NCBI GenBank assembly: GCA_035541755.1
Contig: DATKMQ010000011.1
Span: forward strand, 1-52,011
Origin: Syntrophorhabdaceae bacterium
GTDB lineage: Bacteria > Desulfobacterota > Syntrophorhabdia > Syntrophorhabdales > Syntrophorhabdaceae
Reading direction: 5' to 3'
Length of the DNA: 52,011 nt
Made by a program: the position numbers and the translations under genes. Under the pieces are notes generated by a model. The model made no database searches, was not told the origin of the DNA, and saw only the letters and a list, made by a program, of their open reading frames with translations. Shown here piece by piece: positions 1 to 52,011 of the stretch. How positions within the stretch are numbered: position 1 is the stretch's first letter; every line of letters starts with the position of its first letter.

Positions 1-1319
1 TGTGGATTCATCACCCGGTTCCTTTTCTCCAGTCCACCTACTATCCGGTCGATGGCCTCATCAAACTCCGCCGACCCGACTGCCTCCTTGTTTTTCCGGG
101 CGGCCAGCAGGGCGGCTTCGTTGACCAGGTTAGCAAGGTCAGCCCCCACAAAGCCCGGGGTGAGAGCGGCTATTTTCCGGATATCCACGTCAGGACCCAA
201 CACAACGTTCTTTGAATGTATACGCAGTATTGCTTCCCGCCCGCTTATATCAGGACGGTCAACCAGAACCTGCCGGTCAAACCTTCCGGGCCGCAGCAAG
301 GCAGGATCGAGGATTTCCGGCCTGTTGGTGGCCGCCATGATAATGACGCCTTTATTTGTTTCGAATCCATCCATTTCCACAAGGAGTTGGTTGAGCGTCT
401 GCTCCCGTTCATCGTTTCCGCCGACGACGTTCATCCCCCGTGCCTTGCCTAACGCATCCAGTTCATCTATGAAGATGATACAGGGGGCTTGACCGGTGGC
501 CTGAGAGAAAAGATCACGGACACGAGATGCTCCCACGCCAACAAACATTTCCACAAACTCGGACCCGCTGATGCTGAAAAAAGGAACTTTTGCTTCTCCA
601 GCAACCGCCTTGGCGAGAAGCGTTTTTCCCGTGCCAGGCGCTCCGACGAGAAGGACGCCCTTGGGAATCCTCCCTCCCAGTTTCTGGAATTTCTCCGGAT
701 TCTTCAAGAACTCTACCACCTCCTGGAGCTCTTGCTCAGCCTCGTCGATGCCCGCTACATCGGCAAAGGTAACCTTCGTCTCATTCTCCGCGAAGAGCTT
801 TGCCTTACTCTTGGCGAACGACATGACCCCCATTCCCGGCCCCATCTTCTTCATCGCATAACGCCAGATAAGGAGCATAATTGCAATGGGGAGAACCCAG
901 GAGAGGATACTGCTTAGAAATTTGCTATCATAATGTCCCGAATAGTCGATCTTGTGTTCATCCAGGTCTTTTACAAGACCGGGATCGTCCACCCGAATGG
1001 TGACGAACTGCTTAGCCGGTTTTTGGTCTTTCCCTTTCAGCGTACCGGTGATATTCTCCGGACCGATTGTTAGTTTATCGACGTTTCCTTCGGCCAGGCT
1101 CTGTTTAAACTGCCCATAAGGAATTGTCGCCACCTTGGGAGTAAAGAGGTATTGCTGCAGGTAGGTGATTAAGAGCATGGCAATCAGAAAATACCAGATA
1201 CTGAAGTGGGTCTTAGGGGGCAAGGCATTCTTCTTTTTCTGGGGGTCCTGGGGAGCCAAGAGGGAACGTAATTTATCCTTGAATTCCTCCATAGGTCTTT
1301 TTTCATCGTCAGCGGGCAT
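1..1319 (-). CDS. ftsH: ATP-dependent zinc metalloprotease FtsH (N-terminal 439 residues, partial)
   Basis: FtsH is a membrane-anchored AAA+ protease that degrades misassembled membrane proteins and some regulators. Two membrane segments (about residues 41-59 and 137-153) bracket a periplasmic domain. The AAA module follows: Walker A GAPGTGKT at 226-233, a pore-loop region FVEMFVGVG near 255-263, Walker [10 protein letters not shown] at 281-289, and the second region of homology [20 protein letters not shown] ending at 350. The gene leaves the window before the HExxH zinc protease domain. The start is ATG at 1319, preceded by AAGGAG at ideal distance. Family members usually have IDEID in Walker B where this one has IDELD, a mild variation. 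Once the neighbouring island is removed, the gene lies about 400 bp downstream of tRNA-Leu on the same strand, so it is ordinary chromosome. Identification is very secure. Confidence 0.97.
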
Positions 1320-1722
1320 ATTGTCTCCTTCAGCCGGTCAGGAGCGCACCTGGCACTTCCTTAACTTTGCATATTTCCCCGACCTATGAATCCATTTTCC
1401 CGCAATTGTGGCTCGATATCAAGCGGAAAACGTCAATCCGACTATTGATTATCCTTGAAACATCGTACTTTTGTCTTGAAATCCATTTACGCTATGAACC
1501 ACCGGAAAGGGGCCCCGCTGCAAGGTTCTTCAAGGAGATCCTATGCAAATCAATCCGTGTGTTCAGAACCACGAATACACTTGCGGTCGATTTCTTAGAT
1601 GTTCTCTGGAAAGACTAGCTCTGGGAGTGGTACAATGAATGGGGGCAGGTCAAGCACAATCCCGTTAAGAAAGCACGTGTAAGATTACGAAGGAAGACCG
1701 GAAAACGTTGATAGAGAACATT
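1320..1722. other. Intergenic stretch between ftsH and the island end
   Basis: No convincing coding sequence in either strand: the open frames lack ribosome binding sites and resemble no family I know. It should hold the ftsH promoter, but I cannot point to a clear -35/-10 pair. In the uninterrupted chromosome this segment would separate tRNA-Leu from ftsH. Confidence 0.6.
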
Positions 1723-1773
1723 ATGCGAGAGAGGGGACTTGAACCCCTATGGTTTAACCCGCTGGATCCTAAG
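1723..1773. repeat. Left attachment repeat (tRNA-Leu 3' fragment)
   Basis: Exact 51-bp match to 46177-46227. It holds the acceptor 3' strand, T arm, variable region, 3' anticodon stem and most of the anticodon loop of tRNA-Leu in minus orientation, and then diverges. It lacks the 5' half, so it is not a functional tRNA. It is the distal attachment scar of the island. Confidence 0.9.
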
Positions 1774-2009
1774 AGCGGAGAAAACAAATTTATAAGCTCT
1801 TGATATTTGGTCTGATTTTCCACAATGCTTTGAATTTAAAGACAATTGCCCTTCCTAACAATTCCTGCCTATTCTCGGTATCACCCTCTATTCTGATCTG
1901 TTCTATCACAATTTTATCACAGCGTTCCCACCCAAGTCCTGTTTGCTTGGAGTCTTCCCATGCCTGGCCCTTGCTATGGGGGCGGATCTGTCATGGCATA
2001 CGCACTTGG

Positions 2010-2063
2010 TTAACTGATAATTAATATCACGCTTAATCAAGATTAACAGAAACAGGGTACCGT
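2010..2063 (+). promoter_or_regulatory. Predicted Pho box and promoter of the PHP-GT4 operon
   Basis: Units TTAAC at 2010, TTAAT at 2021, TTAAT at 2033 and TTAAC at 2043 (spacing 11, 12, 10), then 10 bp, then TACCGT at 2058-2063. The layout matches PhoB-dependent promoters, where the box replaces the -35. Transcription would begin near 2070, which argues against the ATG at 2070 as start of the next gene. Confidence 0.72.
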
Positions 2064-2108
2064 ATAACCATGTCCGGTCATCAGCATAACGAAAGTCAGG
2101 AGGTATCT

Positions 2109-4520
2109 GTGTGCACGGTAGACAGCGCTCGGGAAATTAAATGCATCGATTTGCACGTCCATTCAAAATACTCGGAGCCTTCCACGGACTGGTTCATGCA
2201 GGGGTCACAGATCTCCGAGTCTTACTCAGATCCCTTCTCAATCTATGAAAGCGCGAAACGGTCAGGAATGTCCTTTGTCACCATTACGGACCACAACAGA
2301 ATAGACGGCTGTCTTTATCTCAAGGAAAAATACGGAGACGATGTGCTCATGGGCGTGGAGACAACGGCCTATTTTCCTGAGGACAGATGCAAGATTCATC
2401 TGCTCATATATGGGATGACCGAGGCGGAGTTTCTCGTGATACAGAGACTGCGCAAAGACATTTACGAACTAAGGGCCTATCTCAAAGAACGCGGGCTTGC
2501 CCATTCCGTGGCACACGCAACATACTCGGTGGAGACGGGGAAATTGACGGCAGCCCACCTTGAAAAATTGGTCGTCCTTTTCAACACGTTTGAAATCATT
2601 AACGGTGGCAGAAACAAGACGGATAATCTCGCGTGGAAATATATCCTCGAAAACCTGACACCGCAGTGTTTGGAGCTCCTCATTGAGAAACACGCCATCG
2701 AGCCCTTCGACGCGGAGCCGTGGATCAAGGGGTTTACGGCCGGCTCGGATGATCACGGGGGTCTCTTCGTGGGAGCCACCTATACGGAAGCGGCCTGCGA
2801 TACAGTGAGTGGATTTATTCAGGCATTAAGAAACAAGAAGACCGCCGGAGAGGGCCGTCAGAGCGACTATCGTTCCCTGGTCTTTACCGTATGCAAGGTG
2901 GTTCACGACTTCTCCCGTCAGAGCCGTAACGCAGTCAATAACTCCTTTATGGGTCGCATCGCCGAGGTGTTCTTCGACGGCAAACGCTTAGGGATTGCCG
3001 ACAGGTTTCGATTAAAGCGGCTGAAGGCCCGGGCCAAACAGAATGCGGACCCTGTAAGCACCTCTTTTGTCCGCCTGACAGAGGCCGTAGAAGGGAAGAG
3101 ATGCGCGAGCGTGGATGAGCGCGTCGACGAGATATACGCTAGTCTTGCAAAGCTCTCGGATTCCTATCTCGAGCTTCTTTTCAATTCCCTGGACCTGGAC
3201 ATGGCGAAGCTCGACCTCTTTGCCGTTGCCCGCAGCATCCAGGCCTGCCTGCCAGGTTTTCTCTTATCCATGCCTTTTCTCATCTCTTTGCGCCATCTCA
3301 CCCAGAACAGGACCCTGGTGGAGCGGCTACGTGCAGACCTATCCATCAACAAGGCGGAAGAAGGCCGCAGAGTGCTCTGGTTCACCGATTCGCTTACAGA
3401 CTTGAATGGGGTGTCGGCCACCCTCAATGAAATAGGCCGATTGGCGCACGAGCAAGGCTTCGATATGAAGATTGTGACATCGATCGACTCAAACGAGCTT
3501 AATCGTGTCCCGCCCAATGTGATCAATCTAGCTTCTATCCGGCAGATCGCACTCCCCTATTACGACCGGTATAAGCTGAGAATACCTTCCGTGCTCACGG
3601 CCCTCAAAGAGGTATACCAGATTGATCCGGACCGGATTTTCATCTCCACGCCCGGTCCTATCGGCATGTTGGGACTTATTGCCGCCAAGCTGATGAATGT
3701 GAAATGTACAGGTTTCTATCATACCGACTTTGCCGGTCAGGCCCGCGAAATAGTGGAAGACGAATCGGTAGCGCACATGCTCGAATCGTACACGCGCTGG
3801 TTCTATTCGGCCATGGATGAAGTCATGGTGCCCACTGTGCGATACATGGAAATCCTTGCTCAAAGAGGTTTTGATACGGGCAGGATGCGCCTCTTTAAGA
3901 GGGGGTTCGACCTGGATCGTTTTAGACCCGCCAGGGCACCCGCCCGAGACCTAAGCGACGGTATCAACCTGCTCTACGTGGGCCGCGTGTCAAAGGATAA
4001 GGGCCTTAACCTGCTAATTGAGGCGCACAGCCGCATCATGGCTAAGAGATCGGACGTTAATCTACTCATCGTGGGTGACGGCCCTCTGCTCGATGAACTA
4101 CGCTCGGGCGGCCATAGGGGCGTGCACTTCGCAGGAAGGGTTGTCCATCCGGAGCTGCCGGACATCTACTCATCTTCACATCTTTTTGTTTTTCCGAGCA
4201 CCACCGACACGTTCGGAAAGGCCGTTCTCGAGGCCCAGGCGTGCGGCCTCCCGGCTATCGTATCCGATATGGGTGGACCCCAGGAGATAATCCTTCACGG
4301 CGCCACTGGCTTCGTGGCAAGGGCTCATGATGTAAAGGACTGGCAGGAAAAAATCGAATACATGCTTGATATGATGAAGGCCACACCTTTAGCCTATGAA
4401 CGGATGCGTCAGGCCGCGCACTCTCGTGCGAAGACGCACTACACCTGGGAGGGCGTGCATGATCTTTTGACGGAAGGCGGAGGTGGCGACGAGCGTATCA
4501 CGGAAAAGAAGATTGCCTGA
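2109..4520 (+). CDS. PHP-domain / GT4 glycosyltransferase fusion protein
   Basis: The N-terminal ~270 residues are a PHP metal-dependent phosphoesterase domain: HVHSKYS (His16, His18), TDHN (His62), GVET, and GSDDHGG. The C-terminal ~380 residues form a GT4 (GT-B fold) glycosyltransferase: acceptor half with NGVSATLNEI and STPGPIGMLG followed by YHTDF, and donor half with YVGRVSKDKG, VGDGPLLDEL and FPSTTDTFGKAVLEAQACG. The acceptor half resembles SqdX/MgtA-type enzymes that put sugars on lipids. The chosen start is GTG at 2109 with AGGAGG five bases upstream; the upstream ATG at 2070 has no ribosome site and lies at the predicted transcription start. It is followed after 11 bp by a GT2 gene. 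With the Pho box, a role in making phosphate-free glycolipids, with PHP perhaps releasing phosphate, is a reasonable inference; the actual substrate is unknown. Confidence 0.85.
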   Translation: MCTVDSAREIKCIDLHVHSKYSEPSTDWFMQGSQISESYSDPFSIYESAKRSGMSFVTITDHNRIDGCLYLKEKYGDDVLMGVETTAYFPEDRCKIHLLIYGMTEAEFLVIQRLRKDIYELRAYLKERGLAHSVAHATYSVETGKLTAAHLEKLVVLFNTFEIINGGRNKTDNLAWKYILENLTPQCLELLIEKHAIEPFDAEPWIKGFTAGSDDHGGLFVGATYTEAACDTVSGFIQALRNKKTAGEGRQSDYRSLVFTVCKVVHDFSRQSRNAVNNSFMGRIAEVFFDGKRLGIADRFRLKRLKARAKQNADPVSTSFVRLTEAVEGKRCASVDERVDEIYASLAKLSDSYLELLFNSLDLDMAKLDLFAVARSIQACLPGFLLSMPFLISLRHLTQNRTLVERLRADLSINKAEEGRRVLWFTDSLTDLNGVSATLNEIGRLAHEQGFDMKIVTSIDSNELNRVPPNVINLASIRQIALPYYDRYKLRIPSVLTALKEVYQIDPDRIFISTPGPIGMLGLIAAKLMNVKCTGFYHTDFAGQAREIVEDESVAHMLESYTRWFYSAMDEVMVPTVRYMEILAQRGFDTGRMRLFKRGFDLDRFRPARAPARDLSDGINLLYVGRVSKDKGLNLLIEAHSRIMAKRSDVNLLIVGDGPLLDELRSGGHRGVHFAGRVVHPELPDIYSSSHLFVFPSTTDTFGKAVLEAQACGLPAIVSDMGGPQEIILHGATGFVARAHDVKDWQEKIEYMLDMMKATPLAYERMRQAAHSRAKTHYTWEGVHDLLTEGGGGDERITEKKIA

Positions 4521-4531
4521 GGAGGATTACG

Positions 4532-5284
4532 GTGAAATTGAGTTTTGTAATTCCCGCTTACAACGAAGAGGCTTCTATTGGAATTTGTCTTGATTCCATT
4601 TTGAAGGAGGTCAGATCTACTGCGTGTGAGGCGGAGATAATTGTCGTTAACAATGCAAGTACCGACAGGACACGAGAAGCTGCACTCGCCTATGAATCGG
4701 TGCGGGTTGTTGATGAACTCGAAAAGGGCATAGTCAAGGCGAGACAGGCAGGCTACCGGGCTGCGACGGGCCAGCTCATCGCCAATATCGATGCAGACAA
4801 CATGCTTCCACCCGGATGGGTCACCAGGGTGCTCTCTGAATTTGGCGCAAACGAGAAACTCGCAGCCTTGTCCGGCCCCCTGGTCTACTACGACCTTCCC
4901 ATTCTCTTCAGATTCCAGGTGAGAATGTTTTACTATCTCGGTTATTTTAGCTATCTGGTCAACCATTACCTGCTGAAAAAAGGGGGAATGCTGCAGGGCG
5001 GCAACTTCGTGGTGCGAAAATCGGCCCTCGATGCTATCGGAGGGTTTGATACGAGCATCGATTTTTACGGGGAAGACACAGATGTAGCGCGGCGCATGCA
5101 GCAAGCGGGGCGGGTAAAATTTACCTTCAGTCTGCCCATGAATAGCTCGGGACGGCGCATGGTTAAGGAAGGCCTTTTCACAACCGGTTGCCGTTATGCC
5201 ATGAACTACCTGTGGGTACTGATCTTTAAGAGGCCCTTTACCACCGAGTCAACCGACATAAGGCTCGCGGCGTCCCACAAATAG
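4532..5284 (+). CDS. Family 2 glycosyltransferase
   Basis: The sequence shows the GT-A fold signatures of GT2: a start FVIPAYNEEASIGICLDSIL, VVNNASTDRTRE for UDP-sugar binding, the metal motif DADN (near residue 90) and a late GEDTDVARRM acid-base region. One or two membrane-associated segments occur in the middle (FRFQVRMFYYLGYFSYLV). At 250 residues it is a normal single-domain enzyme. The start is GTG at 4532 with GGAGG eight bases before it, and only 11 bp separate it from the PHP-GT4 gene, so both share one Pho-box transcript. It probably transfers a sugar to a lipid or polyprenyl carrier at the membrane. The acceptor cannot be read from sequence; synthesis of a glycolipid or a short surface glycan under phosphate limitation is the likely context. 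Confidence 0.85.
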   Translation: MKLSFVIPAYNEEASIGICLDSILKEVRSTACEAEIIVVNNASTDRTREAALAYESVRVVDELEKGIVKARQAGYRAATGQLIANIDADNMLPPGWVTRVLSEFGANEKLAALSGPLVYYDLPILFRFQVRMFYYLGYFSYLVNHYLLKKGGMLQGGNFVVRKSALDAIGGFDTSIDFYGEDTDVARRMQQAGRVKFTFSLPMNSSGRRMVKEGLFTTGCRYAMNYLWVLIFKRPFTTESTDIRLAASHK

Positions 5285-5339
5285 TCCGTTCCAGGACGGT
5301 CACCCTGCGAGATGATGCAGCAAGCGCGCGAGCGGTGGT

Positions 5340-5540
5340 TTAGGCGGTGTGCGTGACCCGCTGCTTCTCTTCAAGTCTCTCAAGCAGACGTTGTGCCCGC
5401 GCGGCCTGATTCTCGGACACGCTGTTGGAATGGCCGCAGACAGGACAGGAGTTCTTAAAATCCCTCCTTATGTCCCGGAGCTTCATTTCATAATATCCTC
5501 TGCAATTTGCGCATTTCCGGTGAATAGTGAAATCCTTCAT
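5340..5540 (-). CDS. Small zinc-ribbon protein
   Basis: A 66-residue protein with two Cys pairs, CANC near residue 10 and CPVC near residue 33 (followed by GHSN), the layout of a four-cysteine zinc ribbon, and a basic, helical C-terminal tail rich in Arg, Glu and Leu. ATG at 5540 is preceded by GAGGAGG at good spacing. It faces the FKBP-TpsB operon across a shared intergenic region that carries Pho-type repeats in both directions. I recognise no named family; a nucleic-acid-binding or regulatory role is possible. It is convergent with the GT2 gene. A second small zinc ribbon lies at 31137-31313. Confidence 0.72.
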   Translation of the reverse strand: MKDFTIHRKCANCRGYYEMKLRDIRRDFKNSCPVCGHSNSVSENQAARAQRLLERLEEKQRVTHTA

Positions 5541-5645
5541 CGTTCCTCCTCGTTGTCAATTCATCTTTTGGCCAACAACACGCACCGCCGACCTTCAAGA
5601 ATTTTCACAACCTCGACTGGCCGTCTATTCCCGACCATGGAAACT

Positions 5646-5699
5646 ATTGTCCCATGATAATGTTATACCCGCATGACGTTAGTGTGAACCTTGCGTAAA
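5646..5699 (-). promoter_or_regulatory. Predicted Pho box of the zinc-ribbon gene
   Basis: Read on the minus strand: TTTAC (5695-5699), TTCAC (5684-5688), GTCAT (5673-5677), ATAAC (5662-5666), all 11 bp apart, then 10 bp, then GACAAT (5646-5651). The hexamer is weaker than at the other sites, so this is a less certain member of the set. Confidence 0.5.
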
Positions 5700-5747
5700 G
5701 TCAGTATTATCAGGCCTCGAGCAGCCGGATCGCGCGGTGGTAGGGCT

Positions 5748-5801
5748 TTCACACGTTCTTAATAATTTCTTAATACGACCGCAACATCGGCTTGTTACAG
5801 T
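5748..5801 (+). promoter_or_regulatory. Predicted Pho box and promoter of the FKBP-TpsB operon
   Basis: TTCAC at 5748, TTAAT at 5759, TTAAT at 5770 and GCAAC at 5781, perfect 11-bp phasing, then 10 bp, then TACAGT at 5796-5801. The last two units and their spacers closely match the site at 25147 (ACGA.C between units, then GCAACATC). Confidence 0.7.
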
Positions 5802-5901
5802 TTCACACTGTTTCGGCGGGCGTTCCGGCTTTGCCGGATAAGACGCGAATATCATAGTCTCTCCTTAAGAGGGAACACCAAAGATTGCAAATAGGAGTGT
5901 C

Positions 5902-6834
5902 GTGAAGTTGCCGGTTCAGGGAATGAAGTGCAATAAAGGTAAGGATGTAACGCGAAACATCCCATGGGCCTTGGTGATGATCTCTATCGCTACGCTGATA
6001 GCGAGCATGTCGGGCGGATGTTCATCAAGTAGGGAGCTGGCAGGTCCACCGATAACCAAGCCCGCTGCCGTTAGCGCCAAAGGTCATACGGTGGTTGCCG
6101 GCGAACCCGCGCAAATTCATTTCACCTGCCGTCTGGACAATGGGGAAATTGCGGCGTCATCGGACATGGCCGAAGAAGATGCCAACCTCATCAAATCGTC
6201 GATATTCAGAGCAAGACAGGCAAACACGCCTATCGTCATTTCAGCAGGCGAAGCCGCAGATACTCCTGACACCGGTTCTCAAAGAGGTTTTGAGGCTGAG
6301 ATTATCTATCAGCTGTCGAAGGCGATCGTCGGTCTTAAGACAGGAGAAAGGCAGGCGGTAACGATCCGTGCCGAACGATTGCCCGAAACGCACAAGAACG
6401 AGAACTTTCTGCAAATTGCCAAAGTACGGCGCCGGAACAAAGAAGTTCGTCTCACTCCTGAAGAGTACCGGGCCAAAACAGGGAAAACGCCCCAAACGGG
6501 CGATAGCTTCATTATCGATCCTGCTGTGCCCGGGAAGATCACGTCGGTTACACAGGGGGATGTGATTATCACTTTTTTCCCCGCTGCGAAGGTGGTGGCG
6601 ACACCTTTCGGCGAGGCCGCGGTACGTGAATTAGCTGACCGGTATGAAATCGATATTGATGCGCATACAGGTACTCTGGTTCGAACAGGACCTCTCGTAG
6701 GCCGCATCGTGGGCGTTGACGACCGGTTCATTACTATCGATTATGGTCATGCATTTGGTGGAGAGCCGCTCACTTGCGACATCCTGGTAGAACCGGCGAG
6801 ACCGGACGGGATCTTGCAGCCGGAGGCCAGATAG
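5902..6834 (+). CDS. SlyD/FKBP-like peptidyl-prolyl isomerase, lipoprotein
   Basis: The N-terminus has a membrane segment followed by SMSGGC, a lipobox (Cys near residue 40), so the protein is probably anchored in an envelope membrane. The body looks like an FKBP of the SlyD type: AQIHFTCRLDNGEIAASSD as the opening strand, IVGLKTGERQAVTI in the middle, and a closing IDYGHAFGGEPLTCDILVE that corresponds to the NHxLAG motif of SlyD. The insert between the halves is longer than in SlyD and contains a second partial FKBP-like stretch with a TPEEY motif. Start GTG at 5902 with AGGAG upstream; ATG at 5923 is an alternative. It lies 9 bp before the TpsB gene, so it probably helps fold the two-partner secretion proteins in the periplasm, as the parvulin at 24060 may do. 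Confidence 0.72.
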   Translation: MKLPVQGMKCNKGKDVTRNIPWALVMISIATLIASMSGGCSSSRELAGPPITKPAAVSAKGHTVVAGEPAQIHFTCRLDNGEIAASSDMAEEDANLIKSSIFRARQANTPIVISAGEAADTPDTGSQRGFEAEIIYQLSKAIVGLKTGERQAVTIRAERLPETHKNENFLQIAKVRRRNKEVRLTPEEYRAKTGKTPQTGDSFIIDPAVPGKITSVTQGDVIITFFPAAKVVATPFGEAAVRELADRYEIDIDAHTGTLVRTGPLVGRIVGVDDRFITIDYGHAFGGEPLTCDILVEPARPDGILQPEAR

Positions 6835-6843
6835 GAACGGCCC

Positions 6844-8574
6844 ATGAAACTGCGAGCATTCACCGGGGTCGGCCCCTACGCCAGCCGGGCGATCATGATG
6901 CAATTAGAGTGGTTCATGCAACGGATGACAAGGCCGGGAAAGGGTGCAACAGACAGACAAAAGCGGCGCCTCACGACCGCGCGGTACGTGCTCCGAATGG
7001 GCTTTATTGCATCTGCCCTGCTAATTCTTCTTTGTTGTGTCGAGCGCGTTGGCGCCACGGACGAGCTACCTGCGTTTGAAATACAGTCTTTTATTGTGGA
7101 GGGGAATACGCTGTTTTCAGAGAAAGCTGTCAAGGACATTCTAGAACCCTTTAGAGGGCCGGGGAGGACCTCTCAAGACGTGGAGAGCGCCCGCGGCGCA
7201 TTGGAGAAGTCCTATCACGACAAGGGATACCCTGCGGTGCTTGTCAATATTCCGGAGCAGACCGTAGAGAAAGGGATAATCCGTCTTGAGGTCATCGAAA
7301 GCACCATAGGAATGGTCAGGATCACGGGAAATCGCTGGTTCACCAGAAAAAAGATTCTCGAAGACCTCCCCTCTCTTGCCCCTGGAAAGGTCATATTTCT
7401 GCCAGATGTGCAGAAGGATCTTGAGCGCATCGGTCGCAACGACGATCTTAAGGTAAGCCCTGCGCTCACCCCCGGCAAAGAACCGGGCCACACTGATGTG
7501 GACATAAAGGTCGATGACCACCCACCCTTGCACGGCAGCCTGGAACTGAACAATCGAAGCACGCACGATACCACGGATCTGCGCCTCAATGCCACGCTGC
7601 ACTATGATAACCTGTGGCAAAAGGGTCACTCCATTTCCGCGCAGTATCAGACGTCTCCGGAGGACACCTCCGAGGTGAAGCTTTACGCCCTGTCATACAC
7701 GCTGCCCGCTCCCTGGCTTATCGACCATCAGATCGCGCTGTTTGCGATCAGATCCGAAAGCAATACAATCACCTCTGCTGAAAGCCTCCTGGTGAACGGA
7801 AAGGGAACCATCCTTGGATTGCGCTACGTGGTCCCGCTTGAGCCCTACAAGACGTACACCCACAATATTACCCTCGGCCTCGATTATAAAGACTTTGCAG
7901 AAACAACCGCTTTGAGCGGAGCGGACCAGGGTGCCGAGATTAAACCGACCACCTATCTTCCGCTATCCTTTATCTACAGCTCCTATCTGGTCGATTCATG
8001 GGGAGGCACGCGCTTTAGCGGTGGTCTCAACGTGGCCTTCCGGGGGTTCGTCACCGATGCGCAGCAGTTCGAGAACCAACGGGCGAATGCCAGGGGAAAC
8101 TACATGTACATGACCGCGGGGGCTGAACGAGAACAGAAGCTGCCCGGGGGCTTAAGTCTCTTTCTGAAACTGGATGGTCAGTTATCGGACCAGCCGCTGA
8201 TTTCTACAGAGCAGTATTTTGCCGGTGGCATGACGAACGTGCGGGGATACAAGGAAGGCGAGGCCTCCGGCGATGACGCGCTTCACAGCACGGTGGAGCT
8301 ACATGGCCCGGATATCGGACTTAAGCTCAATCTGAAGGACCGTTTTGAATTCATTCCTTTCGTCTTTTATGACTATGCCTGGCTCAATGTGAAAGATGCC
8401 CTGCCCGGTCAAGATGAGGTAGTGAGGCTCGGAGGTGTGGGCGCCGGGGCGCGAGGAAATCTGCATAAAAAGAATCTTTTCTACGAAGTCGCCCTGGCTT
8501 TCCCGGTTAAGGACACGGATAAAACCGATAAGTACCAGAGCCGGATCCATTTCAAGGTGGGGGCACAGTTTTGA
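6844..8574 (+). CDS. TpsB outer-membrane transporter (ShlB/FhaC/HecB family)
   Basis: TpsB proteins are 16-strand barrels of the outer membrane that recognise a TpsA exoprotein in the periplasm and thread it outward. Visible here: a long N-terminal region with a hydrophobic signal segment at about 52-66; a first POTRA domain from FEIQSFIVEGNTLF (78) to about 152; a second POTRA to about 226; and a barrel to the C-terminal Phe expected for BAM substrates. The VRGY motif at 466-469, in the loop 6 hairpin, is a hallmark of the family. The usual length is about 550-580 residues; this one is 576 from the ATG at 6844. The true start may be a later Met (residue 28), since the region before the signal is unusually long. 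Its partner is the giant TpsA encoded directly downstream. PdtB of Pseudomonas aeruginosa, a phosphate-depletion-induced TpsB, is a functional parallel. Confidence 0.92.
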   Translation: MKLRAFTGVGPYASRAIMMQLEWFMQRMTRPGKGATDRQKRRLTTARYVLRMGFIASALLILLCCVERVGATDELPAFEIQSFIVEGNTLFSEKAVKDILEPFRGPGRTSQDVESARGALEKSYHDKGYPAVLVNIPEQTVEKGIIRLEVIESTIGMVRITGNRWFTRKKILEDLPSLAPGKVIFLPDVQKDLERIGRNDDLKVSPALTPGKEPGHTDVDIKVDDHPPLHGSLELNNRSTHDTTDLRLNATLHYDNLWQKGHSISAQYQTSPEDTSEVKLYALSYTLPAPWLIDHQIALFAIRSESNTITSAESLLVNGKGTILGLRYVVPLEPYKTYTHNITLGLDYKDFAETTALSGADQGAEIKPTTYLPLSFIYSSYLVDSWGGTRFSGGLNVAFRGFVTDAQQFENQRANARGNYMYMTAGAEREQKLPGGLSLFLKLDGQLSDQPLISTEQYFAGGMTNVRGYKEGEASGDDALHSTVELHGPDIGLKLNLKDRFEFIPFVFYDYAWLNVKDALPGQDEVVRLGGVGAGARGNLHKKNLFYEVALAFPVKDTDKTDKYQSRIHFKVGAQF

Positions 8575-8641
8575 GTTGCCCGGGGATCGCACCACGGGGC
8601 GTAAACCAAGGGCGTCGGCCGGGCGACCATTTAACCGGAAT

Positions 8642-8684
8642 TTCAATCTTTATTAACACAAGTTTAACAGGTTGTCGATATTCT
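8642..8684 (+). promoter_or_regulatory. Predicted Pho box and internal promoter for tpsA
   Basis: TTCAA at 8642, TTAAC at 8653 and TTAAC at 8664, 11 bp apart, then 10 bp, then TATTCT at 8679-8684. It lies between tpsB and tpsA, so the exoprotein can be transcribed in excess of its transporter. Confidence 0.72.
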
Positions 8685-8776
8685 TCGTTCAGATACACTA
8701 CGGTGACCTTAGGGCGAACTCCAGTAGACGCGCGAGGCGGATATTGCCGTCATATGAACTTAGCGGGGGACCAAAG

Positions 8777-11700
8777 ATGACCGGAAGAAGAACACTACGA
8801 AAAGCAATGGCCCTGTATCTGGGGCTCGCGATGATCCATTCCTCTTTGTTCGCGGCGGGACCCAATATTCCGGGAATATACGGAAAGCTCGCCCTGCCGG
8901 CGGTGGCTCCCAAAACCCTGCCCCAGTTACGAAGCATTACCCAGGGGGTCAGCTCGGTGGCAAACAGTACCGACGGAGGACTCGCCAAATTGACGATCTA
9001 CCAGAATCAGGCAAAGGCTGTCCTGGATTGGGATTCGTTCGACATAGGCAGTCAGGCATGGGTGCACTTCGATCAACAGGGAAACAGGAATTGGGAGGCT
9101 TTGAATCGTATCTGGGATGCCAACCCAAGCCAGATTTTCGGGAGACTCACAGGAGACGGTAAAGTTTATCTTATCAACCAGAACGGCATCCTTTTTGGTC
9201 CCACCTCTCAGCTGAACATCCATTCCCTGATCGCCACCTCGAATAATCTTACAAACAGCGATTTCTTGAATGGTCTTTTTAACTTCAAGGCCGAGAACTA
9301 CAATGGGCGCGGCGATAACCTCCTTTACGATCCCACAAACAACGTGCCGGGTCCGGTTTCAAATTACGGGATCATCACCACAGACGATGAAGGTTCAGTC
9401 TTTCTGGTGGGGCCGCAGGTTGAGAATGGCGGCACCATTACAACACCGTCGGGACAGATAGGGCTTGTTGCCGGAACAAACCTGGCGCTTGCTCTGGCGA
9501 CCGATGCCAGCGGAAACGTGTATTCATATCAGACAGGACCAGGTGGCGCCAGTGAGAGTCGTACGACGCGCGTTGTGAAGATGTACGAGAGCCCCGCAGG
9601 CTCCCTCGCTCACAATCTCGAAGGCGGACTTCTTTCCGCTGACACGGGAGTGGTGGGCATGTACGGCAACATCGTGAACCATGAAGGCATCATCCGGGCG
9701 GTAACCGCTGTGGAGCGGGCGGGCCACGTTGAGCTTCTCGCATCGGACAAAATACTCACCGGAGCGAACAGTCAAATACTACTTCCTGTTTCTGACTCCT
9801 CAGACCCTGTCCACAAGTCATTTCAGACAGTCCAGGGTACCGTGGTCTTTAGCGGCCTTGATGCCAATGTCCCCTGGAGTCCACAGACATATGTGGACCG
9901 TATCGAACACCACGGCTCGATTGTAGCCCCATCGGGTTATGTATCGCTCAACGCGAACAAGCGCGTTTACCTTGACTCCGGCAGCAAAATAGACGTGAGC
10001 GGCTTATGGATAGACAAGCCGGCCTCGGCCAATTTTCTCGAAGTCCAGATGAACACGAGCAACCTTCGGGACGAATTTATCCAGAAAGGAGGAGTGCTGC
10101 AGGGACAGACAGTGACGTTCACCCGCACGGGTGGATCAAACATCGGAGATGTCTCGGGTGCTTTTTCCAACGAAGGCCTTACGGCCTTTGAGAGACACAC
10201 AACAGGCGGCACCGTGGACATTAACCTGGTCAATCAGGGGACCGGCGCTACCACGGGCGACGCAGTGGTAAGACAGGGCGCGGTCATCGATTTGTCCGGC
10301 GGAGGGACCAACTACGCAGGCGGATACGGGGAGACGACCTATCTACGCTCCGGCAGCAAATTGTACAGCATAAGCAGTGCGGATCCGAATTTGCACTATG
10401 ACCAGATGGTCAACCTGCCGACCTACGTGGCAGCCCATAAAGAAGGGAGCGACGCGGGAAGTCTTTACATCAAGGCGCGCACAGTGGTTCTCGATGGAAC
10501 CCTTCGGGGCAATGTGACCAAAGGGATCTTCCAGTACAAGACCGCCGAGCCCGTCAATGGAACCGGCAACCAGTCCAGGGCAGGCTATGTGGAGCCCAAA
10601 GGGGGGCAGATTTATATAGGCGGGGATACGCAAATGCTTAATTCTGCCAACGAGCCAAGTCCGATCGATTTCTTCACTCAGGAGATCGTGGTCACGCCCG
10701 AGGCTTCGCCGCTGCCTTCGACATTTGGCGCGGAAGATCCGCTGTCGAGTTCCACCACCTATCTTTCTGGCAGGACCTTAAGCGATGCCGATCTTGGCTT
10801 CATTTATCTGGCGACCAATACGCAGCTCACCTTGCAGCCAGGCGCCGCCGTGACCGTGAACCCCGGAGGGACATTCATTGCAAGGGCAAGACGGATTGAG
10901 GATTACGCTGCCATCACCGCGCTCGGAGGCGCCATAAAACTTGGAATCGAGTCGAATATCAAGCAAGACCCCTCGAGCACCCTGGAAGAGAAGATATATG
11001 TGGGGGCCGGCAGCAGTCTTATCGCCTCTGGCGAAAAGGTCAACAACATGGTTCTTGGAAACTCCCCGGCGGCAAAGGTTACGTCAGGTCATCTCGACGG
11101 AGGCACCATCGAAGTCTTAGATAAGACTGTGACGGGTCAGGGCGTTGCCGTTATGCCAGGAGCGCTCATCGATGTAAGCGGCGGGTACCAGATCGACTCG
11201 GCAAGCAAGATCACCGGGGGGAATGCAGGAACGCTTTCCCTGCAAGGATCTTCGCTCAGTGTTCAGGGAGATCTCCGCGGATATTCGCTCGCAGGGAAAG
11301 ACGGCGGGGCGATCAGTCTGCACGCGAGTCGTGTGAATGTGCTGTCATCGGCTTCATCTTCCGGGGACGTTGGTCTGCTCCTCAACCCCGATCTTTTGGA
11401 CCCCACCGGTTTCACACGGATCACGCTAAGTAGCGTAAACGACCTTAATATCGGGGCAAACGTAACAATAGAGCCTTCTTCCTGGAAACTGGCCACCCCC
11501 CTGGCGGCCTTGATCGGGGCCATGCGTCCGGGCAATGCCGGAAGCGCTTCCCCGTCGCTCATTAGGGTGGGACAGGACCTGATCGGGAATTCTTCGGTCA
11601 CGCTCAATGCAGGCAAGGTGCCTTCAAATCTCACGTCTACGCAAGGCCAGACTGTACCCGACTGGTCCATGAGCCTAATCAATGCGAACGCAAAGTTGAG

Positions 11701-14700
11701 CATGGCGGCAGGATCCGTTATATCAACAGGACCCAATGGCGTCATCTCGGCAAACGCCCCTTCTGTGGATATTGCAGGCACGCTGAACGCACCGGCGGGT
11801 AGTATCAGCGTTATTTCATCTGTCGGGGGTCTTGTTTTCGAAACCGGGGGAGAGGCCCTTGCGGAAGGATACAATGAGCGCAGCACTACCGCGCCTGTGG
11901 CCGGTCTGACTTTGGACGTAACGCCACTATCCGGCGGCACCGTTACCCTCAATGCCGCAAGCGACCTCGTTCTCTCGGAGGGATCACTTGTGAGCGTTTC
12001 CGGAGGAGTCCTGGTTACTCGAACCGTGGTGGGATCGGATAGAAAGATTGCCACCGTTTTGGACGGAGGCGCTTCGGGAAGCATAAACCTCACCGCTACC
12101 AGTAATTTGACGCTCAACAGCTTGCTTGAGGGTCAGGCCAGGGCCTCCCGGTTGCAAGGCGGTACATTAAGCATAGAGAAGAAGAGCGCGAGCGCACTCT
12201 CCATATCTCAGGATGAACTCGCTCAATTCAAACAGAACGGTTTCGACGCGCTGAGTCTTACGAATAGTGCAGACCAGGGCACGCTCAATCTGAGCGGTTC
12301 GGGAAGAGTCGATTTTGGAAGAAGCCTTACGTTATCGGCGCCTGTGATCACCGGATCGGGCGATCTCACTTTAGGCGCCCCGTGGATACAGGTCACGAGC
12401 GCCGCTCAACCATCTATCGTCGATCCTGCGGCGGGCACGGGAAAGATCACACTGTCCGGCACATGGCTCGACATCACGGGGGATGTTGCCTTCTCGGGCT
12501 ATAGCGATGTCAGACTGCAAGCACTTAGGGACATCAGGCTTACCGATGCACTTTACAAGGTCGGCGGTTCCCACAAGTGGTCAGGGCAACTCAGGGTGCC
12601 CGGCGATTTGACCATGGAAGCGGCGAGAATCTATCCTACGACCTCCTCGCTATTTACGATCAATGCTCCCAACGGAAAAGTAACCATCCTGCCCTCCGGC
12701 GTGTACGTGGCGGACCCGATCTATTCGGCAGGAGGAAGCCTGACCATACGGGCCGCCCAGGGTATCGAGCAGAGGGGCTACATTGCCGCGCCCATGGGGT
12801 CTATTGATCTGGAGGCCACCGGGGCGAATGGGCGGGTATATCTTGCAGACGGAAGTACAACCACTACGAGGGGCGAAGTCGCGGTAAAGTACGGGGACGT
12901 TCAGTCTAGCCTCGGGGACAATGTGTGGGGCGTGGGCGATAAGAATCACCCGGATGTTTCGGCCCCCTACACCGCGGTGACTACTGCGCCTGACAAATCG
13001 ATTTCGATCTCCGCAGCGGGCTCGAGCGCAGATGTGATCGTGAGTGAAGGGGCAACTCTGGATATCTCCGGTGGGGGCTCGGTCTTTACGTACACATTTC
13101 TGCCCTGGACGTCTGGAACCACGAACCCGCTCGCCAAGGCAGGCGTCTATGTGGTCGTGCCCGGCGTCACGCTTCCCGGCAACGCGGTCTATCTCTCCGG
13201 TGGAAACGGTCTTGCAGCCGGCGTGTACTCGCTTTTACCCTCCTCATACGCGTTTTTGCCGGGAGCCTACGTCGTTACAGATCTCGGAACCAAAGTCACC
13301 GCCGGCTCTACCCAGATATCAAAAGAGGGATACACCGTTGTTTCCGGCTATCGTACGGTTTCAGGGACCGGCATAAGCTCGCAGGTCTACACTGGATACA
13401 GCGTAAGATCAGCTTCCGACGTGCTCAAAGAGGGCAATTTTGAGATCCAGAGCATCGTGGCCGGTGATGCTGGAACCCTCACCGCGCGCGCGAACACAAC
13501 TGTTTTCAACGGGGTCGTTCAAGCGGGCGCATTGTCTGGATACAGCGGCGGGGCCATCGCTCTGAGCGGGTCGAACGTTACAGTGCAGGCGTCGGCAGTG
13601 CCGTTGCCGGAGGGATTCGGTTTCACGACCCGGCTGCAGGACGTCGCCCCGGACGTGATCGGTACCCTCACCGTATCGGCATCATCGCTCAATAATAGCG
13701 GATTTAAAACCATAGGACTCGGATTCACGAACCTCGACGATCCGGTCAATTCCATCACGGCCACCTCCGTGACGCTAAAGGATGGTATCAGCCTTCAGGC
13801 GGAGAATGTGATCCTGGCTGCGACCGACCTCATCACGCTCGAGGCCGGAACGGCCGTGCTTGCGCTTTCTTCCTCTCAGGGCGCAGGAGCGGCATCTATA
13901 ATCACGCCGAACGGAAAAGCAACGATCAATGCAGGCGCCCAGGTGCATGCGTCTAACGCAGTTAATCTTCAGGTGAAGAACCTCGACCTTGCAGGCATAC
14001 TCAAGTCCGATCACAGCGAGCTTAACCTTAAGGGCAGCAAAATCACTGTAGCGGTGGACGGTTACAATGGAACGGACGGAGACGGCATATTCCTCAAGCA
14101 GAGTCAATGGAACGATTTCACCGCAACTTTCGAGAATATCGGACTCACAAGTGCCACCGACCTTATCTTCAAGGGGGCCTTTGCCGATGCCCTGTCCGTT
14201 AAAGACACACTCACTATCGACGCGGGCAGGATCGTGGGCGATGCCGGGGGCGCAGTCAAGATTCAAGCGCAGACCATAAATCTTCTCAACACGGGGGCTA
14301 CGAATTCGTCTACGGGCGCCCTGGGAACAGGGACCATTACGTTCGAATCCCAGGAGATGTCGGTGGGTAAGGGTGACGTGCTCTTCGACTCCTTCTCAGG
14401 GGTGAACCTGAACGCCGCAAACGACCTGACTTTCAAAGGCGTGGGCAATCTCAGGACGGGCGGGGTTGACCTGAATATAAAAGCCGCGCGAGTGACCACA
14501 TCCTATTACATGGACGCCGCCGGTGACCCGAGCCTCTCTCCCATTTATACGCCGGCCAACTTTCAGGTGAACGCTGGCAGCGGCAGCGTGAATATCGGCC
14601 CGGGCAGCGGCACTGCGGGCACCGGTGTGACGCCGGGCGGAACGCTCAGTGTGGCCGGCAGGGCCATCAATGTGTCTACCCTGATTCAAAGCAGATCCGG

Positions 14701-17700
14701 CCAGCTGAATGTAAGCGCTTCGGACAATATCTCGCTCTCCAGAGGGGCTATGCTCGACCTGCAGGGGACCGTGTGCGCCCCCGGGGGGAACGTCTCAATG
14801 ACGAGCACAAACGGGGGGACCATCAATCTTGATGCCGGATCTCTTATCGACGTGTCAGCGGGCTCACATACGGACGCAGGCAGCGTAAGCATCTACGCGC
14901 CCGGCGGGGGACTTACGCTGAACGGGAGCATTAACGGCCAGGCGGGAGCGGGCGGGCGCGGCGGCTCATTCTCGCTCGTGACCAGCCGGATCGGAGATTT
15001 TGGATCATTGAACACAGCGCTTAACAGCGGGGGTTTCACCGAAACCTTGAACATCAGGTCCATGGCGGGAGATATAGCAATAGCCAATCAGACGGTGGCG
15101 GGCAGGAACGTGAAAATTACGGCAGACGGGGGTAGCCTGAGCCTCACCAGCAGCACGATCAACGTGTCTCAAACCAGTGGTAACGCAGGGGTTGCCGAAC
15201 TCTACGCCAAGCAAAATCTGACGATCTCCGGCAGCTCGATTCTGGCCCAGGGGGCCGCCACCAGTGCAAAAGGCGGGGAGGTGACCCTTGGTGTGGACAC
15301 GGGGACCCTTGATTTCAAGAGCGACTCGACTATCAACGTCGCCGGTGCCGGATCGGGCGCTGGTGGGAAAACCACATTCCGGGGCAGTCTGAGCGGCGCA
15401 AACTACGATCAGCTCAACATGGCGCTTAACGGCCGAGTGAATGGGGCTGCCGGTATATATGTCGATGCGGTGAGGACCTATACGAACTACGCCACGATCG
15501 ACTCTGCGGCAATAAGCGCGATACAGTCGAATACCCAGGCATTTATGAACAGCGCCTCCGCCTCCTCCCTGAAGAACGGGTTCGCAGCAGGACTCGGTTT
15601 GTCTCCCTCGCAGTTACATCTGCGACCAAACATCGTGGTCGCGAGCTCCGGCGACTTGAGCCTCGGCACGGCGACGTTGAGCCAGAACTGGGACCTCGGA
15701 TCACTCCATTTTTCCAATGAGGTCGGCTCGCTGACGCTTAGGGCAGGGGGGAACCTCACACTTTATGGGAACATAACGGATGCACCGACAGGTTCTTCCG
15801 GATACTCGTCATTGACCAGTAAAACCGCGAAACCCTCGTTTAGCATAAACCTTGTGGCCGGGGCGGAGACCACAAGCGCCGATTTCATGTCCGTCAAGCC
15901 TGCAGTCATTCAGGGCGCCACCACGGGAAACATCTCTACAGGGGCGGGCAAAGTGATATACACGGAGACAGGCGATATACGATTCGCTTCCGGCGGGAAC
16001 ACCACGATTAATGCCGGCTCGTCGAATAATTACATGACTGCCTCATCCATGCAGTATTCGCTCGCCACCTATTCAGGAAAAGTCTTAGGTGACGTGAAGG
16101 GAAACCTCGAAGTCAGCCCGAGCGCTACTGCACAAGCGGCCATTCAAACCACTGTGGGAGATATTAGTCTGCAGGTCGGGGGCGACCTCAGCCTGGACAA
16201 ATCAGCCTCCGGCTACCTGGGGGCCATCCGGACAACCGGGGAGAGTTCAACGGGCAGCGTCAGCAACTATAGCACTTACGCAGGCGGGGGAAACATCACC
16301 CTCAACGTCGCCGGAAATGTGGGGGGCAATCTTGCGTCTTCGACCGGAGGGCTCTCGCAAAACTGGCTCTCCACCTACCAGGACAACGCAGGGTTCAGAA
16401 CGCATAAGCAGGTGGTTGCCAATTATGTGACCAACCCCTCGCAGAGTCTTTTTCCCACGGAAGGCATTGCCGCCATGGCTGGAGGCGATGTCTACGTGCG
16501 TTCGGGCGCGACTTTTTTCAGCCAGATAGGGACCTTCGGGACGGGGAATCTGACGGTTTACTCGGGAGGCAATCTCAAGGGCCGTTTTCTCGTGAAGAAG
16601 GGGACCGCCATATTGAGCAGTATGGGCAACTTTGGTTCCCCCAGCCAAAAGACGTTGAACACGATCAAAAAGCAGGCACAATTGATTGAGGCCTTCGATG
16701 CAAATATCAATGTCTCGGCCCAGGGAAACATAGAGATAGGCGCAATCCTTAATCCGAGCCTTGCGTGGGGCGACAGCACGGGAGGCGGCCGCAACTGGTG
16801 GGATAATACCTACACTGCGGCCTCCAAGGTAAGCCTTATGGCGGTGACGGGCGACGTGAACATTTACGGTTCTGTGGACACTTCCCTGTATGCGGGCATC
16901 CCCGGTTATTCTTACAGTTCCACGAGTAGCAGAAACCTGATCCTGCCTCCTTCGGTTCACATAAGCGCCGGACGGGACATCAACGTCTACGGGCCGGGCG
17001 CTTATGTTCAGGTACCAACCGCGAACGGATCGCTGACGTTTGAATCTGGCCGGGATATTACCTTCTGGAACGGCGCAACCTGGAGCATGTCGGATGCCGA
17101 CCCCGTACAGGCCTTCACCTTGCAAAAAAGCACCCAGGAAGACACAAATCTGACCACGCATGCCCTTTACCCCGTCGGCCCCATCCATTCGGCCGACCCG
17201 AACCCGGTGGTGATCAATGCGGGACGTGATATCACAGATATGAGCATTACACTTCCGAAGAAGGCGGAAATCACAGCAGGCGGGGATATTACCGACCTTA
17301 TGTACGCCGGGCAGAACATCCATGACACAGATGTCACGCGCATTTCTGCGGGGGGCGACATTACGTACGGCTATAATGCGAACGCTGTGAACGAGAAGAT
17401 CGAGATCGGCGGACCGGGATATCTTGTAGTTCAGGCCGGAGGCAACATAGATCTCGGCAATACCAAGGGGATCTCCGCGGTCGGTAACATCGAAAACCAG
17501 GCCCTGGATAACGGCGGTTCAATTATCGTAGCTGCCGGGTACGCCGGAGCGCTCGCACCTGGGGACGTTGATACCTTTTTCAGCGACTTGAGGACCGTGG
17601 GGGCTGACTATGCGGACCATCTGGCAAATGGCGAGAGCGCAGGGGCCGAGCAATCCTTGAATGATGCGACGAACAGGATCATCACACCCTTCTATGCGGA

Positions 17701-18493
17701 ATGGAACAAAGGGAAAAACATCGCCATGACCGCTTCGCAGATATCCACGACAGGAGGTGGAAATCTGTTTCTTATGGCCACGGGTGATGTGAACGTGGGG
17801 AAGACCGTCCTCGGCAGCACGGAAGGAAAGAGCACGGGCATCTTCACCTCTACGGGCGGCGCCATCGATGTTTTTGCCCATGGTGATGTGAACGTGAACG
17901 AATCGAGGATCATGACGTTCATGGGTGGTGACATTACCATCTGGAGCGACTACGGAAATATCAATGCGGGACGCGGTTCCAAGGCGGTTATCAGTATGGG
18001 TAAGCCCGTGTACACGTGCGACAAGACCACCGGAATATGCTCGCTCAAGATCAGTCCGCCAACCGTGGGGAGCGGCATCAGGGCAATGACCTACGATCCG
18101 GACCAGGCCGGGCCGCTCACGGCGCCCCCGATCGGGGATCTCTATATCTTCGCCCCGAGAGGTGTGCTCGATGCGGGAGAGGCAGGCATATCAGGGGGCA
18201 GGGGCATTCTCGCCGCCAGCCAGGTTATCAACGCCATGAACATGAGGTTCCAGGTCCCCCCCGTGGGGCTGCCCTCCTCATCATCGGGGATCAGCCTTGG
18301 AGCCCTGAGCGGCTCCACGACCATGAGTGCCGCGACGAGCGTGATGCAAGACTCGGGCTTCACGAATTCAGCGGGTAAGGACGCGGCGAAGCAGGCACAA
18401 CCCGTGGAAGATGCCATGAAGGTCGTGGATGTGCGGGTAGTTAGCTTTGACCTGGATTCGCCCGAGGCTTCAGGCGGTAACCCGAGCAGATAG
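8777..18493 (+). CDS. TpsA giant filamentous-haemagglutinin-like exoprotein (3238 aa)
   Basis: A secreted adhesin-type protein exported by TpsB. After a signal peptide (residues 1-26) comes the TPS recognition domain (about 30-280) with the typical stretches NRIWDANPSQIFGRL and INQNGILFG (134-141). Then follow about 2,700 residues of beta-helix repeats rich in Gly, Ser, Asn and Asp, with recurring phrases like IDVSGG and LTLxAxxxIxL. The C-terminus (GVLDAGEAGI then ILAASQVINA) matches the end of the DUF3739 type of filamentous haemagglutinin. Two cysteines seven residues apart (about 3081 and 3088) recall the C-terminal Cys pair that anchors HMW1. The start is ATG at 8777, after AGCGGGGGA; an upstream ATG at 8672 would lie within the predicted promoter. 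No frameshift interrupts the 9.7 kb, so the gene is under selection. It is probably a surface filament or scavenging adhesin made in phosphate starvation. Confidence 0.93.
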   Translation: MTGRRTLRKAMALYLGLAMIHSSLFAAGPNIPGIYGKLALPAVAPKTLPQLRSITQGVSSVANSTDGGLAKLTIYQNQAKAVLDWDSFDIGSQAWVHFDQQGNRNWEALNRIWDANPSQIFGRLTGDGKVYLINQNGILFGPTSQLNIHSLIATSNNLTNSDFLNGLFNFKAENYNGRGDNLLYDPTNNVPGPVSNYGIITTDDEGSVFLVGPQVENGGTITTPSGQIGLVAGTNLALALATDASGNVYSYQTGPGGASESRTTRVVKMYESPAGSLAHNLEGGLLSADTGVVGMYGNIVNHEGIIRAVTAVERAGHVELLASDKILTGANSQILLPVSDSSDPVHKSFQTVQGTVVFSGLDANVPWSPQTYVDRIEHHGSIVAPSGYVSLNANKRVYLDSGSKIDVSGLWIDKPASANFLEVQMNTSNLRDEFIQKGGVLQGQTVTFTRTGGSNIGDVSGAFSNEGLTAFERHTTGGTVDINLVNQGTGATTGDAVVRQGAVIDLSGGGTNYAGGYGETTYLRSGSKLYSISSADPNLHYDQMVNLPTYVAAHKEGSDAGSLYIKARTVVLDGTLRGNVTKGIFQYKTAEPVNGTGNQSRAGYVEPKGGQIYIGGDTQMLNSANEPSPIDFFTQEIVVTPEASPLPSTFGAEDPLSSSTTYLSGRTLSDADLGFIYLATNTQLTLQPGAAVTVNPGGTFIARARRIEDYAAITALGGAIKLGIESNIKQDPSSTLEEKIYVGAGSSLIASGEKVNNMVLGNSPAAKVTSGHLDGGTIEVLDKTVTGQGVAVMPGALIDVSGGYQIDSASKITGGNAGTLSLQGSSLSVQGDLRGYSLAGKDGGAISLHASRVNVLSSASSSGDVGLLLNPDLLDPTGFTRITLSSVNDLNIGANVTIEPSSWKLATPLAALIGAMRPGNAGSASPSLIRVGQDLIGNSSVTLNAGKVPSNLTSTQGQTVPDWSMSLINANAKLSMAAGSVISTGPNGVISANAPSVDIAGTLNAPAGSISVISSVGGLVFETGGEALAEGYNERSTTAPVAGLTLDVTPLSGGTVTLNAASDLVLSEGSLVSVSGGVLVTRTVVGSDRKIATVLDGGASGSINLTATSNLTLNSLLEGQARASRLQGGTLSIEKKSASALSISQDELAQFKQNGFDALSLTNSADQGTLNLSGSGRVDFGRSLTLSAPVITGSGDLTLGAPWIQVTSAAQPSIVDPAAGTGKITLSGTWLDITGDVAFSGYSDVRLQALRDIRLTDALYKVGGSHKWSGQLRVPGDLTMEAARIYPTTSSLFTINAPNGKVTILPSGVYVADPIYSAGGSLTIRAAQGIEQRGYIAAPMGSIDLEATGANGRVYLADGSTTTTRGEVAVKYGDVQSSLGDNVWGVGDKNHPDVSAPYTAVTTAPDKSISISAAGSSADVIVSEGATLDISGGGSVFTYTFLPWTSGTTNPLAKAGVYVVVPGVTLPGNAVYLSGGNGLAAGVYSLLPSSYAFLPGAYVVTDLGTKVTAGSTQISKEGYTVVSGYRTVSGTGISSQVYTGYSVRSASDVLKEGNFEIQSIVAGDAGTLTARANTTVFNGVVQAGALSGYSGGAIALSGSNVTVQASAVPLPEGFGFTTRLQDVAPDVIGTLTVSASSLNNSGFKTIGLGFTNLDDPVNSITATSVTLKDGISLQAENVILAATDLITLEAGTAVLALSSSQGAGAASIITPNGKATINAGAQVHASNAVNLQVKNLDLAGILKSDHSELNLKGSKITVAVDGYNGTDGDGIFLKQSQWNDFTATFENIGLTSATDLIFKGAFADALSVKDTLTIDAGRIVGDAGGAVKIQAQTINLLNTGATNSSTGALGTGTITFESQEMSVGKGDVLFDSFSGVNLNAANDLTFKGVGNLRTGGVDLNIKAARVTTSYYMDAAGDPSLSPIYTPANFQVNAGSGSVNIGPGSGTAGTGVTPGGTLSVAGRAINVSTLIQSRSGQLNVSASDNISLSRGAMLDLQGTVCAPGGNVSMTSTNGGTINLDAGSLIDVSAGSHTDAGSVSIYAPGGGLTLNGSINGQAGAGGRGGSFSLVTSRIGDFGSLNTALNSGGFTETLNIRSMAGDIAIANQTVAGRNVKITADGGSLSLTSSTINVSQTSGNAGVAELYAKQNLTISGSSILAQGAATSAKGGEVTLGVDTGTLDFKSDSTINVAGAGSGAGGKTTFRGSLSGANYDQLNMALNGRVNGAAGIYVDAVRTYTNYATIDSAAISAIQSNTQAFMNSASASSLKNGFAAGLGLSPSQLHLRPNIVVASSGDLSLGTATLSQNWDLGSLHFSNEVGSLTLRAGGNLTLYGNITDAPTGSSGYSSLTSKTAKPSFSINLVAGAETTSADFMSVKPAVIQGATTGNISTGAGKVIYTETGDIRFASGGNTTINAGSSNNYMTASSMQYSLATYSGKVLGDVKGNLEVSPSATAQAAIQTTVGDISLQVGGDLSLDKSASGYLGAIRTTGESSTGSVSNYSTYAGGGNITLNVAGNVGGNLASSTGGLSQNWLSTYQDNAGFRTHKQVVANYVTNPSQSLFPTEGIAAMAGGDVYVRSGATFFSQIGTFGTGNLTVYSGGNLKGRFLVKKGTAILSSMGNFGSPSQKTLNTIKKQAQLIEAFDANINVSAQGNIEIGAILNPSLAWGDSTGGGRNWWDNTYTAASKVSLMAVTGDVNIYGSVDTSLYAGIPGYSYSSTSSRNLILPPSVHISAGRDINVYGPGAYVQVPTANGSLTFESGRDITFWNGATWSMSDADPVQAFTLQKSTQEDTNLTTHALYPVGPIHSADPNPVVINAGRDITDMSITLPKKAEITAGGDITDLMYAGQNIHDTDVTRISAGGDITYGYNANAVNEKIEIGGPGYLVVQAGGNIDLGNTKGISAVGNIENQALDNGGSIIVAAGYAGALAPGDVDTFFSDLRTVGADYADHLANGESAGAEQSLNDATNRIITPFYAEWNKGKNIAMTASQISTTGGGNLFLMATGDVNVGKTVLGSTEGKSTGIFTSTGGAIDVFAHGDVNVNESRIMTFMGGDITIWSDYGNINAGRGSKAVISMGKPVYTCDKTTGICSLKISPPTVGSGIRAMTYDPDQAGPLTAPPIGDLYIFAPRGVLDAGEAGISGGRGILAASQVINAMNMRFQVPPVGLPSSSSGISLGALSGSTTMSAATSVMQDSGFTNSAGKDAAKQAQPVEDAMKVVDVRVVSFDLDSPEASGGNPSR

Positions 18494-18573
18494 AAGACGG
18501 CTCTAGAGACAGTTACCGCAACTCGTCGCCTGAGTGCGGAGAATGCAAAAGCAAACGAAACGGAGGTTGGTTC

Positions 18574-20370
18574 ATGCGGCATAGGTGGTTTGGGAGAGTA
18601 GCGGTGTGCGGGCTTATAGCCGGAGCATATTTATTCACGGCCCTGGCCGGGCAGGCAAACGCCTGGTGGGACTCAAAGTGGCAGTACAGAAAGAAAGTAG
18701 TTTTGAACACTACCACTGAAGGTGCCGACATCAGGGAAGCCATCACGGATCTTCCCGTGTTGCTCAGGCTCGACGCGGGCAATTTCACCTTCGGAAACGC
18801 CAAACCCGACGGATCGGACATCAGATTGGTTGCATCTGATGACAAGACGCCCCTTAAGTACCACGTAGAACGCTATAGCGCCAAGGAAGAGATGGCATTG
18901 ATCTGGGTGAAAGCGCCCAGAGTGCCGGCGGCCTCCAATCAGGAGTTCGTCTGGCTTTACTACGGTAACAGCGGGGCGGCAACAGGTGAAGACTCCGGGG
19001 GGACCTACGACACACCGCAACTCGCCGTATATCATCTTGGTGAAAAGGAAGGCGCACCGCATGATGCCACCGCCTATGGCAATCACGCCAAAGAGTTTAC
19101 GGGCAAGCTCGACATCGCGGCCGCCATCGGACGAGGCGTCACCATGGGCGGCCAGGGCGATAAACTCGTTATCGCCAAGTCCCCTTCGATGAACATTTCC
19201 AAAGGCTTTACGTTCTCAGCATGGGTGCGTTCGGCGCGCGCTCAGCAGGACGCGAGACTTCTCTCCTGGGACGACGGTAAACAATCCGTGGTAATCGGTA
19301 TCGATGGCGCAAAGCTGTACTGCGTCTTTACTGACGCAAAAAAGAAGACCGCAACTGAAAAGACAGTCGATATACCCGCTCAGAAATGGGCTCACGTGGG
19401 CGTGAGCGCAGAGCCGGGCAAGAACCTGGCGGTCTACGTAAACGGACAAGAGAAAACGTCACAAAAACTCTCCGGTGGGCTTGTTGAGCCGGTGGCTGAC
19501 ATAGGGATCGGCGCTACGGTACAGGGGAAGAATGGCTTTGCCGGCGATATCGACGAAATTGAAATTGCAGGGATAGCGCGCAGCGCGGCATACATAAGGG
19601 CAGAGGCACTAAGTCAGGGTCCCGAGACGCCCCTTCTCTCGTATCTTGATGAAGAAACCTCGTCAGGGGGCGGATCGCAGAATTTGACTGTACACCTGCT
19701 TGTTGTAACCGCCAAGGCGATCACCCTCGACGGCTGGCTCATCATCGGTGCAATTATCATCATGGTGGGTATCACCTGGATCCTGTTCTTTAACAAGTTC
19801 AGTGGTCTTAAAAGGCTCAATAAAGAGAACGCCGCCTTCGCCGACGCCTTCAGTCAGTCGACGAGCGTTTTAGCTTTGCGGGAGTCAGATACGGAGTATG
19901 AAGGTTCTTCTCTTTTCAGAGTATATAAGGCGGGCATGGCCGAACTGGAGAGACGGTTCGGCCGGACAGACAAGACCGACACAGTCTGTCTTCCTCAACA
20001 GGCCTTCACAGCCTTCAAAGGCGTTTTGGCAAAAGCCTCACTGCAGGAGAGCAAAAGGAACACCTCGGGACTCATCCTCTTCACACTCAGCATTTCGGGG
20101 GGGCCTTTCATGGGGCTCTTCGGCACGGTCTGGGGCGTCATTAACACCTTCGCGGGCGTGGCTGAAGCCGGTGAGGCGAACCTCGCGGCCATTGCGCCGG
20201 GTGTTGCGTCGGCCCTTGCCTGCACGCTTATGGGACTCGTGCTCGCTATCCCGGCCCTTTTTCAGTACAGCTTCCTGTCGCAGGACATAAAGAACATGAG
20301 CGCCGATATGAACGTGTTCATGGAAGAGTTCACCACCAGGGTCGAAGAAGAGTACGGAGGTAAAACGTGA
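18574..20370 (+). CDS. DUF2341 - LamG-like - MotA/TolQ/ExbB fusion protein
   Basis: Three parts in order. After a signal peptide (1-30) there is a DUF2341-type region (about 35-145: WWDSKWQYRKKV at its start, then VWLYYGN). Next is a concanavalin/LamG-like beta sandwich (about 150-345: GFTFSAWVRS, KWAHVGVSAE, GDIDEIEIAG). A membrane helix (386-407) leads into an ExbB/TolQ proton-channel domain with two more helices (about 505-570: GGPFMGLFGTVWGVINTF and the Ala/Gly-rich GVASALACTLMGLVLAIPAL). ExbB with ExbD uses the proton gradient to drive TonB. The start is ATG at 18574 after ACGGAGG. The stop overlaps the exbD start by 4 bp (GTGA), so the two are coupled. Attaching a glycan- or protein-binding periplasmic ectodomain to the channel is unusual for a classic ExbB; such fusions occur beside large exoproteins, which suggests energised handling of the TpsA. 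Confidence 0.88.
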   Translation: MRHRWFGRVAVCGLIAGAYLFTALAGQANAWWDSKWQYRKKVVLNTTTEGADIREAITDLPVLLRLDAGNFTFGNAKPDGSDIRLVASDDKTPLKYHVERYSAKEEMALIWVKAPRVPAASNQEFVWLYYGNSGAATGEDSGGTYDTPQLAVYHLGEKEGAPHDATAYGNHAKEFTGKLDIAAAIGRGVTMGGQGDKLVIAKSPSMNISKGFTFSAWVRSARAQQDARLLSWDDGKQSVVIGIDGAKLYCVFTDAKKKTATEKTVDIPAQKWAHVGVSAEPGKNLAVYVNGQEKTSQKLSGGLVEPVADIGIGATVQGKNGFAGDIDEIEIAGIARSAAYIRAEALSQGPETPLLSYLDEETSSGGGSQNLTVHLLVVTAKAITLDGWLIIGAIIIMVGITWILFFNKFSGLKRLNKENAAFADAFSQSTSVLALRESDTEYEGSSLFRVYKAGMAELERRFGRTDKTDTVCLPQQAFTAFKGVLAKASLQESKRNTSGLILFTLSISGGPFMGLFGTVWGVINTFAGVAEAGEANLAAIAPGVASALACTLMGLVLAIPALFQYSFLSQDIKNMSADMNVFMEEFTTRVEEEYGGKT

Positions 20371-20777
20371 GCAAAAACCCTTACGATGATCTTGAAGTGC
20401 ACGCCGAACTGAACGTGGTGCCGCTTCTCGATCTGGCCTGGAACCTTCTCATCGTTTTTATCATGGTTGTGACGGCGACGGTGCAGGGTATTAACGTGAA
20501 CCTTCCCAAGGCAAGCGCGGCAGCTAGCAATATCAAGCCCGCGACCAAGGCCATTACGATCACGGCCGAGGGCACTATTTATCTCGATAGCTTTCCCGTC
20601 ACCCTGCCGGAACTTGAAACTAGGCTCAAGCAAATAAAGGCGGTCAATCCCAATTTTCCGGTCGTGATCAAGGGAGACGAGAAGATATCCTACAAGAGCG
20701 TCATTGACGTACTCGATCTGTTAACCAGGCTCGAGATCACGCAGCTTGGTCTGGTTACGCAAAAACTGGTGAAGTGA
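20367..20777 (+). CDS. exbD: ExbD/TolR-family biopolymer transport protein
   Basis: A 136-residue protein with the ExbD plan: a short cytoplasmic N-terminus, one membrane helix beginning NVVPLLDLAWNLLIVFIMVV that contains the key protonatable Asp (residue 22), and a periplasmic domain with the family pattern (ITITAEGTIYLDS and PVVIKGDEKISYKSVIDVLD). It should assemble with the upstream ExbB domain in the inner membrane. Start GTG at 20367 overlaps the previous stop. A TonB-like gene follows after 22 bp. The set is local to the exoprotein locus, not an iron-uptake operon, since no TonB-dependent receptor is present nearby. Confidence 0.92.
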   Translation: MSKNPYDDLEVHAELNVVPLLDLAWNLLIVFIMVVTATVQGINVNLPKASAAASNIKPATKAITITAEGTIYLDSFPVTLPELETRLKQIKAVNPNFPVVIKGDEKISYKSVIDVLDLLTRLEITQLGLVTQKLVK

Positions 20778-20799
20778 AGCTGCAATGCAAGGAGGGCAT

Positions 20800-21522
20800 A
20801 TGGCTGCAAAAAAGAAGACGTCTACACAATCAGCCTTCGTGATTACCGGAGCCGTGATTCTCGTGCTGGCGCTTTTGGCCGGCGGCCTCATCTATCTGGT
20901 AGCGAGCGACAAAGGCGGAAGCAAGAAACAGCACATAGCCACAGTGGACCTGGTAAAACCCCTTCCACCACCCAAAGAGCCTCCCCCGCCCAAGGAGAAG
21001 CCGCCCGAGCCTGAGGCGCAGAAGAAGGCCATTGAAGCGGTGCCGCAGATGGCCCCACAATCTGAAGCCCGGGCCATGAAGGGAGATGGTAAACCCGTAG
21101 CGGACGGCCCTCTGGGGCTTGAAGGGGATGGAGGAGCTGGTTCCGACGGATTCGGATTGGCAGCAAAAGGAAAAGGTGGCAGGGACGTTATCACCCTGGG
21201 AAAGGGTGGAGGAGCCGGCGGATTTGACCAGGGTGGGCTCTTGAGGAAGTACGCCTGGTATACACGGCTTGTGGAGAAACAGCTTAACGGTCTCGTTCGC
21301 AAACGTCTCGACGAGAACAAAGGCTGGCCCAAAAGTAAATGGGAAGCTTTGGTCTACATTCAAATAGACGAAGGCGGGACAATTTCGGGCTTTAAGATCA
21401 CCCGGCCCTCGGGGTTTCAGAGCGTGGACGATGCAGTCAAGGAATGTTTGAGGACGGCCCGCATCGGCGAGCCGCTACCTGAAGGAATACATACGGCTAT
21501 GAACGTCAAAATCAGTTCGTAA
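20800..21522 (+). CDS. TonB-like energy transducer
   Basis: One N-terminal membrane helix (about residues 14-36), then a proline- and lysine-rich spacer (PLPPPKEPPPPKEKPPEPE), a glycine-rich segment, and a TonB C-terminal domain near 150-240 with the typical pattern WEALVYIQIDEGGTISGFKI, followed by FQSVDDAVKECLRTARIGEP. The start is ATG at 20800, preceded by AGGAGGG; an in-frame ATG five codons earlier overlaps that ribosome site and is unlikely. With the ExbB fusion and ExbD it completes a proton-driven machine that reaches the outer membrane. What it drives is not visible; candidates are TpsB/TpsA secretion or release and the porin encoded next. Confidence 0.85.
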   Translation: MAAKKKTSTQSAFVITGAVILVLALLAGGLIYLVASDKGGSKKQHIATVDLVKPLPPPKEPPPPKEKPPEPEAQKKAIEAVPQMAPQSEARAMKGDGKPVADGPLGLEGDGGAGSDGFGLAAKGKGGRDVITLGKGGGAGGFDQGGLLRKYAWYTRLVEKQLNGLVRKRLDENKGWPKSKWEALVYIQIDEGGTISGFKITRPSGFQSVDDAVKECLRTARIGEPLPEGIHTAMNVKISS

Positions 21523-21570
21523 AAGACGGCAGTCATCAAGCGGAAAACTGAGAATGGCAAGGGACTGGCC

Positions 21571-21624
21571 TTAACATGATCTTTATATGACGTTAACATG
21601 ATTCCAACACCCGCCTGCTATCGT
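21571..21624 (+). promoter_or_regulatory. Predicted Pho box and promoter of the porin operon
   Basis: TTAAC at 21571, TTTAT at 21582, TTAAC at 21593 and CCAAC at 21604, 11 bp apart, then 10 bp, then TATCGT at 21619-21624. The ATG at 21598 sits inside the box, so it is not the start of the porin gene. Confidence 0.72.
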
Positions 21625-21663
21625 ACTGACCGTACGAACGCGGGTTTCAAATCTGGAGAGAGA

Positions 21664-23292
21664 ATGATATTCAAGCGAAGAATCAGACATAACTGGGTTG
21701 CACCCATTCTGTTCGGTCTCAGCGTTTTGGTGTTTGTTTCGGGTACCTATGGACAGACGCCCACGGAGGCTAAACAACCCGGTCTAACCGAATCGGGAGC
21801 TACACCATCTGCCGGTATCGAAGAACTAACCAGGATCCTTGTCAAGAACGGGCTCATAACCAAAGAGCAGGCTGAGGCAATTATGCTGCGCAAAGACGAA
21901 GGCAGTCTCTCCGCCCTTGCCGCGCTCACGGAAATTCTTAAGACCAAAGGTCTTATCAGCGCCGATGATGCGGATAGAGTCTCCGGGAAGACCGCCCCCG
22001 GAGTTTCGGCCACGGAACTTGCTGCGTCGCCGGGCATGAAGAAAGAAGAGCGGGATAAGATGAAGGCGGAAATAAAGGATGAGGTGATTCAGGAGACCAA
22101 CGCCAAAATGCAGGTCGCCGCAAATCCGGAGTGGACCAAGCGTATCCGCTTTGGCGGTGACATACGATTGCGATATAACGGGGACTATTTCCCAAAGGAC
22201 AATGACGATATCATCAAACCCGATCTTTCAGGCATTATAAACTCGAAAAACGATCGCCACCGTATGCTCATCCGGGCCCGCCTGGAGGCCACGGCTCAGC
22301 CGGACGACCAGGTCGAAGTGGGGCTGCGTCTGTCCACCGGCAGCACTACAAACCCCGTTTCGACGAATCAAACCATGGGTACGTACTTTAGCCCTTACAG
22401 CGTGGTTTTCGACAGGGCCTATCTCAAATGGAAACCGATCCCATCATTTGCTCTTGTTGGTGGGAGATTTGAGAACCCATTTTTCCATTCCGACCTCGTC
22501 TGGGACCCGACCGTGGCTTTCGATGGCGTAGCGGCCACCTATAGGAAGGAACTTCCAAAGAAACTGCTCACCGGATTCGCCACGGTAGGCGCCTTCCCAC
22601 TCCAGGAATTGGAGTTCCAGCAGGCAGACAAATGGCTTTTCGGAGGCCAAGTGGGCCTGGAAACTGACCCCACAGAGAACGTTTCCGGCAAGCTGGGTGT
22701 TGCCTACTACCATTACCGAAACGTACAGGGCGTTCCCAACGATCCGAGTAGCGCGGCGGGAGAAACCGACTTCTCTTCCCCCCTGTTTCAGCAGAAAGGA
22801 AACACCTGGTTCTATATCGACCCTCTCAATTCAACGAAGATAGGTCTTGCTTCCAAGTTCAAGGAACTCAACATCACCGGTACCCTCGATATCGGCTTCT
22901 GGAATCCGATCCACATTGTTCTGCTCGGGGATTATGTGAAGAATCTTGGCTTTGACCGAGAGGAAGTGGCCTTCCTTACGAGCCAGGATGTGAAAGAGCG
23001 CACCGAGGGATATCAGGCGGGTTTGGCCGTGGGACATCCGGAAGTCAGAGATTTCGGCAAGTGGAAAGTTTTTGGCTACTATCGCTATCTGGGCGATGAT
23101 GCCATTTTGGACGCCTTCGCCGATTCCACCTTTCACCTTGGAGGTACGAACGCCAAGGGATGGATCCTCGGAGGTGATTTCGGTCTTCGCAAGAACATGT
23201 GGGCTTCGCTCAAGTGGGTGACAACGAACGAGATCTGGGGTCAGAGTTTCGGCATCGACTCATTCTTTCTTGATCTGAATTACAAGTTTTAG
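21664..23292 (+). CDS. Putative porin (outer-membrane beta barrel)
   Basis: A 542-residue exported protein. The signal peptide ends near residue 31 (SGTYGQ). The mature N-terminus has two helix-turn repeats (LTRILVKNGLITKEQAEAIM and ILKTKGLISADDADRV), which resemble the periplasmic helical stalk found in many deltaproteobacterial and Bacteroidetes 'putative porin' proteins. From about residue 150 (RIRFGGDIRLRYNGDYF) the sequence alternates in barrel strands up to LDLNYKF, with a terminal Phe. ATG at 21664 has GGAGAG upstream. It is Pho-box controlled, so by analogy with PhoE, OprP and OprO it may be the phosphate-starvation porin of the cell; ion selectivity cannot be read. It begins a probable operon with the coiled-coil and parvulin genes. 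Confidence 0.82.
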   Translation: MIFKRRIRHNWVAPILFGLSVLVFVSGTYGQTPTEAKQPGLTESGATPSAGIEELTRILVKNGLITKEQAEAIMLRKDEGSLSALAALTEILKTKGLISADDADRVSGKTAPGVSATELAASPGMKKEERDKMKAEIKDEVIQETNAKMQVAANPEWTKRIRFGGDIRLRYNGDYFPKDNDDIIKPDLSGIINSKNDRHRMLIRARLEATAQPDDQVEVGLRLSTGSTTNPVSTNQTMGTYFSPYSVVFDRAYLKWKPIPSFALVGGRFENPFFHSDLVWDPTVAFDGVAATYRKELPKKLLTGFATVGAFPLQELEFQQADKWLFGGQVGLETDPTENVSGKLGVAYYHYRNVQGVPNDPSSAAGETDFSSPLFQQKGNTWFYIDPLNSTKIGLASKFKELNITGTLDIGFWNPIHIVLLGDYVKNLGFDREEVAFLTSQDVKERTEGYQAGLAVGHPEVRDFGKWKVFGYYRYLGDDAILDAFADSTFHLGGTNAKGWILGGDFGLRKNMWASLKWVTTNEIWGQSFGIDSFFLDLNYKF

Positions 23293-23303
23293 GAGGTGCG
23301 GTC

Positions 23304-23990
23304 ATGAACAAGACCGAAGTCAAGCGTATAGCCTATATCGCGATTGCAGGGATCGCTGGACTCGGGATAGGGCTCGGCTGCGGTTTTTTGCAGGTAGCAA
23401 GCCATGATAGGACCTCACAAGCGAAAATCAAAGAGATGAACCAGCGACTGACCCAGACGCAGAAGAAGTACCAGCAGGAGATGACGCTAAAGGATGCCAC
23501 GGAAGACGAAAAGCAGCAGGCGCAAGCTCAATTAGAGACCCTGACCAAAGACAAAGCACGTCTTGAGCTGGGGAACAAGGATTTGAAAGCAAAAGTCGAA
23601 GCGCTCGCGCTGCAAATAGATGCTTCGGACAAGAAACGCCTCACGCTACAGACCTCCTTAGACGCCGAAAAGAAGCAGGCGGCAGAGCGCATGGCCAAGG
23701 CCGAGGCCGAGCGTGACGCTTCGGAAAAAAGACAAAAGCAGACCTTTCAGACGTTGCAGGAGAGGGAAAGAGATCTCAAACAAAAGAGTCAAAAATACGA
23801 TCAATGTGCGGACAACAATGCACGTCTTTATGTGATCAGCGCAGAACTTCTCAACCGGTACGCGAACAAAGGCGTGGTAACCACACTCTTCGAAAAAGAG
23901 CCCTTTACCAAGATCAAGAGGGTAGCGCTGGAGGAGCTCGTTCAGGATTACAAAGACAGGATTGACGAGCAGAAACTTAAGTCAAAATAG
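23304..23990 (+). CDS. Membrane-anchored periplasmic coiled-coil protein
   Basis: An N-terminal membrane helix (about 9-30, with a Cys at residue 26) is followed by a long charged coiled coil (about 35-160), rich in Lys, Glu, Gln and Ala. A conserved-looking globular end follows: CADNNARLYVISAELLNRY, then KGVVTTLFEKEPFTKIKRVA and LEELVQDYKDRIDEQ. I have no named family to offer, although similar C-termini occur beside porins and two-partner secretion genes. Eleven bp separate it from the porin gene and AGGAGG stands just before the ATG at 23304. A structural tether or a partner of the porin/TPS apparatus is plausible but unproven. Confidence 0.78.
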   Translation: MNKTEVKRIAYIAIAGIAGLGIGLGCGFLQVASHDRTSQAKIKEMNQRLTQTQKKYQQEMTLKDATEDEKQQAQAQLETLTKDKARLELGNKDLKAKVEALALQIDASDKKRLTLQTSLDAEKKQAAERMAKAEAERDASEKRQKQTFQTLQERERDLKQKSQKYDQCADNNARLYVISAELLNRYANKGVVTTLFEKEPFTKIKRVALEELVQDYKDRIDEQKLKSK

Positions 23991-24059
23991 CACACGTAAC
24001 GTGAAGATTCTTATTTTGTCAAACCCTGCAATTCTTTTCGAAAACAAGAGGGAATAAAC

Positions 24060-25082
24060 ATGAAATCAACGAAGACAATACTCGTTTTGGCGGCGGTTGT
24101 CAGTCTATGGGGGGGCTCCGTAGCCCTAAGCGCGGAAACGCGTCAAGCGCCTGAAAAATCTGCCGAGAAGAGATCTCAGGTCGTAAAGCCCGGCGTCGTT
24201 GCCGTAGTCAACGGGTCGGATATCGCCCTGGCTGATTTTAACCGTGAACTCAACAGGATGGAGCGCATCGTTATCGACACGGGGAATCCTCTCACGTGCC
24301 GGCAGATATCGCGCCTTCGTACGGAAGTCGTTGAGGGTCTGATCCGCAGAGAACTCCTCTATCAGGAAAGCAAGAAACAGACCAAGGTGAGCGAATCCGA
24401 AATAGACGAACGGTTCGCCAAAATAAAGGCCCAGTACGAAAACGAGACTGCCTTCGCTAACGCGTTAAACTCTGTTGCCGCAACCCCTGCTCTCTTGAAA
24501 GCCCAGATCGAAAGAACGCTCTCTGTCGAGAAGATGATCACGACGGTGTTCGTACCCAAAGCGGTTGTTACCGATCAAGATATCTGGACTTACTACGATC
24601 ATAACCGGGACTCATTCCGTCAGGCTGAGCAGGTACGGGCCTCACTGATTTTGATTAAAGTGGACCCTCAATGGAGCGAGAGTAGAAAAGCGGAAAGCAG
24701 AAAGAAACTGGAAGATATTCTCGCCAAGGTGCGGCAGGGGCAGGATTTTGCGTCGCTGGCGCGCACGTATTCCGAGGACCCAAGTAGCGCCAAAGGGGGA
24801 GACCTGGGCTATATCCGCACGGGTCAGATCCTAAAACCCATCGAGGATGCCCTTTTCTCCCTCAAGCCCGGAGAAATAAGTGCCGTAGTGGAGACGAGCG
24901 CAGGCTATAGCCTGGTCAAGGCGACGGAGAGGAAACCGGAGGCCACAATCCCGTTTGAAACGGTTAAAGATCAGCTGCGTACCGCTCTTAAGCGGGAAAA
25001 GGCTCAGACCGACGCGAACGCTTATACGGCAACGCTCAGAGAAAAGGCAAAGGTCGAGATATCTCTTCCCCTTGACGAATAA
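24060..25082 (+). CDS. SurA/PrsA-like parvulin peptidyl-prolyl isomerase
   Basis: A periplasmic chaperone-isomerase that helps fold outer-membrane and secreted proteins. It has a signal peptide (1-25), a SurA-N-like helical domain (about 45-180, VVAVVNGSDIALADFNRELN at its start), and a PpiC rotamase domain (about 190-285: VRASLILIKVD, FASLARTYSEDPSSAKGGDLGYI, LKPGEISAVVETSAGYSLVK). At 340 residues it matches the one-parvulin-domain type. The ATG at 24060 is preceded by a GAGGGAA sequence. It ends the porin operon. P. aeruginosa also keeps a PpiC-type isomerase near its phosphate-depletion TPS locus, so a role in TpsA/TpsB and porin biogenesis is likely. Confidence 0.9.
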   Translation: MKSTKTILVLAAVVSLWGGSVALSAETRQAPEKSAEKRSQVVKPGVVAVVNGSDIALADFNRELNRMERIVIDTGNPLTCRQISRLRTEVVEGLIRRELLYQESKKQTKVSESEIDERFAKIKAQYENETAFANALNSVAATPALLKAQIERTLSVEKMITTVFVPKAVVTDQDIWTYYDHNRDSFRQAEQVRASLILIKVDPQWSESRKAESRKKLEDILAKVRQGQDFASLARTYSEDPSSAKGGDLGYIRTGQILKPIEDALFSLKPGEISAVVETSAGYSLVKATERKPEATIPFETVKDQLRTALKREKAQTDANAYTATLREKAKVEISLPLDE

Positions 25083-25146
25083 AGAAGATATCTGTGAGCC
25101 GAAAATACGTACTGTCACACAACGATTGACTGCACCATCCGCCAGT

Positions 25147-25200
25147 TTCAAGAAACTTTAATTTGACCTTCATACGAGCGCAACATCCCGCAGATATACT
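25147..25200 (+). promoter_or_regulatory. Predicted Pho box and promoter of the PEP-CTERM gene
   Basis: TTCAA at 25147, TTAAT at 25158, TTCAT at 25169 and GCAAC at 25180, perfectly phased, then 10 bp, then TATACT (25195-25200), a near-consensus -10. The best promoter of the set. Transcripts would start near 25207 and carry a leader of about 310 nt that contains a riboswitch. Confidence 0.78.
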
Positions 25201-25390
25201 GCCCTTAAGTTCATTGAAGACATAAAAGATCCGCCGTAAGAGATTTCGGGAAAGCGCGGAATGATTCCAAGATTCGATGTGCGGATAAGAGCATGTGTGC
25301 ATCGGATCGAGACCGGGGAGGTGATGCAAGAAGAGATCTTAAGAAACAGGATAACGGTTGCGGGACCAGGGGCCCCGCTCAAGACCCCGG

Positions 25391-25476
25391 CCCTCAGAGA
25401 AAAGCCAAAATTCCGGCAACGGGATGACGGAAAGCCACAGGCCCTTGAGAACAAGGGCGGCTGGGTTGCCTGAAGG
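25391..25476 (+). promoter_or_regulatory. c-di-GMP-I (GEMM) class riboswitch; cGAMP subclass possible
   Basis: The parts of the GEMM aptamer are present in order. P1: CCCTCAG (25391-25397) pairs with CTGAAGG (25470-25476), one mismatch. P2: ATTCCG and CGGGAT close a GCAA tetraloop (GNRA type, which docks with P3). Then comes the conserved linker GACGGAAAGCC, P3 with GCCCTTG/CAAGGGC around AGAA, and the conserved GGCTGGGTTGCC. It ends 40 nt before the ATG at 25517, whose ribosome site AGGAGGAG lies between. No intrinsic terminator is seen, so control may act on translation. Whether it binds c-di-GMP or 3',3'-cGAMP depends on the base equivalent to G20 in Vc2, which I cannot place with certainty. 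Confidence 0.8.
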
Positions 25477-25516
25477 AGATAGAGATGCACGAATTATGAA
25501 AAAAGGAGGAGTAACA

Positions 25517-26245
25517 ATGAAGAAATTTCTTTTAGTGTTCACGACTGTCGCGTTTGTTCTTGCTTTTGCGGGACAGAGCCATGCCGCCTTCGGCACCTAT
25601 GACTTGATAAGGGTCGTGTATGATACTTCCACAACGAAGTATGAAGCGGCCACGTCACTCTACAATGCTTCTAGCGACCAGCAGTTTGCCGGCACGAGCA
25701 ACCTGACCGTTGGCGGTGGCAGCGATGCATTCACGGGCTACACGGGCACGGACTGGAGTACCCTGTATGTGGCATATTTTCTCTACGACGGAAGCAACAC
25801 CGATAAACGGGTCTGGGTCAGTGGCACTCAGGCAGAATCGAGCGTAGCACGCAAGTATGCTGGCTACTTCAGCAATGTACAGAGTATTTTAACTACTTAC
25901 ACCAGCGCGGCGAACGGCAATAGCACGGTTTACATCCCACAGAGCTCAGCGAATGGCTATGTGTCCAGGTTCGATGCCAGTCCTGGAACTTTCGGCGGTT
26001 TTCTGAGCACCGGTACCGGGGAGGCCTCCCTGTCTACTATGGCTACCCTGGGATACGTGGACATGAACCTCTATTACTTCGCGAGCGGCGACAACGCCGG
26101 CGCAGGCACCAAGATTGCTACGCTAAGGACCATGGCGGACGGAAGCACGATTATCAATCCTACCGCCACGCCCGTGCCACCGGGTCTGCTGCTACTGGCC
26201 CCGGGTCTACTCGGTCTCATCGGTCTCAAGAGAAGGGTTGCTTAA
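25517..26245 (+). CDS. PEP-CTERM-type exported protein
   Basis: A 242-residue secreted protein: signal peptide 1-22 (ending SHAA), a Ser/Thr/Gly/Tyr-rich beta-type body without recognisable enzyme motifs, and a C-terminal sorting signal with VPPG, a hydrophobic helix and LKRR at the end. This VPxP form of PEP-CTERM is processed by exosortases in deltaproteobacteria and leads to release or anchoring at the surface, often in an extracellular polysaccharide matrix. The start is ATG at 25517 with AAGGAGGAG. No exosortase gene is present in the window, so processing would rely on the host. It stands behind both a Pho promoter and a c-di-GMP-class riboswitch, so it may be a matrix protein made only when phosphate is low and the biofilm signal is right. 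Confidence 0.8.
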   Translation: MKKFLLVFTTVAFVLAFAGQSHAAFGTYDLIRVVYDTSTTKYEAATSLYNASSDQQFAGTSNLTVGGGSDAFTGYTGTDWSTLYVAYFLYDGSNTDKRVWVSGTQAESSVARKYAGYFSNVQSILTTYTSAANGNSTVYIPQSSANGYVSRFDASPGTFGGFLSTGTGEASLSTMATLGYVDMNLYYFASGDNAGAGTKIATLRTMADGSTIINPTATPVPPGLLLLAPGLLGLIGLKRRVA

Positions 26246-26302
26246 GTTCTATGAAATTTACTTGATATGCGAATGACAAGATCATAAAGGAGGATTTGAA
26301 TT

Positions 26303-27634
26303 ATGGTACGGAATAGATTACTCAATACACTAATCGGGGTTTCCCTGATAGCTTTTGGCGCAACAGCCGCCTTTGCTGATGACATTAACATATACGGAGC
26401 ATCGGCCGAGCAGACCTTCTGGACCGCATTGGCCCCTGCCTGGCTCAAAGATACCGGCGATAATGGAGCGGGATGCCCCGCCGCTAACGTATCGACCAGA
26501 ACGAGCGGTTCCAACTTCATCGCCCAGGGTACCGGCTGCTCTCTCGGTAACGGTACCATCACGATACGCGTAACCGCCAAGAACTCCCTTGAGGGTATCA
26601 AGGCTGTAAAAGAAGAGGCCATGCTCGATTCAGATCCATGTACGAGTACCGGTCTTGCTTACCGCACCATGCTTAGCGGAACCGGCGCAAACACCACAGG
26701 CTGCTATGATGTGACCATTGGGGCATCGGACGTGGCAAGCAGCGCCTTTGCCCAGCAGAGCACGGGCAACGTAAACGGGCCTCAGGACGGCGCCAGGGGA
26801 ACTAACGTGAAGACTTTCGTCGCCGCTGCCGAGGACATGACAGGTTACGATCTCTACAGGCCGGTTGTAGTGCCTTTTGGTTTCTTTGTGAACAACAGCG
26901 TAAAGGTGAGAACATGCGTTGCCGGCACACCCAATGCGGGCGTACAGTGCTCCGCAGATGCCGACTGCCTGAACACAGTGCCTCTGGCGGGCGACTGCGG
27001 CACCGTATCGCAGACAATTACCGATGTATCCCGTCAGATGGCAACCATGATTTTTTCCGGACAGGCCTATAACTGGACCGATTTTGGCGCCGGATATGAC
27101 ACCAATCCGATCGAAGCCTGTATACGTCATGCCGGATCTGGAACAGTGGCAACCCTCGACTGGGCAGTGATGAGAGGGAATAACAAATGGGGCTGGAACC
27201 TGGTGACCACAGAACAAGACGGTGGTCCGTACGTATGGTTCAACAACGGCACAGGTACAGAGATGAACTGCGTGAATACCCAGACCGGCGGCATCGGCTT
27301 TGCCGACGCGGATCAGGCCGAGAGCTGCGGTACAGGCAAGACTTATGTCAACACCGCTGCGGTCAAATACAATGGTTTTTATCCGAGAAGAATAACGATC
27401 AGGAACGGCCAGTATGACAACTTCTGGTCAGCGCAGCACCTCTATGTCAAGGCTGTCGACGACACCCCCGTGGTGCAGAAGCTCATGCAATTTGCCAACG
27501 ATCCTACCAAGATAACCGCTATGGGCGGAAACCCTGCGAAATACTGGGCGAGCCAGGCGGAAATGGTTTACTGGAAGGATGATCCGTCCGCATATCCGGG
27601 TTACCGGGGAGCGGATTCGCCACAGACGCCGTAA
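26303..27634 (+). CDS. PstS-like periplasmic substrate-binding protein
   Basis: A 443-residue exported protein with signal peptide 1-25 (ATAAFA). The body follows the phosphate-binding (PstS, PBP-like) plan: opening strand INIYGASAEQTFW, VVPFGFFVNNSV, then ATMIFSGQAYNWTDFG (compare the TGKxxNWxD motif of PstS), RHAGSGTVATLDWAV (compare RxDGSGT) and TGGIGFADAD (compare PGAIGYV). An insert near residues 205-235 holds several cysteines (CVAG, VQCSADADC, GDCG) and is unlike PstS; such Cys-rich repeats occur in exported deltaproteobacterial proteins. AGGAGG precedes the ATG at 26303 and a strong terminator follows. There is no pstCAB transporter nearby, so the protein may bind phosphate or a phosphate ester for the host Pst system, or serve as an extracellular phosphate-binding protein. 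It is probably co-transcribed with the PEP-CTERM gene 57 bp upstream. Confidence 0.75.
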   Translation: MVRNRLLNTLIGVSLIAFGATAAFADDINIYGASAEQTFWTALAPAWLKDTGDNGAGCPAANVSTRTSGSNFIAQGTGCSLGNGTITIRVTAKNSLEGIKAVKEEAMLDSDPCTSTGLAYRTMLSGTGANTTGCYDVTIGASDVASSAFAQQSTGNVNGPQDGARGTNVKTFVAAAEDMTGYDLYRPVVVPFGFFVNNSVKVRTCVAGTPNAGVQCSADADCLNTVPLAGDCGTVSQTITDVSRQMATMIFSGQAYNWTDFGAGYDTNPIEACIRHAGSGTVATLDWAVMRGNNKWGWNLVTTEQDGGPYVWFNNGTGTEMNCVNTQTGGIGFADADQAESCGTGKTYVNTAAVKYNGFYPRRITIRNGQYDNFWSAQHLYVKAVDDTPVVQKLMQFANDPTKITAMGGNPAKYWASQAEMVYWKDDPSAYPGYRGADSPQTP

Positions 27635-27653
27635 CGTCTTTTCCGTAACATCT

Positions 27654-27680
27654 AAAGGGGCCGCTTCGGGGGCCCCTTTT
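27654..27680 (+). terminator. Rho-independent terminator after the PstS-like gene
   Basis: AAAGGGGCC and GGCCCCTTT form a perfect stem around a short loop, ending in TTTT. It closes the PEP-CTERM/PstS-like transcript just before the Pho box of phoB. Confidence 0.88.
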
Positions 27681-27684
27681 CTTC

Positions 27685-27738
27685 TTCACCGTAAATTAAC
27701 CGTATCTCAATCGATTTCTAACAATACCATAGTAATCT
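27685..27738 (+). promoter_or_regulatory. Predicted Pho box and promoter of phoB
   Basis: TTCAC at 27685, TTAAC at 27696, TCAAT at 27707 and CTAAC at 27718, 11 bp apart, then 10 bp, then TAATCT at 27733-27738. Implies autoregulation of the response regulator, as known for E. coli phoB. Confidence 0.65.
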
Positions 27739-27866
27739 CCACCATGAGGAAAACCGGAATGAAGCGTGGGGGCGCGTTCGCAATTCCTTTCAGCCCAGTG
27801 GAAGCTTAAAGCCCTGAGGAGTACCTATTCTCGAACAGGCCACAGATAAGATAGAGGTGGACGCCC

Positions 27867-28574
27867 ATGAAGATTCTCGTAGTCGATGACGAAAAGGATA
27901 TTCTCGACCTGGTTTCCGTCAACCTCGAACGCGAGGGCTTCAAAGTGATCACCGCGGATAACGGAGAAGATGCCCTCGATCTGGTAAAAAGCAAGAAGCC
28001 CGATCTCGTAGTGCTCGATCTCATGCTGCCTGGAATCCACGGGCTTGAGGTCTGCAGGCAAATTAGAGGGGCGCCGGAGCATGCGGGTCTTCCTATTCTT
28101 ATACTGAGCGCCAAGGGGACCGAGGTAGACCGCATCGTGGGACTTGAAATGGGCGCCGATGATTACATTACCAAGCCCTTCAGCGTGGGAGAGCTCGTAG
28201 CACGCATCAGGGCCGCCTTAAGAAAGACCGGAGGAAACCAGCAGAAGAAACTCACACAGCAGGGACAGACCTTCTTTCACAAGGATCTCTTTGTTGATTT
28301 CCAGCGATACGAAGTGACGATCGGTGGTAAGAAAACGGACCTGCCCCCCATAGAGACGAAGCTTCTCTTCTTCTTCACAAAGAACCCGGGAAGGGTCTAC
28401 ACGCGCGACCAGCTTCTGGACCATGTCTGGGGTGACAAGGTCTTCGTGACGCCGCGCGTGGTCGATGTTCATATCAGCCACCTGAGAAAGATCATCGAGA
28501 AGGACCCGCAAAAGCCTGCCTACATCGTAACCGTCACAAACGTGGGCTACAAATTCGATGACTCCACTGCTTAA
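27867..28574 (+). CDS. phoB: PhoB-like OmpR-family response regulator
   Basis: A receiver domain (1-120) with the acidic pair Asp7/Asp8, the phosphoacceptor Asp51 (VLDLMLPG), Ser81 and Lys103 (TKPF), followed by an OmpR/PhoB winged-helix DNA-binding domain (about 135-230: ETKLLFFFTKNPGRVYTRDQ, then VDVHISHLRKII and VTNVGYKF). At 235 residues it is the usual size for PhoB. PhoB dimers bind direct repeats spaced 11 bp, the pattern found across this island, so this protein is the obvious candidate activator; the DNA-binding specificity itself is inferred. There is no histidine kinase gene next to it, which is unusual: phoR normally follows phoB. It may be phosphorylated by the host PhoR. Weak ribosome site (GGTGG) before the ATG at 27867. 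Its last codons overlap a possible start of the following broken gene. Confidence 0.85.
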   Translation: MKILVVDDEKDILDLVSVNLEREGFKVITADNGEDALDLVKSKKPDLVVLDLMLPGIHGLEVCRQIRGAPEHAGLPILILSAKGTEVDRIVGLEMGADDYITKPFSVGELVARIRAALRKTGGNQQKKLTQQGQTFFHKDLFVDFQRYEVTIGGKKTDLPPIETKLLFFFTKNPGRVYTRDQLLDHVWGDKVFVTPRVVDVHISHLRKIIEKDPQKPAYIVTVTNVGYKFDDSTA

Positions 28575-28599
28575 TCCTCAACGTACGGTGAAGCAGACC

Positions 28600-29150
28600 A
28601 TGTTCCTCGTTGCGGCCGCGGTTCTTGTTATGCTCTGTTCGGCGGGTCCTGCCCGTGATGCGGGCGCGAATTCCCCTTCGGTAAACGCCCCGGCGCCTCA
28701 TTTCTCCGTGGAATTAGGAGCGGGACAGGTACTCACCTCAGAGATGCTGCGGGGGGTAAGGTGGTGGTCATGTTTTACGAAATACGGGACCTCGTAAAGA
28801 AAAACAGCGAGGCCAAGGATAGGCTGAACCACATGTACGATGGACAACTTCATGCTGTACAGGAACTCATCGTACGTCTCCCGGTCATTGATTGCTCCCG
28901 TGTCATTTGGCCTATTTCTGAAATATGGAAGAAGGGCCTACGCGACAATTCGAGAAGGGTGGGTATGACGGTCTATTGCGACTGGAGCGGGCAGGTATCC
29001 AGGTCCTTCGACATGAGCAGTGCAGACAGCAATATGCTGATGCTCGACGGCAAGGAGGTCATCCGGTACAGATCCACTGGAAAGATAGACGATCAACAGC
29101 TCGCTGAGATCGTGAGAACGCTCGCTCTCCTGATAAATGAGCTGCCCTAG
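28600..29150 (+). pseudogene. Redoxin/YtfJ-like exported protein, interrupted by a frameshift
   Basis: Two frames together make one thioredoxin-fold protein. The first (from 28600) gives a signal peptide, APAPHFSVELGAG and SEMLRG. The second continues as KVVVMFYEIRDLV, VGMTVYCDWSGQ and ends LLINELP at 29150. The usual redoxin join would be LRGKVVVMF. The break is at a run of six G at about 28751-28756; seven G (LRGGK) or four G (LRGK) would restore the frame. No CxxC redox motif is visible, so it resembles YtfJ-type redoxin relatives and not a reductase. As it stands it is a broken gene, a sequencing error in a homopolymer, or a case of frameshifting on the G run. It probably shares the phoB transcript; an upstream ATG at 28558 overlaps the phoB end. 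Confidence 0.6.
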
Positions 29151-29161
29151 CCGGCGTAGAA

Positions 29162-29215
29162 TTAACCGTATGAATGTATGAAATTAATTGGTCGTTAACA
29201 GCGGGCGTGTAGGAT
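29162..29215 (+). promoter_or_regulatory. Predicted Pho box and promoter of olsF
   Basis: TTAAC at 29162, AATGT at 29173, TTAAT at 29184 and TTAAC at 29195, 11 bp apart, then 10 bp, then TAGGAT at 29210-29215. The olsF ATG lies about 50 bp downstream. Confidence 0.72.
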
Positions 29216-29263
29216 TACTCCGGGAGCTGTGGAATCTACAAACAGATCGACACGGAGGAGATT

Positions 29264-31114
29264 ATGAACAACAGTGATACGGAGCAAAACGCCAGGATCT
29301 TTGCATTCCCGACCCCGTTCAAAGCCCCCTTGGCCAGAAAGGTTTTTTCTATTCTTCAGGGAGGACTCGAAAAGGCCCTGTGCCTTTCCATGCTGAACGA
29401 TGTGTATATGGAGATCGCAGACGAGACCGATGCGAGCGGCTTCATGCGCCGATCACTGGAGAGCCTGGGAGTGCGCTACGAGGTGAGCGAATCGGAGATA
29501 GCCTCCATTCCGACTGAAGGGCCTCTGGTTATCGTGTCGAATCACCCCTTCGGTGGTCTTGAGGGTCTTATACTCGGAGCACTTCTTCCGGGCGTGCGTC
29601 CCGATACAAAAATAATGGCCAACTATCTCCTCTCAAGAATCCCCCAGTTGAGAGGGATTCTGATTGCGGTGGATCCCTTTGAAACAAAAGATTCCACTAC
29701 CAAGAACCTAAAGCCTCTGAGGCAGGCCTTGGCCTGGCTCAGAGCGGGCCACGCGCTCACAGTCTTTCCTTCCGGCACCGTTTCCTCTCTGAACCTTCAG
29801 GAGCGGCGAATAGTGGATCCGCGCTGGCATGAGGCTGTGGCAGGGTTGGTGCGCAAGTCCGGAGCCAGCGTGCTTCCGGTCTTCTTCGAGGGCGCGAACA
29901 GCGCACTCTTTCAGGCAGCGGGTCTTCTCAACGCAAAATTGAGGACTGCACTGCTGCCACACGAACTCCTGAAGAAACGAAACAGCACGGTCAAAATCCG
30001 CATCGGACGTGTGGTGCCTTTCCAGAGACTCAAGAAGTTCTCCGACAACGAGAACCTCCTATCCTATCTGAGAATGCGAACATATATGCTGCAGCACCGA
30101 AACCACAAAAAACCGGCAGCGAGGGGGTGTTTCATGATTTTTAGAAAACAAGTCAAGGCCGTACAGGAGATTCTCGCAGCGGGGCCGGGCTCAGACGTCA
30201 TCGCGCAGGAAATTGATCGGCTCCCTCGAGACGCACTGCTTATGACATCCGGAGAATACCGGGTGTTTTCTGCCAGGGCCCATCAGATACCGAATGCGCT
30301 CTTCGAGATCGGCCGTCTCCGCGAGATCTCCTTCCGTCAGACACAGGAAGGGACGGGGAAATCCGTGGACCTCGATAGGTGCGATCTCTATTACACACAT
30401 CTTTTTGTCTGGGATGATAACAGGAAGAATGTGGTGGGAGCCTACCGCTTGGGTCGCGTGGACGAGATCGTAAGCCGATTCGGAAAGAAGGGGCTTTACA
30501 CCAGTACGCTCTTCGATTACAAAGAGAGCTTTTTAAGGCACATAGACTGCGGTCTGGAGCTCGGCCGGTCGTTTGTTAGAGCCGAATACCAGAAGCTTTA
30601 TCAGCCGCTCTTGCTTCTCTGGAAAGGCATAGCCGCCTTTGTAGCGAGGAACCCCTCGTACACCACCCTCTTCGGCCCTGTGAGTATAAGCGACCGCTAT
30701 TCACAATTCTCAAAACAGCTCATGGTTTCCTATCTCACCATGAATCACTTTGCTCCAGACATGGCCAGGTTCGTGAGACCGCGTACCCCTTTGTCCGGAC
30801 AATCAAAGAAGAGATTGAGTTCCAGTTTTCCCGCCATGCTTCCTGCCGATATCGAAGAGCTTTCCTCCATCATATCTGATGTGGAGAGCGACAGGAAAGG
30901 CTTGCCAATCCTGCTCAAGCATTATGTCAAACTGGGAGGCAGGCTCATGGGGTTTAACCTTGACCCGGCCTTCGGGAATGTCCTTGATGGCCTTATCGTG
31001 GTTGATCTTCTCAAGTGTGACCGCAAGGTGCTGGATCGTTTCATGGGGGAAGCGCAGTCAGCCCAGTTCTTTGACTATCATCAGGAGCCGCCGCGTCGCA
31101 ACCTTGCGTCCTAA
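29264..31114 (+). CDS. olsF: Bifunctional ornithine-lipid synthase, OlsF type
   Basis: Two acyltransferase domains in one chain. The N-terminal part (about 70-290) is a lysophospholipid-acyltransferase (PlsC/OlsA-like) domain with SNHPFGGLEG (His94) and FPSGTVSSL. The C-terminal part (about 310-600) is a hemolysin/OlsB-like N-acyltransferase of the GNAT fold (YRVFSARAH, LFVWDDNRKNVVGAYRLG, LELGRSFVRAEYQ, LFGPVSISDRYS). This order and the length of 616 residues match OlsF, which N-acylates ornithine and then O-acylates the lyso-lipid to make ornithine lipid, a phosphorus-free membrane lipid that many bacteria make when phosphate is scarce. Start ATG 29264 with GGAGGAG upstream; its own Pho box precedes it. 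Together with the Pho-box glycosyltransferases it points to membrane lipid replacement. Acyl-chain choice cannot be read from sequence. Confidence 0.85.
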   Translation: MNNSDTEQNARIFAFPTPFKAPLARKVFSILQGGLEKALCLSMLNDVYMEIADETDASGFMRRSLESLGVRYEVSESEIASIPTEGPLVIVSNHPFGGLEGLILGALLPGVRPDTKIMANYLLSRIPQLRGILIAVDPFETKDSTTKNLKPLRQALAWLRAGHALTVFPSGTVSSLNLQERRIVDPRWHEAVAGLVRKSGASVLPVFFEGANSALFQAAGLLNAKLRTALLPHELLKKRNSTVKIRIGRVVPFQRLKKFSDNENLLSYLRMRTYMLQHRNHKKPAARGCFMIFRKQVKAVQEILAAGPGSDVIAQEIDRLPRDALLMTSGEYRVFSARAHQIPNALFEIGRLREISFRQTQEGTGKSVDLDRCDLYYTHLFVWDDNRKNVVGAYRLGRVDEIVSRFGKKGLYTSTLFDYKESFLRHIDCGLELGRSFVRAEYQKLYQPLLLLWKGIAAFVARNPSYTTLFGPVSISDRYSQFSKQLMVSYLTMNHFAPDMARFVRPRTPLSGQSKKRLSSSFPAMLPADIEELSSIISDVESDRKGLPILLKHYVKLGGRLMGFNLDPAFGNVLDGLIVVDLLKCDRKVLDRFMGEAQSAQFFDYHQEPPRRNLAS

Positions 31115-31136
31115 TCAAGGCTGCGAGCAAGTCGTA

Positions 31137-31313
31137 TCACTCGCCACGGATTATCTTTCTGCAGATCCGCTTTATCCTCGCGAAATCGGCGGGCTGCATG
31201 GGATATCCTTTGTACTTCCTGAACCCGCATTTGAAACAGGCAAATATCTCCGTATCGGTCTGGCGATCATATTCTCTATATGTTTCGGTCTGTCCGCATT
31301 TCACACAAACCAT
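31137..31313 (-). CDS. Small zinc-ribbon protein (58 aa)
   Basis: A short gene that starts MVCVKCGQTET and has two CxxCG knuckles (Cys3-Cys6 and Cys26-Cys29), followed by a basic tail ending RKIIRGE. ATG at 31313 follows ACGGAGG at good distance. It lies 31 bp downstream of the HAD-fusion gene on the same strand, so it is probably the second gene of that Pho-controlled operon. Like the zinc ribbon at 5340-5540, it has no family name I can give. It converges with olsF, whose stop is only 22 bp away. Confidence 0.7.
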   Translation of the reverse strand: MVCVKCGQTETYREYDRQTDTEIFACFKCGFRKYKGYPMQPADFARIKRICRKIIRGE

Positions 31314-31344
31314 GTCGTAGCCTCCGTGTTAATGTCTATTGTTG

Positions 31345-32748
31345 TTACGCTATGCGTTCGAGCAAGGGCTCGAAATATCTCCACTCGCTGAAGCCGAGGT
31401 GGAGGGTCAGAGATCGAGGGTAGAGAAGAGCTGCTTGCAGGAAGGTCTCAAAACTCATCACATTGTTGATGTGAACATCGAACTTCCAAATGGTGAGCAC
31501 ATTGACCACCAATCTCCAGTACCGGTGGCTGCGGTTAAGCGAAAACCTATCGATCCCGGCCACGCGCATCAGTTCAAGGATCTCCCGGGCGCTCGCGGCC
31601 TCATTGAGGAGAGATTCGGATAGATAATCCACATTATACTCGATAACGGCAAGAGGGTACTTGTATCTGAGAGCCGCTAGGTGGTTACCTCGCAGGATGT
31701 GGGTATCGCCAAGTTTAAACCACAAAGAGGACCCCTGCAGTTTGTATGCATCGGCTATTTCCATGGCCTTATTCAGGAGAAACTTGCTCTCATGCACGTT
31801 GAACTTTATGCCTTTCCCGCCGATGCTTGCAAAATCCAGGCATTCCTCGAGAGAAAGCATGCCGTCGGCCACAGGGCTCACTTTCTGCACATCTTTGAGA
31901 TCGATCTCAAGCCAGTTTATGTTCGAGCCCATGAAAGACCCGAGCCCCTCTCTCGTGAAGTCGCAGGGCCACACGAACTGTATGTGCTCTGTGGATGGTT
32001 CTTCCGGGGCAGACCTGGTGAGATCGTATACCTTGCCATTCTTGCCGTGAGGTGTGAGGGCAGCCGGAGCAGACCGAAAGACGGTCTCCGCGTGGAGAAG
32101 ATGGATTTCCTTGTCCGGATCGTTCTCGGAGACGGCCTTCAGATTCTCTGATTCATTGTCAACGAAGGCAAATACACGGTAATTCTGCTCTCTGAAATAG
32201 GTGATGCCCCTCTGTTTTGAGTCCGGTATGTCTCCACCCGACTCGTCGCACCTCATGAAGAGCATATCATCTACAAACGCCACCCTGTATTCCTTGCCTA
32301 ATTCGTTCAAACACCGTAAGGTATGCTCTCTCGCGGACTCAAACCGTGCTGTGTTGAAGCCCACATAGGTATTGGGCTGCAGCTGGAACCACCTGATGAC
32401 ATCGAGAATCGCCGGAAACGGACGGTAGGCTTCCGGTATGGCCACGGAGGAAAACATAAGCTTCTCGTAATCGGCGCGGAGGTTTGGCTGGGCTACTTCC
32501 GGGACATGAAGTCTTTTGAAAAGCCGGTCGATATGGTGTTCCTCGCCGAAATCAATGTCCGAGGCCGCAACATGCGCAAAATAATCCGTCCCGTTCTCCT
32601 CGTCAAGACAGCGCAGCACATAGCGAATAGTGTGGCGCATGTCCAGGATGGTGCCGTCGATATCGAAGACGATGAGCAACCTATCCTGAGGGTAGCGCTC
32701 TCTCATGGTCTCGTAATGTGTTGCAAGTGTCTTCATCCAATTTTTCAT
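31345..32748 (-). CDS. HAD-superfamily hydrolase fused to a GDPD/FAM151-like C-terminal domain
   Basis: The first ~240 residues have HAD phosphohydrolase marks: motif I VFDIDGTILD (Asp29 nucleophile, Asp31), a helical cap, TARFES near motif II, and FAFVDNESENL resembling motif IV. The C-terminal ~200 residues (INWLEIDLKDV, GIKFNVHESKFL, SSLWFKLGDTHILRG, AVIEYNVDYL) look like one half of a TIM barrel of the FAM151/glycerophosphodiesterase kind; this second assignment is tentative. The true start is ATG at 32748 because GAGGAGG stands six bases before it; an in-frame ATG 13 codons upstream overlaps the predicted promoter region and lacks a ribosome site. A Pho box with a near-consensus -10 precedes it. 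A two-step phosphate-scavenging enzyme acting on phosphodiesters, then on the monoester, would fit, but no activity can be assigned. Confidence 0.7.
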   Translation of the reverse strand: MKNWMKTLATHYETMRERYPQDRLLIVFDIDGTILDMRHTIRYVLRCLDEENGTDYFAHVAASDIDFGEEHHIDRLFKRLHVPEVAQPNLRADYEKLMFSSVAIPEAYRPFPAILDVIRWFQLQPNTYVGFNTARFESAREHTLRCLNELGKEYRVAFVDDMLFMRCDESGGDIPDSKQRGITYFREQNYRVFAFVDNESENLKAVSENDPDKEIHLLHAETVFRSAPAALTPHGKNGKVYDLTRSAPEEPSTEHIQFVWPCDFTREGLGSFMGSNINWLEIDLKDVQKVSPVADGMLSLEECLDFASIGGKGIKFNVHESKFLLNKAMEIADAYKLQGSSLWFKLGDTHILRGNHLAALRYKYPLAVIEYNVDYLSESLLNEAASAREILELMRVAGIDRFSLNRSHRYWRLVVNVLTIWKFDVHINNVMSFETFLQAALLYPRSLTLHLGFSEWRYFEPLLERIA

Positions 32749-32785
32749 GATAACCTCCTCTTCGGTTTGGAGAAATGCTGATATC

Positions 32786-32839
32786 ACTATATGAGTCCGT
32801 GGTTAAGAAAGAATGAATTTGAAAGAAATATTCTGTTAA
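32786..32839 (-). promoter_or_regulatory. Predicted Pho box and promoter of the HAD-fusion operon
   Basis: Minus strand: TTAAC (32835-32839), TTTCT (32824-32828), TTCAT (32813-32817), TTAAC (32802-32806), 11 bp apart, then 10 bp, then TATAGT (32786-32791). A nearly identical copy lies at 49228-49281. Confidence 0.77.
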
Positions 32840-32975
32840 CGGGCCGGGTTAGCGTTGGAGAATATACGGGACCAGACGAACACACAGAACGTTCGGACGG
32901 CAAGAATATTACGGCATTTTGCATGCATTATGAACATTGGGGCCGGTTGAGCCGACCCCAAAGGTACGTGAGCGG

Positions 32976-33560
32976 TTAGCCGTGCCTTTTGACGCGATGA
33001 ATCACGCGAAATCCCGAGGCAAGAGTCAAACCAGATGCAAAAAGCAGCGTTGCTGAAGGCAGTGGGACCGGAGAAGGATTTCCGGGGTCGGTGTCCCGTT
33101 CGGCGACGAAACCACGAATCTTCCGCGGGTCTGACTCGCCATACCACATCCAGTTGTCCTTGCCGTATTTTGACCCGATCGCCAGGTACCGATCGGTGAC
33201 GCGAATTCTAGAATCGTCCGGCTGACCTTTTGCCCAGCGGGCGAAGCTCCAGCCTTCCGAGGTCACCCAGTGCCATTTCTTGGACGGATCCTCATACCCA
33301 CCGAGCCAGAACTCGCCCGAGAGTCCCTGAAGATCTTTTTGCAGAGTTTGCTGTTCGGTGGGGCTTGTTACGGTGGCCAGATGATAAGCGCTTCCCCAGG
33401 ATGAAACCTCTTCGGCCGCCTGTTGCCATGTGATGCCCGGCCGGAACACAACGATATACTCCTGATCGTTGCCGTAACAGGCGTGGCAGATGGCGCTGAG
33501 GCCCAGGATCAGGAAAACCGTGAGCATGGTGATGAATCCGGTCTTCGCATGGACTTTCAT
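32976..33560 (-). CDS. C-type-lectin-domain PEP-CTERM protein
   Basis: A 194-residue exported protein with a signal peptide (1-27), a C-type lectin fold (about 40-155: GITWQQAAEEVSSWGSAYHL, TVTSPTEQQTL, FWLGGYEDPS, WHWVTSEGWSFARWAKGQPD, and RGFVAE at the end), and a C-terminal PEP-CTERM-like sorting signal (VPLPSATLLF, hydrophobic helix, then HRVKRHG). CTLD-PEP-CTERM proteins are thought to bind surface glycans after exosortase processing. The start overlaps the stop of the upstream RHH gene as ATGA, and its ribosome site AGGAGG lies within that gene, so the two are translationally coupled. The transcript is headed by a Pho box. The canonical disulfide cysteines of CTLDs are mostly absent. 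Confidence 0.82.
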   Translation of the reverse strand: MKVHAKTGFITMLTVFLILGLSAICHACYGNDQEYIVVFRPGITWQQAAEEVSSWGSAYHLATVTSPTEQQTLQKDLQGLSGEFWLGGYEDPSKKWHWVTSEGWSFARWAKGQPDDSRIRVTDRYLAIGSKYGKDNWMWYGESDPRKIRGFVAERDTDPGNPSPVPLPSATLLFASGLTLASGFRVIHRVKRHG

Positions 33561-33982
33561 AGAACCTCCTTTATAGCGTTCTCTTTTAAGTTGCCCGCCT
33601 CTATGAGCTGCCCGCCCGGCTCGCGTTTGGAGGCCTCAGTTACATTACCGTCGACAGGCGTGAGATCGAGACTGAAGGTCGACTTGTCTTGGTCAAAGGA
33701 TATGTTGCAGGAGATGTTCTTTGGCAGGCCGATCTTCACGCCTCCGACTGTTACGTAGGATACATCCTCTGACGACAAGCTCCTCTCTTCGGCTGCTGCC
33801 GAACCCCGCTCCTCGACGATCCTGTTGAACATCGTATCCCCTTGAAAGCCTTCATCGATTGATTTACGCAGAATGGCCTCGATGAGCGCGGAGCGTGAGC
33901 ACTTAGATTCCTGACTCACGTGATCGAGCCAATCGAGCAGCTCCTGCTTGGTCCTGAAAGATATGGTTACGGTTTTGAACAT
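33557..33982 (-). CDS. Ribbon-helix-helix-like small protein
   Basis: The N-terminus (MFKTVTISFRTKQELLDWLD then CSRSALIEAIL) looks like an Arc/CopG ribbon-helix-helix DNA-binding domain in the first 50 residues. The remaining ~90 residues are acidic and form predicted strands (VSYVTVGGVKIGLPK, ISFDQDKSTFSLDL) with no family I recognise. It overlaps the lectin PEP-CTERM gene by 4 bp. ATG at 33982 is preceded by GGGAGGAAG. Because a 20-bp perfect inverted repeat lies in its leader (34023-34042), self-repression by this protein is a testable idea. It may instead be an antitoxin-like or ligand-sensing regulator. Confidence 0.65.
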   Translation of the reverse strand: MFKTVTISFRTKQELLDWLDHVSQESKCSRSALIEAILRKSIDEGFQGDTMFNRIVEERGSAAAEERSLSSEDVSYVTVGGVKIGLPKNISCNISFDQDKSTFSLDLTPVDGNVTEASKREPGGQLIEAGNLKENAIKEVL

Positions 33983-34022
33983 CGTCTCTTCCTCCCTGCC
34001 CGAGTATTTGCTTGAAGCCCAC

Positions 34023-34042
34023 AGGTCGCGGTTCCGCGACCT
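34023..34042. promoter_or_regulatory. Perfect inverted repeat in the RHH gene leader
   Basis: AGGTCGCGG and CCGCGACCT are directly adjacent around TT. It lies between the predicted -10 (34071-34076) and the start codon at 33982. It could be an operator for the RHH protein or an RNA hairpin; there is no U-run for termination in the downstream (minus) direction. Confidence 0.55.
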
Positions 34043-34070
34043 CAGAGATCTTTACCGTCCCGACAACACA

Positions 34071-34124
34071 AATGTACCACCGCGGTATTAAGAAACGATT
34101 ACAAACCAGTTACAAAAGTATGAA
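34071..34124 (-). promoter_or_regulatory. Predicted Pho box and promoter of the RHH-lectin operon
   Basis: Minus strand: TTCAT (34120-34124), GTAAC (34109-34113), GTAAT (34098-34102), TTAAT (34087-34091), 11 bp apart, then 10 bp, then TACATT (34071-34076). Confidence 0.7.
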
Positions 34125-34603
34125 ATCTGCGTTGCATTTGTGTGAAACCCTCGAACGAAAGGGAAGTCTTACCGGCCTTTATCTAACCTGTTGGATTTTG
34201 CACTTACGTGCGTAAGCTAAACCTACACCTGAAAAACCCAGCCTCCTTCATAGGCGAAAGAGATGTGTCGGTTTATTTCCAGAACAGAACGTTACAGGAC
34301 ATCTCAGGAGTGTAGAGTTAAGAAGAATGCGAGCTGCCCCATCTCTGCTATGGACAAAGAGCCGAAACAGCGGGCGAGAAACGGCATGTCGAGGTAAGGG
34401 CTTACAACGTGCCTCACCAGGAGAAGGGGACTTGGATCATCAAGATGGCCGGCGTGAGAAGCACAATTAAAGAGACGCGTTTTACTCACGAGGAGGGTAG
34501 CCTGGGATTGCTTCTACCGGGGGGCCCGTCACATGGCAGCGCCAAGCACGGGAAAGAGTTCTAGGGACCTTAAACGTGGGCCAGGCGGGATGCCGGCGTC
34601 CAC
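34125..34603. other. Non-coding stretch between the RHH operon and pfkA
   Basis: No open frame here has a ribosome site or a recognisable product. It separates two minus-strand transcription units. I see no terminator with a clear U-run and no repeat shared with other parts of the window. Confidence 0.5.
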
Positions 34604-35731
34604 TTAATCGCCCAGGCACGTGCCCACAGCTCGAGCGGATTGTACCCATGCGTGGTCCATCTGGACTTCCCTGCGCTCAGCCGTCACATCCGCGAGCGGC
34701 ACAGGTCTGACTCCATCCCCGTATGCTCCGACCATGACTCCGAAAATGCCCCTGCGGATGAAATCAACGGAAGCGGTGCCGAGCCTCGTGGCAAGCAGGC
34801 GGTCCACTGCCGAGGGAGTTCCACCCCGCTGCACATAGCCGAGGATAGTGATGCGGGATTCAAGGCCGGTGAGTCTTTCGAGCTGGTGGGCCAGACGGAG
34901 CGTGTTGCCGGAATGATGCTGATCCAGTTCCGCGAGCTCGGCTTTCGCCAGGAGCAGGGCTTCCTGATCGCGGGCCTTGGCTTTGCGCTCCTTGGCTTGT
35001 TTGAACCGGTTGGCATACTCACGCGAGAGAGCGCCTTCGGCCACCGCAACAATGCTGAAGTTCATCCCACGCTCCATGCGGGCCCGGATTGCCTTGGCGA
35101 TACTCTTCACATTATAGGGAATCTCTGGAATGAGTATCACATCCGCGCCTCCGGCGATGCCGGCGCCTAAAGTCAGCCATCCGGTGCGGTGCCCCATCAC
35201 CTCTGCGACGATGATCCGGTGATGGCTGTGGGCCGTGCTGTGCAGGCGGTCGATGGCCTCGGTGGCGATGGCGAGCGCAGTGTCGAAGCCGAAACTCGTA
35301 TCGGTCATGGCGACGTCATTGTCGATAGTTTTCGGCAGGTGTACTATGTTAAGACCTTTTTCTGTGAGGCGAAGCGCATTCTTGGCCGTGCCGCCTCCGC
35401 CGATACACACCAGTGCGTCAAGTCTGTTCTTTTCGTAGTTCCTGACGATGAGGTCTCTCAAGTCTTTGATTACGCCTTTGACATCCATGCGGTGCGGTTT
35501 GATACGGCTTGTGCCCAGGATGGTTCCGCCTATGGTGAGGATTCCGGCGAGTGCGGTCCCATCAAGGGCCAACGTACGGTTCTCGATAAGCCCGAGAAAG
35601 CCGTCGCGGATACCGATGACTTCGATGCCATGGCGGCCGAGAGCTGCCTTGCCCACACCTCTAATCGCTGCGTTCAGCCCGGGGCAGTCGCCCCCGGCAG
35701 TCAAAATACCGATACGTTTTACCTTCTTCAT
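34604..35731 (-). CDS. pfkA: 6-phosphofructokinase, group III / PPi-type signature
   Basis: Phosphorylates fructose 6-phosphate to the 1,6-bisphosphate, a committed step of glycolysis. The PFK fold is clear: [18 protein letters not shown] (8-25), PKTIDND with the catalytic Asp (133-139), [25 protein letters not shown], and [14 protein letters not shown]. Lys134 in PKTIDND (Gly in ATP-PFK of E. coli) is the mark of pyrophosphate-using or mixed enzymes. The Mg/donor loop reads GGGGT at 111-115, where ATP enzymes have GGDGS/T and PPi enzymes GGDDT; loss of that acidic residue is odd. At 375 residues it is near the family norm. The start chosen is ATG at 35731 because the mature fold begins there; ATG at 35749 is possible and neither has a strong ribosome site. 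Placed among polyphosphate genes, a PPi or polyP donor is a reasonable guess. Confidence 0.9.
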
Positions 35732-35793
35732 ATGCCGAATTATTCTCATGTAATCTGAAGAGATTTGCAAGAGAAATATGTTGGTGCCAGTTG

Positions 35794-35822
35794 TTGACAG
35801 ATAGAGGACAAAGAGGTATACA
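35794..35822 (+). promoter_or_regulatory. Sigma-70-type promoter of the CYTH-like gene
   Basis: TTGACA (35794-35799), a 17-bp spacer, and TATACA (35817-35822). This gene has a conventional promoter with a full -35, unlike the Pho-box promoters, and is probably made constitutively. Confidence 0.72.
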
Positions 35823-35876
35823 ATCGTCTATGGTCCGTGTTTCCGATAGCATTCAATCTGGCAAGGGGGCGTATAC

Positions 35877-36512
35877 GTGATCCTCTACAGCTCAGAGGCG
35901 CGCTGGTTTGTCTCTTACGTCTCTTTCAAAGAGATCTTGAAATGGTTCGGCGATGGCAGAGACACAGGCGCGGGCGTTGTGCAGGAACACGAATATCTTG
36001 TGCTCCCCGATTGCACGTCTACCGGTATCAAGCTGAGGGAGGGGAAACTCGAAGTCAAAGCGTTGCGAGGTCTTCCGCGCGTCTTCGCCCTCAAGGGAGG
36101 CATCGAGGGCGTTGCGGAAGAATGGGTCAAATGGTCCGTCGCACGCGGTGACTGGCACGAACGCAACAGTTGGCTAGTTGACTCCGGCACATGGCTCAAA
36201 GTGCGCAAAGAACGTTTTATCCGTAGATATACCTATGGCTCCGGTGAGTTTGTGGAGATCTCAGGCCCTAAAGAGGCCCTGAGTAACGAGGGGTATAACG
36301 TGGAAGTGACGGCCATACAGGCGGATGTCAAACCGGCCGACTGGGTCACTATCGGGTTTGAGGCTTTCGGATCCGCGACCACCATGAAGGAAATCCTGTC
36401 GCTGGCACTACAACGGTTCTTTGAAGAGCTAGGACAGATTGTGGGAGTACCGCTCACTCAAGAGCAGTCGTTCGGATATCCGAGGTGGCTTTCTAAAGTT
36501 GTCTCTTCCTGA
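35877..36512 (+). CDS. Uncharacterised protein, possibly CYTH-like
   Basis: A 211-residue soluble protein without signal peptide. The segment TGIKLREGKLEVKALRG (about 49-66) recalls the ExExK/basic strands of triphosphate tunnel (CYTH) enzymes, which bind triphosphates or polyphosphate in a barrel lined with Arg, Lys and Glu; further charged strands follow (WLKVRKERFIRRY, NVEVTAIQADV). The match is only suggestive and no family name is certain. GTG start at 35877 with AAGGGGG before it and a good sigma-70 promoter. It converges with the CYTH-CHAD gene with 31 bp between stops, so a polyphosphate-linked role is possible by context. Confidence 0.6.
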   Translation: MILYSSEARWFVSYVSFKEILKWFGDGRDTGAGVVQEHEYLVLPDCTSTGIKLREGKLEVKALRGLPRVFALKGGIEGVAEEWVKWSVARGDWHERNSWLVDSGTWLKVRKERFIRRYTYGSGEFVEISGPKEALSNEGYNVEVTAIQADVKPADWVTIGFEAFGSATTMKEILSLALQRFFEELGQIVGVPLTQEQSFGYPRWLSKVVSS

Positions 36513-36543
36513 TAAGCCACACGTGAGGCGAGGGTAATCTTTA

Positions 36544-38151
36544 TCACTGCTCTGAAGACGGGCGAAAGACTTGCTCCAATGTTGTCCGGGTTTCATCGGA
36601 CGAGAACTCTTCCCAGATTGCGGCAAAGGCATCCTGTTTGTTCCGGGCGATCTGCGCTTGTAGCTCGTGGATCTGCCCAAGCGTGAAAAGCATGTCGGGG
36701 TCTACGAGCTTGGTTTTCGAATCATTGTGCAGCCACCTCACAAACTTCCTGGTGAAGACCGTGTCCTGGAGCTCCCCAAGACAGTCCTGTATGTCCACTG
36801 TCCGATCGATAAAGGCATCGAGACCTCCGTCGTAGGCCGGCGCTACAAACTCGCAGGCATACCGCAGTCTTTTCATCTGAATGCGCAGACCGTGAAACTC
36901 TTTCAATTTTGGATTCTGTATGACCGCGTGTCCCTGTTTGACGACCGCTGCGAGCTTCTCGTGGATGATCTTCGGTGCCGCGCAAGCTACGGTCATTGCG
37001 GCGAAGGACCCACGCGGACGCTTAGGCAGGGGTCGTTCAAGGAACTGTTTCATGCGCTGTTCGATGCGCCTTGCTCTGACAGATTCAAGTGCATCGCAGA
37101 GCGCTTTCAGTGGTTTGCGCCGATGCTTTTCAATCCAATCGTCAAAGCCCTTCTTCTGTTTCTTTGGAAAGGGCTTAATCTCAGTTCTAAACTTCGGGAG
37201 GTTAAGAAGGAAGACATCGAGGTCGCGCACGGCGCCGAACATTCCTCCCAACCATTTCAGTTCTTCCTCGAGATAGACCGTTGTGATTTCCGGGAGCGCT
37301 TCATGAAACAACTTGAGGGCTGATCGCATGCGTCTCGTGGCCACTCTGCCTTGGTGTACAAACTCGGTATCGATGTCGCGAAGCACCCCGGGGATCTGCT
37401 CGGTGAACCACTGAAATTGAAAAGAGAGGATCTTACGCACGGCCAGATCCAGACGGTCGTCAAGGCGCACCTTAAGCGACTCCGGAACTTTCTTCGAGGG
37501 GATAACAATCTTTAAGCGCTTGATGGCGACTTCAAGTTTCGACTCAGCCGACGGCGCGTACTCAAACTTCTCTTTGAGAAGATCCCGCAGGCCGGTGATC
37601 TCCTTTACCGGACCGCTCAAGAGTTCCGCTTCCATCTCCATGAGCCGGCGCGCCGTGCGTTGCTCGTGAAGTCCGCGGGCTGAGAACCCGGTGGCGTCGA
37701 AGGCGAGCTCGATCTTTGCCCCCCTGGGTGAGACGGCATGGTAGAGGTGCCGGTCCGTGCGCACCTGGACGTGCTCTATAAGCTTACGGGGATAGATCAG
37801 TTCTTTCACCTGATTCTTAAGGCTCTTTATGGGAATTATCGTCAAATCGCTCACCGGTTGATCGAGCACAATCTCTGTCTCGGCCCTGGTTGCGACCCCG
37901 TCCTCCATACCACCCACGCTTTTCAATGTGTACATGGCCTTGTCGTTTGCTTGGCGGTGCCTTAAAGCAAGATGGTTCTTCATGAGCGTCCAATCAAAGG
38001 TGTCGAGATATGTGTCCACATTTTTGACCGGGCCCATGTCTTCTAATTTGTAACCTCGCTGACGCAAGAATTTCAGGATCGTCGGTATGGCGTTCTCGTC
38101 GGGGAGAAGTAATTTGAGTTCTACCTCAGTGGATCTCGTTCTATTGCCCAT
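36544..38151 (-). CDS. CYTH-CHAD domain protein
   Basis: The N-terminal CYTH domain (about 7-200) starts with EVELKLLLP (the ExExK signature) and shows the run of alternating charged strands of triphosphate tunnel enzymes (LALRHRQA, MYTLKSVGG, RAETEIVLD). The C-terminal CHAD domain (about 235-520) is a helical bundle with conserved His and basic residues (VHQGRVATRRMRSALKLF, FHGLRIQMKRLRYACEF), a fold known to bind polyphosphate. Such fusions are found with polyphosphate kinases and may target to polyP granules or hydrolyse triphosphates. 535 residues. It is the last gene of a minus-strand run: PPK2, PPK1, HD protein, CYTH-CHAD. The 190-bp gap to the HD gene may hold a separate promoter. Confidence 0.93.
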   Translation of the reverse strand: MGNRTRSTEVELKLLLPDENAIPTILKFLRQRGYKLEDMGPVKNVDTYLDTFDWTLMKNHLALRHRQANDKAMYTLKSVGGMEDGVATRAETEIVLDQPVSDLTIIPIKSLKNQVKELIYPRKLIEHVQVRTDRHLYHAVSPRGAKIELAFDATGFSARGLHEQRTARRLMEMEAELLSGPVKEITGLRDLLKEKFEYAPSAESKLEVAIKRLKIVIPSKKVPESLKVRLDDRLDLAVRKILSFQFQWFTEQIPGVLRDIDTEFVHQGRVATRRMRSALKLFHEALPEITTVYLEEELKWLGGMFGAVRDLDVFLLNLPKFRTEIKPFPKKQKKGFDDWIEKHRRKPLKALCDALESVRARRIEQRMKQFLERPLPKRPRGSFAAMTVACAAPKIIHEKLAAVVKQGHAVIQNPKLKEFHGLRIQMKRLRYACEFVAPAYDGGLDAFIDRTVDIQDCLGELQDTVFTRKFVRWLHNDSKTKLVDPDMLFTLGQIHELQAQIARNKQDAFAAIWEEFSSDETRTTLEQVFRPSSEQ

Positions 38152-38341
38152 GAGAGAAACCTCCCTTTGGCTCCTTCTTGTGAACCGTCGCGCACCCCCT
38201 TAAACAGGGTTTATCTGGATAAGGGCATAAGCCGACGGCATAGCCGGCGTCGGTATTCCCGGTCGTTCCATTTCTCGAGGTGTTTGTCACGCGCCGACTC
38301 CGATGCGGGGGGGTTGCTTCGCACGTGGGAAAAGAATACCA

Positions 38342-38938
38342 TCAGCATTGGTATGTAATGTCCCTCCCTGTCTTTTTGACGAGCAGTTCCTGTTTCCGGG
38401 TAGCCCGCTCAATCTCCTTGGCACAGCGGTTTTTGGTCTTGAGCCTTACCGTGATCTTTCCGTCTTTGATCTCGCACCGGAGATTTTGAACGGCACCATT
38501 ATGATTGCAATCGAGGCCATCGGCCACGCGCAGCATGCCGGCGAGCCATTCCACCACGTCGCGTGCGGTGGGGGCAAGCGAAGCGAACCTCTGGTGCTTT
38601 GACGCATCCGGCAAAGCCTTTGTGTGGTAGCGCGCAATAAGGGCACAGAGAAAGCGTTCATCCTTGTGAAGACCGGGTATGGCCAGATCTAGGATCATAT
38701 CACGGGTGAATTTGTGATGTTTTCCGGAAACCGCCTTGGACCAACCTATATCGTGGAGCCTTCCTGAGATGCTAAGAAGCCGCTTCTCCTTTTCCGTGTA
38801 CCCGTGGAGAGTCTTTAGCTCGTCAAAGAGAGCCAGGGCAAGCAGTGTAACCTGTGCGCTGTGCGCAGGGTCAGGATCGTAGATTTCCGCGGTGCTTGCA
38901 GCAAACTCAACGGCTTTGTCCATGTCTGATTTCTTCAT
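38342..38938 (-). CDS. HD-domain phosphohydrolase resembling the C-terminal part of Ppx/GppA
   Basis: A 198-residue stand-alone HD domain. The metal ligands are visible as His26 (HSAQV), His62-Asp63 (LHDIGW), His75 region (HHKF) and Asp/His further on (RYHTKA, RVADGLD). The pattern RLHDIGW, SGKHHKFTRDMI and LAGMLRVADGLD follows the second half of exopolyphosphatase (Ppx/GppA domains III). It lacks the sugar-kinase-like catalytic half of Ppx, so it is either a separate partner of a Ppx encoded elsewhere or an independent phosphohydrolase. It lies 15 bp downstream of ppk1 and is surely co-transcribed. A role in polyphosphate turnover or signalling is inferred from context. Confidence 0.85.
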   Translation of the reverse strand: MKKSDMDKAVEFAASTAEIYDPDPAHSAQVTLLALALFDELKTLHGYTEKEKRLLSISGRLHDIGWSKAVSGKHHKFTRDMILDLAIPGLHKDERFLCALIARYHTKALPDASKHQRFASLAPTARDVVEWLAGMLRVADGLDCNHNGAVQNLRCEIKDGKITVRLKTKNRCAKEIERATRKQELLVKKTGRDITYQC

Positions 38939-38953
38939 CCCTCCGGGTCTCCT

Positions 38954-41317
38954 TTATCCTTGATGTTTTTTTGCTTTCTTTTTGCCGATCTCTTTCACCA
39001 GCTCTTCATAGGGGGCTGATTTGATGCCCCCCTCGCGGGCAATGGCGATGAGCTGGCTCTGGCTTCTTACAGGTTTGGTCCCGGGTTTCGCCTTGGCTCT
39101 GACGTACGTGCCGTCCGGTTGCATGATGCGCGCCTTGACATTGTCGTTGAGGTATGTGGCAAAAATTTCGTCCATGATCCGCGTCTTCAGTCGGACATCC
39201 TCTATGGGATAAAGGATTTCCGCTCGTCGCTTGAAGTTCCTCGGCATCCAGTCGGCGCTTCCCGAGTAGATTTCGGCATTTCCTCCGTTGTCGAAGTAGT
39301 AAATCCTTGAGTGTTCAAGGAAGCGATCGAGGATACTTATGACCCGGATGTTGTCGCTCACCCCCGGTATACCGGGACGAAGACAGCAGATGCCACGTAC
39401 CAGAAGATCGACACGTACGCCTGCACGGGAAGCCTCGTAAAGTTTACCGACCATTCTGGTATCGACAAGAGCATTCATCTTTGCGATGATACGCCCCGGT
39501 GAGTTTGATGTTGTCTTCTGGATTTCGCGATCAATGAGACGCAAGAGGGTCTGCTGTGTGGTCACGGGGGAGATCATGAATTTGTGAAACATGGACGCCA
39601 CCGTCTCCGGGGTAAATGTATTGCCGCCGCTCCATGAATTGAACCCGGTCAGAACGTTGAAGAGTGAGGAAACATCATTCCCGAAGGAGGGATCGCACGT
39701 AAACAGTCCCAAGTCCGTATATATCCTGGATGTGACGGTGTTGTAGTTGCCGGTGGAAACGTGAACGTAGCGCCTGAGTTGTTTGCCTTCCCGGCGTACC
39801 ACGAGCGTGGCCTTGCAATGGATCTTCCAGCGGACGAATCCGAACACGCTGTTCACACCGGACTGCGACATCTGTCGCACCCAGTCAATATTGGAGCCCT
39901 CGTCGAAGCGAGCCTTGAGCTCCACAGCGGCCGTCACCTGTTTGCCGTTTTCCGCTGCGCGACGCAGGGCGGCGACCACCGGAGAATCCTTGCCTATCCG
40001 GTAGAGGGTTTGTTTGATGGCGAGCACGTTTGGATCATCGGCTGACGCATTGAGAAAATCCATGAACACGGCAAACGAGTCGTAGGGATGGTGAAGGAGA
40101 ACGTCTCCATCCCTGATGACGGTAAAAATATCGCTCTCGCCTGCTAAACGGCGCGGGATGCGAGGATTAAAGGGCGGATCCCTGTGTGTCCCGTTTACAG
40201 GCAGATCATAGAGAGACAGAAAGTCACGAATGTTGATGGGGCCGTTAATCTCGTAGACGAAACGGTCTTCCACCTCCACCTGTTTGGCTAAAAGACGCAC
40301 GATCTTCTTAGGCGCACCAGACTCCACCTCGAGGCGCACGGCGAGTTTGTCGGAGCGGTCTTTGATCTCGGCCTCTACGGATTTTAAAAGATCCGTCACA
40401 TCCTCTTCATGCAAATCATAATCCTGATTCCTCGTCACCCGCAAGGCGATGACCGTTCGCACCTCCATGCCCGGAAAGAGCATATGAATGTGTCTTTTGA
40501 TGAGGTCTTCGAGTAAGACAAAGTGATATCCCCTGGTGTCCTGGTCGATCCCGATCAGCCTTGCCAAGACCGATGGCACCTCAACGAATGCGTAGGCCTG
40601 AGGAATCTTCGAATCACCGGTCTCCTTGAAGATGACCATGAGATTCAGTCGCAGGTTCGTCAGAAACGGAAAGGGGTGCCCTGCATCCACGGCGAGCGGC
40701 GTCAAAATGGGAAACACCTGCTCCTCAAAATACTTGTCAAGACGCTTCCTCTGTCTTTTGTCGAGCTCGTCGATATTGTGGATGAATATGTCCACTTTTT
40801 GTAGCCCGGGCAGCACATCGTCCATGAAGCTTGCGTACTGGTCAGCAAGAAGTCCCCGCACTTTTTCCGCCACCTCATCAAGTTGTCTTCGGATGGTCAT
40901 GCCGCTTGAGTCGGAGTCGTTTACACCGGCTTCAAGCTCGCGGAAGAGTCCGCCCACGCGAACCATGAAGTACTCGTCAAGGTTCGAATGAAAAATACTG
41001 GAGAACTTGAGTTTCTCCAGAGAGGGCGTGAGAGGGTCCTGGGCTTCTTCCAGAACACGTTTGTTGAACTCGAGCCATGAAAGCTCGCGATTAACATACA
41101 GGGAAGGGTCGTTGAGGTTGACAGGAGGCGGCTCTACTGCTGGTTTAGGCGATGGTTTACTCTCGGGTACGACCTTTGCGGGCGATGCCGCATCCGCCGG
41201 TTCAAGTCCGATTACTTCTGCAGGAGATACCTTGTTCCGCTTAGAAGCGGTCTGTCGATTCCGCTCTTTCTTTTTAGTCCGTTTCTTTTTCGATGAAGCC
41301 GATGATTTTGCTGACAT
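38954..41317 (-). CDS. ppk1: Polyphosphate kinase 1
   Basis: Reversibly polymerises the gamma phosphate of ATP into inorganic polyphosphate. All PPK1 regions are present: N-domain opening NRELSWLEFNKRVLEEA (76-92) and FHSNLDEYFMVR; the H-domain; and two PLD-like catalytic domains with the phosphohistidine in KIHCK (His500, matching E. coli His435), RYVHVSTGNYN, and a second His in FLEHSR (His669, matching His592). At 787 residues it is about 100 longer than E. coli PPK because of an N-terminal extension (1-68) that is first Lys/Arg-rich (SSKKKRTKKKERNR) and then Pro/Ala-rich; the C-terminus is also Lys-rich (KKKAKKHQG). Start ATG 41317 with GAGGAGAA. It sits between PPK2 and the HD gene. Confidence 0.97.
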   Translation of the reverse strand: MSAKSSASSKKKRTKKKERNRQTASKRNKVSPAEVIGLEPADAASPAKVVPESKPSPKPAVEPPPVNLNDPSLYVNRELSWLEFNKRVLEEAQDPLTPSLEKLKFSSIFHSNLDEYFMVRVGGLFRELEAGVNDSDSSGMTIRRQLDEVAEKVRGLLADQYASFMDDVLPGLQKVDIFIHNIDELDKRQRKRLDKYFEEQVFPILTPLAVDAGHPFPFLTNLRLNLMVIFKETGDSKIPQAYAFVEVPSVLARLIGIDQDTRGYHFVLLEDLIKRHIHMLFPGMEVRTVIALRVTRNQDYDLHEEDVTDLLKSVEAEIKDRSDKLAVRLEVESGAPKKIVRLLAKQVEVEDRFVYEINGPINIRDFLSLYDLPVNGTHRDPPFNPRIPRRLAGESDIFTVIRDGDVLLHHPYDSFAVFMDFLNASADDPNVLAIKQTLYRIGKDSPVVAALRRAAENGKQVTAAVELKARFDEGSNIDWVRQMSQSGVNSVFGFVRWKIHCKATLVVRREGKQLRRYVHVSTGNYNTVTSRIYTDLGLFTCDPSFGNDVSSLFNVLTGFNSWSGGNTFTPETVASMFHKFMISPVTTQQTLLRLIDREIQKTTSNSPGRIIAKMNALVDTRMVGKLYEASRAGVRVDLLVRGICCLRPGIPGVSDNIRVISILDRFLEHSRIYYFDNGGNAEIYSGSADWMPRNFKRRAEILYPIEDVRLKTRIMDEIFATYLNDNVKARIMQPDGTYVRAKAKPGTKPVRSQSQLIAIAREGGIKSAPYEELVKEIGKKKAKKHQG

Positions 41318-41565
41318 TACAACGTTCTCCTCAAACTGACGTCAATTATTTTTTAGGCTCAAGCGAGCGTATCGTCTTCAAGCATGGACTTCGGATGATT
41401 TGGCCGGAGGGGTTCCATCAACACCTCGCAGCAACTTAAGGCGCTGCCGGCCCTTCCTGATTATTTGCGCACCCTTTGAGAGATTGTAGAGTGTAGAGAT
41501 CTTCTGAATCCGGATTAGGTCGGTATTGCCTTTATTGGCCACGTGCGGTTTTGTCTGGCTCCTCC

Positions 41566-42567
41566 TCAACTGCCCTCGTGCTCAGTCGTCTGCTTTGCTT
41601 TGCTCGCCCCCTTATTTTCTGTGGTCTTGCTCTCCTTTTTTTTCATCTTGAGTTTGAGATCCTGTTTCTTTTCCGTTTTTAGCTGTTTGTTCTTTTTGTC
41701 CTTCTTTTTTTGTTTCTTATTTTTTGTTTCCGTGTTGGCGGCCATGGCCGCGCTGTGGTATTTTCTGCGTATGTCATCGATATCGACGCTGGGCTTGGGT
41801 GTCTTGAGATGCATCGACTCCAGGGTCTCCATGACGATCCGCGAAATCGCGAGGTTGCGGAACCATTTCCGGTTAGCGGGAATGATGTACCAGGGCGCAT
41901 ACTCTGTGCTTGTCCTGCTCAAAGCGTCTTCGTATGCCTTCATGTACTTGTTCCAGAGTTCTCGTTCGGCGTAATCAGACTCACTGATTTTCCAGCGACG
42001 CGCAGGGTCGTTGAGGCGCTGCTCAAACCTCCGAAGTTGTTCTTCGGGGCTGATGTACAGAAAGAATTTCACAATCTTGGTGCCGCTATCGGCGAGATCC
42101 TTTTCGAATTCGTTGATCACATCGTACCGTTTCGACCACACGTCTTTGGATACAAGGTTGTGAACGCGCGTGACAAGAACATCCTCATAGTGGGACCGGT
42201 TGAAAATGACGACCTCTCCTTTTGCCGGCACCCGCTTGTGTACGCGCCAGAGGAAGTCGTGCTCAGCCTCTTCTTTTGAGGGGGGTTTGAAGCTGTACAC
42301 GTGAGTACCCTGGGGGTTAAGCGCCGAAAATACCTTATTTATAGTGCCGTCCTTGCCGCCTGCGTCAAGGGCTTGCAAGCAGATTAGTAGGGATCGGTTG
42401 TTCTCGGCATACAGGAGGTATTGAAGATCACAGAGTCTGATCTGATGTCTGGCCATCTCTGTCTCGGCCGAGATTTTGTTTTTGTGATTTGCGGTGAACC
42501 CTGGGTCAACCTTGTCCAGTCTTACCTTCGCGCCTGGTTTGATCTTGAAGAGTTTATGGTAATCCAT
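41566..42567 (-). CDS. ppk2: Polyphosphate kinase 2 family protein (polyP:nucleotide phosphotransferase)
   Basis: PPK2 enzymes transfer phosphate between polyphosphate and nucleoside mono- or diphosphates. The Walker A region reads LQALDAGGKDGT (64-75), the lid region NPQGTHVYSFKPPSKEE follows, and Walker B is IFNRSHYEDVLV (121-132). The overall pattern matches the polyP:nucleotide phosphotransferase group that can use polyP to regenerate ATP/ADP (class III-like, tentative). The catalytic domain ends near residue 275; a tail of about 55 residues is extremely Lys-rich (KNKKQKKKDKKNKQ onward), unlike the usual ~300-residue length. ATG start at 42567 with GGAGG-like AGGTTTTGG upstream. It heads the polyP operon and has a two-unit Pho-like site upstream. 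The 248-bp gap to ppk1 has no convincing gene. Confidence 0.92.
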   Translation of the reverse strand: MDYHKLFKIKPGAKVRLDKVDPGFTANHKNKISAETEMARHQIRLCDLQYLLYAENNRSLLICLQALDAGGKDGTINKVFSALNPQGTHVYSFKPPSKEEAEHDFLWRVHKRVPAKGEVVIFNRSHYEDVLVTRVHNLVSKDVWSKRYDVINEFEKDLADSGTKIVKFFLYISPEEQLRRFEQRLNDPARRWKISESDYAERELWNKYMKAYEDALSRTSTEYAPWYIIPANRKWFRNLAISRIVMETLESMHLKTPKPSVDIDDIRRKYHSAAMAANTETKNKKQKKKDKKNKQLKTEKKQDLKLKMKKKESKTTENKGASKAKQTTEHEGS

Positions 42568-42670
42568 CCAAAACCTCCAGCCGGTAGGATGCCGTCCATC
42601 GAGTAACAGGCACCATCCAAATTAGACCTCAATGCCAAGATAACCTAACAACAGAAATCACGGATTGCAA

Positions 42671-42697
42671 GTTAATATTGTGTTAATTTTCTGGTCA
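42671..42697 (-). promoter_or_regulatory. Possible Pho box before ppk2
   Basis: Minus strand: TTAAC (42682-42686) and TTAAC (42671-42675), 11 bp apart, with TGACC (42693-42697) in phase before them. No good -10 hexamer is found at the expected distance, so this is weaker than the other sites. Confidence 0.45.
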
Positions 42698-43344
42698 CTT
42701 GTATGGGTAATGCCAGGATTCTGTGCGCGGGAAACCATCAATTGGCAGCGAACCTGCTCCTTAGAAACCGGTCTAGGCTTCCTGGCCCAGTAGACCCGGC
42801 AAATTGTCGCCACGAAGAGCAAAAGCTCGCTTGACGACTGGAATGCTGTGAACCGGGAACCGCGGTCAAGGAGGTGGTCAGAAAGACAGGCGTCACGGAA
42901 CAGACTTTTTACCAGGAGTTCCCTATCGCATAAAACCGCTCCTCTACACGCCCCAAAGAATCTGTCAAACCTTAACTTATCCATTCTGAATCTGCGAGTT
43001 GTTCTGTTTGTTCTTTTCTACGTAAGCTACTTTCTCACCCAACTTCTTCCTCAAAGCGAGTTACTGGAACCCGCACCCGATATACTACATCACGATTGGT
43101 AATCGATGGTGTCTCTATTCTCTCGTCCCGACAATAATTTCAGCATTTATCTCCTTGCAACATCGTCACTATTCCAATGTCATGCCGCATGCAGTATATT
43201 AACCATCGGCTGCGCCAGAGTGTTTAAGGAGAACAGAGAATGTCTAAGATCAAAGTTCTGTTGACTTGCCCCCATTTTCACTCTCCATTTTAACCCCCTT
43301 TCCCAACCCTCCCCCAAAACCCTGTCAAGAAAAATAACCCCCCT
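42698..43344. other. Junction region between cargo and mobility module, no clear gene
   Basis: Open frames here are short and unsupported. A short start with AAGGAG at 43230 runs only 17 codons. The stretch from about 43270 is C-rich and looks degenerate. It probably marks the boundary between the polyphosphate operon and the island's mobility genes. Confidence 0.5.
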
Positions 43345-43396
43345 AAACGTTCACTGATTTGCCCTGAAAACGTTCACTGATTTGCCACTGATTTGC
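43345..43396. repeat. Iteron-like direct repeats
   Basis: Two exact 19-bp copies of AAACGTTCACTGATTTGCC (43345-43363 and 43368-43386), 23 bp apart, followed by a partial third ACTGATTTGC (43387-43396). They may be iterons for a replication or partition protein, or the repeated end of an IS21-type element; the inverted partner end is not seen. Confidence 0.7.
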
Positions 43397-43430
43397 TTTT
43401 TCGGGTTTTTTCCCATGCGATAATTTCCCC

Positions 43431-43673
43431 GTGTCTAAGACCACTTCCGAAGAGCTCGACCAAGCCCAGGCCGCTATCTCTGCTGTCATGTCCGGACACC
43501 GCGCGACCTTCCAAGAGGATAATGTTATATACGGGAATGATTTGACCAGTTGTTGCTGTCGCATTCGTGTAAGAATCAACGATGAACAGGGCAGGACCAG
43601 CGAAAACACCTTCCAAAGAACTCCGCAAAAGAAGTCCAAGACGGCAGAGAAGCTGGAGATGAATAGAAAATGA
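43431..43673 (+). CDS. Short hypothetical protein of the mobility module
   Basis: An 80-residue frame with GTG start (MSKTTSEELDQAQAAISAVM) and no clear ribosome site. Its stop overlaps the next start by 4 bp (ATGA), the chief argument that it is translated. No family recognised; the basic C-terminal tail and Cys cluster SCCC are its only features. It may be the remnant of a larger gene. Confidence 0.35.
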   Translation: MSKTTSEELDQAQAAISAVMSGHRATFQEDNVIYGNDLTSCCCRIRVRINDEQGRTSENTFQRTPQKKSKTAEKLEMNRK

Positions 43674-44107
43674 CGAGACGCAAATACGTCACGAATAAAC
43701 TCCCGCCCTTTGTACCACTGCCCTGGGAGATCTTAAATGGCCAGGCATATAAAGATTTGCCCCCATCCGCTGCAAAGGCACTTCCTTATTTTCTCGGTAA
43801 CAAGGAAACCCGAAAGAAACACTACGCCGATCCTCTACGGTATGAGATCCCTTTTACTTTCAAATACAGTGAGGGCGAGCGCTTCGGTTTTGCCCGACGG
43901 ACCTTCCACCAGATCATATCGAATCTCATGAGGTTTGGGTTTATCGATCCTGTAACGAAAGGCGGGATGAAAGGGTGCGGCTTCACAAGAAGCAAGTTCA
44001 AGTTGTCCCAGAGATGGAAACATTATGGAACACCAGAATTCGTTGAAATCACAAAATGGGAGTACTTCCCCCAGCAAAACCCAAGGACACAAGGAATAAG
44101 TTATTGA
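43670..44107 (+). CDS. Winged-helix-like protein of integrative elements
   Basis: A 145-residue basic protein: FVPLPWEILNGQAYKDLPPS, AAKALPYFLGN, a middle part SEGERFGFARRTFHQIISNLM with RFGFIDPVTKGGM that looks like a winged-helix DNA-binding unit (recognition helix FARRTFHQIIS, wing FIDPVTKGG), and an aromatic C-terminus. Similar proteins occur next to integrases and excisionases in proteobacterial islands, where they resemble replication-initiator N-domains; I cannot name the family. Its position just after iteron-like repeats makes a replication or regulation role for the excised island plausible. Confidence 0.65.
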   Translation: MTRRKYVTNKLPPFVPLPWEILNGQAYKDLPPSAAKALPYFLGNKETRKKHYADPLRYEIPFTFKYSEGERFGFARRTFHQIISNLMRFGFIDPVTKGGMKGCGFTRSKFKLSQRWKHYGTPEFVEITKWEYFPQQNPRTQGISY

Positions 44108-44543
44108 TTAATATTGGAGGCAAAATCAGAGGGGACAGGATAACTTTAAAGGCAAGGGTATTTCTTGCACTCAAAACCGGTATTTCTTGCACTAAGGAAT
44201 ACCTGATAGATCACGCAAGGGCAGAAAGTACACCTGTAGAAGGAAAGGCACACATATCGGAAGTGCAAAAAATGAACATGTTTACTATATATAGCCATCT
44301 TCCGTTTCGTTTTCTTCTTTCTATCACTCTTTTCTATCACTCTCAGGGGTTGATTCTTTTGAGCGTCTCAAGAGAGGGCTCAAATAAGAGCGCGGGTCCT
44401 TCCCGGAGCTGTTTCTCTTGCGATAGCCAAGGGCGCGAGCATTCAGTACTTTTGGAGAAAAAACCCAGTGGAAAAATGGAAACGACCAAAAAGATGGCAA
44501 GTTTGCCGTTAACTAAGAAAACAAGTGTGGCTGGATTGAGTTC
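44108..44543. other. Non-coding stretch with a pair of 15-bp repeats
   Basis: A long frame in this stretch lacks a ribosome site and has non-protein-like composition, so I do not call it. The segment carries the direct repeats at 44157-44193 and may hold the promoter of the HTH-integrase genes. Confidence 0.45.
44157..44193. repeat. Tandem operator-like repeats
   Basis: GGTATTTCTTGCACT occurs at 44157-44171 and 44179-44193, a 22-bp period (two helical turns), typical of two binding sites on one DNA face. Possibly bound by one of the HTH proteins next to it. Confidence 0.6.
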
Positions 44544-44639
44544 ATGAAAATCCTTACCTGTAAACAGGTCGCTGAAATGCTTCAGGCAAAACCATCAACG
44601 GCATATGCGTGGGCGAGGGGGCCAAATCTTTCTTGTTGA
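44544..44639 (+). pseudogene. Truncated excisionase-like HTH peptide (31 aa)
   Basis: The frame reads MKILTCKQVAEMLQAKPSTA then YAWARG before an early stop. This is the first helix-turn-helix of an HTH_17/excisionase-type domain without the wing. It ends 3 bp before the next, intact HTH gene, so it looks like a broken duplicate, or the N-terminal remnant of a tandem pair. Confidence 0.5.
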
Positions 44640-44642
44640 AGA

Positions 44643-45017
44643 ATGAGCGCCCGTCAACACTTAGACCCGAGATTGATGATGGAATCTAGCTTTCTTACCA
44701 TAGAAGAGGTCTCGAAATATCTCAATATTAACGTCAAGACGTTGTACGCGAAGGTAAGGAGCATCCCACACTATAAAATTGGAAGGCTGTTGCGGTTTAA
44801 GAAGGAAGATATCGATCAATGGATGGAATCAAGCAGGATGGAGGGATGTATTACCCATCCGCCCCGAAACGAAAAATGCCGGAAAGCCACGTTTCGCGAC
44901 GAAAGCGGAGATGTCCATGCTCTCGTGCGCAGAGCAATTGACGAGATTAAAGGTATCGGGTATACTCCCCATTGTGGAAAGTCAGATCGGATCAAGAGCC
45001 TCGGAAAGGAGGAATGA
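44643..45017 (+). CDS. Excisionase-family (HTH_17/AlpA-like) DNA-binding protein
   Basis: A 124-residue protein with an HTH_17 domain at about 17-65: FLTIEEVSKYLNINVKTLYA, then YKIGRLLRFKKEDIDQWM, the classic pattern of MerR-like excisionases, which bend DNA at att sites and bias the integrase to excision. The C-terminal ~55 residues are not familiar. Its stop directly precedes the integrase ATG and its last codons supply the integrase ribosome site (AAGGAGGA), so the two are coupled. The start may be 44643 or an ATG about 11 codons later; neither has a strong ribosome site. Confidence 0.78.
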   Translation: MSARQHLDPRLMMESSFLTIEEVSKYLNINVKTLYAKVRSIPHYKIGRLLRFKKEDIDQWMESSRMEGCITHPPRNEKCRKATFRDESGDVHALVRRAIDEIKGIGYTPHCGKSDRIKSLGKEE

Positions 45018-46196
45018 ATGGGATTGTACAAAAGAGGCTCAACATGGTGGATCAGCTTTACTTACAATGGGCGCCAGATAAGGCAGTCCACGGAGACAGC
45101 CGACAAGAAGCTGGCGGAGAAGATTCAGCACAAAGTAATGACTGAGGTTGCAGAGGGCAAATGGTTTGAAAAGCAACAAGGAACCCAAACGTTCGCGGAG
45201 ATGATGCAAAGATACATGAAGGAGCATTCAGCGGTCAAAAAGAGGTCGACGGTGCGCGACCAGGCATCCCTTAAGCATTTGCTGCCTTTTTTTGGACTAC
45301 TTTCATTGAGGGAGATCCAGCCGGGCCATATTAGCCGCTACAAAGTTAATCGGCTGGCGGCCAAGGCAGCACCGGGCACCGTCAACAGAGAGCTCGCCCT
45401 GATGAAGCACGCATTCAGCCTATCCATAAGAGAGTGGGGCTGGGCGAAAGAGAACCCTGTGAAAATGGTCTCCATGGAAAAGGAGTCGCCTCACAAGGAC
45501 CGTTGGCTGACAGACGACGAGGAAAGACGCCTCCTTGAGGTATGCCCTGGATGGTTGAAAGAAGTAGTCACGTTCGCCGTGGATGCGGGCTGCAGAAGGG
45601 GAGAAATTCTCTCTCTGGCATGGAAGAGTTTGGATCTTCAAAAAGGGGTTGCGGTGGTATTTGGAAAGAAGACAAGCGAATGGCGCGGCGTCCCGCTGAC
45701 GCAACGCCTCCGGGACATGCTCACAATGAAACAAGCTTCGCAGAAGGTGCGGTCATTGCGCGATAACTCTGTGTTCTGCAACCAGACTGGTCTCGCCGTC
45801 AATATTCACGAGCTTCGCTGGGCCTTCGAGGTCGCTTTGCGGGATGCCGGCATTGACAACTTCAGATTCCATGATCTGAGGCATACGTTTGCCACACGGC
45901 TTGCCCAGAATGGTGTTGATCTATTTACCATCCAGAAGCTTCTCGGCCACAAGTCTTATGCGACCACAGAACGGTATGCGCACCACCACACAGAGAGCCT
46001 TCGAAGAGGCATCAATGTACTCGACGTCTATACGAAGAGTCTGAGTAACGGCGGCGGCGGAGATAAGCAACCAAAGGACGTGTCCGACCGATTTATCACA
46101 AATTTATCACAATCGGCCAAAAACACGCTGGACTTTTCGGGATTAAGAACACGGGAAGTATTTGATATGAAAGAAAATGCGAGAGAGGGGACTTGA
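45018..46196 (+). CDS. int: Tyrosine recombinase (island integrase)
   Basis: Phage-type integrase, 392 residues. An N-terminal arm-binding segment (MGLYKRGSTWWISFTYNGRQ), a SAM-like core-binding domain (about 58-150) and the catalytic domain (from 165) with all key residues: Arg193 (AGCRRGEIL), His285 and Arg288 (HDLRHTFATRL), His311 (LLGHKSY) and nucleophile Tyr320 (TTERYAHH). It is intact. The last codons and stop lie inside the tRNA-Leu attachment sequence, the normal arrangement for an integrase beside its own att site. It should catalyse integration and excision between 1723-1773 and 46177-46227. Confidence 0.95.
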   Translation: MGLYKRGSTWWISFTYNGRQIRQSTETADKKLAEKIQHKVMTEVAEGKWFEKQQGTQTFAEMMQRYMKEHSAVKKRSTVRDQASLKHLLPFFGLLSLREIQPGHISRYKVNRLAAKAAPGTVNRELALMKHAFSLSIREWGWAKENPVKMVSMEKESPHKDRWLTDDEERRLLEVCPGWLKEVVTFAVDAGCRRGEILSLAWKSLDLQKGVAVVFGKKTSEWRGVPLTQRLRDMLTMKQASQKVRSLRDNSVFCNQTGLAVNIHELRWAFEVALRDAGIDNFRFHDLRHTFATRLAQNGVDLFTIQKLLGHKSYATTERYAHHHTESLRRGINVLDVYTKSLSNGGGGDKQPKDVSDRFITNLSQSAKNTLDFSGLRTREVFDMKENAREGT

Positions 46197-46227
46197 ACCC
46201 CTATGGTTTAACCCGCTGGATCCTAAG
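46177..46227. repeat. Right attachment repeat within tRNA-Leu
   Basis: Exact 51-bp copy of 1723-1773. It begins one base beyond the tRNA discriminator and stops within the anticodon loop. It also contains the last 20 bp of the integrase gene. Confidence 0.9.
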
Positions 46228-46259
46228 TCCAGTGCGTCTGCCAGTTCCGCCACTCTCGC
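46178..46259 (-). tRNA. tRNA-Leu (anticodon UAG)
   Basis: A full cloverleaf on the minus strand: acceptor GCGAGAG/CTCTCGC, D arm with AACTGGCAGA, anticodon stem CTGGA/TCCAG with loop CTTAGGA (anticodon TAG), a variable arm GGGTTAAACC, and T arm AGGGG-TTCAAGT-CCCCT. The discriminator is A. CCA is not encoded. Intact after island integration, because the island supplies the 3' part. Confidence 0.97.
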
Positions 46260-46285
46260 CTGCTTGATATTATTACGTTCTTGTG

Positions 46286-47299
46286 TCATCTGTCAATTGC
46301 CCCGACCTGCGATGTAGCAAATTTGTAGCAATTATCGAGCACCTCCACGCTGGTTCTTAAACTTTCGGGATAATGGTGGGCGTATCTCGTGGTCATCGCA
46401 AGAGTCTTGTGCCCAAGAAGTTCTTTGACCTTGTAAAGATCGACCCCGTTTTGAACAAGCCGTGTGGCAAACGTATGTCTGAGATCGTGAAAATGGAAAT
46501 TCTCTATGGCGGCTTTTTTGAGGGTTTTCCCAAAGGCAACCCTGAGGCTCCTGATTGCTATGGGAAAGACCCTTCCTGAAATTCCTCTCACTTGAACATT
46601 TTTTAGAGTCTCGCATAGGGTATTGGTCATGGGCACACTTCTCTTTGCTCCGTTCTTCGATTTACTCACAAGGATGATCTTCTTGTCAAAGTCTATCTCC
46701 TGCCATTTTAGATTGAGGATCTCTCCCTGTCTCATCCCCGTATGCAACGCCACGATAAGAAGTGTTCTCAGCCACCGAGGATTTGTGGCGCACGCAAGCA
46801 AGGCATTTTCTTCTTTTGGCGTAAGCCACCTGTCACGTGCGTTCCTACTTCCCACAGAAAAGGACAACCGACTCACCGGATTATCTTGCAGCCATTCCCA
46901 TTCTCTAATAGCAACGTTGAACATTCTTCTGAGCAAAGCGAGTTCCTGATACACCGTTGCGGGTTTCACATGTTGCAACCGCCTGGTTCGATGTTCCGCC
47001 ACAATCCTGGTCGATATCTCCGATAAGGTGTATCCGTTGAAAGATTGTCTCAGTCGCTTCACCGTATACGGATCTCTCGAATGGGCATGTTCTGCAAGGT
47101 ATTTTGAGACCATCTCTTCAAACACAATCTTTCTTGCCATAAAGGCCCCCAAATGCCTTCCCTCCATGATATCCATCAGTTTTTTTGCGTACACCTTTTC
47201 CGCAAGCCTTTTGTTACCGGTTTCTAGCGACTCCTGTATTCTCCTGCCTTGATACATAGTACTGAACCAAAAGATTCTCCCCCTTTTATAAAGCCCCAT
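46286..47299 (-). CDS. Second tyrosine recombinase
   Basis: A 337-residue integrase homologous to the one at 45018, sharing the opening MGLYKRG and overall plan. Catalytic residues are present: TGMRQGEIL (Arg), HDLRHTFATRL (His, Arg), LLGHKTLAMTTRYAHH (His, Tyr). The start is ATG at 47299 after AAGGAGG; the frame extends 72 codons further upstream without support. It lies outside the 51-bp repeats, on the other side of the tRNA, and points toward it, with its stop 26 bp from the tRNA 5' end. It therefore belongs to a different, probably older or tandem, element whose other end is not in the window. Confidence 0.92.
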   Translation of the reverse strand: MGLYKRGRIFWFSTMYQGRRIQESLETGNKRLAEKVYAKKLMDIMEGRHLGAFMARKIVFEEMVSKYLAEHAHSRDPYTVKRLRQSFNGYTLSEISTRIVAEHRTRRLQHVKPATVYQELALLRRMFNVAIREWEWLQDNPVSRLSFSVGSRNARDRWLTPKEENALLACATNPRWLRTLLIVALHTGMRQGEILNLKWQEIDFDKKIILVSKSKNGAKRSVPMTNTLCETLKNVQVRGISGRVFPIAIRSLRVAFGKTLKKAAIENFHFHDLRHTFATRLVQNGVDLYKVKELLGHKTLAMTTRYAHHYPESLRTSVEVLDNCYKFATSQVGAIDR

Positions 47300-47702
47300 A
47301 TGGTTACCTCCTTTCTCAGAGCCTTGTCCTGGAGTGGTATTATATCGCAAATCTTCTTCCTCACAACTCGTTATCACGAGATCTCCGCCGATATAATTAT
47401 CCCCGTGAATCAACGGCCGACATTGTACAAGCGTATCACCCGTGAAGCAAACAAATAATGTTACGAGCCTCGGGCATGTCCTGCAAGGCAATATCCGGGC
47501 CCTGAACGTCAGCAAAGGGATGGTAATTCAGGGCCTATCTATTGAACCCCTAAGCGCCTATCGTTATTGTCGGGCGGGTGTGAACTGGGGTTCGTTACTT
47601 ATTGCCGGCTCTTACTCGTCGTTTCGTCCCATAACGCTTATAACCTCCTTTGCACAATAACGGCACAACAGCTTGTCTGTTGAACCCTCAGGGTACAACT
47701 CT
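47300..47702. other. Intergenic stretch, no clear gene
   Basis: Contains the integrase ribosome site and presumably its promoter. No open frame has coding support and I see no further copy of the tRNA att sequence. Confidence 0.5.
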
Positions 47703-48611
47703 TTATACTGCACTTGCACTTAAGGCTCCAGTTGCCTTACGTAGCCGCCTGCTCTTGTATCCGGCCTTGGAAATGTCTCCCAGCCCACCATCTCCCTCAG
47801 GAGCCAGCAGGCTCCTATCCTGGCCCTGCTTTATCTCATTTTTTCGCTCATCTGCGCTCACCTGCGTCTCTGGTATGGGTGACTGGGTGGCAATAAGAGG
47901 TGCGCCCGGCGTTTCCGTCTCAGGCTGCGGCTCATTCGTTGGTGTGGAGATCAGCCCATGGGTATCACGATCCTTGGTCGGACCTCCGTTGTCCGGAAAG
48001 CACTCGGAGATGGCTTCAAGGTTGAGGCCTCCTACATTGTTTTCATCGTTCTCCTTCCCATCGTCTGCGCTCATCTGCGCCGATGGCGAAGTCACGAGGT
48101 CTTCTGTGGTGGTAATTTGTGCCTCGGGCAGAGTGTCAACCATGTCGGCTTCGCCCTCTTCCACATCGTCCTCATCTTCTTGATTCTCCACGATGGCATC
48201 TTCCGTACCGAGTGTCCGCTCGCCAGCTACCTTTCGTTCTAACGCGCTCAACCGCCGTTCTGTGTCAAGCCGGGGGGTCGCCCTATTGTAGAAGTTGAGA
48301 ATGGCATTCGCGGCGGTTACGCGGATGCTGTGCTCATCCCTGTAGTCGTTGACTACAATGTGGAGAACCCGTATGGCATCGGCCATAGCCTCGGGCAGCT
48401 CGCTTACGGCCTCTTCGTATAAGCGTCTCTTTCGCTCGTCATACTCGTTTCGGAAATTGGGCTTCTTGAGCCAGCGCCTCACGGTGGATTCCGCGATGCC
48501 AGCTTTCTGTGCCGCTTCCCCTATGGTTTTCGAGCACATCAGAGCGCCCAATACCCCTTCCTTTAACCTACTGTACTTCTCTCCATGGCCTTTCTTTTGA
48601 TCAGTATCCAT
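47703..48611 (-). CDS. Phage-like helix-turn-helix protein
   Basis: A 302-residue protein. The first ~60 residues carry an HTH of the kind found in phage terminase small subunits and phBC6A51-type proteins (KTIGEAAQKAGIAESTVRRW, then PNFRNEYDERKRRLYEEAV), followed by a helical dimerisation-like segment to about 130 and a long acidic, low-complexity tail (ENQEDEDDVEEGEAD and Pro/Thr-rich repeats). ATG at 48611 with AGGAGG upstream. No large terminase or capsid genes are near, so it is probably an isolated regulatory or packaging relic of the second mobile element. Confidence 0.68.
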   Translation of the reverse strand: MDTDQKKGHGEKYSRLKEGVLGALMCSKTIGEAAQKAGIAESTVRRWLKKPNFRNEYDERKRRLYEEAVSELPEAMADAIRVLHIVVNDYRDEHSIRVTAANAILNFYNRATPRLDTERRLSALERKVAGERTLGTEDAIVENQEDEDDVEEGEADMVDTLPEAQITTTEDLVTSPSAQMSADDGKENDENNVGGLNLEAISECFPDNGGPTKDRDTHGLISTPTNEPQPETETPGAPLIATQSPIPETQVSADERKNEIKQGQDRSLLAPEGDGGLGDISKAGYKSRRLRKATGALSASAV

Positions 48612-48807
48612 GATGAATACCTCCTGCTTTTAGATTCGGGATTTTCGCCCCGTACCCAAATATATAAAAAACGGGAATTTTTTCGGATTGACCTGAGACC
48701 CTGTCCTCCCTTCATATAAGTCCGTCCATTTCCTGGGCTAAACCCTGGACCAAGATATGAGCACATGAGCTGCGGACAAAAATGTCGAGGAGGGTAGACT
48801 ATAGCGG

Positions 48808-49170
48808 TTACGTATCTGTCATATATGGCAGTTCAAATCCATATCGGACTCCCCGTCCTGTATCGCCCTGCACGATACTAAAGACACCGGTCACCCAAGA
48901 GAGGGATTTTTGTTGGACTCGAGGATTCGAAGAAGACCCGGAAGCTGGCGGTGCATTCGGAGAGGATGCTCGTCCGCCGGGCGGTATTCCGTATAACAAT
49001 GTAGACAGTAATCTGAAAAATCCAAGCTGTCCGTGCGAGTCGCGACAACGGCAGAGTACAATGTCAAGATTCGTTAATCTCCGGTAGTGAAGGTACCGAC
49101 AATACTCTTCACCGGTCACTTCATAATTTTCTATATGCTTCTCAAATAATGCCACTTTAAGCTTGACCAC
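48808..49170 (-). CDS. Doubtful small protein behind a Pho-like promoter
   Basis: A 120-codon frame that opens MVKLKVALFEKHIENYEVTG, then EEYCRYLHYRRLTNL, which reads like protein for about 45 residues. The remainder has composition atypical of a fold and overlaps a likely transposase remnant on the other strand. GTG start at 49170. It may be the 5' remnant of a Pho-controlled gene cut off by an insertion. Unknown function. Confidence 0.3.
   Translation of the reverse strand: MVKLKVALFEKHIENYEVTGEEYCRYLHYRRLTNLDIVLCRCRDSHGQLGFFRLLSTLLYGIPPGGRASSPNAPPASGSSSNPRVQQKSLSWVTGVFSIVQGDTGRGVRYGFELPYMTDT
48903..49004 (+). pseudogene. Possible remnant of an IS110-type transposase N-terminus
   Basis: A plus-strand frame reads GIFVGLEDSKKTRKLAVHSE and ends after RAVFRITM with a stop. 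FVGLD.xKKTxKLAV resembles the first beta strand of the DEDD transposase domain of IS110 elements (with Glu for Asp here). Only about 33 codons remain. Weakly supported. Confidence 0.3.
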
Positions 49171-49227
49171 GACAACAACTCACTTCAGTCGAATTAGATA
49201 CCTGCTACCCCGAGATGTTCCAATATC

Positions 49228-49281
49228 ACTATGTGAGGGGAAGGTTAAGGAACGACAAATTTGAAAGAAATATTCTGTTAA
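49228..49281 (-). promoter_or_regulatory. Degenerate copy of the Pho promoter of the HAD-fusion gene
   Basis: Minus strand: TTAAC (49277-49281), TTTCT (49266-49270), TTTGT (49255-49259), TTAAC (49244-49248), 11 bp apart, then 10 bp, then CATAGT (49228-49233). The first part is base-identical to 32817-32840 over at least 20 bp. It lies outside the island. Confidence 0.55.
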
Positions 49282-49437
49282 CAGTCCAATCCAGGGTCCG
49301 GTCATTCCCTAAACGAGACGCACGTCAGGTCCAATCCACAGGAGCGACGACACAGAGAAACTAGCCTGGTCCACAATTTGACATCTATCCGGGGCAGTAT
49401 CATAATTAGACAGTATCGAACGAGGAAGGAGGGGCCG

Positions 49438-50070
49438 ATGGACGAAGAAGAGAAAAAGACCGATGGCGAGAAGGGGCTTACACGCCGTCAATTCATAAAA
49501 TCTGTGGGCACGGCTGCGGCCGTAACCGCGGTATCCGGGAGGATAGCCGCCGCGGCAGAAGAAAAGGAGGATACTCTCCTTCCGGCGGACAAGCTCGCCA
49601 AGATCACGCTCACGATTAACGGCCGGCGGCACAGACTCGTTGTAGAGCCTCGCTGGTCGCTCCTCTATGTGCTGAGGGAACGTCTTGGTCTTACAGGAAC
49701 CAAGGTGGGATGCGAACGGGGCGAGTGCGGGGCATGCACGGTCTTGATTGACGGCATCCCCAAGTACGCATGCATGACCCTTGCCGTGGAGGCGGAAGGC
49801 ACGTCTATAACCACGCTTGAAGGCTTGATGAACGGGGACGAATTGGGAGCCGTGCAGCAGGCCTTTCTCGAAGAGGATGCCTTTCAGTGCGGTTACTGCA
49901 CCCCTGGCCAGGTGATGGCAGCCGAGGGTCTGCTTCGCGCAAAACCACACCCGACTTTTGATGAAATCCGCAAGGGCATGAGCGGCAACCTGTGCAGATG
50001 CGGCTCCTACGCGCACATATTCAGAGCGGTAGCTAAAGCTGCTGACCTGAAAGCTAAGGGAAAGGAGTAG
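49438..50070 (+). CDS. (2Fe-2S)-binding subunit of a xanthine-dehydrogenase-family oxidoreductase, Tat-exported
   Basis: The small iron-sulfur subunit passes electrons from a molybdenum cofactor site. It has a twin-arginine signal (TRRQFIKSVGTAAAVTAVSG, Arg16-Arg17), a plant-type ferredoxin domain with the first cluster ligands in GCERGECGACTVLIDG plus YACMTLA, and the second, helical cluster domain with FQCGYCTPGQVM and NLCRCGSY. At 210 residues it is the usual size with a Tat leader (compare PaoA/YagT). The start is ATG at 49438 after AGGAGGGG; an ATG 20 codons upstream has no such site. The large subunit starts 3 bp later. The enzyme is probably periplasmic and oxidises an aldehyde or hydroxylates an N-heterocycle or aromatic; the substrate is unknown. 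Confidence 0.93.
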   Translation: MDEEEKKTDGEKGLTRRQFIKSVGTAAAVTAVSGRIAAAAEEKEDTLLPADKLAKITLTINGRRHRLVVEPRWSLLYVLRERLGLTGTKVGCERGECGACTVLIDGIPKYACMTLAVEAEGTSITTLEGLMNGDELGAVQQAFLEEDAFQCGYCTPGQVMAAEGLLRAKPHPTFDEIRKGMSGNLCRCGSYAHIFRAVAKAADLKAKGKE

Positions 50071-50073
50071 ACC

Positions 50074-52011
50074 ATGGCAAATGAGCGCGACTACTACATT
50101 GAATCGATCCCCATACCGGAAACGCCCGCTCCCGGCGTGGCGCCCAAGCCATGGGGTAAGACGCGGGTCGTTGGCCGGGCGCAGCCCAAGGTCGATGCCT
50201 ATGAACGATTAAGCGGCAAGGCCATCTATCCATCGGATGTCTCTCTGCCAGGTATGCTCTACGGGGCCATCCTCCGCTCTCCTCACGCCAATGCCGTGGT
50301 GCGAAAAGTCGACGTGAGCGCGGCGAGCTCCATGGAGGGAGTTCGCGGGGTATTGAGTGCGGCCTCGTCCGGCGTGGATTTGCTCTGGCCATACGGAAGA
50401 TCGCAGCGCTTCAAACTCTTTGATCCGAATTGCCGTTATGAGGGCGAAGTGGTCGCTGCGGTGGCGGCAGACACACCGTACAAGGCGTGGGATGCGGTGC
50501 GCGCCATCAAGGTCGAATACGATACGCTGCCCTTTGTAGCGGACGAGAGCCTGGCGCTTTCTCCCAATACCCAGAAGGTGCAACCTGAGGGGAACCGTGT
50601 GAGGACTCCAGAGCGCTACGAACGGGGTGATGTGGCAAAGGGCTTTGCTGAAGCGGATGTGGTTCTGGAGCAGACGTACCGAACAGACTGCCAGATCCAT
50701 ACGCCCGTGGAGACGCATGGTTGCGTGGCGAGATGGGACGGCAATGAGTTGACCGTGTGGGAGTCGACGCAGGGCGTCTACGGCGTGCAGGCGCAGATCG
50801 CCGAGATACTCGGTCTTCCTCTTTCCAAGGTACGGGTCATCGGCCACTACATGGGAGGCGGATTCGGGGCCAAGTTGCAGACCGACAAATCCACGATCAT
50901 TGCGGCGCTTCTTGCCAAAAGGACGCGCAGGCCGGTCAAGATCTTCCTCACCCGAGAGGAGACCTATCTTGCCGTGGGCAACAGGCCCGCAGCAAACATG
51001 CGGCTTAAGGCAGGTATCAAGAAGAACGGCACGCTCACAGCGCTAGAATTCTCGATCCTCGGAAGTGGTGGGGCCTACGCCGCCGGCGGTACCGGGGCGG
51101 TCGATTCTCTGGTCAAAGATCTGTACCTGTGTCCCAACGTGCGCACGGAAGCTACCGACGTCTATATGAACGCGGGACCTGCCCGTGCTTTCCGCGCCCC
51201 GGGGCATCCTCAGGGGGCCTGGGCACTGGAACAGATGATGGACGCTTTAAGTGAGGCCATCGGCATGGACCCCGTTGAGATGAGGCTTAAGAATATACCG
51301 CTTAAGAACCAATCGAGGCCGGGCACTCCTCCGTATACGTCCACGGGTCTCAAACAATGTTTGGAAGAGGGCGCGAAGGCCTTTCGGTGGCGTGAGACTC
51401 GCCTTGAGATTTCCCGGTCACAGAAGAATGCACCTGTGAGGAGGGGCTTGGGCATGGCGAGCTGTCTCTGGTCGGTGGGAGGCGGACGTCCGCCATCTAC
51501 CATTATCGTCAAACTCTTCTCGGACGGGAGCGCCAACCTGAATATGGGCGCGAGCGATCTGGGCACGGGCACCAAGACGGTAATGGCCATGGTGATCGCC
51601 GAGGAACTGGGGATTAAGCCGGAGGTGATCGCTATCGAACACGCGGATACCGGCACGACCCAGTATGCCACCCCCAGCGGAGGAAGCAAGACCGTGCCCA
51701 CGGAATCCCCCGCGGTGAGGGCGGCAGCCATCGACGTGAAGCAACAGCTCTTGAAAATAGCTGCGCAGGAGTTGGAGACGGACCCCGCTTCGGTTTCACT
51801 CGAGAGCGGCTTTGCCGTATCTACGAAGAACCCGTCCAAGAAGGTGCTCTTCTCAGACCTTAAGGGACTTAAGGACCGGGGAGTCATCGTGGGCATCGGC
51901 TACCGCGCACCCAACCCAGAGGGCTTTGCCATAAATCCATTTTGCGCCCAATTCTGCGAAGTGGAAGTGAACACGGAAACGGGCGAGGTGAAAATCCTCC
52001 GCTTCGTATCC
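50074..52011 (+). CDS. Molybdopterin-binding subunit of the xanthine-dehydrogenase-family enzyme (partial)
   Basis: The 646 codons present begin MANERDYYIESIPIPE and follow the xanthine dehydrogenase/aldehyde oxidase large-subunit plan: an a/b hammerhead domain (GRAQPKVDAYERLSGKAIYP to about 150), then the Moco domains with YMGGGFGAKLQ, NAGPARAFRAPGHPQGAWAL and MGASDLGTGT. The catalytic Glu near the C-terminus lies beyond the window. Start ATG at 50074, with AAGGAG in the end of the preceding gene, so the pair is one operon. No FAD-subunit gene is seen before it; it may follow, or a cytochrome may accept the electrons as in the periplasmic forms. The large subunit has no signal of its own and would be co-exported through the small subunit's Tat leader. 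Confidence 0.93.
   Translation, partial: MANERDYYIESIPIPETPAPGVAPKPWGKTRVVGRAQPKVDAYERLSGKAIYPSDVSLPGMLYGAILRSPHANAVVRKVDVSAASSMEGVRGVLSAASSGVDLLWPYGRSQRFKLFDPNCRYEGEVVAAVAADTPYKAWDAVRAIKVEYDTLPFVADESLALSPNTQKVQPEGNRVRTPERYERGDVAKGFAEADVVLEQTYRTDCQIHTPVETHGCVARWDGNELTVWESTQGVYGVQAQIAEILGLPLSKVRVIGHYMGGGFGAKLQTDKSTIIAALLAKRTRRPVKIFLTREETYLAVGNRPAANMRLKAGIKKNGTLTALEFSILGSGGAYAAGGTGAVDSLVKDLYLCPNVRTEATDVYMNAGPARAFRAPGHPQGAWALEQMMDALSEAIGMDPVEMRLKNIPLKNQSRPGTPPYTSTGLKQCLEEGAKAFRWRETRLEISRSQKNAPVRRGLGMASCLWSVGGGRPPSTIIVKLFSDGSANLNMGASDLGTGTKTVMAMVIAEELGIKPEVIAIEHADTGTTQYATPSGGSKTVPTESPAVRAAAIDVKQQLLKIAAQELETDPASVSLESGFAVSTKNPSKKVLFSDLKGLKDRGVIVGIGYRAPNPEGFAINPFCAQFCEVEVNTETGEVKILRFVS

Follow-up and report, generated by a model that had tools for sequence, protein, structure and literature searches.

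Pho-type promoter repeats and a c-di-GMP-I riboswitch aptamer on the leader of a PEP-CTERM and PstS-like gene pair in a Syntrophorhabdaceae bacterium

A 52,011-nucleotide stretch of a Syntrophorhabdaceae genome (hereafter the window) carries, ahead of a gene for an exosortase-type surface protein, a leader in which PhoB-type direct repeats are followed by a c-di-GMP-I (GEMM-I) aptamer, and a gene for a PstS-fold protein lies directly downstream. Computation here supports the presence of the aptamer, of the Pho-type repeats and of the gene pair, as well as the conservation of each. It is likely, in our judgement, that the locus is a two-input unit, in which phosphate starvation would govern transcription and c-di-GMP would set translation, the surface protein being made together with its PstS-fold partner. 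Such a unit joins on one mRNA the signals of phosphate starvation and of the surface-lifestyle messenger c-di-GMP, which have mostly been studied separately, and it provides a testable model for the choice of environmental bacteria to display exosortase-sorted and phosphate-binding-like proteins.

A Pho-type promoter precedes the leader

The Pho-box-like element (25156 to 25184, +) has three half-sites of 7 bp each at 11-bp spacing, CTTTAAT, CCTTCAT and GCGCAAC, and a -10 hexamer, TATACT (25195 to 25200, +), is placed 10 nt past the last of these; the full site, 25156 to 25200, reads CTTTAAT-TTGA-CCTTCAT-ACGA-GCGCAAC-N10-TATACT. The 10-nt gap is presumably spacing of the E. coli phoA kind. Scoring employed a matrix trained only on regions upstream of pstS genes from 28 other genomes of the phylum; promoters of other genomes were chosen to avoid circularity, and because the promoter of this genome's own main pst operon was lost at a contig end. 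Two pst loci are present in the genome (C55 and C170), the one on C170 accompanied by ORFs for a sensor kinase and an OmpR-family regulator. The 25156 site scored 19.9 bits, compared with a mean best score of 11.4 bits and a top score of 16.1 bits for 30 shuffled windows scanned with the same matrix, none of which held a site at 18 bits. This result, with the 11-bp repeats and the TATACT hexamer, upholds the Pho promoter proposed by the sequence-only reading, but does not clearly uphold the proposal that it was the strongest of the window: six separate sites of at least 18 bits were found (5757, 23.3; 27694, 22.9; 25156, 19.9; 34115 on the minus strand, 19.9; 21569, 19.5; 8640, 18.4 bits), and the 25156 site was third by matrix and second by a hand consensus that included the -10 hexamer (22.0 vs 22.2). 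No sigma-70 consensus promoter was found within 25083-26302, and the idea that the leader is read from a plain sigma-70 promoter was dismissed.

The six strong sites, together with the ppk1, ppk2, CHAD and Ppx genes, lead us to regard the window as a phosphate-starvation (Pho) cluster. The polyphosphate genes (CHAD/CYTH, Ppx/GppA-like, ppk1 and ppk2) are grouped at 36544-42567 (-), 9-15 kb downstream. The 23.3-bit site (5757 to 5801, +) lies upstream of the 5902-8574 genes for two-partner secretion (TpsB, with FhaC/ShlB domains), and that of 18.4 bits (8640 to 8684, +) falls at the start of an ORF of 3273 aa (8672), by its position after TpsB an exoprotein. Overlapping sites of 19.5 and 16.9 bits (21569 to 21624, +) stand before a Porin_5 gene, and because of them this gene probably starts near 21664 and not at 21598. 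A second PEP-CTERM-like ORF (32976-33560, -), with the C-terminus PLPSATLLFASGLTLASGFRVIHRVKRHG, has sites of 19.9 and 18.9 bits on the minus strand (34071 to 34126) roughly 0.5 kb upstream of it. No plasmid copies of the region were found.

Direct-repeat sites of like spacing are common to OmpR-family proteins, and the 25156 repeats might instead be bound by another member of the family with a non-phosphate signal, for example the regulator encoded locally at 27867 to 28574 (+), itself preceded by the 22.9-bit Pho-box-like site (27694 to 27738, +). This regulator is PhoB-like, yet its score with the best NCBIfam model, TIGR02154 PhoB, is under the equivalog cut-off (244 vs 296 bits). The matrix that picked out the repeats was, on the other hand, trained on pstS promoters only, and the cluster contains phosphate genes (PstS-like, ppk1, ppk2 and Ppx); we therefore hold the exchange of one OmpR-family regulator for another to be unlikely, and a PhoB-type regulator is the one that we place on the repeats below.

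The leader contains a c-di-GMP-I aptamer

Transcription from this promoter would give a 5' leader of about 310 nt (25207 to 25516, +), its start placed by the position of the -10 hexamer. A search with the Rfam covariance model RF01051 matched 25394-25473 (+) over the full model (1-87) with 67.4 bits against a gathering threshold of 35 (E 3.9e-11), and alignment with the orthologs (A3) supports the same c-di-GMP-I aptamer. The GEMM aptamer that had been drawn from the letters alone, with P1, a GNRA-capped P2 and the core sequences, is thereby confirmed: P1 is UCAG/CUGA, P2 is capped by the GNRA-type tetraloop GCAA, the core GACGGAAAGCC is intact, GGCTGGGTTGCC is present, and P1b includes a compensatory pair. 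From the aptamer end to the ATG at 25517 we measured 43 nt, in good agreement with the 40 nt first estimated, and a strong ribosome-binding site, AAAAAGGAGGAG, occupies 25500 to 25511 (+).

In an alignment to Vc2 and to the orthologs, the pocket columns of the window aptamer read G, A and C, which we take to be G20, A47 and C92 in Vc2 numbering. As this pocket is of the c-di-GMP type and the genome encodes GGDEF proteins (8 matches), the predicted ligand is c-di-GMP rather than cGAMP. The sequence-only reading had named the c-di-GMP/cGAMP class; the c-di-GMP part stands, whereas cGAMP is rejected on the pocket base, G instead of A at position 20. The cGAMP (GEMM-Ib) riboswitches of the related Geobacter share the aptamer fold and a place upstream of extracellular or surface genes, and differ in having A at position 20 where the window has the G of the c-di-GMP type (PMC6456294, PMC8835794); a single A20G change converts a Geobacter cGAMP riboswitch to a c-di-GMP riboswitch (PMC6456294).

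Five c-di-GMP-I aptamers are encoded in the genome, three before PEP-CTERM-type genes and two before genes of other secreted proteins. Upstream of the four outside this locus the pstS-trained matrix detected no Pho site (p 0.5-0.7), and within the genome the double input is therefore specific to the window locus. Two of the four (L004 on C145 and L005 on C72) directly follow TTGACT-type promoters ahead of PEP-CTERM genes, with no Pho site, and are the same riboswitch class with a single input.

Another leader element, GGGGAGGTGATGC (25315 to 25327, +), is a long match to the 3' end of 16S rRNA with no suitable start codon downstream. Matches of the A(A/G)GGAGGTGAT type, far upstream of the start codon, are kept in most orthologous leaders of L061-L077, mostly without an ORF; in L137 a tiny ORF (MKIKA) follows. 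The GGGGAGGTGATGC match is possibly an mRNA stabiliser or a ribosome stand-by site.

The gene pair codes for a surface protein with a PstS-fold partner

The first gene (25517 to 26245, +) encodes an exosortase-type (VPLPA/PEP-CTERM) surface protein of 242 aa, with a signal peptide-like N-terminus and the C-terminal tail PVPPGLLLLAPGLLGLIGLKRRVA, in which P-x-P, a hydrophobic helix and a basic end are seen. No curated sorting-signal model scored above its cut-off for this protein (VPDSG-CTERM only, E 0.56); the VPLPA-CTERM model TIGR03370 was matched by 14 of 16 aligned orthologs (best 5.8e-9), and the genome encodes an exosortase (TIGR02602, 169 bits, cut-off 105.6).

The second gene (26303 to 27634, +) encodes a periplasmic protein of 443 aa that scored 49.4 bits with TIGR02136, under the cut-off of 206.6, and that has the PstS fold: the AlphaFold model (pLDDT 88) gave PstS structures 4exl and 4lat as best Foldseek matches (probability 1.0). 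The anion-site motifs GASxx, GASD and RxxGSGT are present; RxxGSGT and GASD are invariant or nearly so, and R275, G278-T281 and D143 invariant, in 18 orthologs. No transporter genes were found beside this gene, and we treat its product as PstS-like, not as PstS.

A gap of 57 nt with no visible terminator separates the two genes, and the pair is conserved in the related loci; these observations favour the earlier suggestion that control might also reach the PstS-like gene, which is probably on the same mRNA as the surface-protein gene.

The arrangement recurs in related genomes

The gene pair was sought in 84,980 species genomes, and 18 loci were returned from Syntrophaceae, Geobacteraceae, Desulfuromonadales, Desulfobulbaceae and other deltaproteobacterial genomes, most relatives being metagenome-assembled; in all 18 the PstS-like gene comes immediately after a PEP-CTERM-type gene. 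One locus was cut by a contig end, leaving 17 readable leaders (two of them copies in one genome) plus that of the window. Taking the best site in 1000 nt of each leader, leader by leader across the 18 and with no correction for multiple testing, the pstS-trained matrix found Pho-like boxes at p<0.05 in 14 and at p<0.01 in 11; scores were weak at L064, L071, L076 and L077.

Aptamers of the c-di-GMP-I class were recognised in half of the leaders (9/18). Those of the window, L061, L064, L067, L068, L076, L077 and L078 exceeded the Rfam cut-off, and that of L066, with a long P3 insertion, scored 41 bits (E 1e-8), under the cut-off of its family. The best model was RF03168 (UAU) for L067 and L077 and RF03167 (GGC) for L061 and L066, the pocket bases still being G-A-C. 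Two aptamers (L064 4961-5039 and L076 3220-3298; GGGUUGUC and GGGCUGUC, respectively) have U at the C92-equivalent position, and this G-A-U pocket may alter ligand preference. Degenerate aptamers at L070 and L072, where a AAAAAGCCAAA core is visible by eye, gave no Rfam score and were excluded from the count.

The Syntrophaceae locus L061 (G045) shows the order of the window at similar spacing: a Pho box, then an aptamer some 300 nt further on, then the gene pair. Recurrence in related genomes makes a chance pairing of the two elements less likely, and from these comparisons the double control looks real and selected; the Pho promoter and c-di-GMP-I aptamer that had been read on one leader of the window are thus a conserved arrangement. 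The nine leaders with no recognisable aptamer (L062, L063, L065, L069-L073 and L075) indicate, being half of the orthologs, that the aptamer is not indispensable. It might accordingly be a relic in this genome, still folding with its control of translation gone, and folding reveals no clear expression platform for it. Decay would be expected to strike the pocket bases and the P1b pair, and the window copy, at 67.4 bits, retains all of the former and the compensatory pair in the latter; we consider a relic quite improbable, and continue with a working aptamer.

Proposed operation of the unit

On the two-input reading, phosphate starvation would bring a PhoB-type regulator to the 11-bp repeats (25156-25184) and transcription would start near 25207, after which the leader would fold the aptamer (25394-25473). 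The stretch 25083-26302, which includes the interval between aptamer and gene, showed no terminator on the same strand, and for this reason the aptamer is expected to act on translation of the gene 43 nt downstream. With PhoB binding, ligand binding, control at translation and co-transcription of the second gene all inferred, both products of the pair would be made together, and the surface or biofilm state of a starving cell would determine how it deploys them.

The AND gate of phosphate starvation and c-di-GMP put forward by the sequence-only reading is plausible, and we lean weakly towards c-di-GMP raising expression. In thermodynamic folding, forcing the aptamer opened the Shine-Dalgarno (SD) sequence in L077 and L066, closed it in the window and changed little elsewhere; because these signs contradict one another among orthologs, AND and AND-NOT gates are both possible. 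A gate of the second kind (starvation AND NOT c-di-GMP), in which c-di-GMP lowers expression and starved cells that are dispersing make the proteins, is a serious contender that we rate somewhat below an even chance. The window itself folds in this sense, with an SD openness of 0.16 when the aptamer is forced vs 0.84 when P1 is blocked, but the effect stems from a weak, GU-rich pairing with coding sequence, and has the opposite sign in L077 and L066. Pseudomonas fluorescens also speaks for it, since c-di-GMP is depleted there at low phosphate and an AND gate would need opposing conditions (PMC3032545). If starvation lowers c-di-GMP in the present organism as it does in P. fluorescens (PMC3032545), expression from the AND gate that we lean to would be limited to starved, still-attached cells.

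A conserved hairpin, R1, in orthologous leaders

Upstream of the aptamer position, 15 orthologous leaders contain a conserved hairpin, R1, of the form GGGUnCYUUGCUG-(hairpin)-CAGAAAGCCC. In many loci its 3' strand, AAAGCCC, doubles as the 5' strand of an intrinsic terminator, and the R1 fold and the terminator fold are mutually exclusive because this strand is common to both. Covariation was seen as 46 double-change cells among 35 distinct sequences, compared with 15.7 +/- 3.2 in shuffles and at most 15 in slid controls, from an alignment fitted to the tested structure, which biases the counts its way; the first alignment, made without such fitting, pointed in the same direction. The structure so supported is the RNAalifold fold with an open internal loop. 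A version with extra CUUU/AAAG pairs was not supported, 53% of its cells being paired, no better than shuffles (the tested structure was also out of register).

A search of Rfam with the L077 copy gave no report at E<=1, and R1 had no match in the window or elsewhere in its genome. Only 3 genomes among 119 relatives have R1, and genomes carrying the gene-pair unit have up to 10 copies. Outside the unit R1 is found ahead of PEP-CTERM genes and of purple acid phosphatases, and in 7 of 8 such loci tested a Pho-like site (p<=0.035) lies within 600 nt upstream. Copies were located at L061 642-687, L064 4749-4793, L066 4658-4706, L067 2578-2619 and 2676-2716, and L077 4796-4841, 4887-4923 and 9619-9668, as well as in L137 and L146-L166.

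R1 is, from these alignments, a candidate for a new attenuator or riboswitch, and may respond to some ligand characteristic of phosphate starvation; if it does bind a ligand, the phosphate response would gain a new class of riboswitch. Rather tentatively, and at a little less than even chances, the window can be placed as a simplified member of a three-layer leader (Pho promoter, R1 as putative antiterminating riboswitch or attenuator, c-di-GMP-I aptamer) serving Pho-regulated surface genes of Desulfobacterota and Desulfuromonadia; on this reading the window genome, which has no R1, has kept the other two layers.

A small conserved ORF ending in FTGYIKVNFSQGGIGRVEKFEEILK is found just upstream of R1 in most orthologous loci (L048 2938-3123 (-), L062 upstream of 4910, L070, L073, L075 and L137 1548-1766 (-)). 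It had no Pfam match at 0.01, and its assignment to DUF2292 received no confirmation there.

Relation to known systems

Our search of the open-access literature found no report that combines a Pho promoter with a c-di-GMP riboswitch in the same transcript, as the sequence-only reading had supposed; the combination appears to be undescribed, and its separate parts are known. There are two close precedents. In Vibrio cholerae gbpA, a nutrient-signal activator (CRP, upstream of Vc1) and a c-di-GMP-I riboswitch likewise serve one adhesin mRNA, but the signal is carbon (cAMP-CRP) and not phosphate, the gene is another, and the effect of c-di-GMP on transcription was riboswitch-independent in that study (PMC4545359). 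In Methylophaga nitratireducenticrescens GP59, c-di-GMP riboswitches lie directly upstream of VPLPA/PEP-CTERM genes, as in the window, whereas the part of that report used here has no Pho promoter or PstS-like partner (PMC12530212).

Phosphate and c-di-GMP have been connected by other routes. In the Pho/RapA/LapA system of P. fluorescens, too, phosphate starvation is coupled to a surface protein under c-di-GMP control, but the coupling is made by a protein effector together with a phosphodiesterase that responds to phosphate, instead of by two elements on one mRNA (PMC3032545). The PhoB regulon of the related bacterium Desulfovibrio vulgaris resembles the present case in its 4-bp-spacer repeats, the measured box being a (c/t)GT(n)AC repeat, and in targets that include HD/EAL phosphodiesterase genes, a link between phosphate and c-di-GMP; it differs in that PEP-CTERM genes are assigned to the regulator DVUA0057, not to PhoB (PMC3333781).

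Two further gene arrangements were seen. In the window, 18574-20370 encodes a fusion of an ExbB/TolQ-type protein with DUF2341 and laminin-G-like lectin domains, and is followed by ExbD, TonB_2 and then the Porin_5 gene with its Pho-like site; the set may be an outer-membrane system of the TonB type that Pho controls. At another locus (L111, G140:C1 ~2812200-2812500), a genuine pstS that has a Pho-like site and the gene of a divergent HD-GYP response regulator flank a c-di-GMP-I aptamer encoded on the opposite strand; this is another junction of phosphate and c-di-GMP control.
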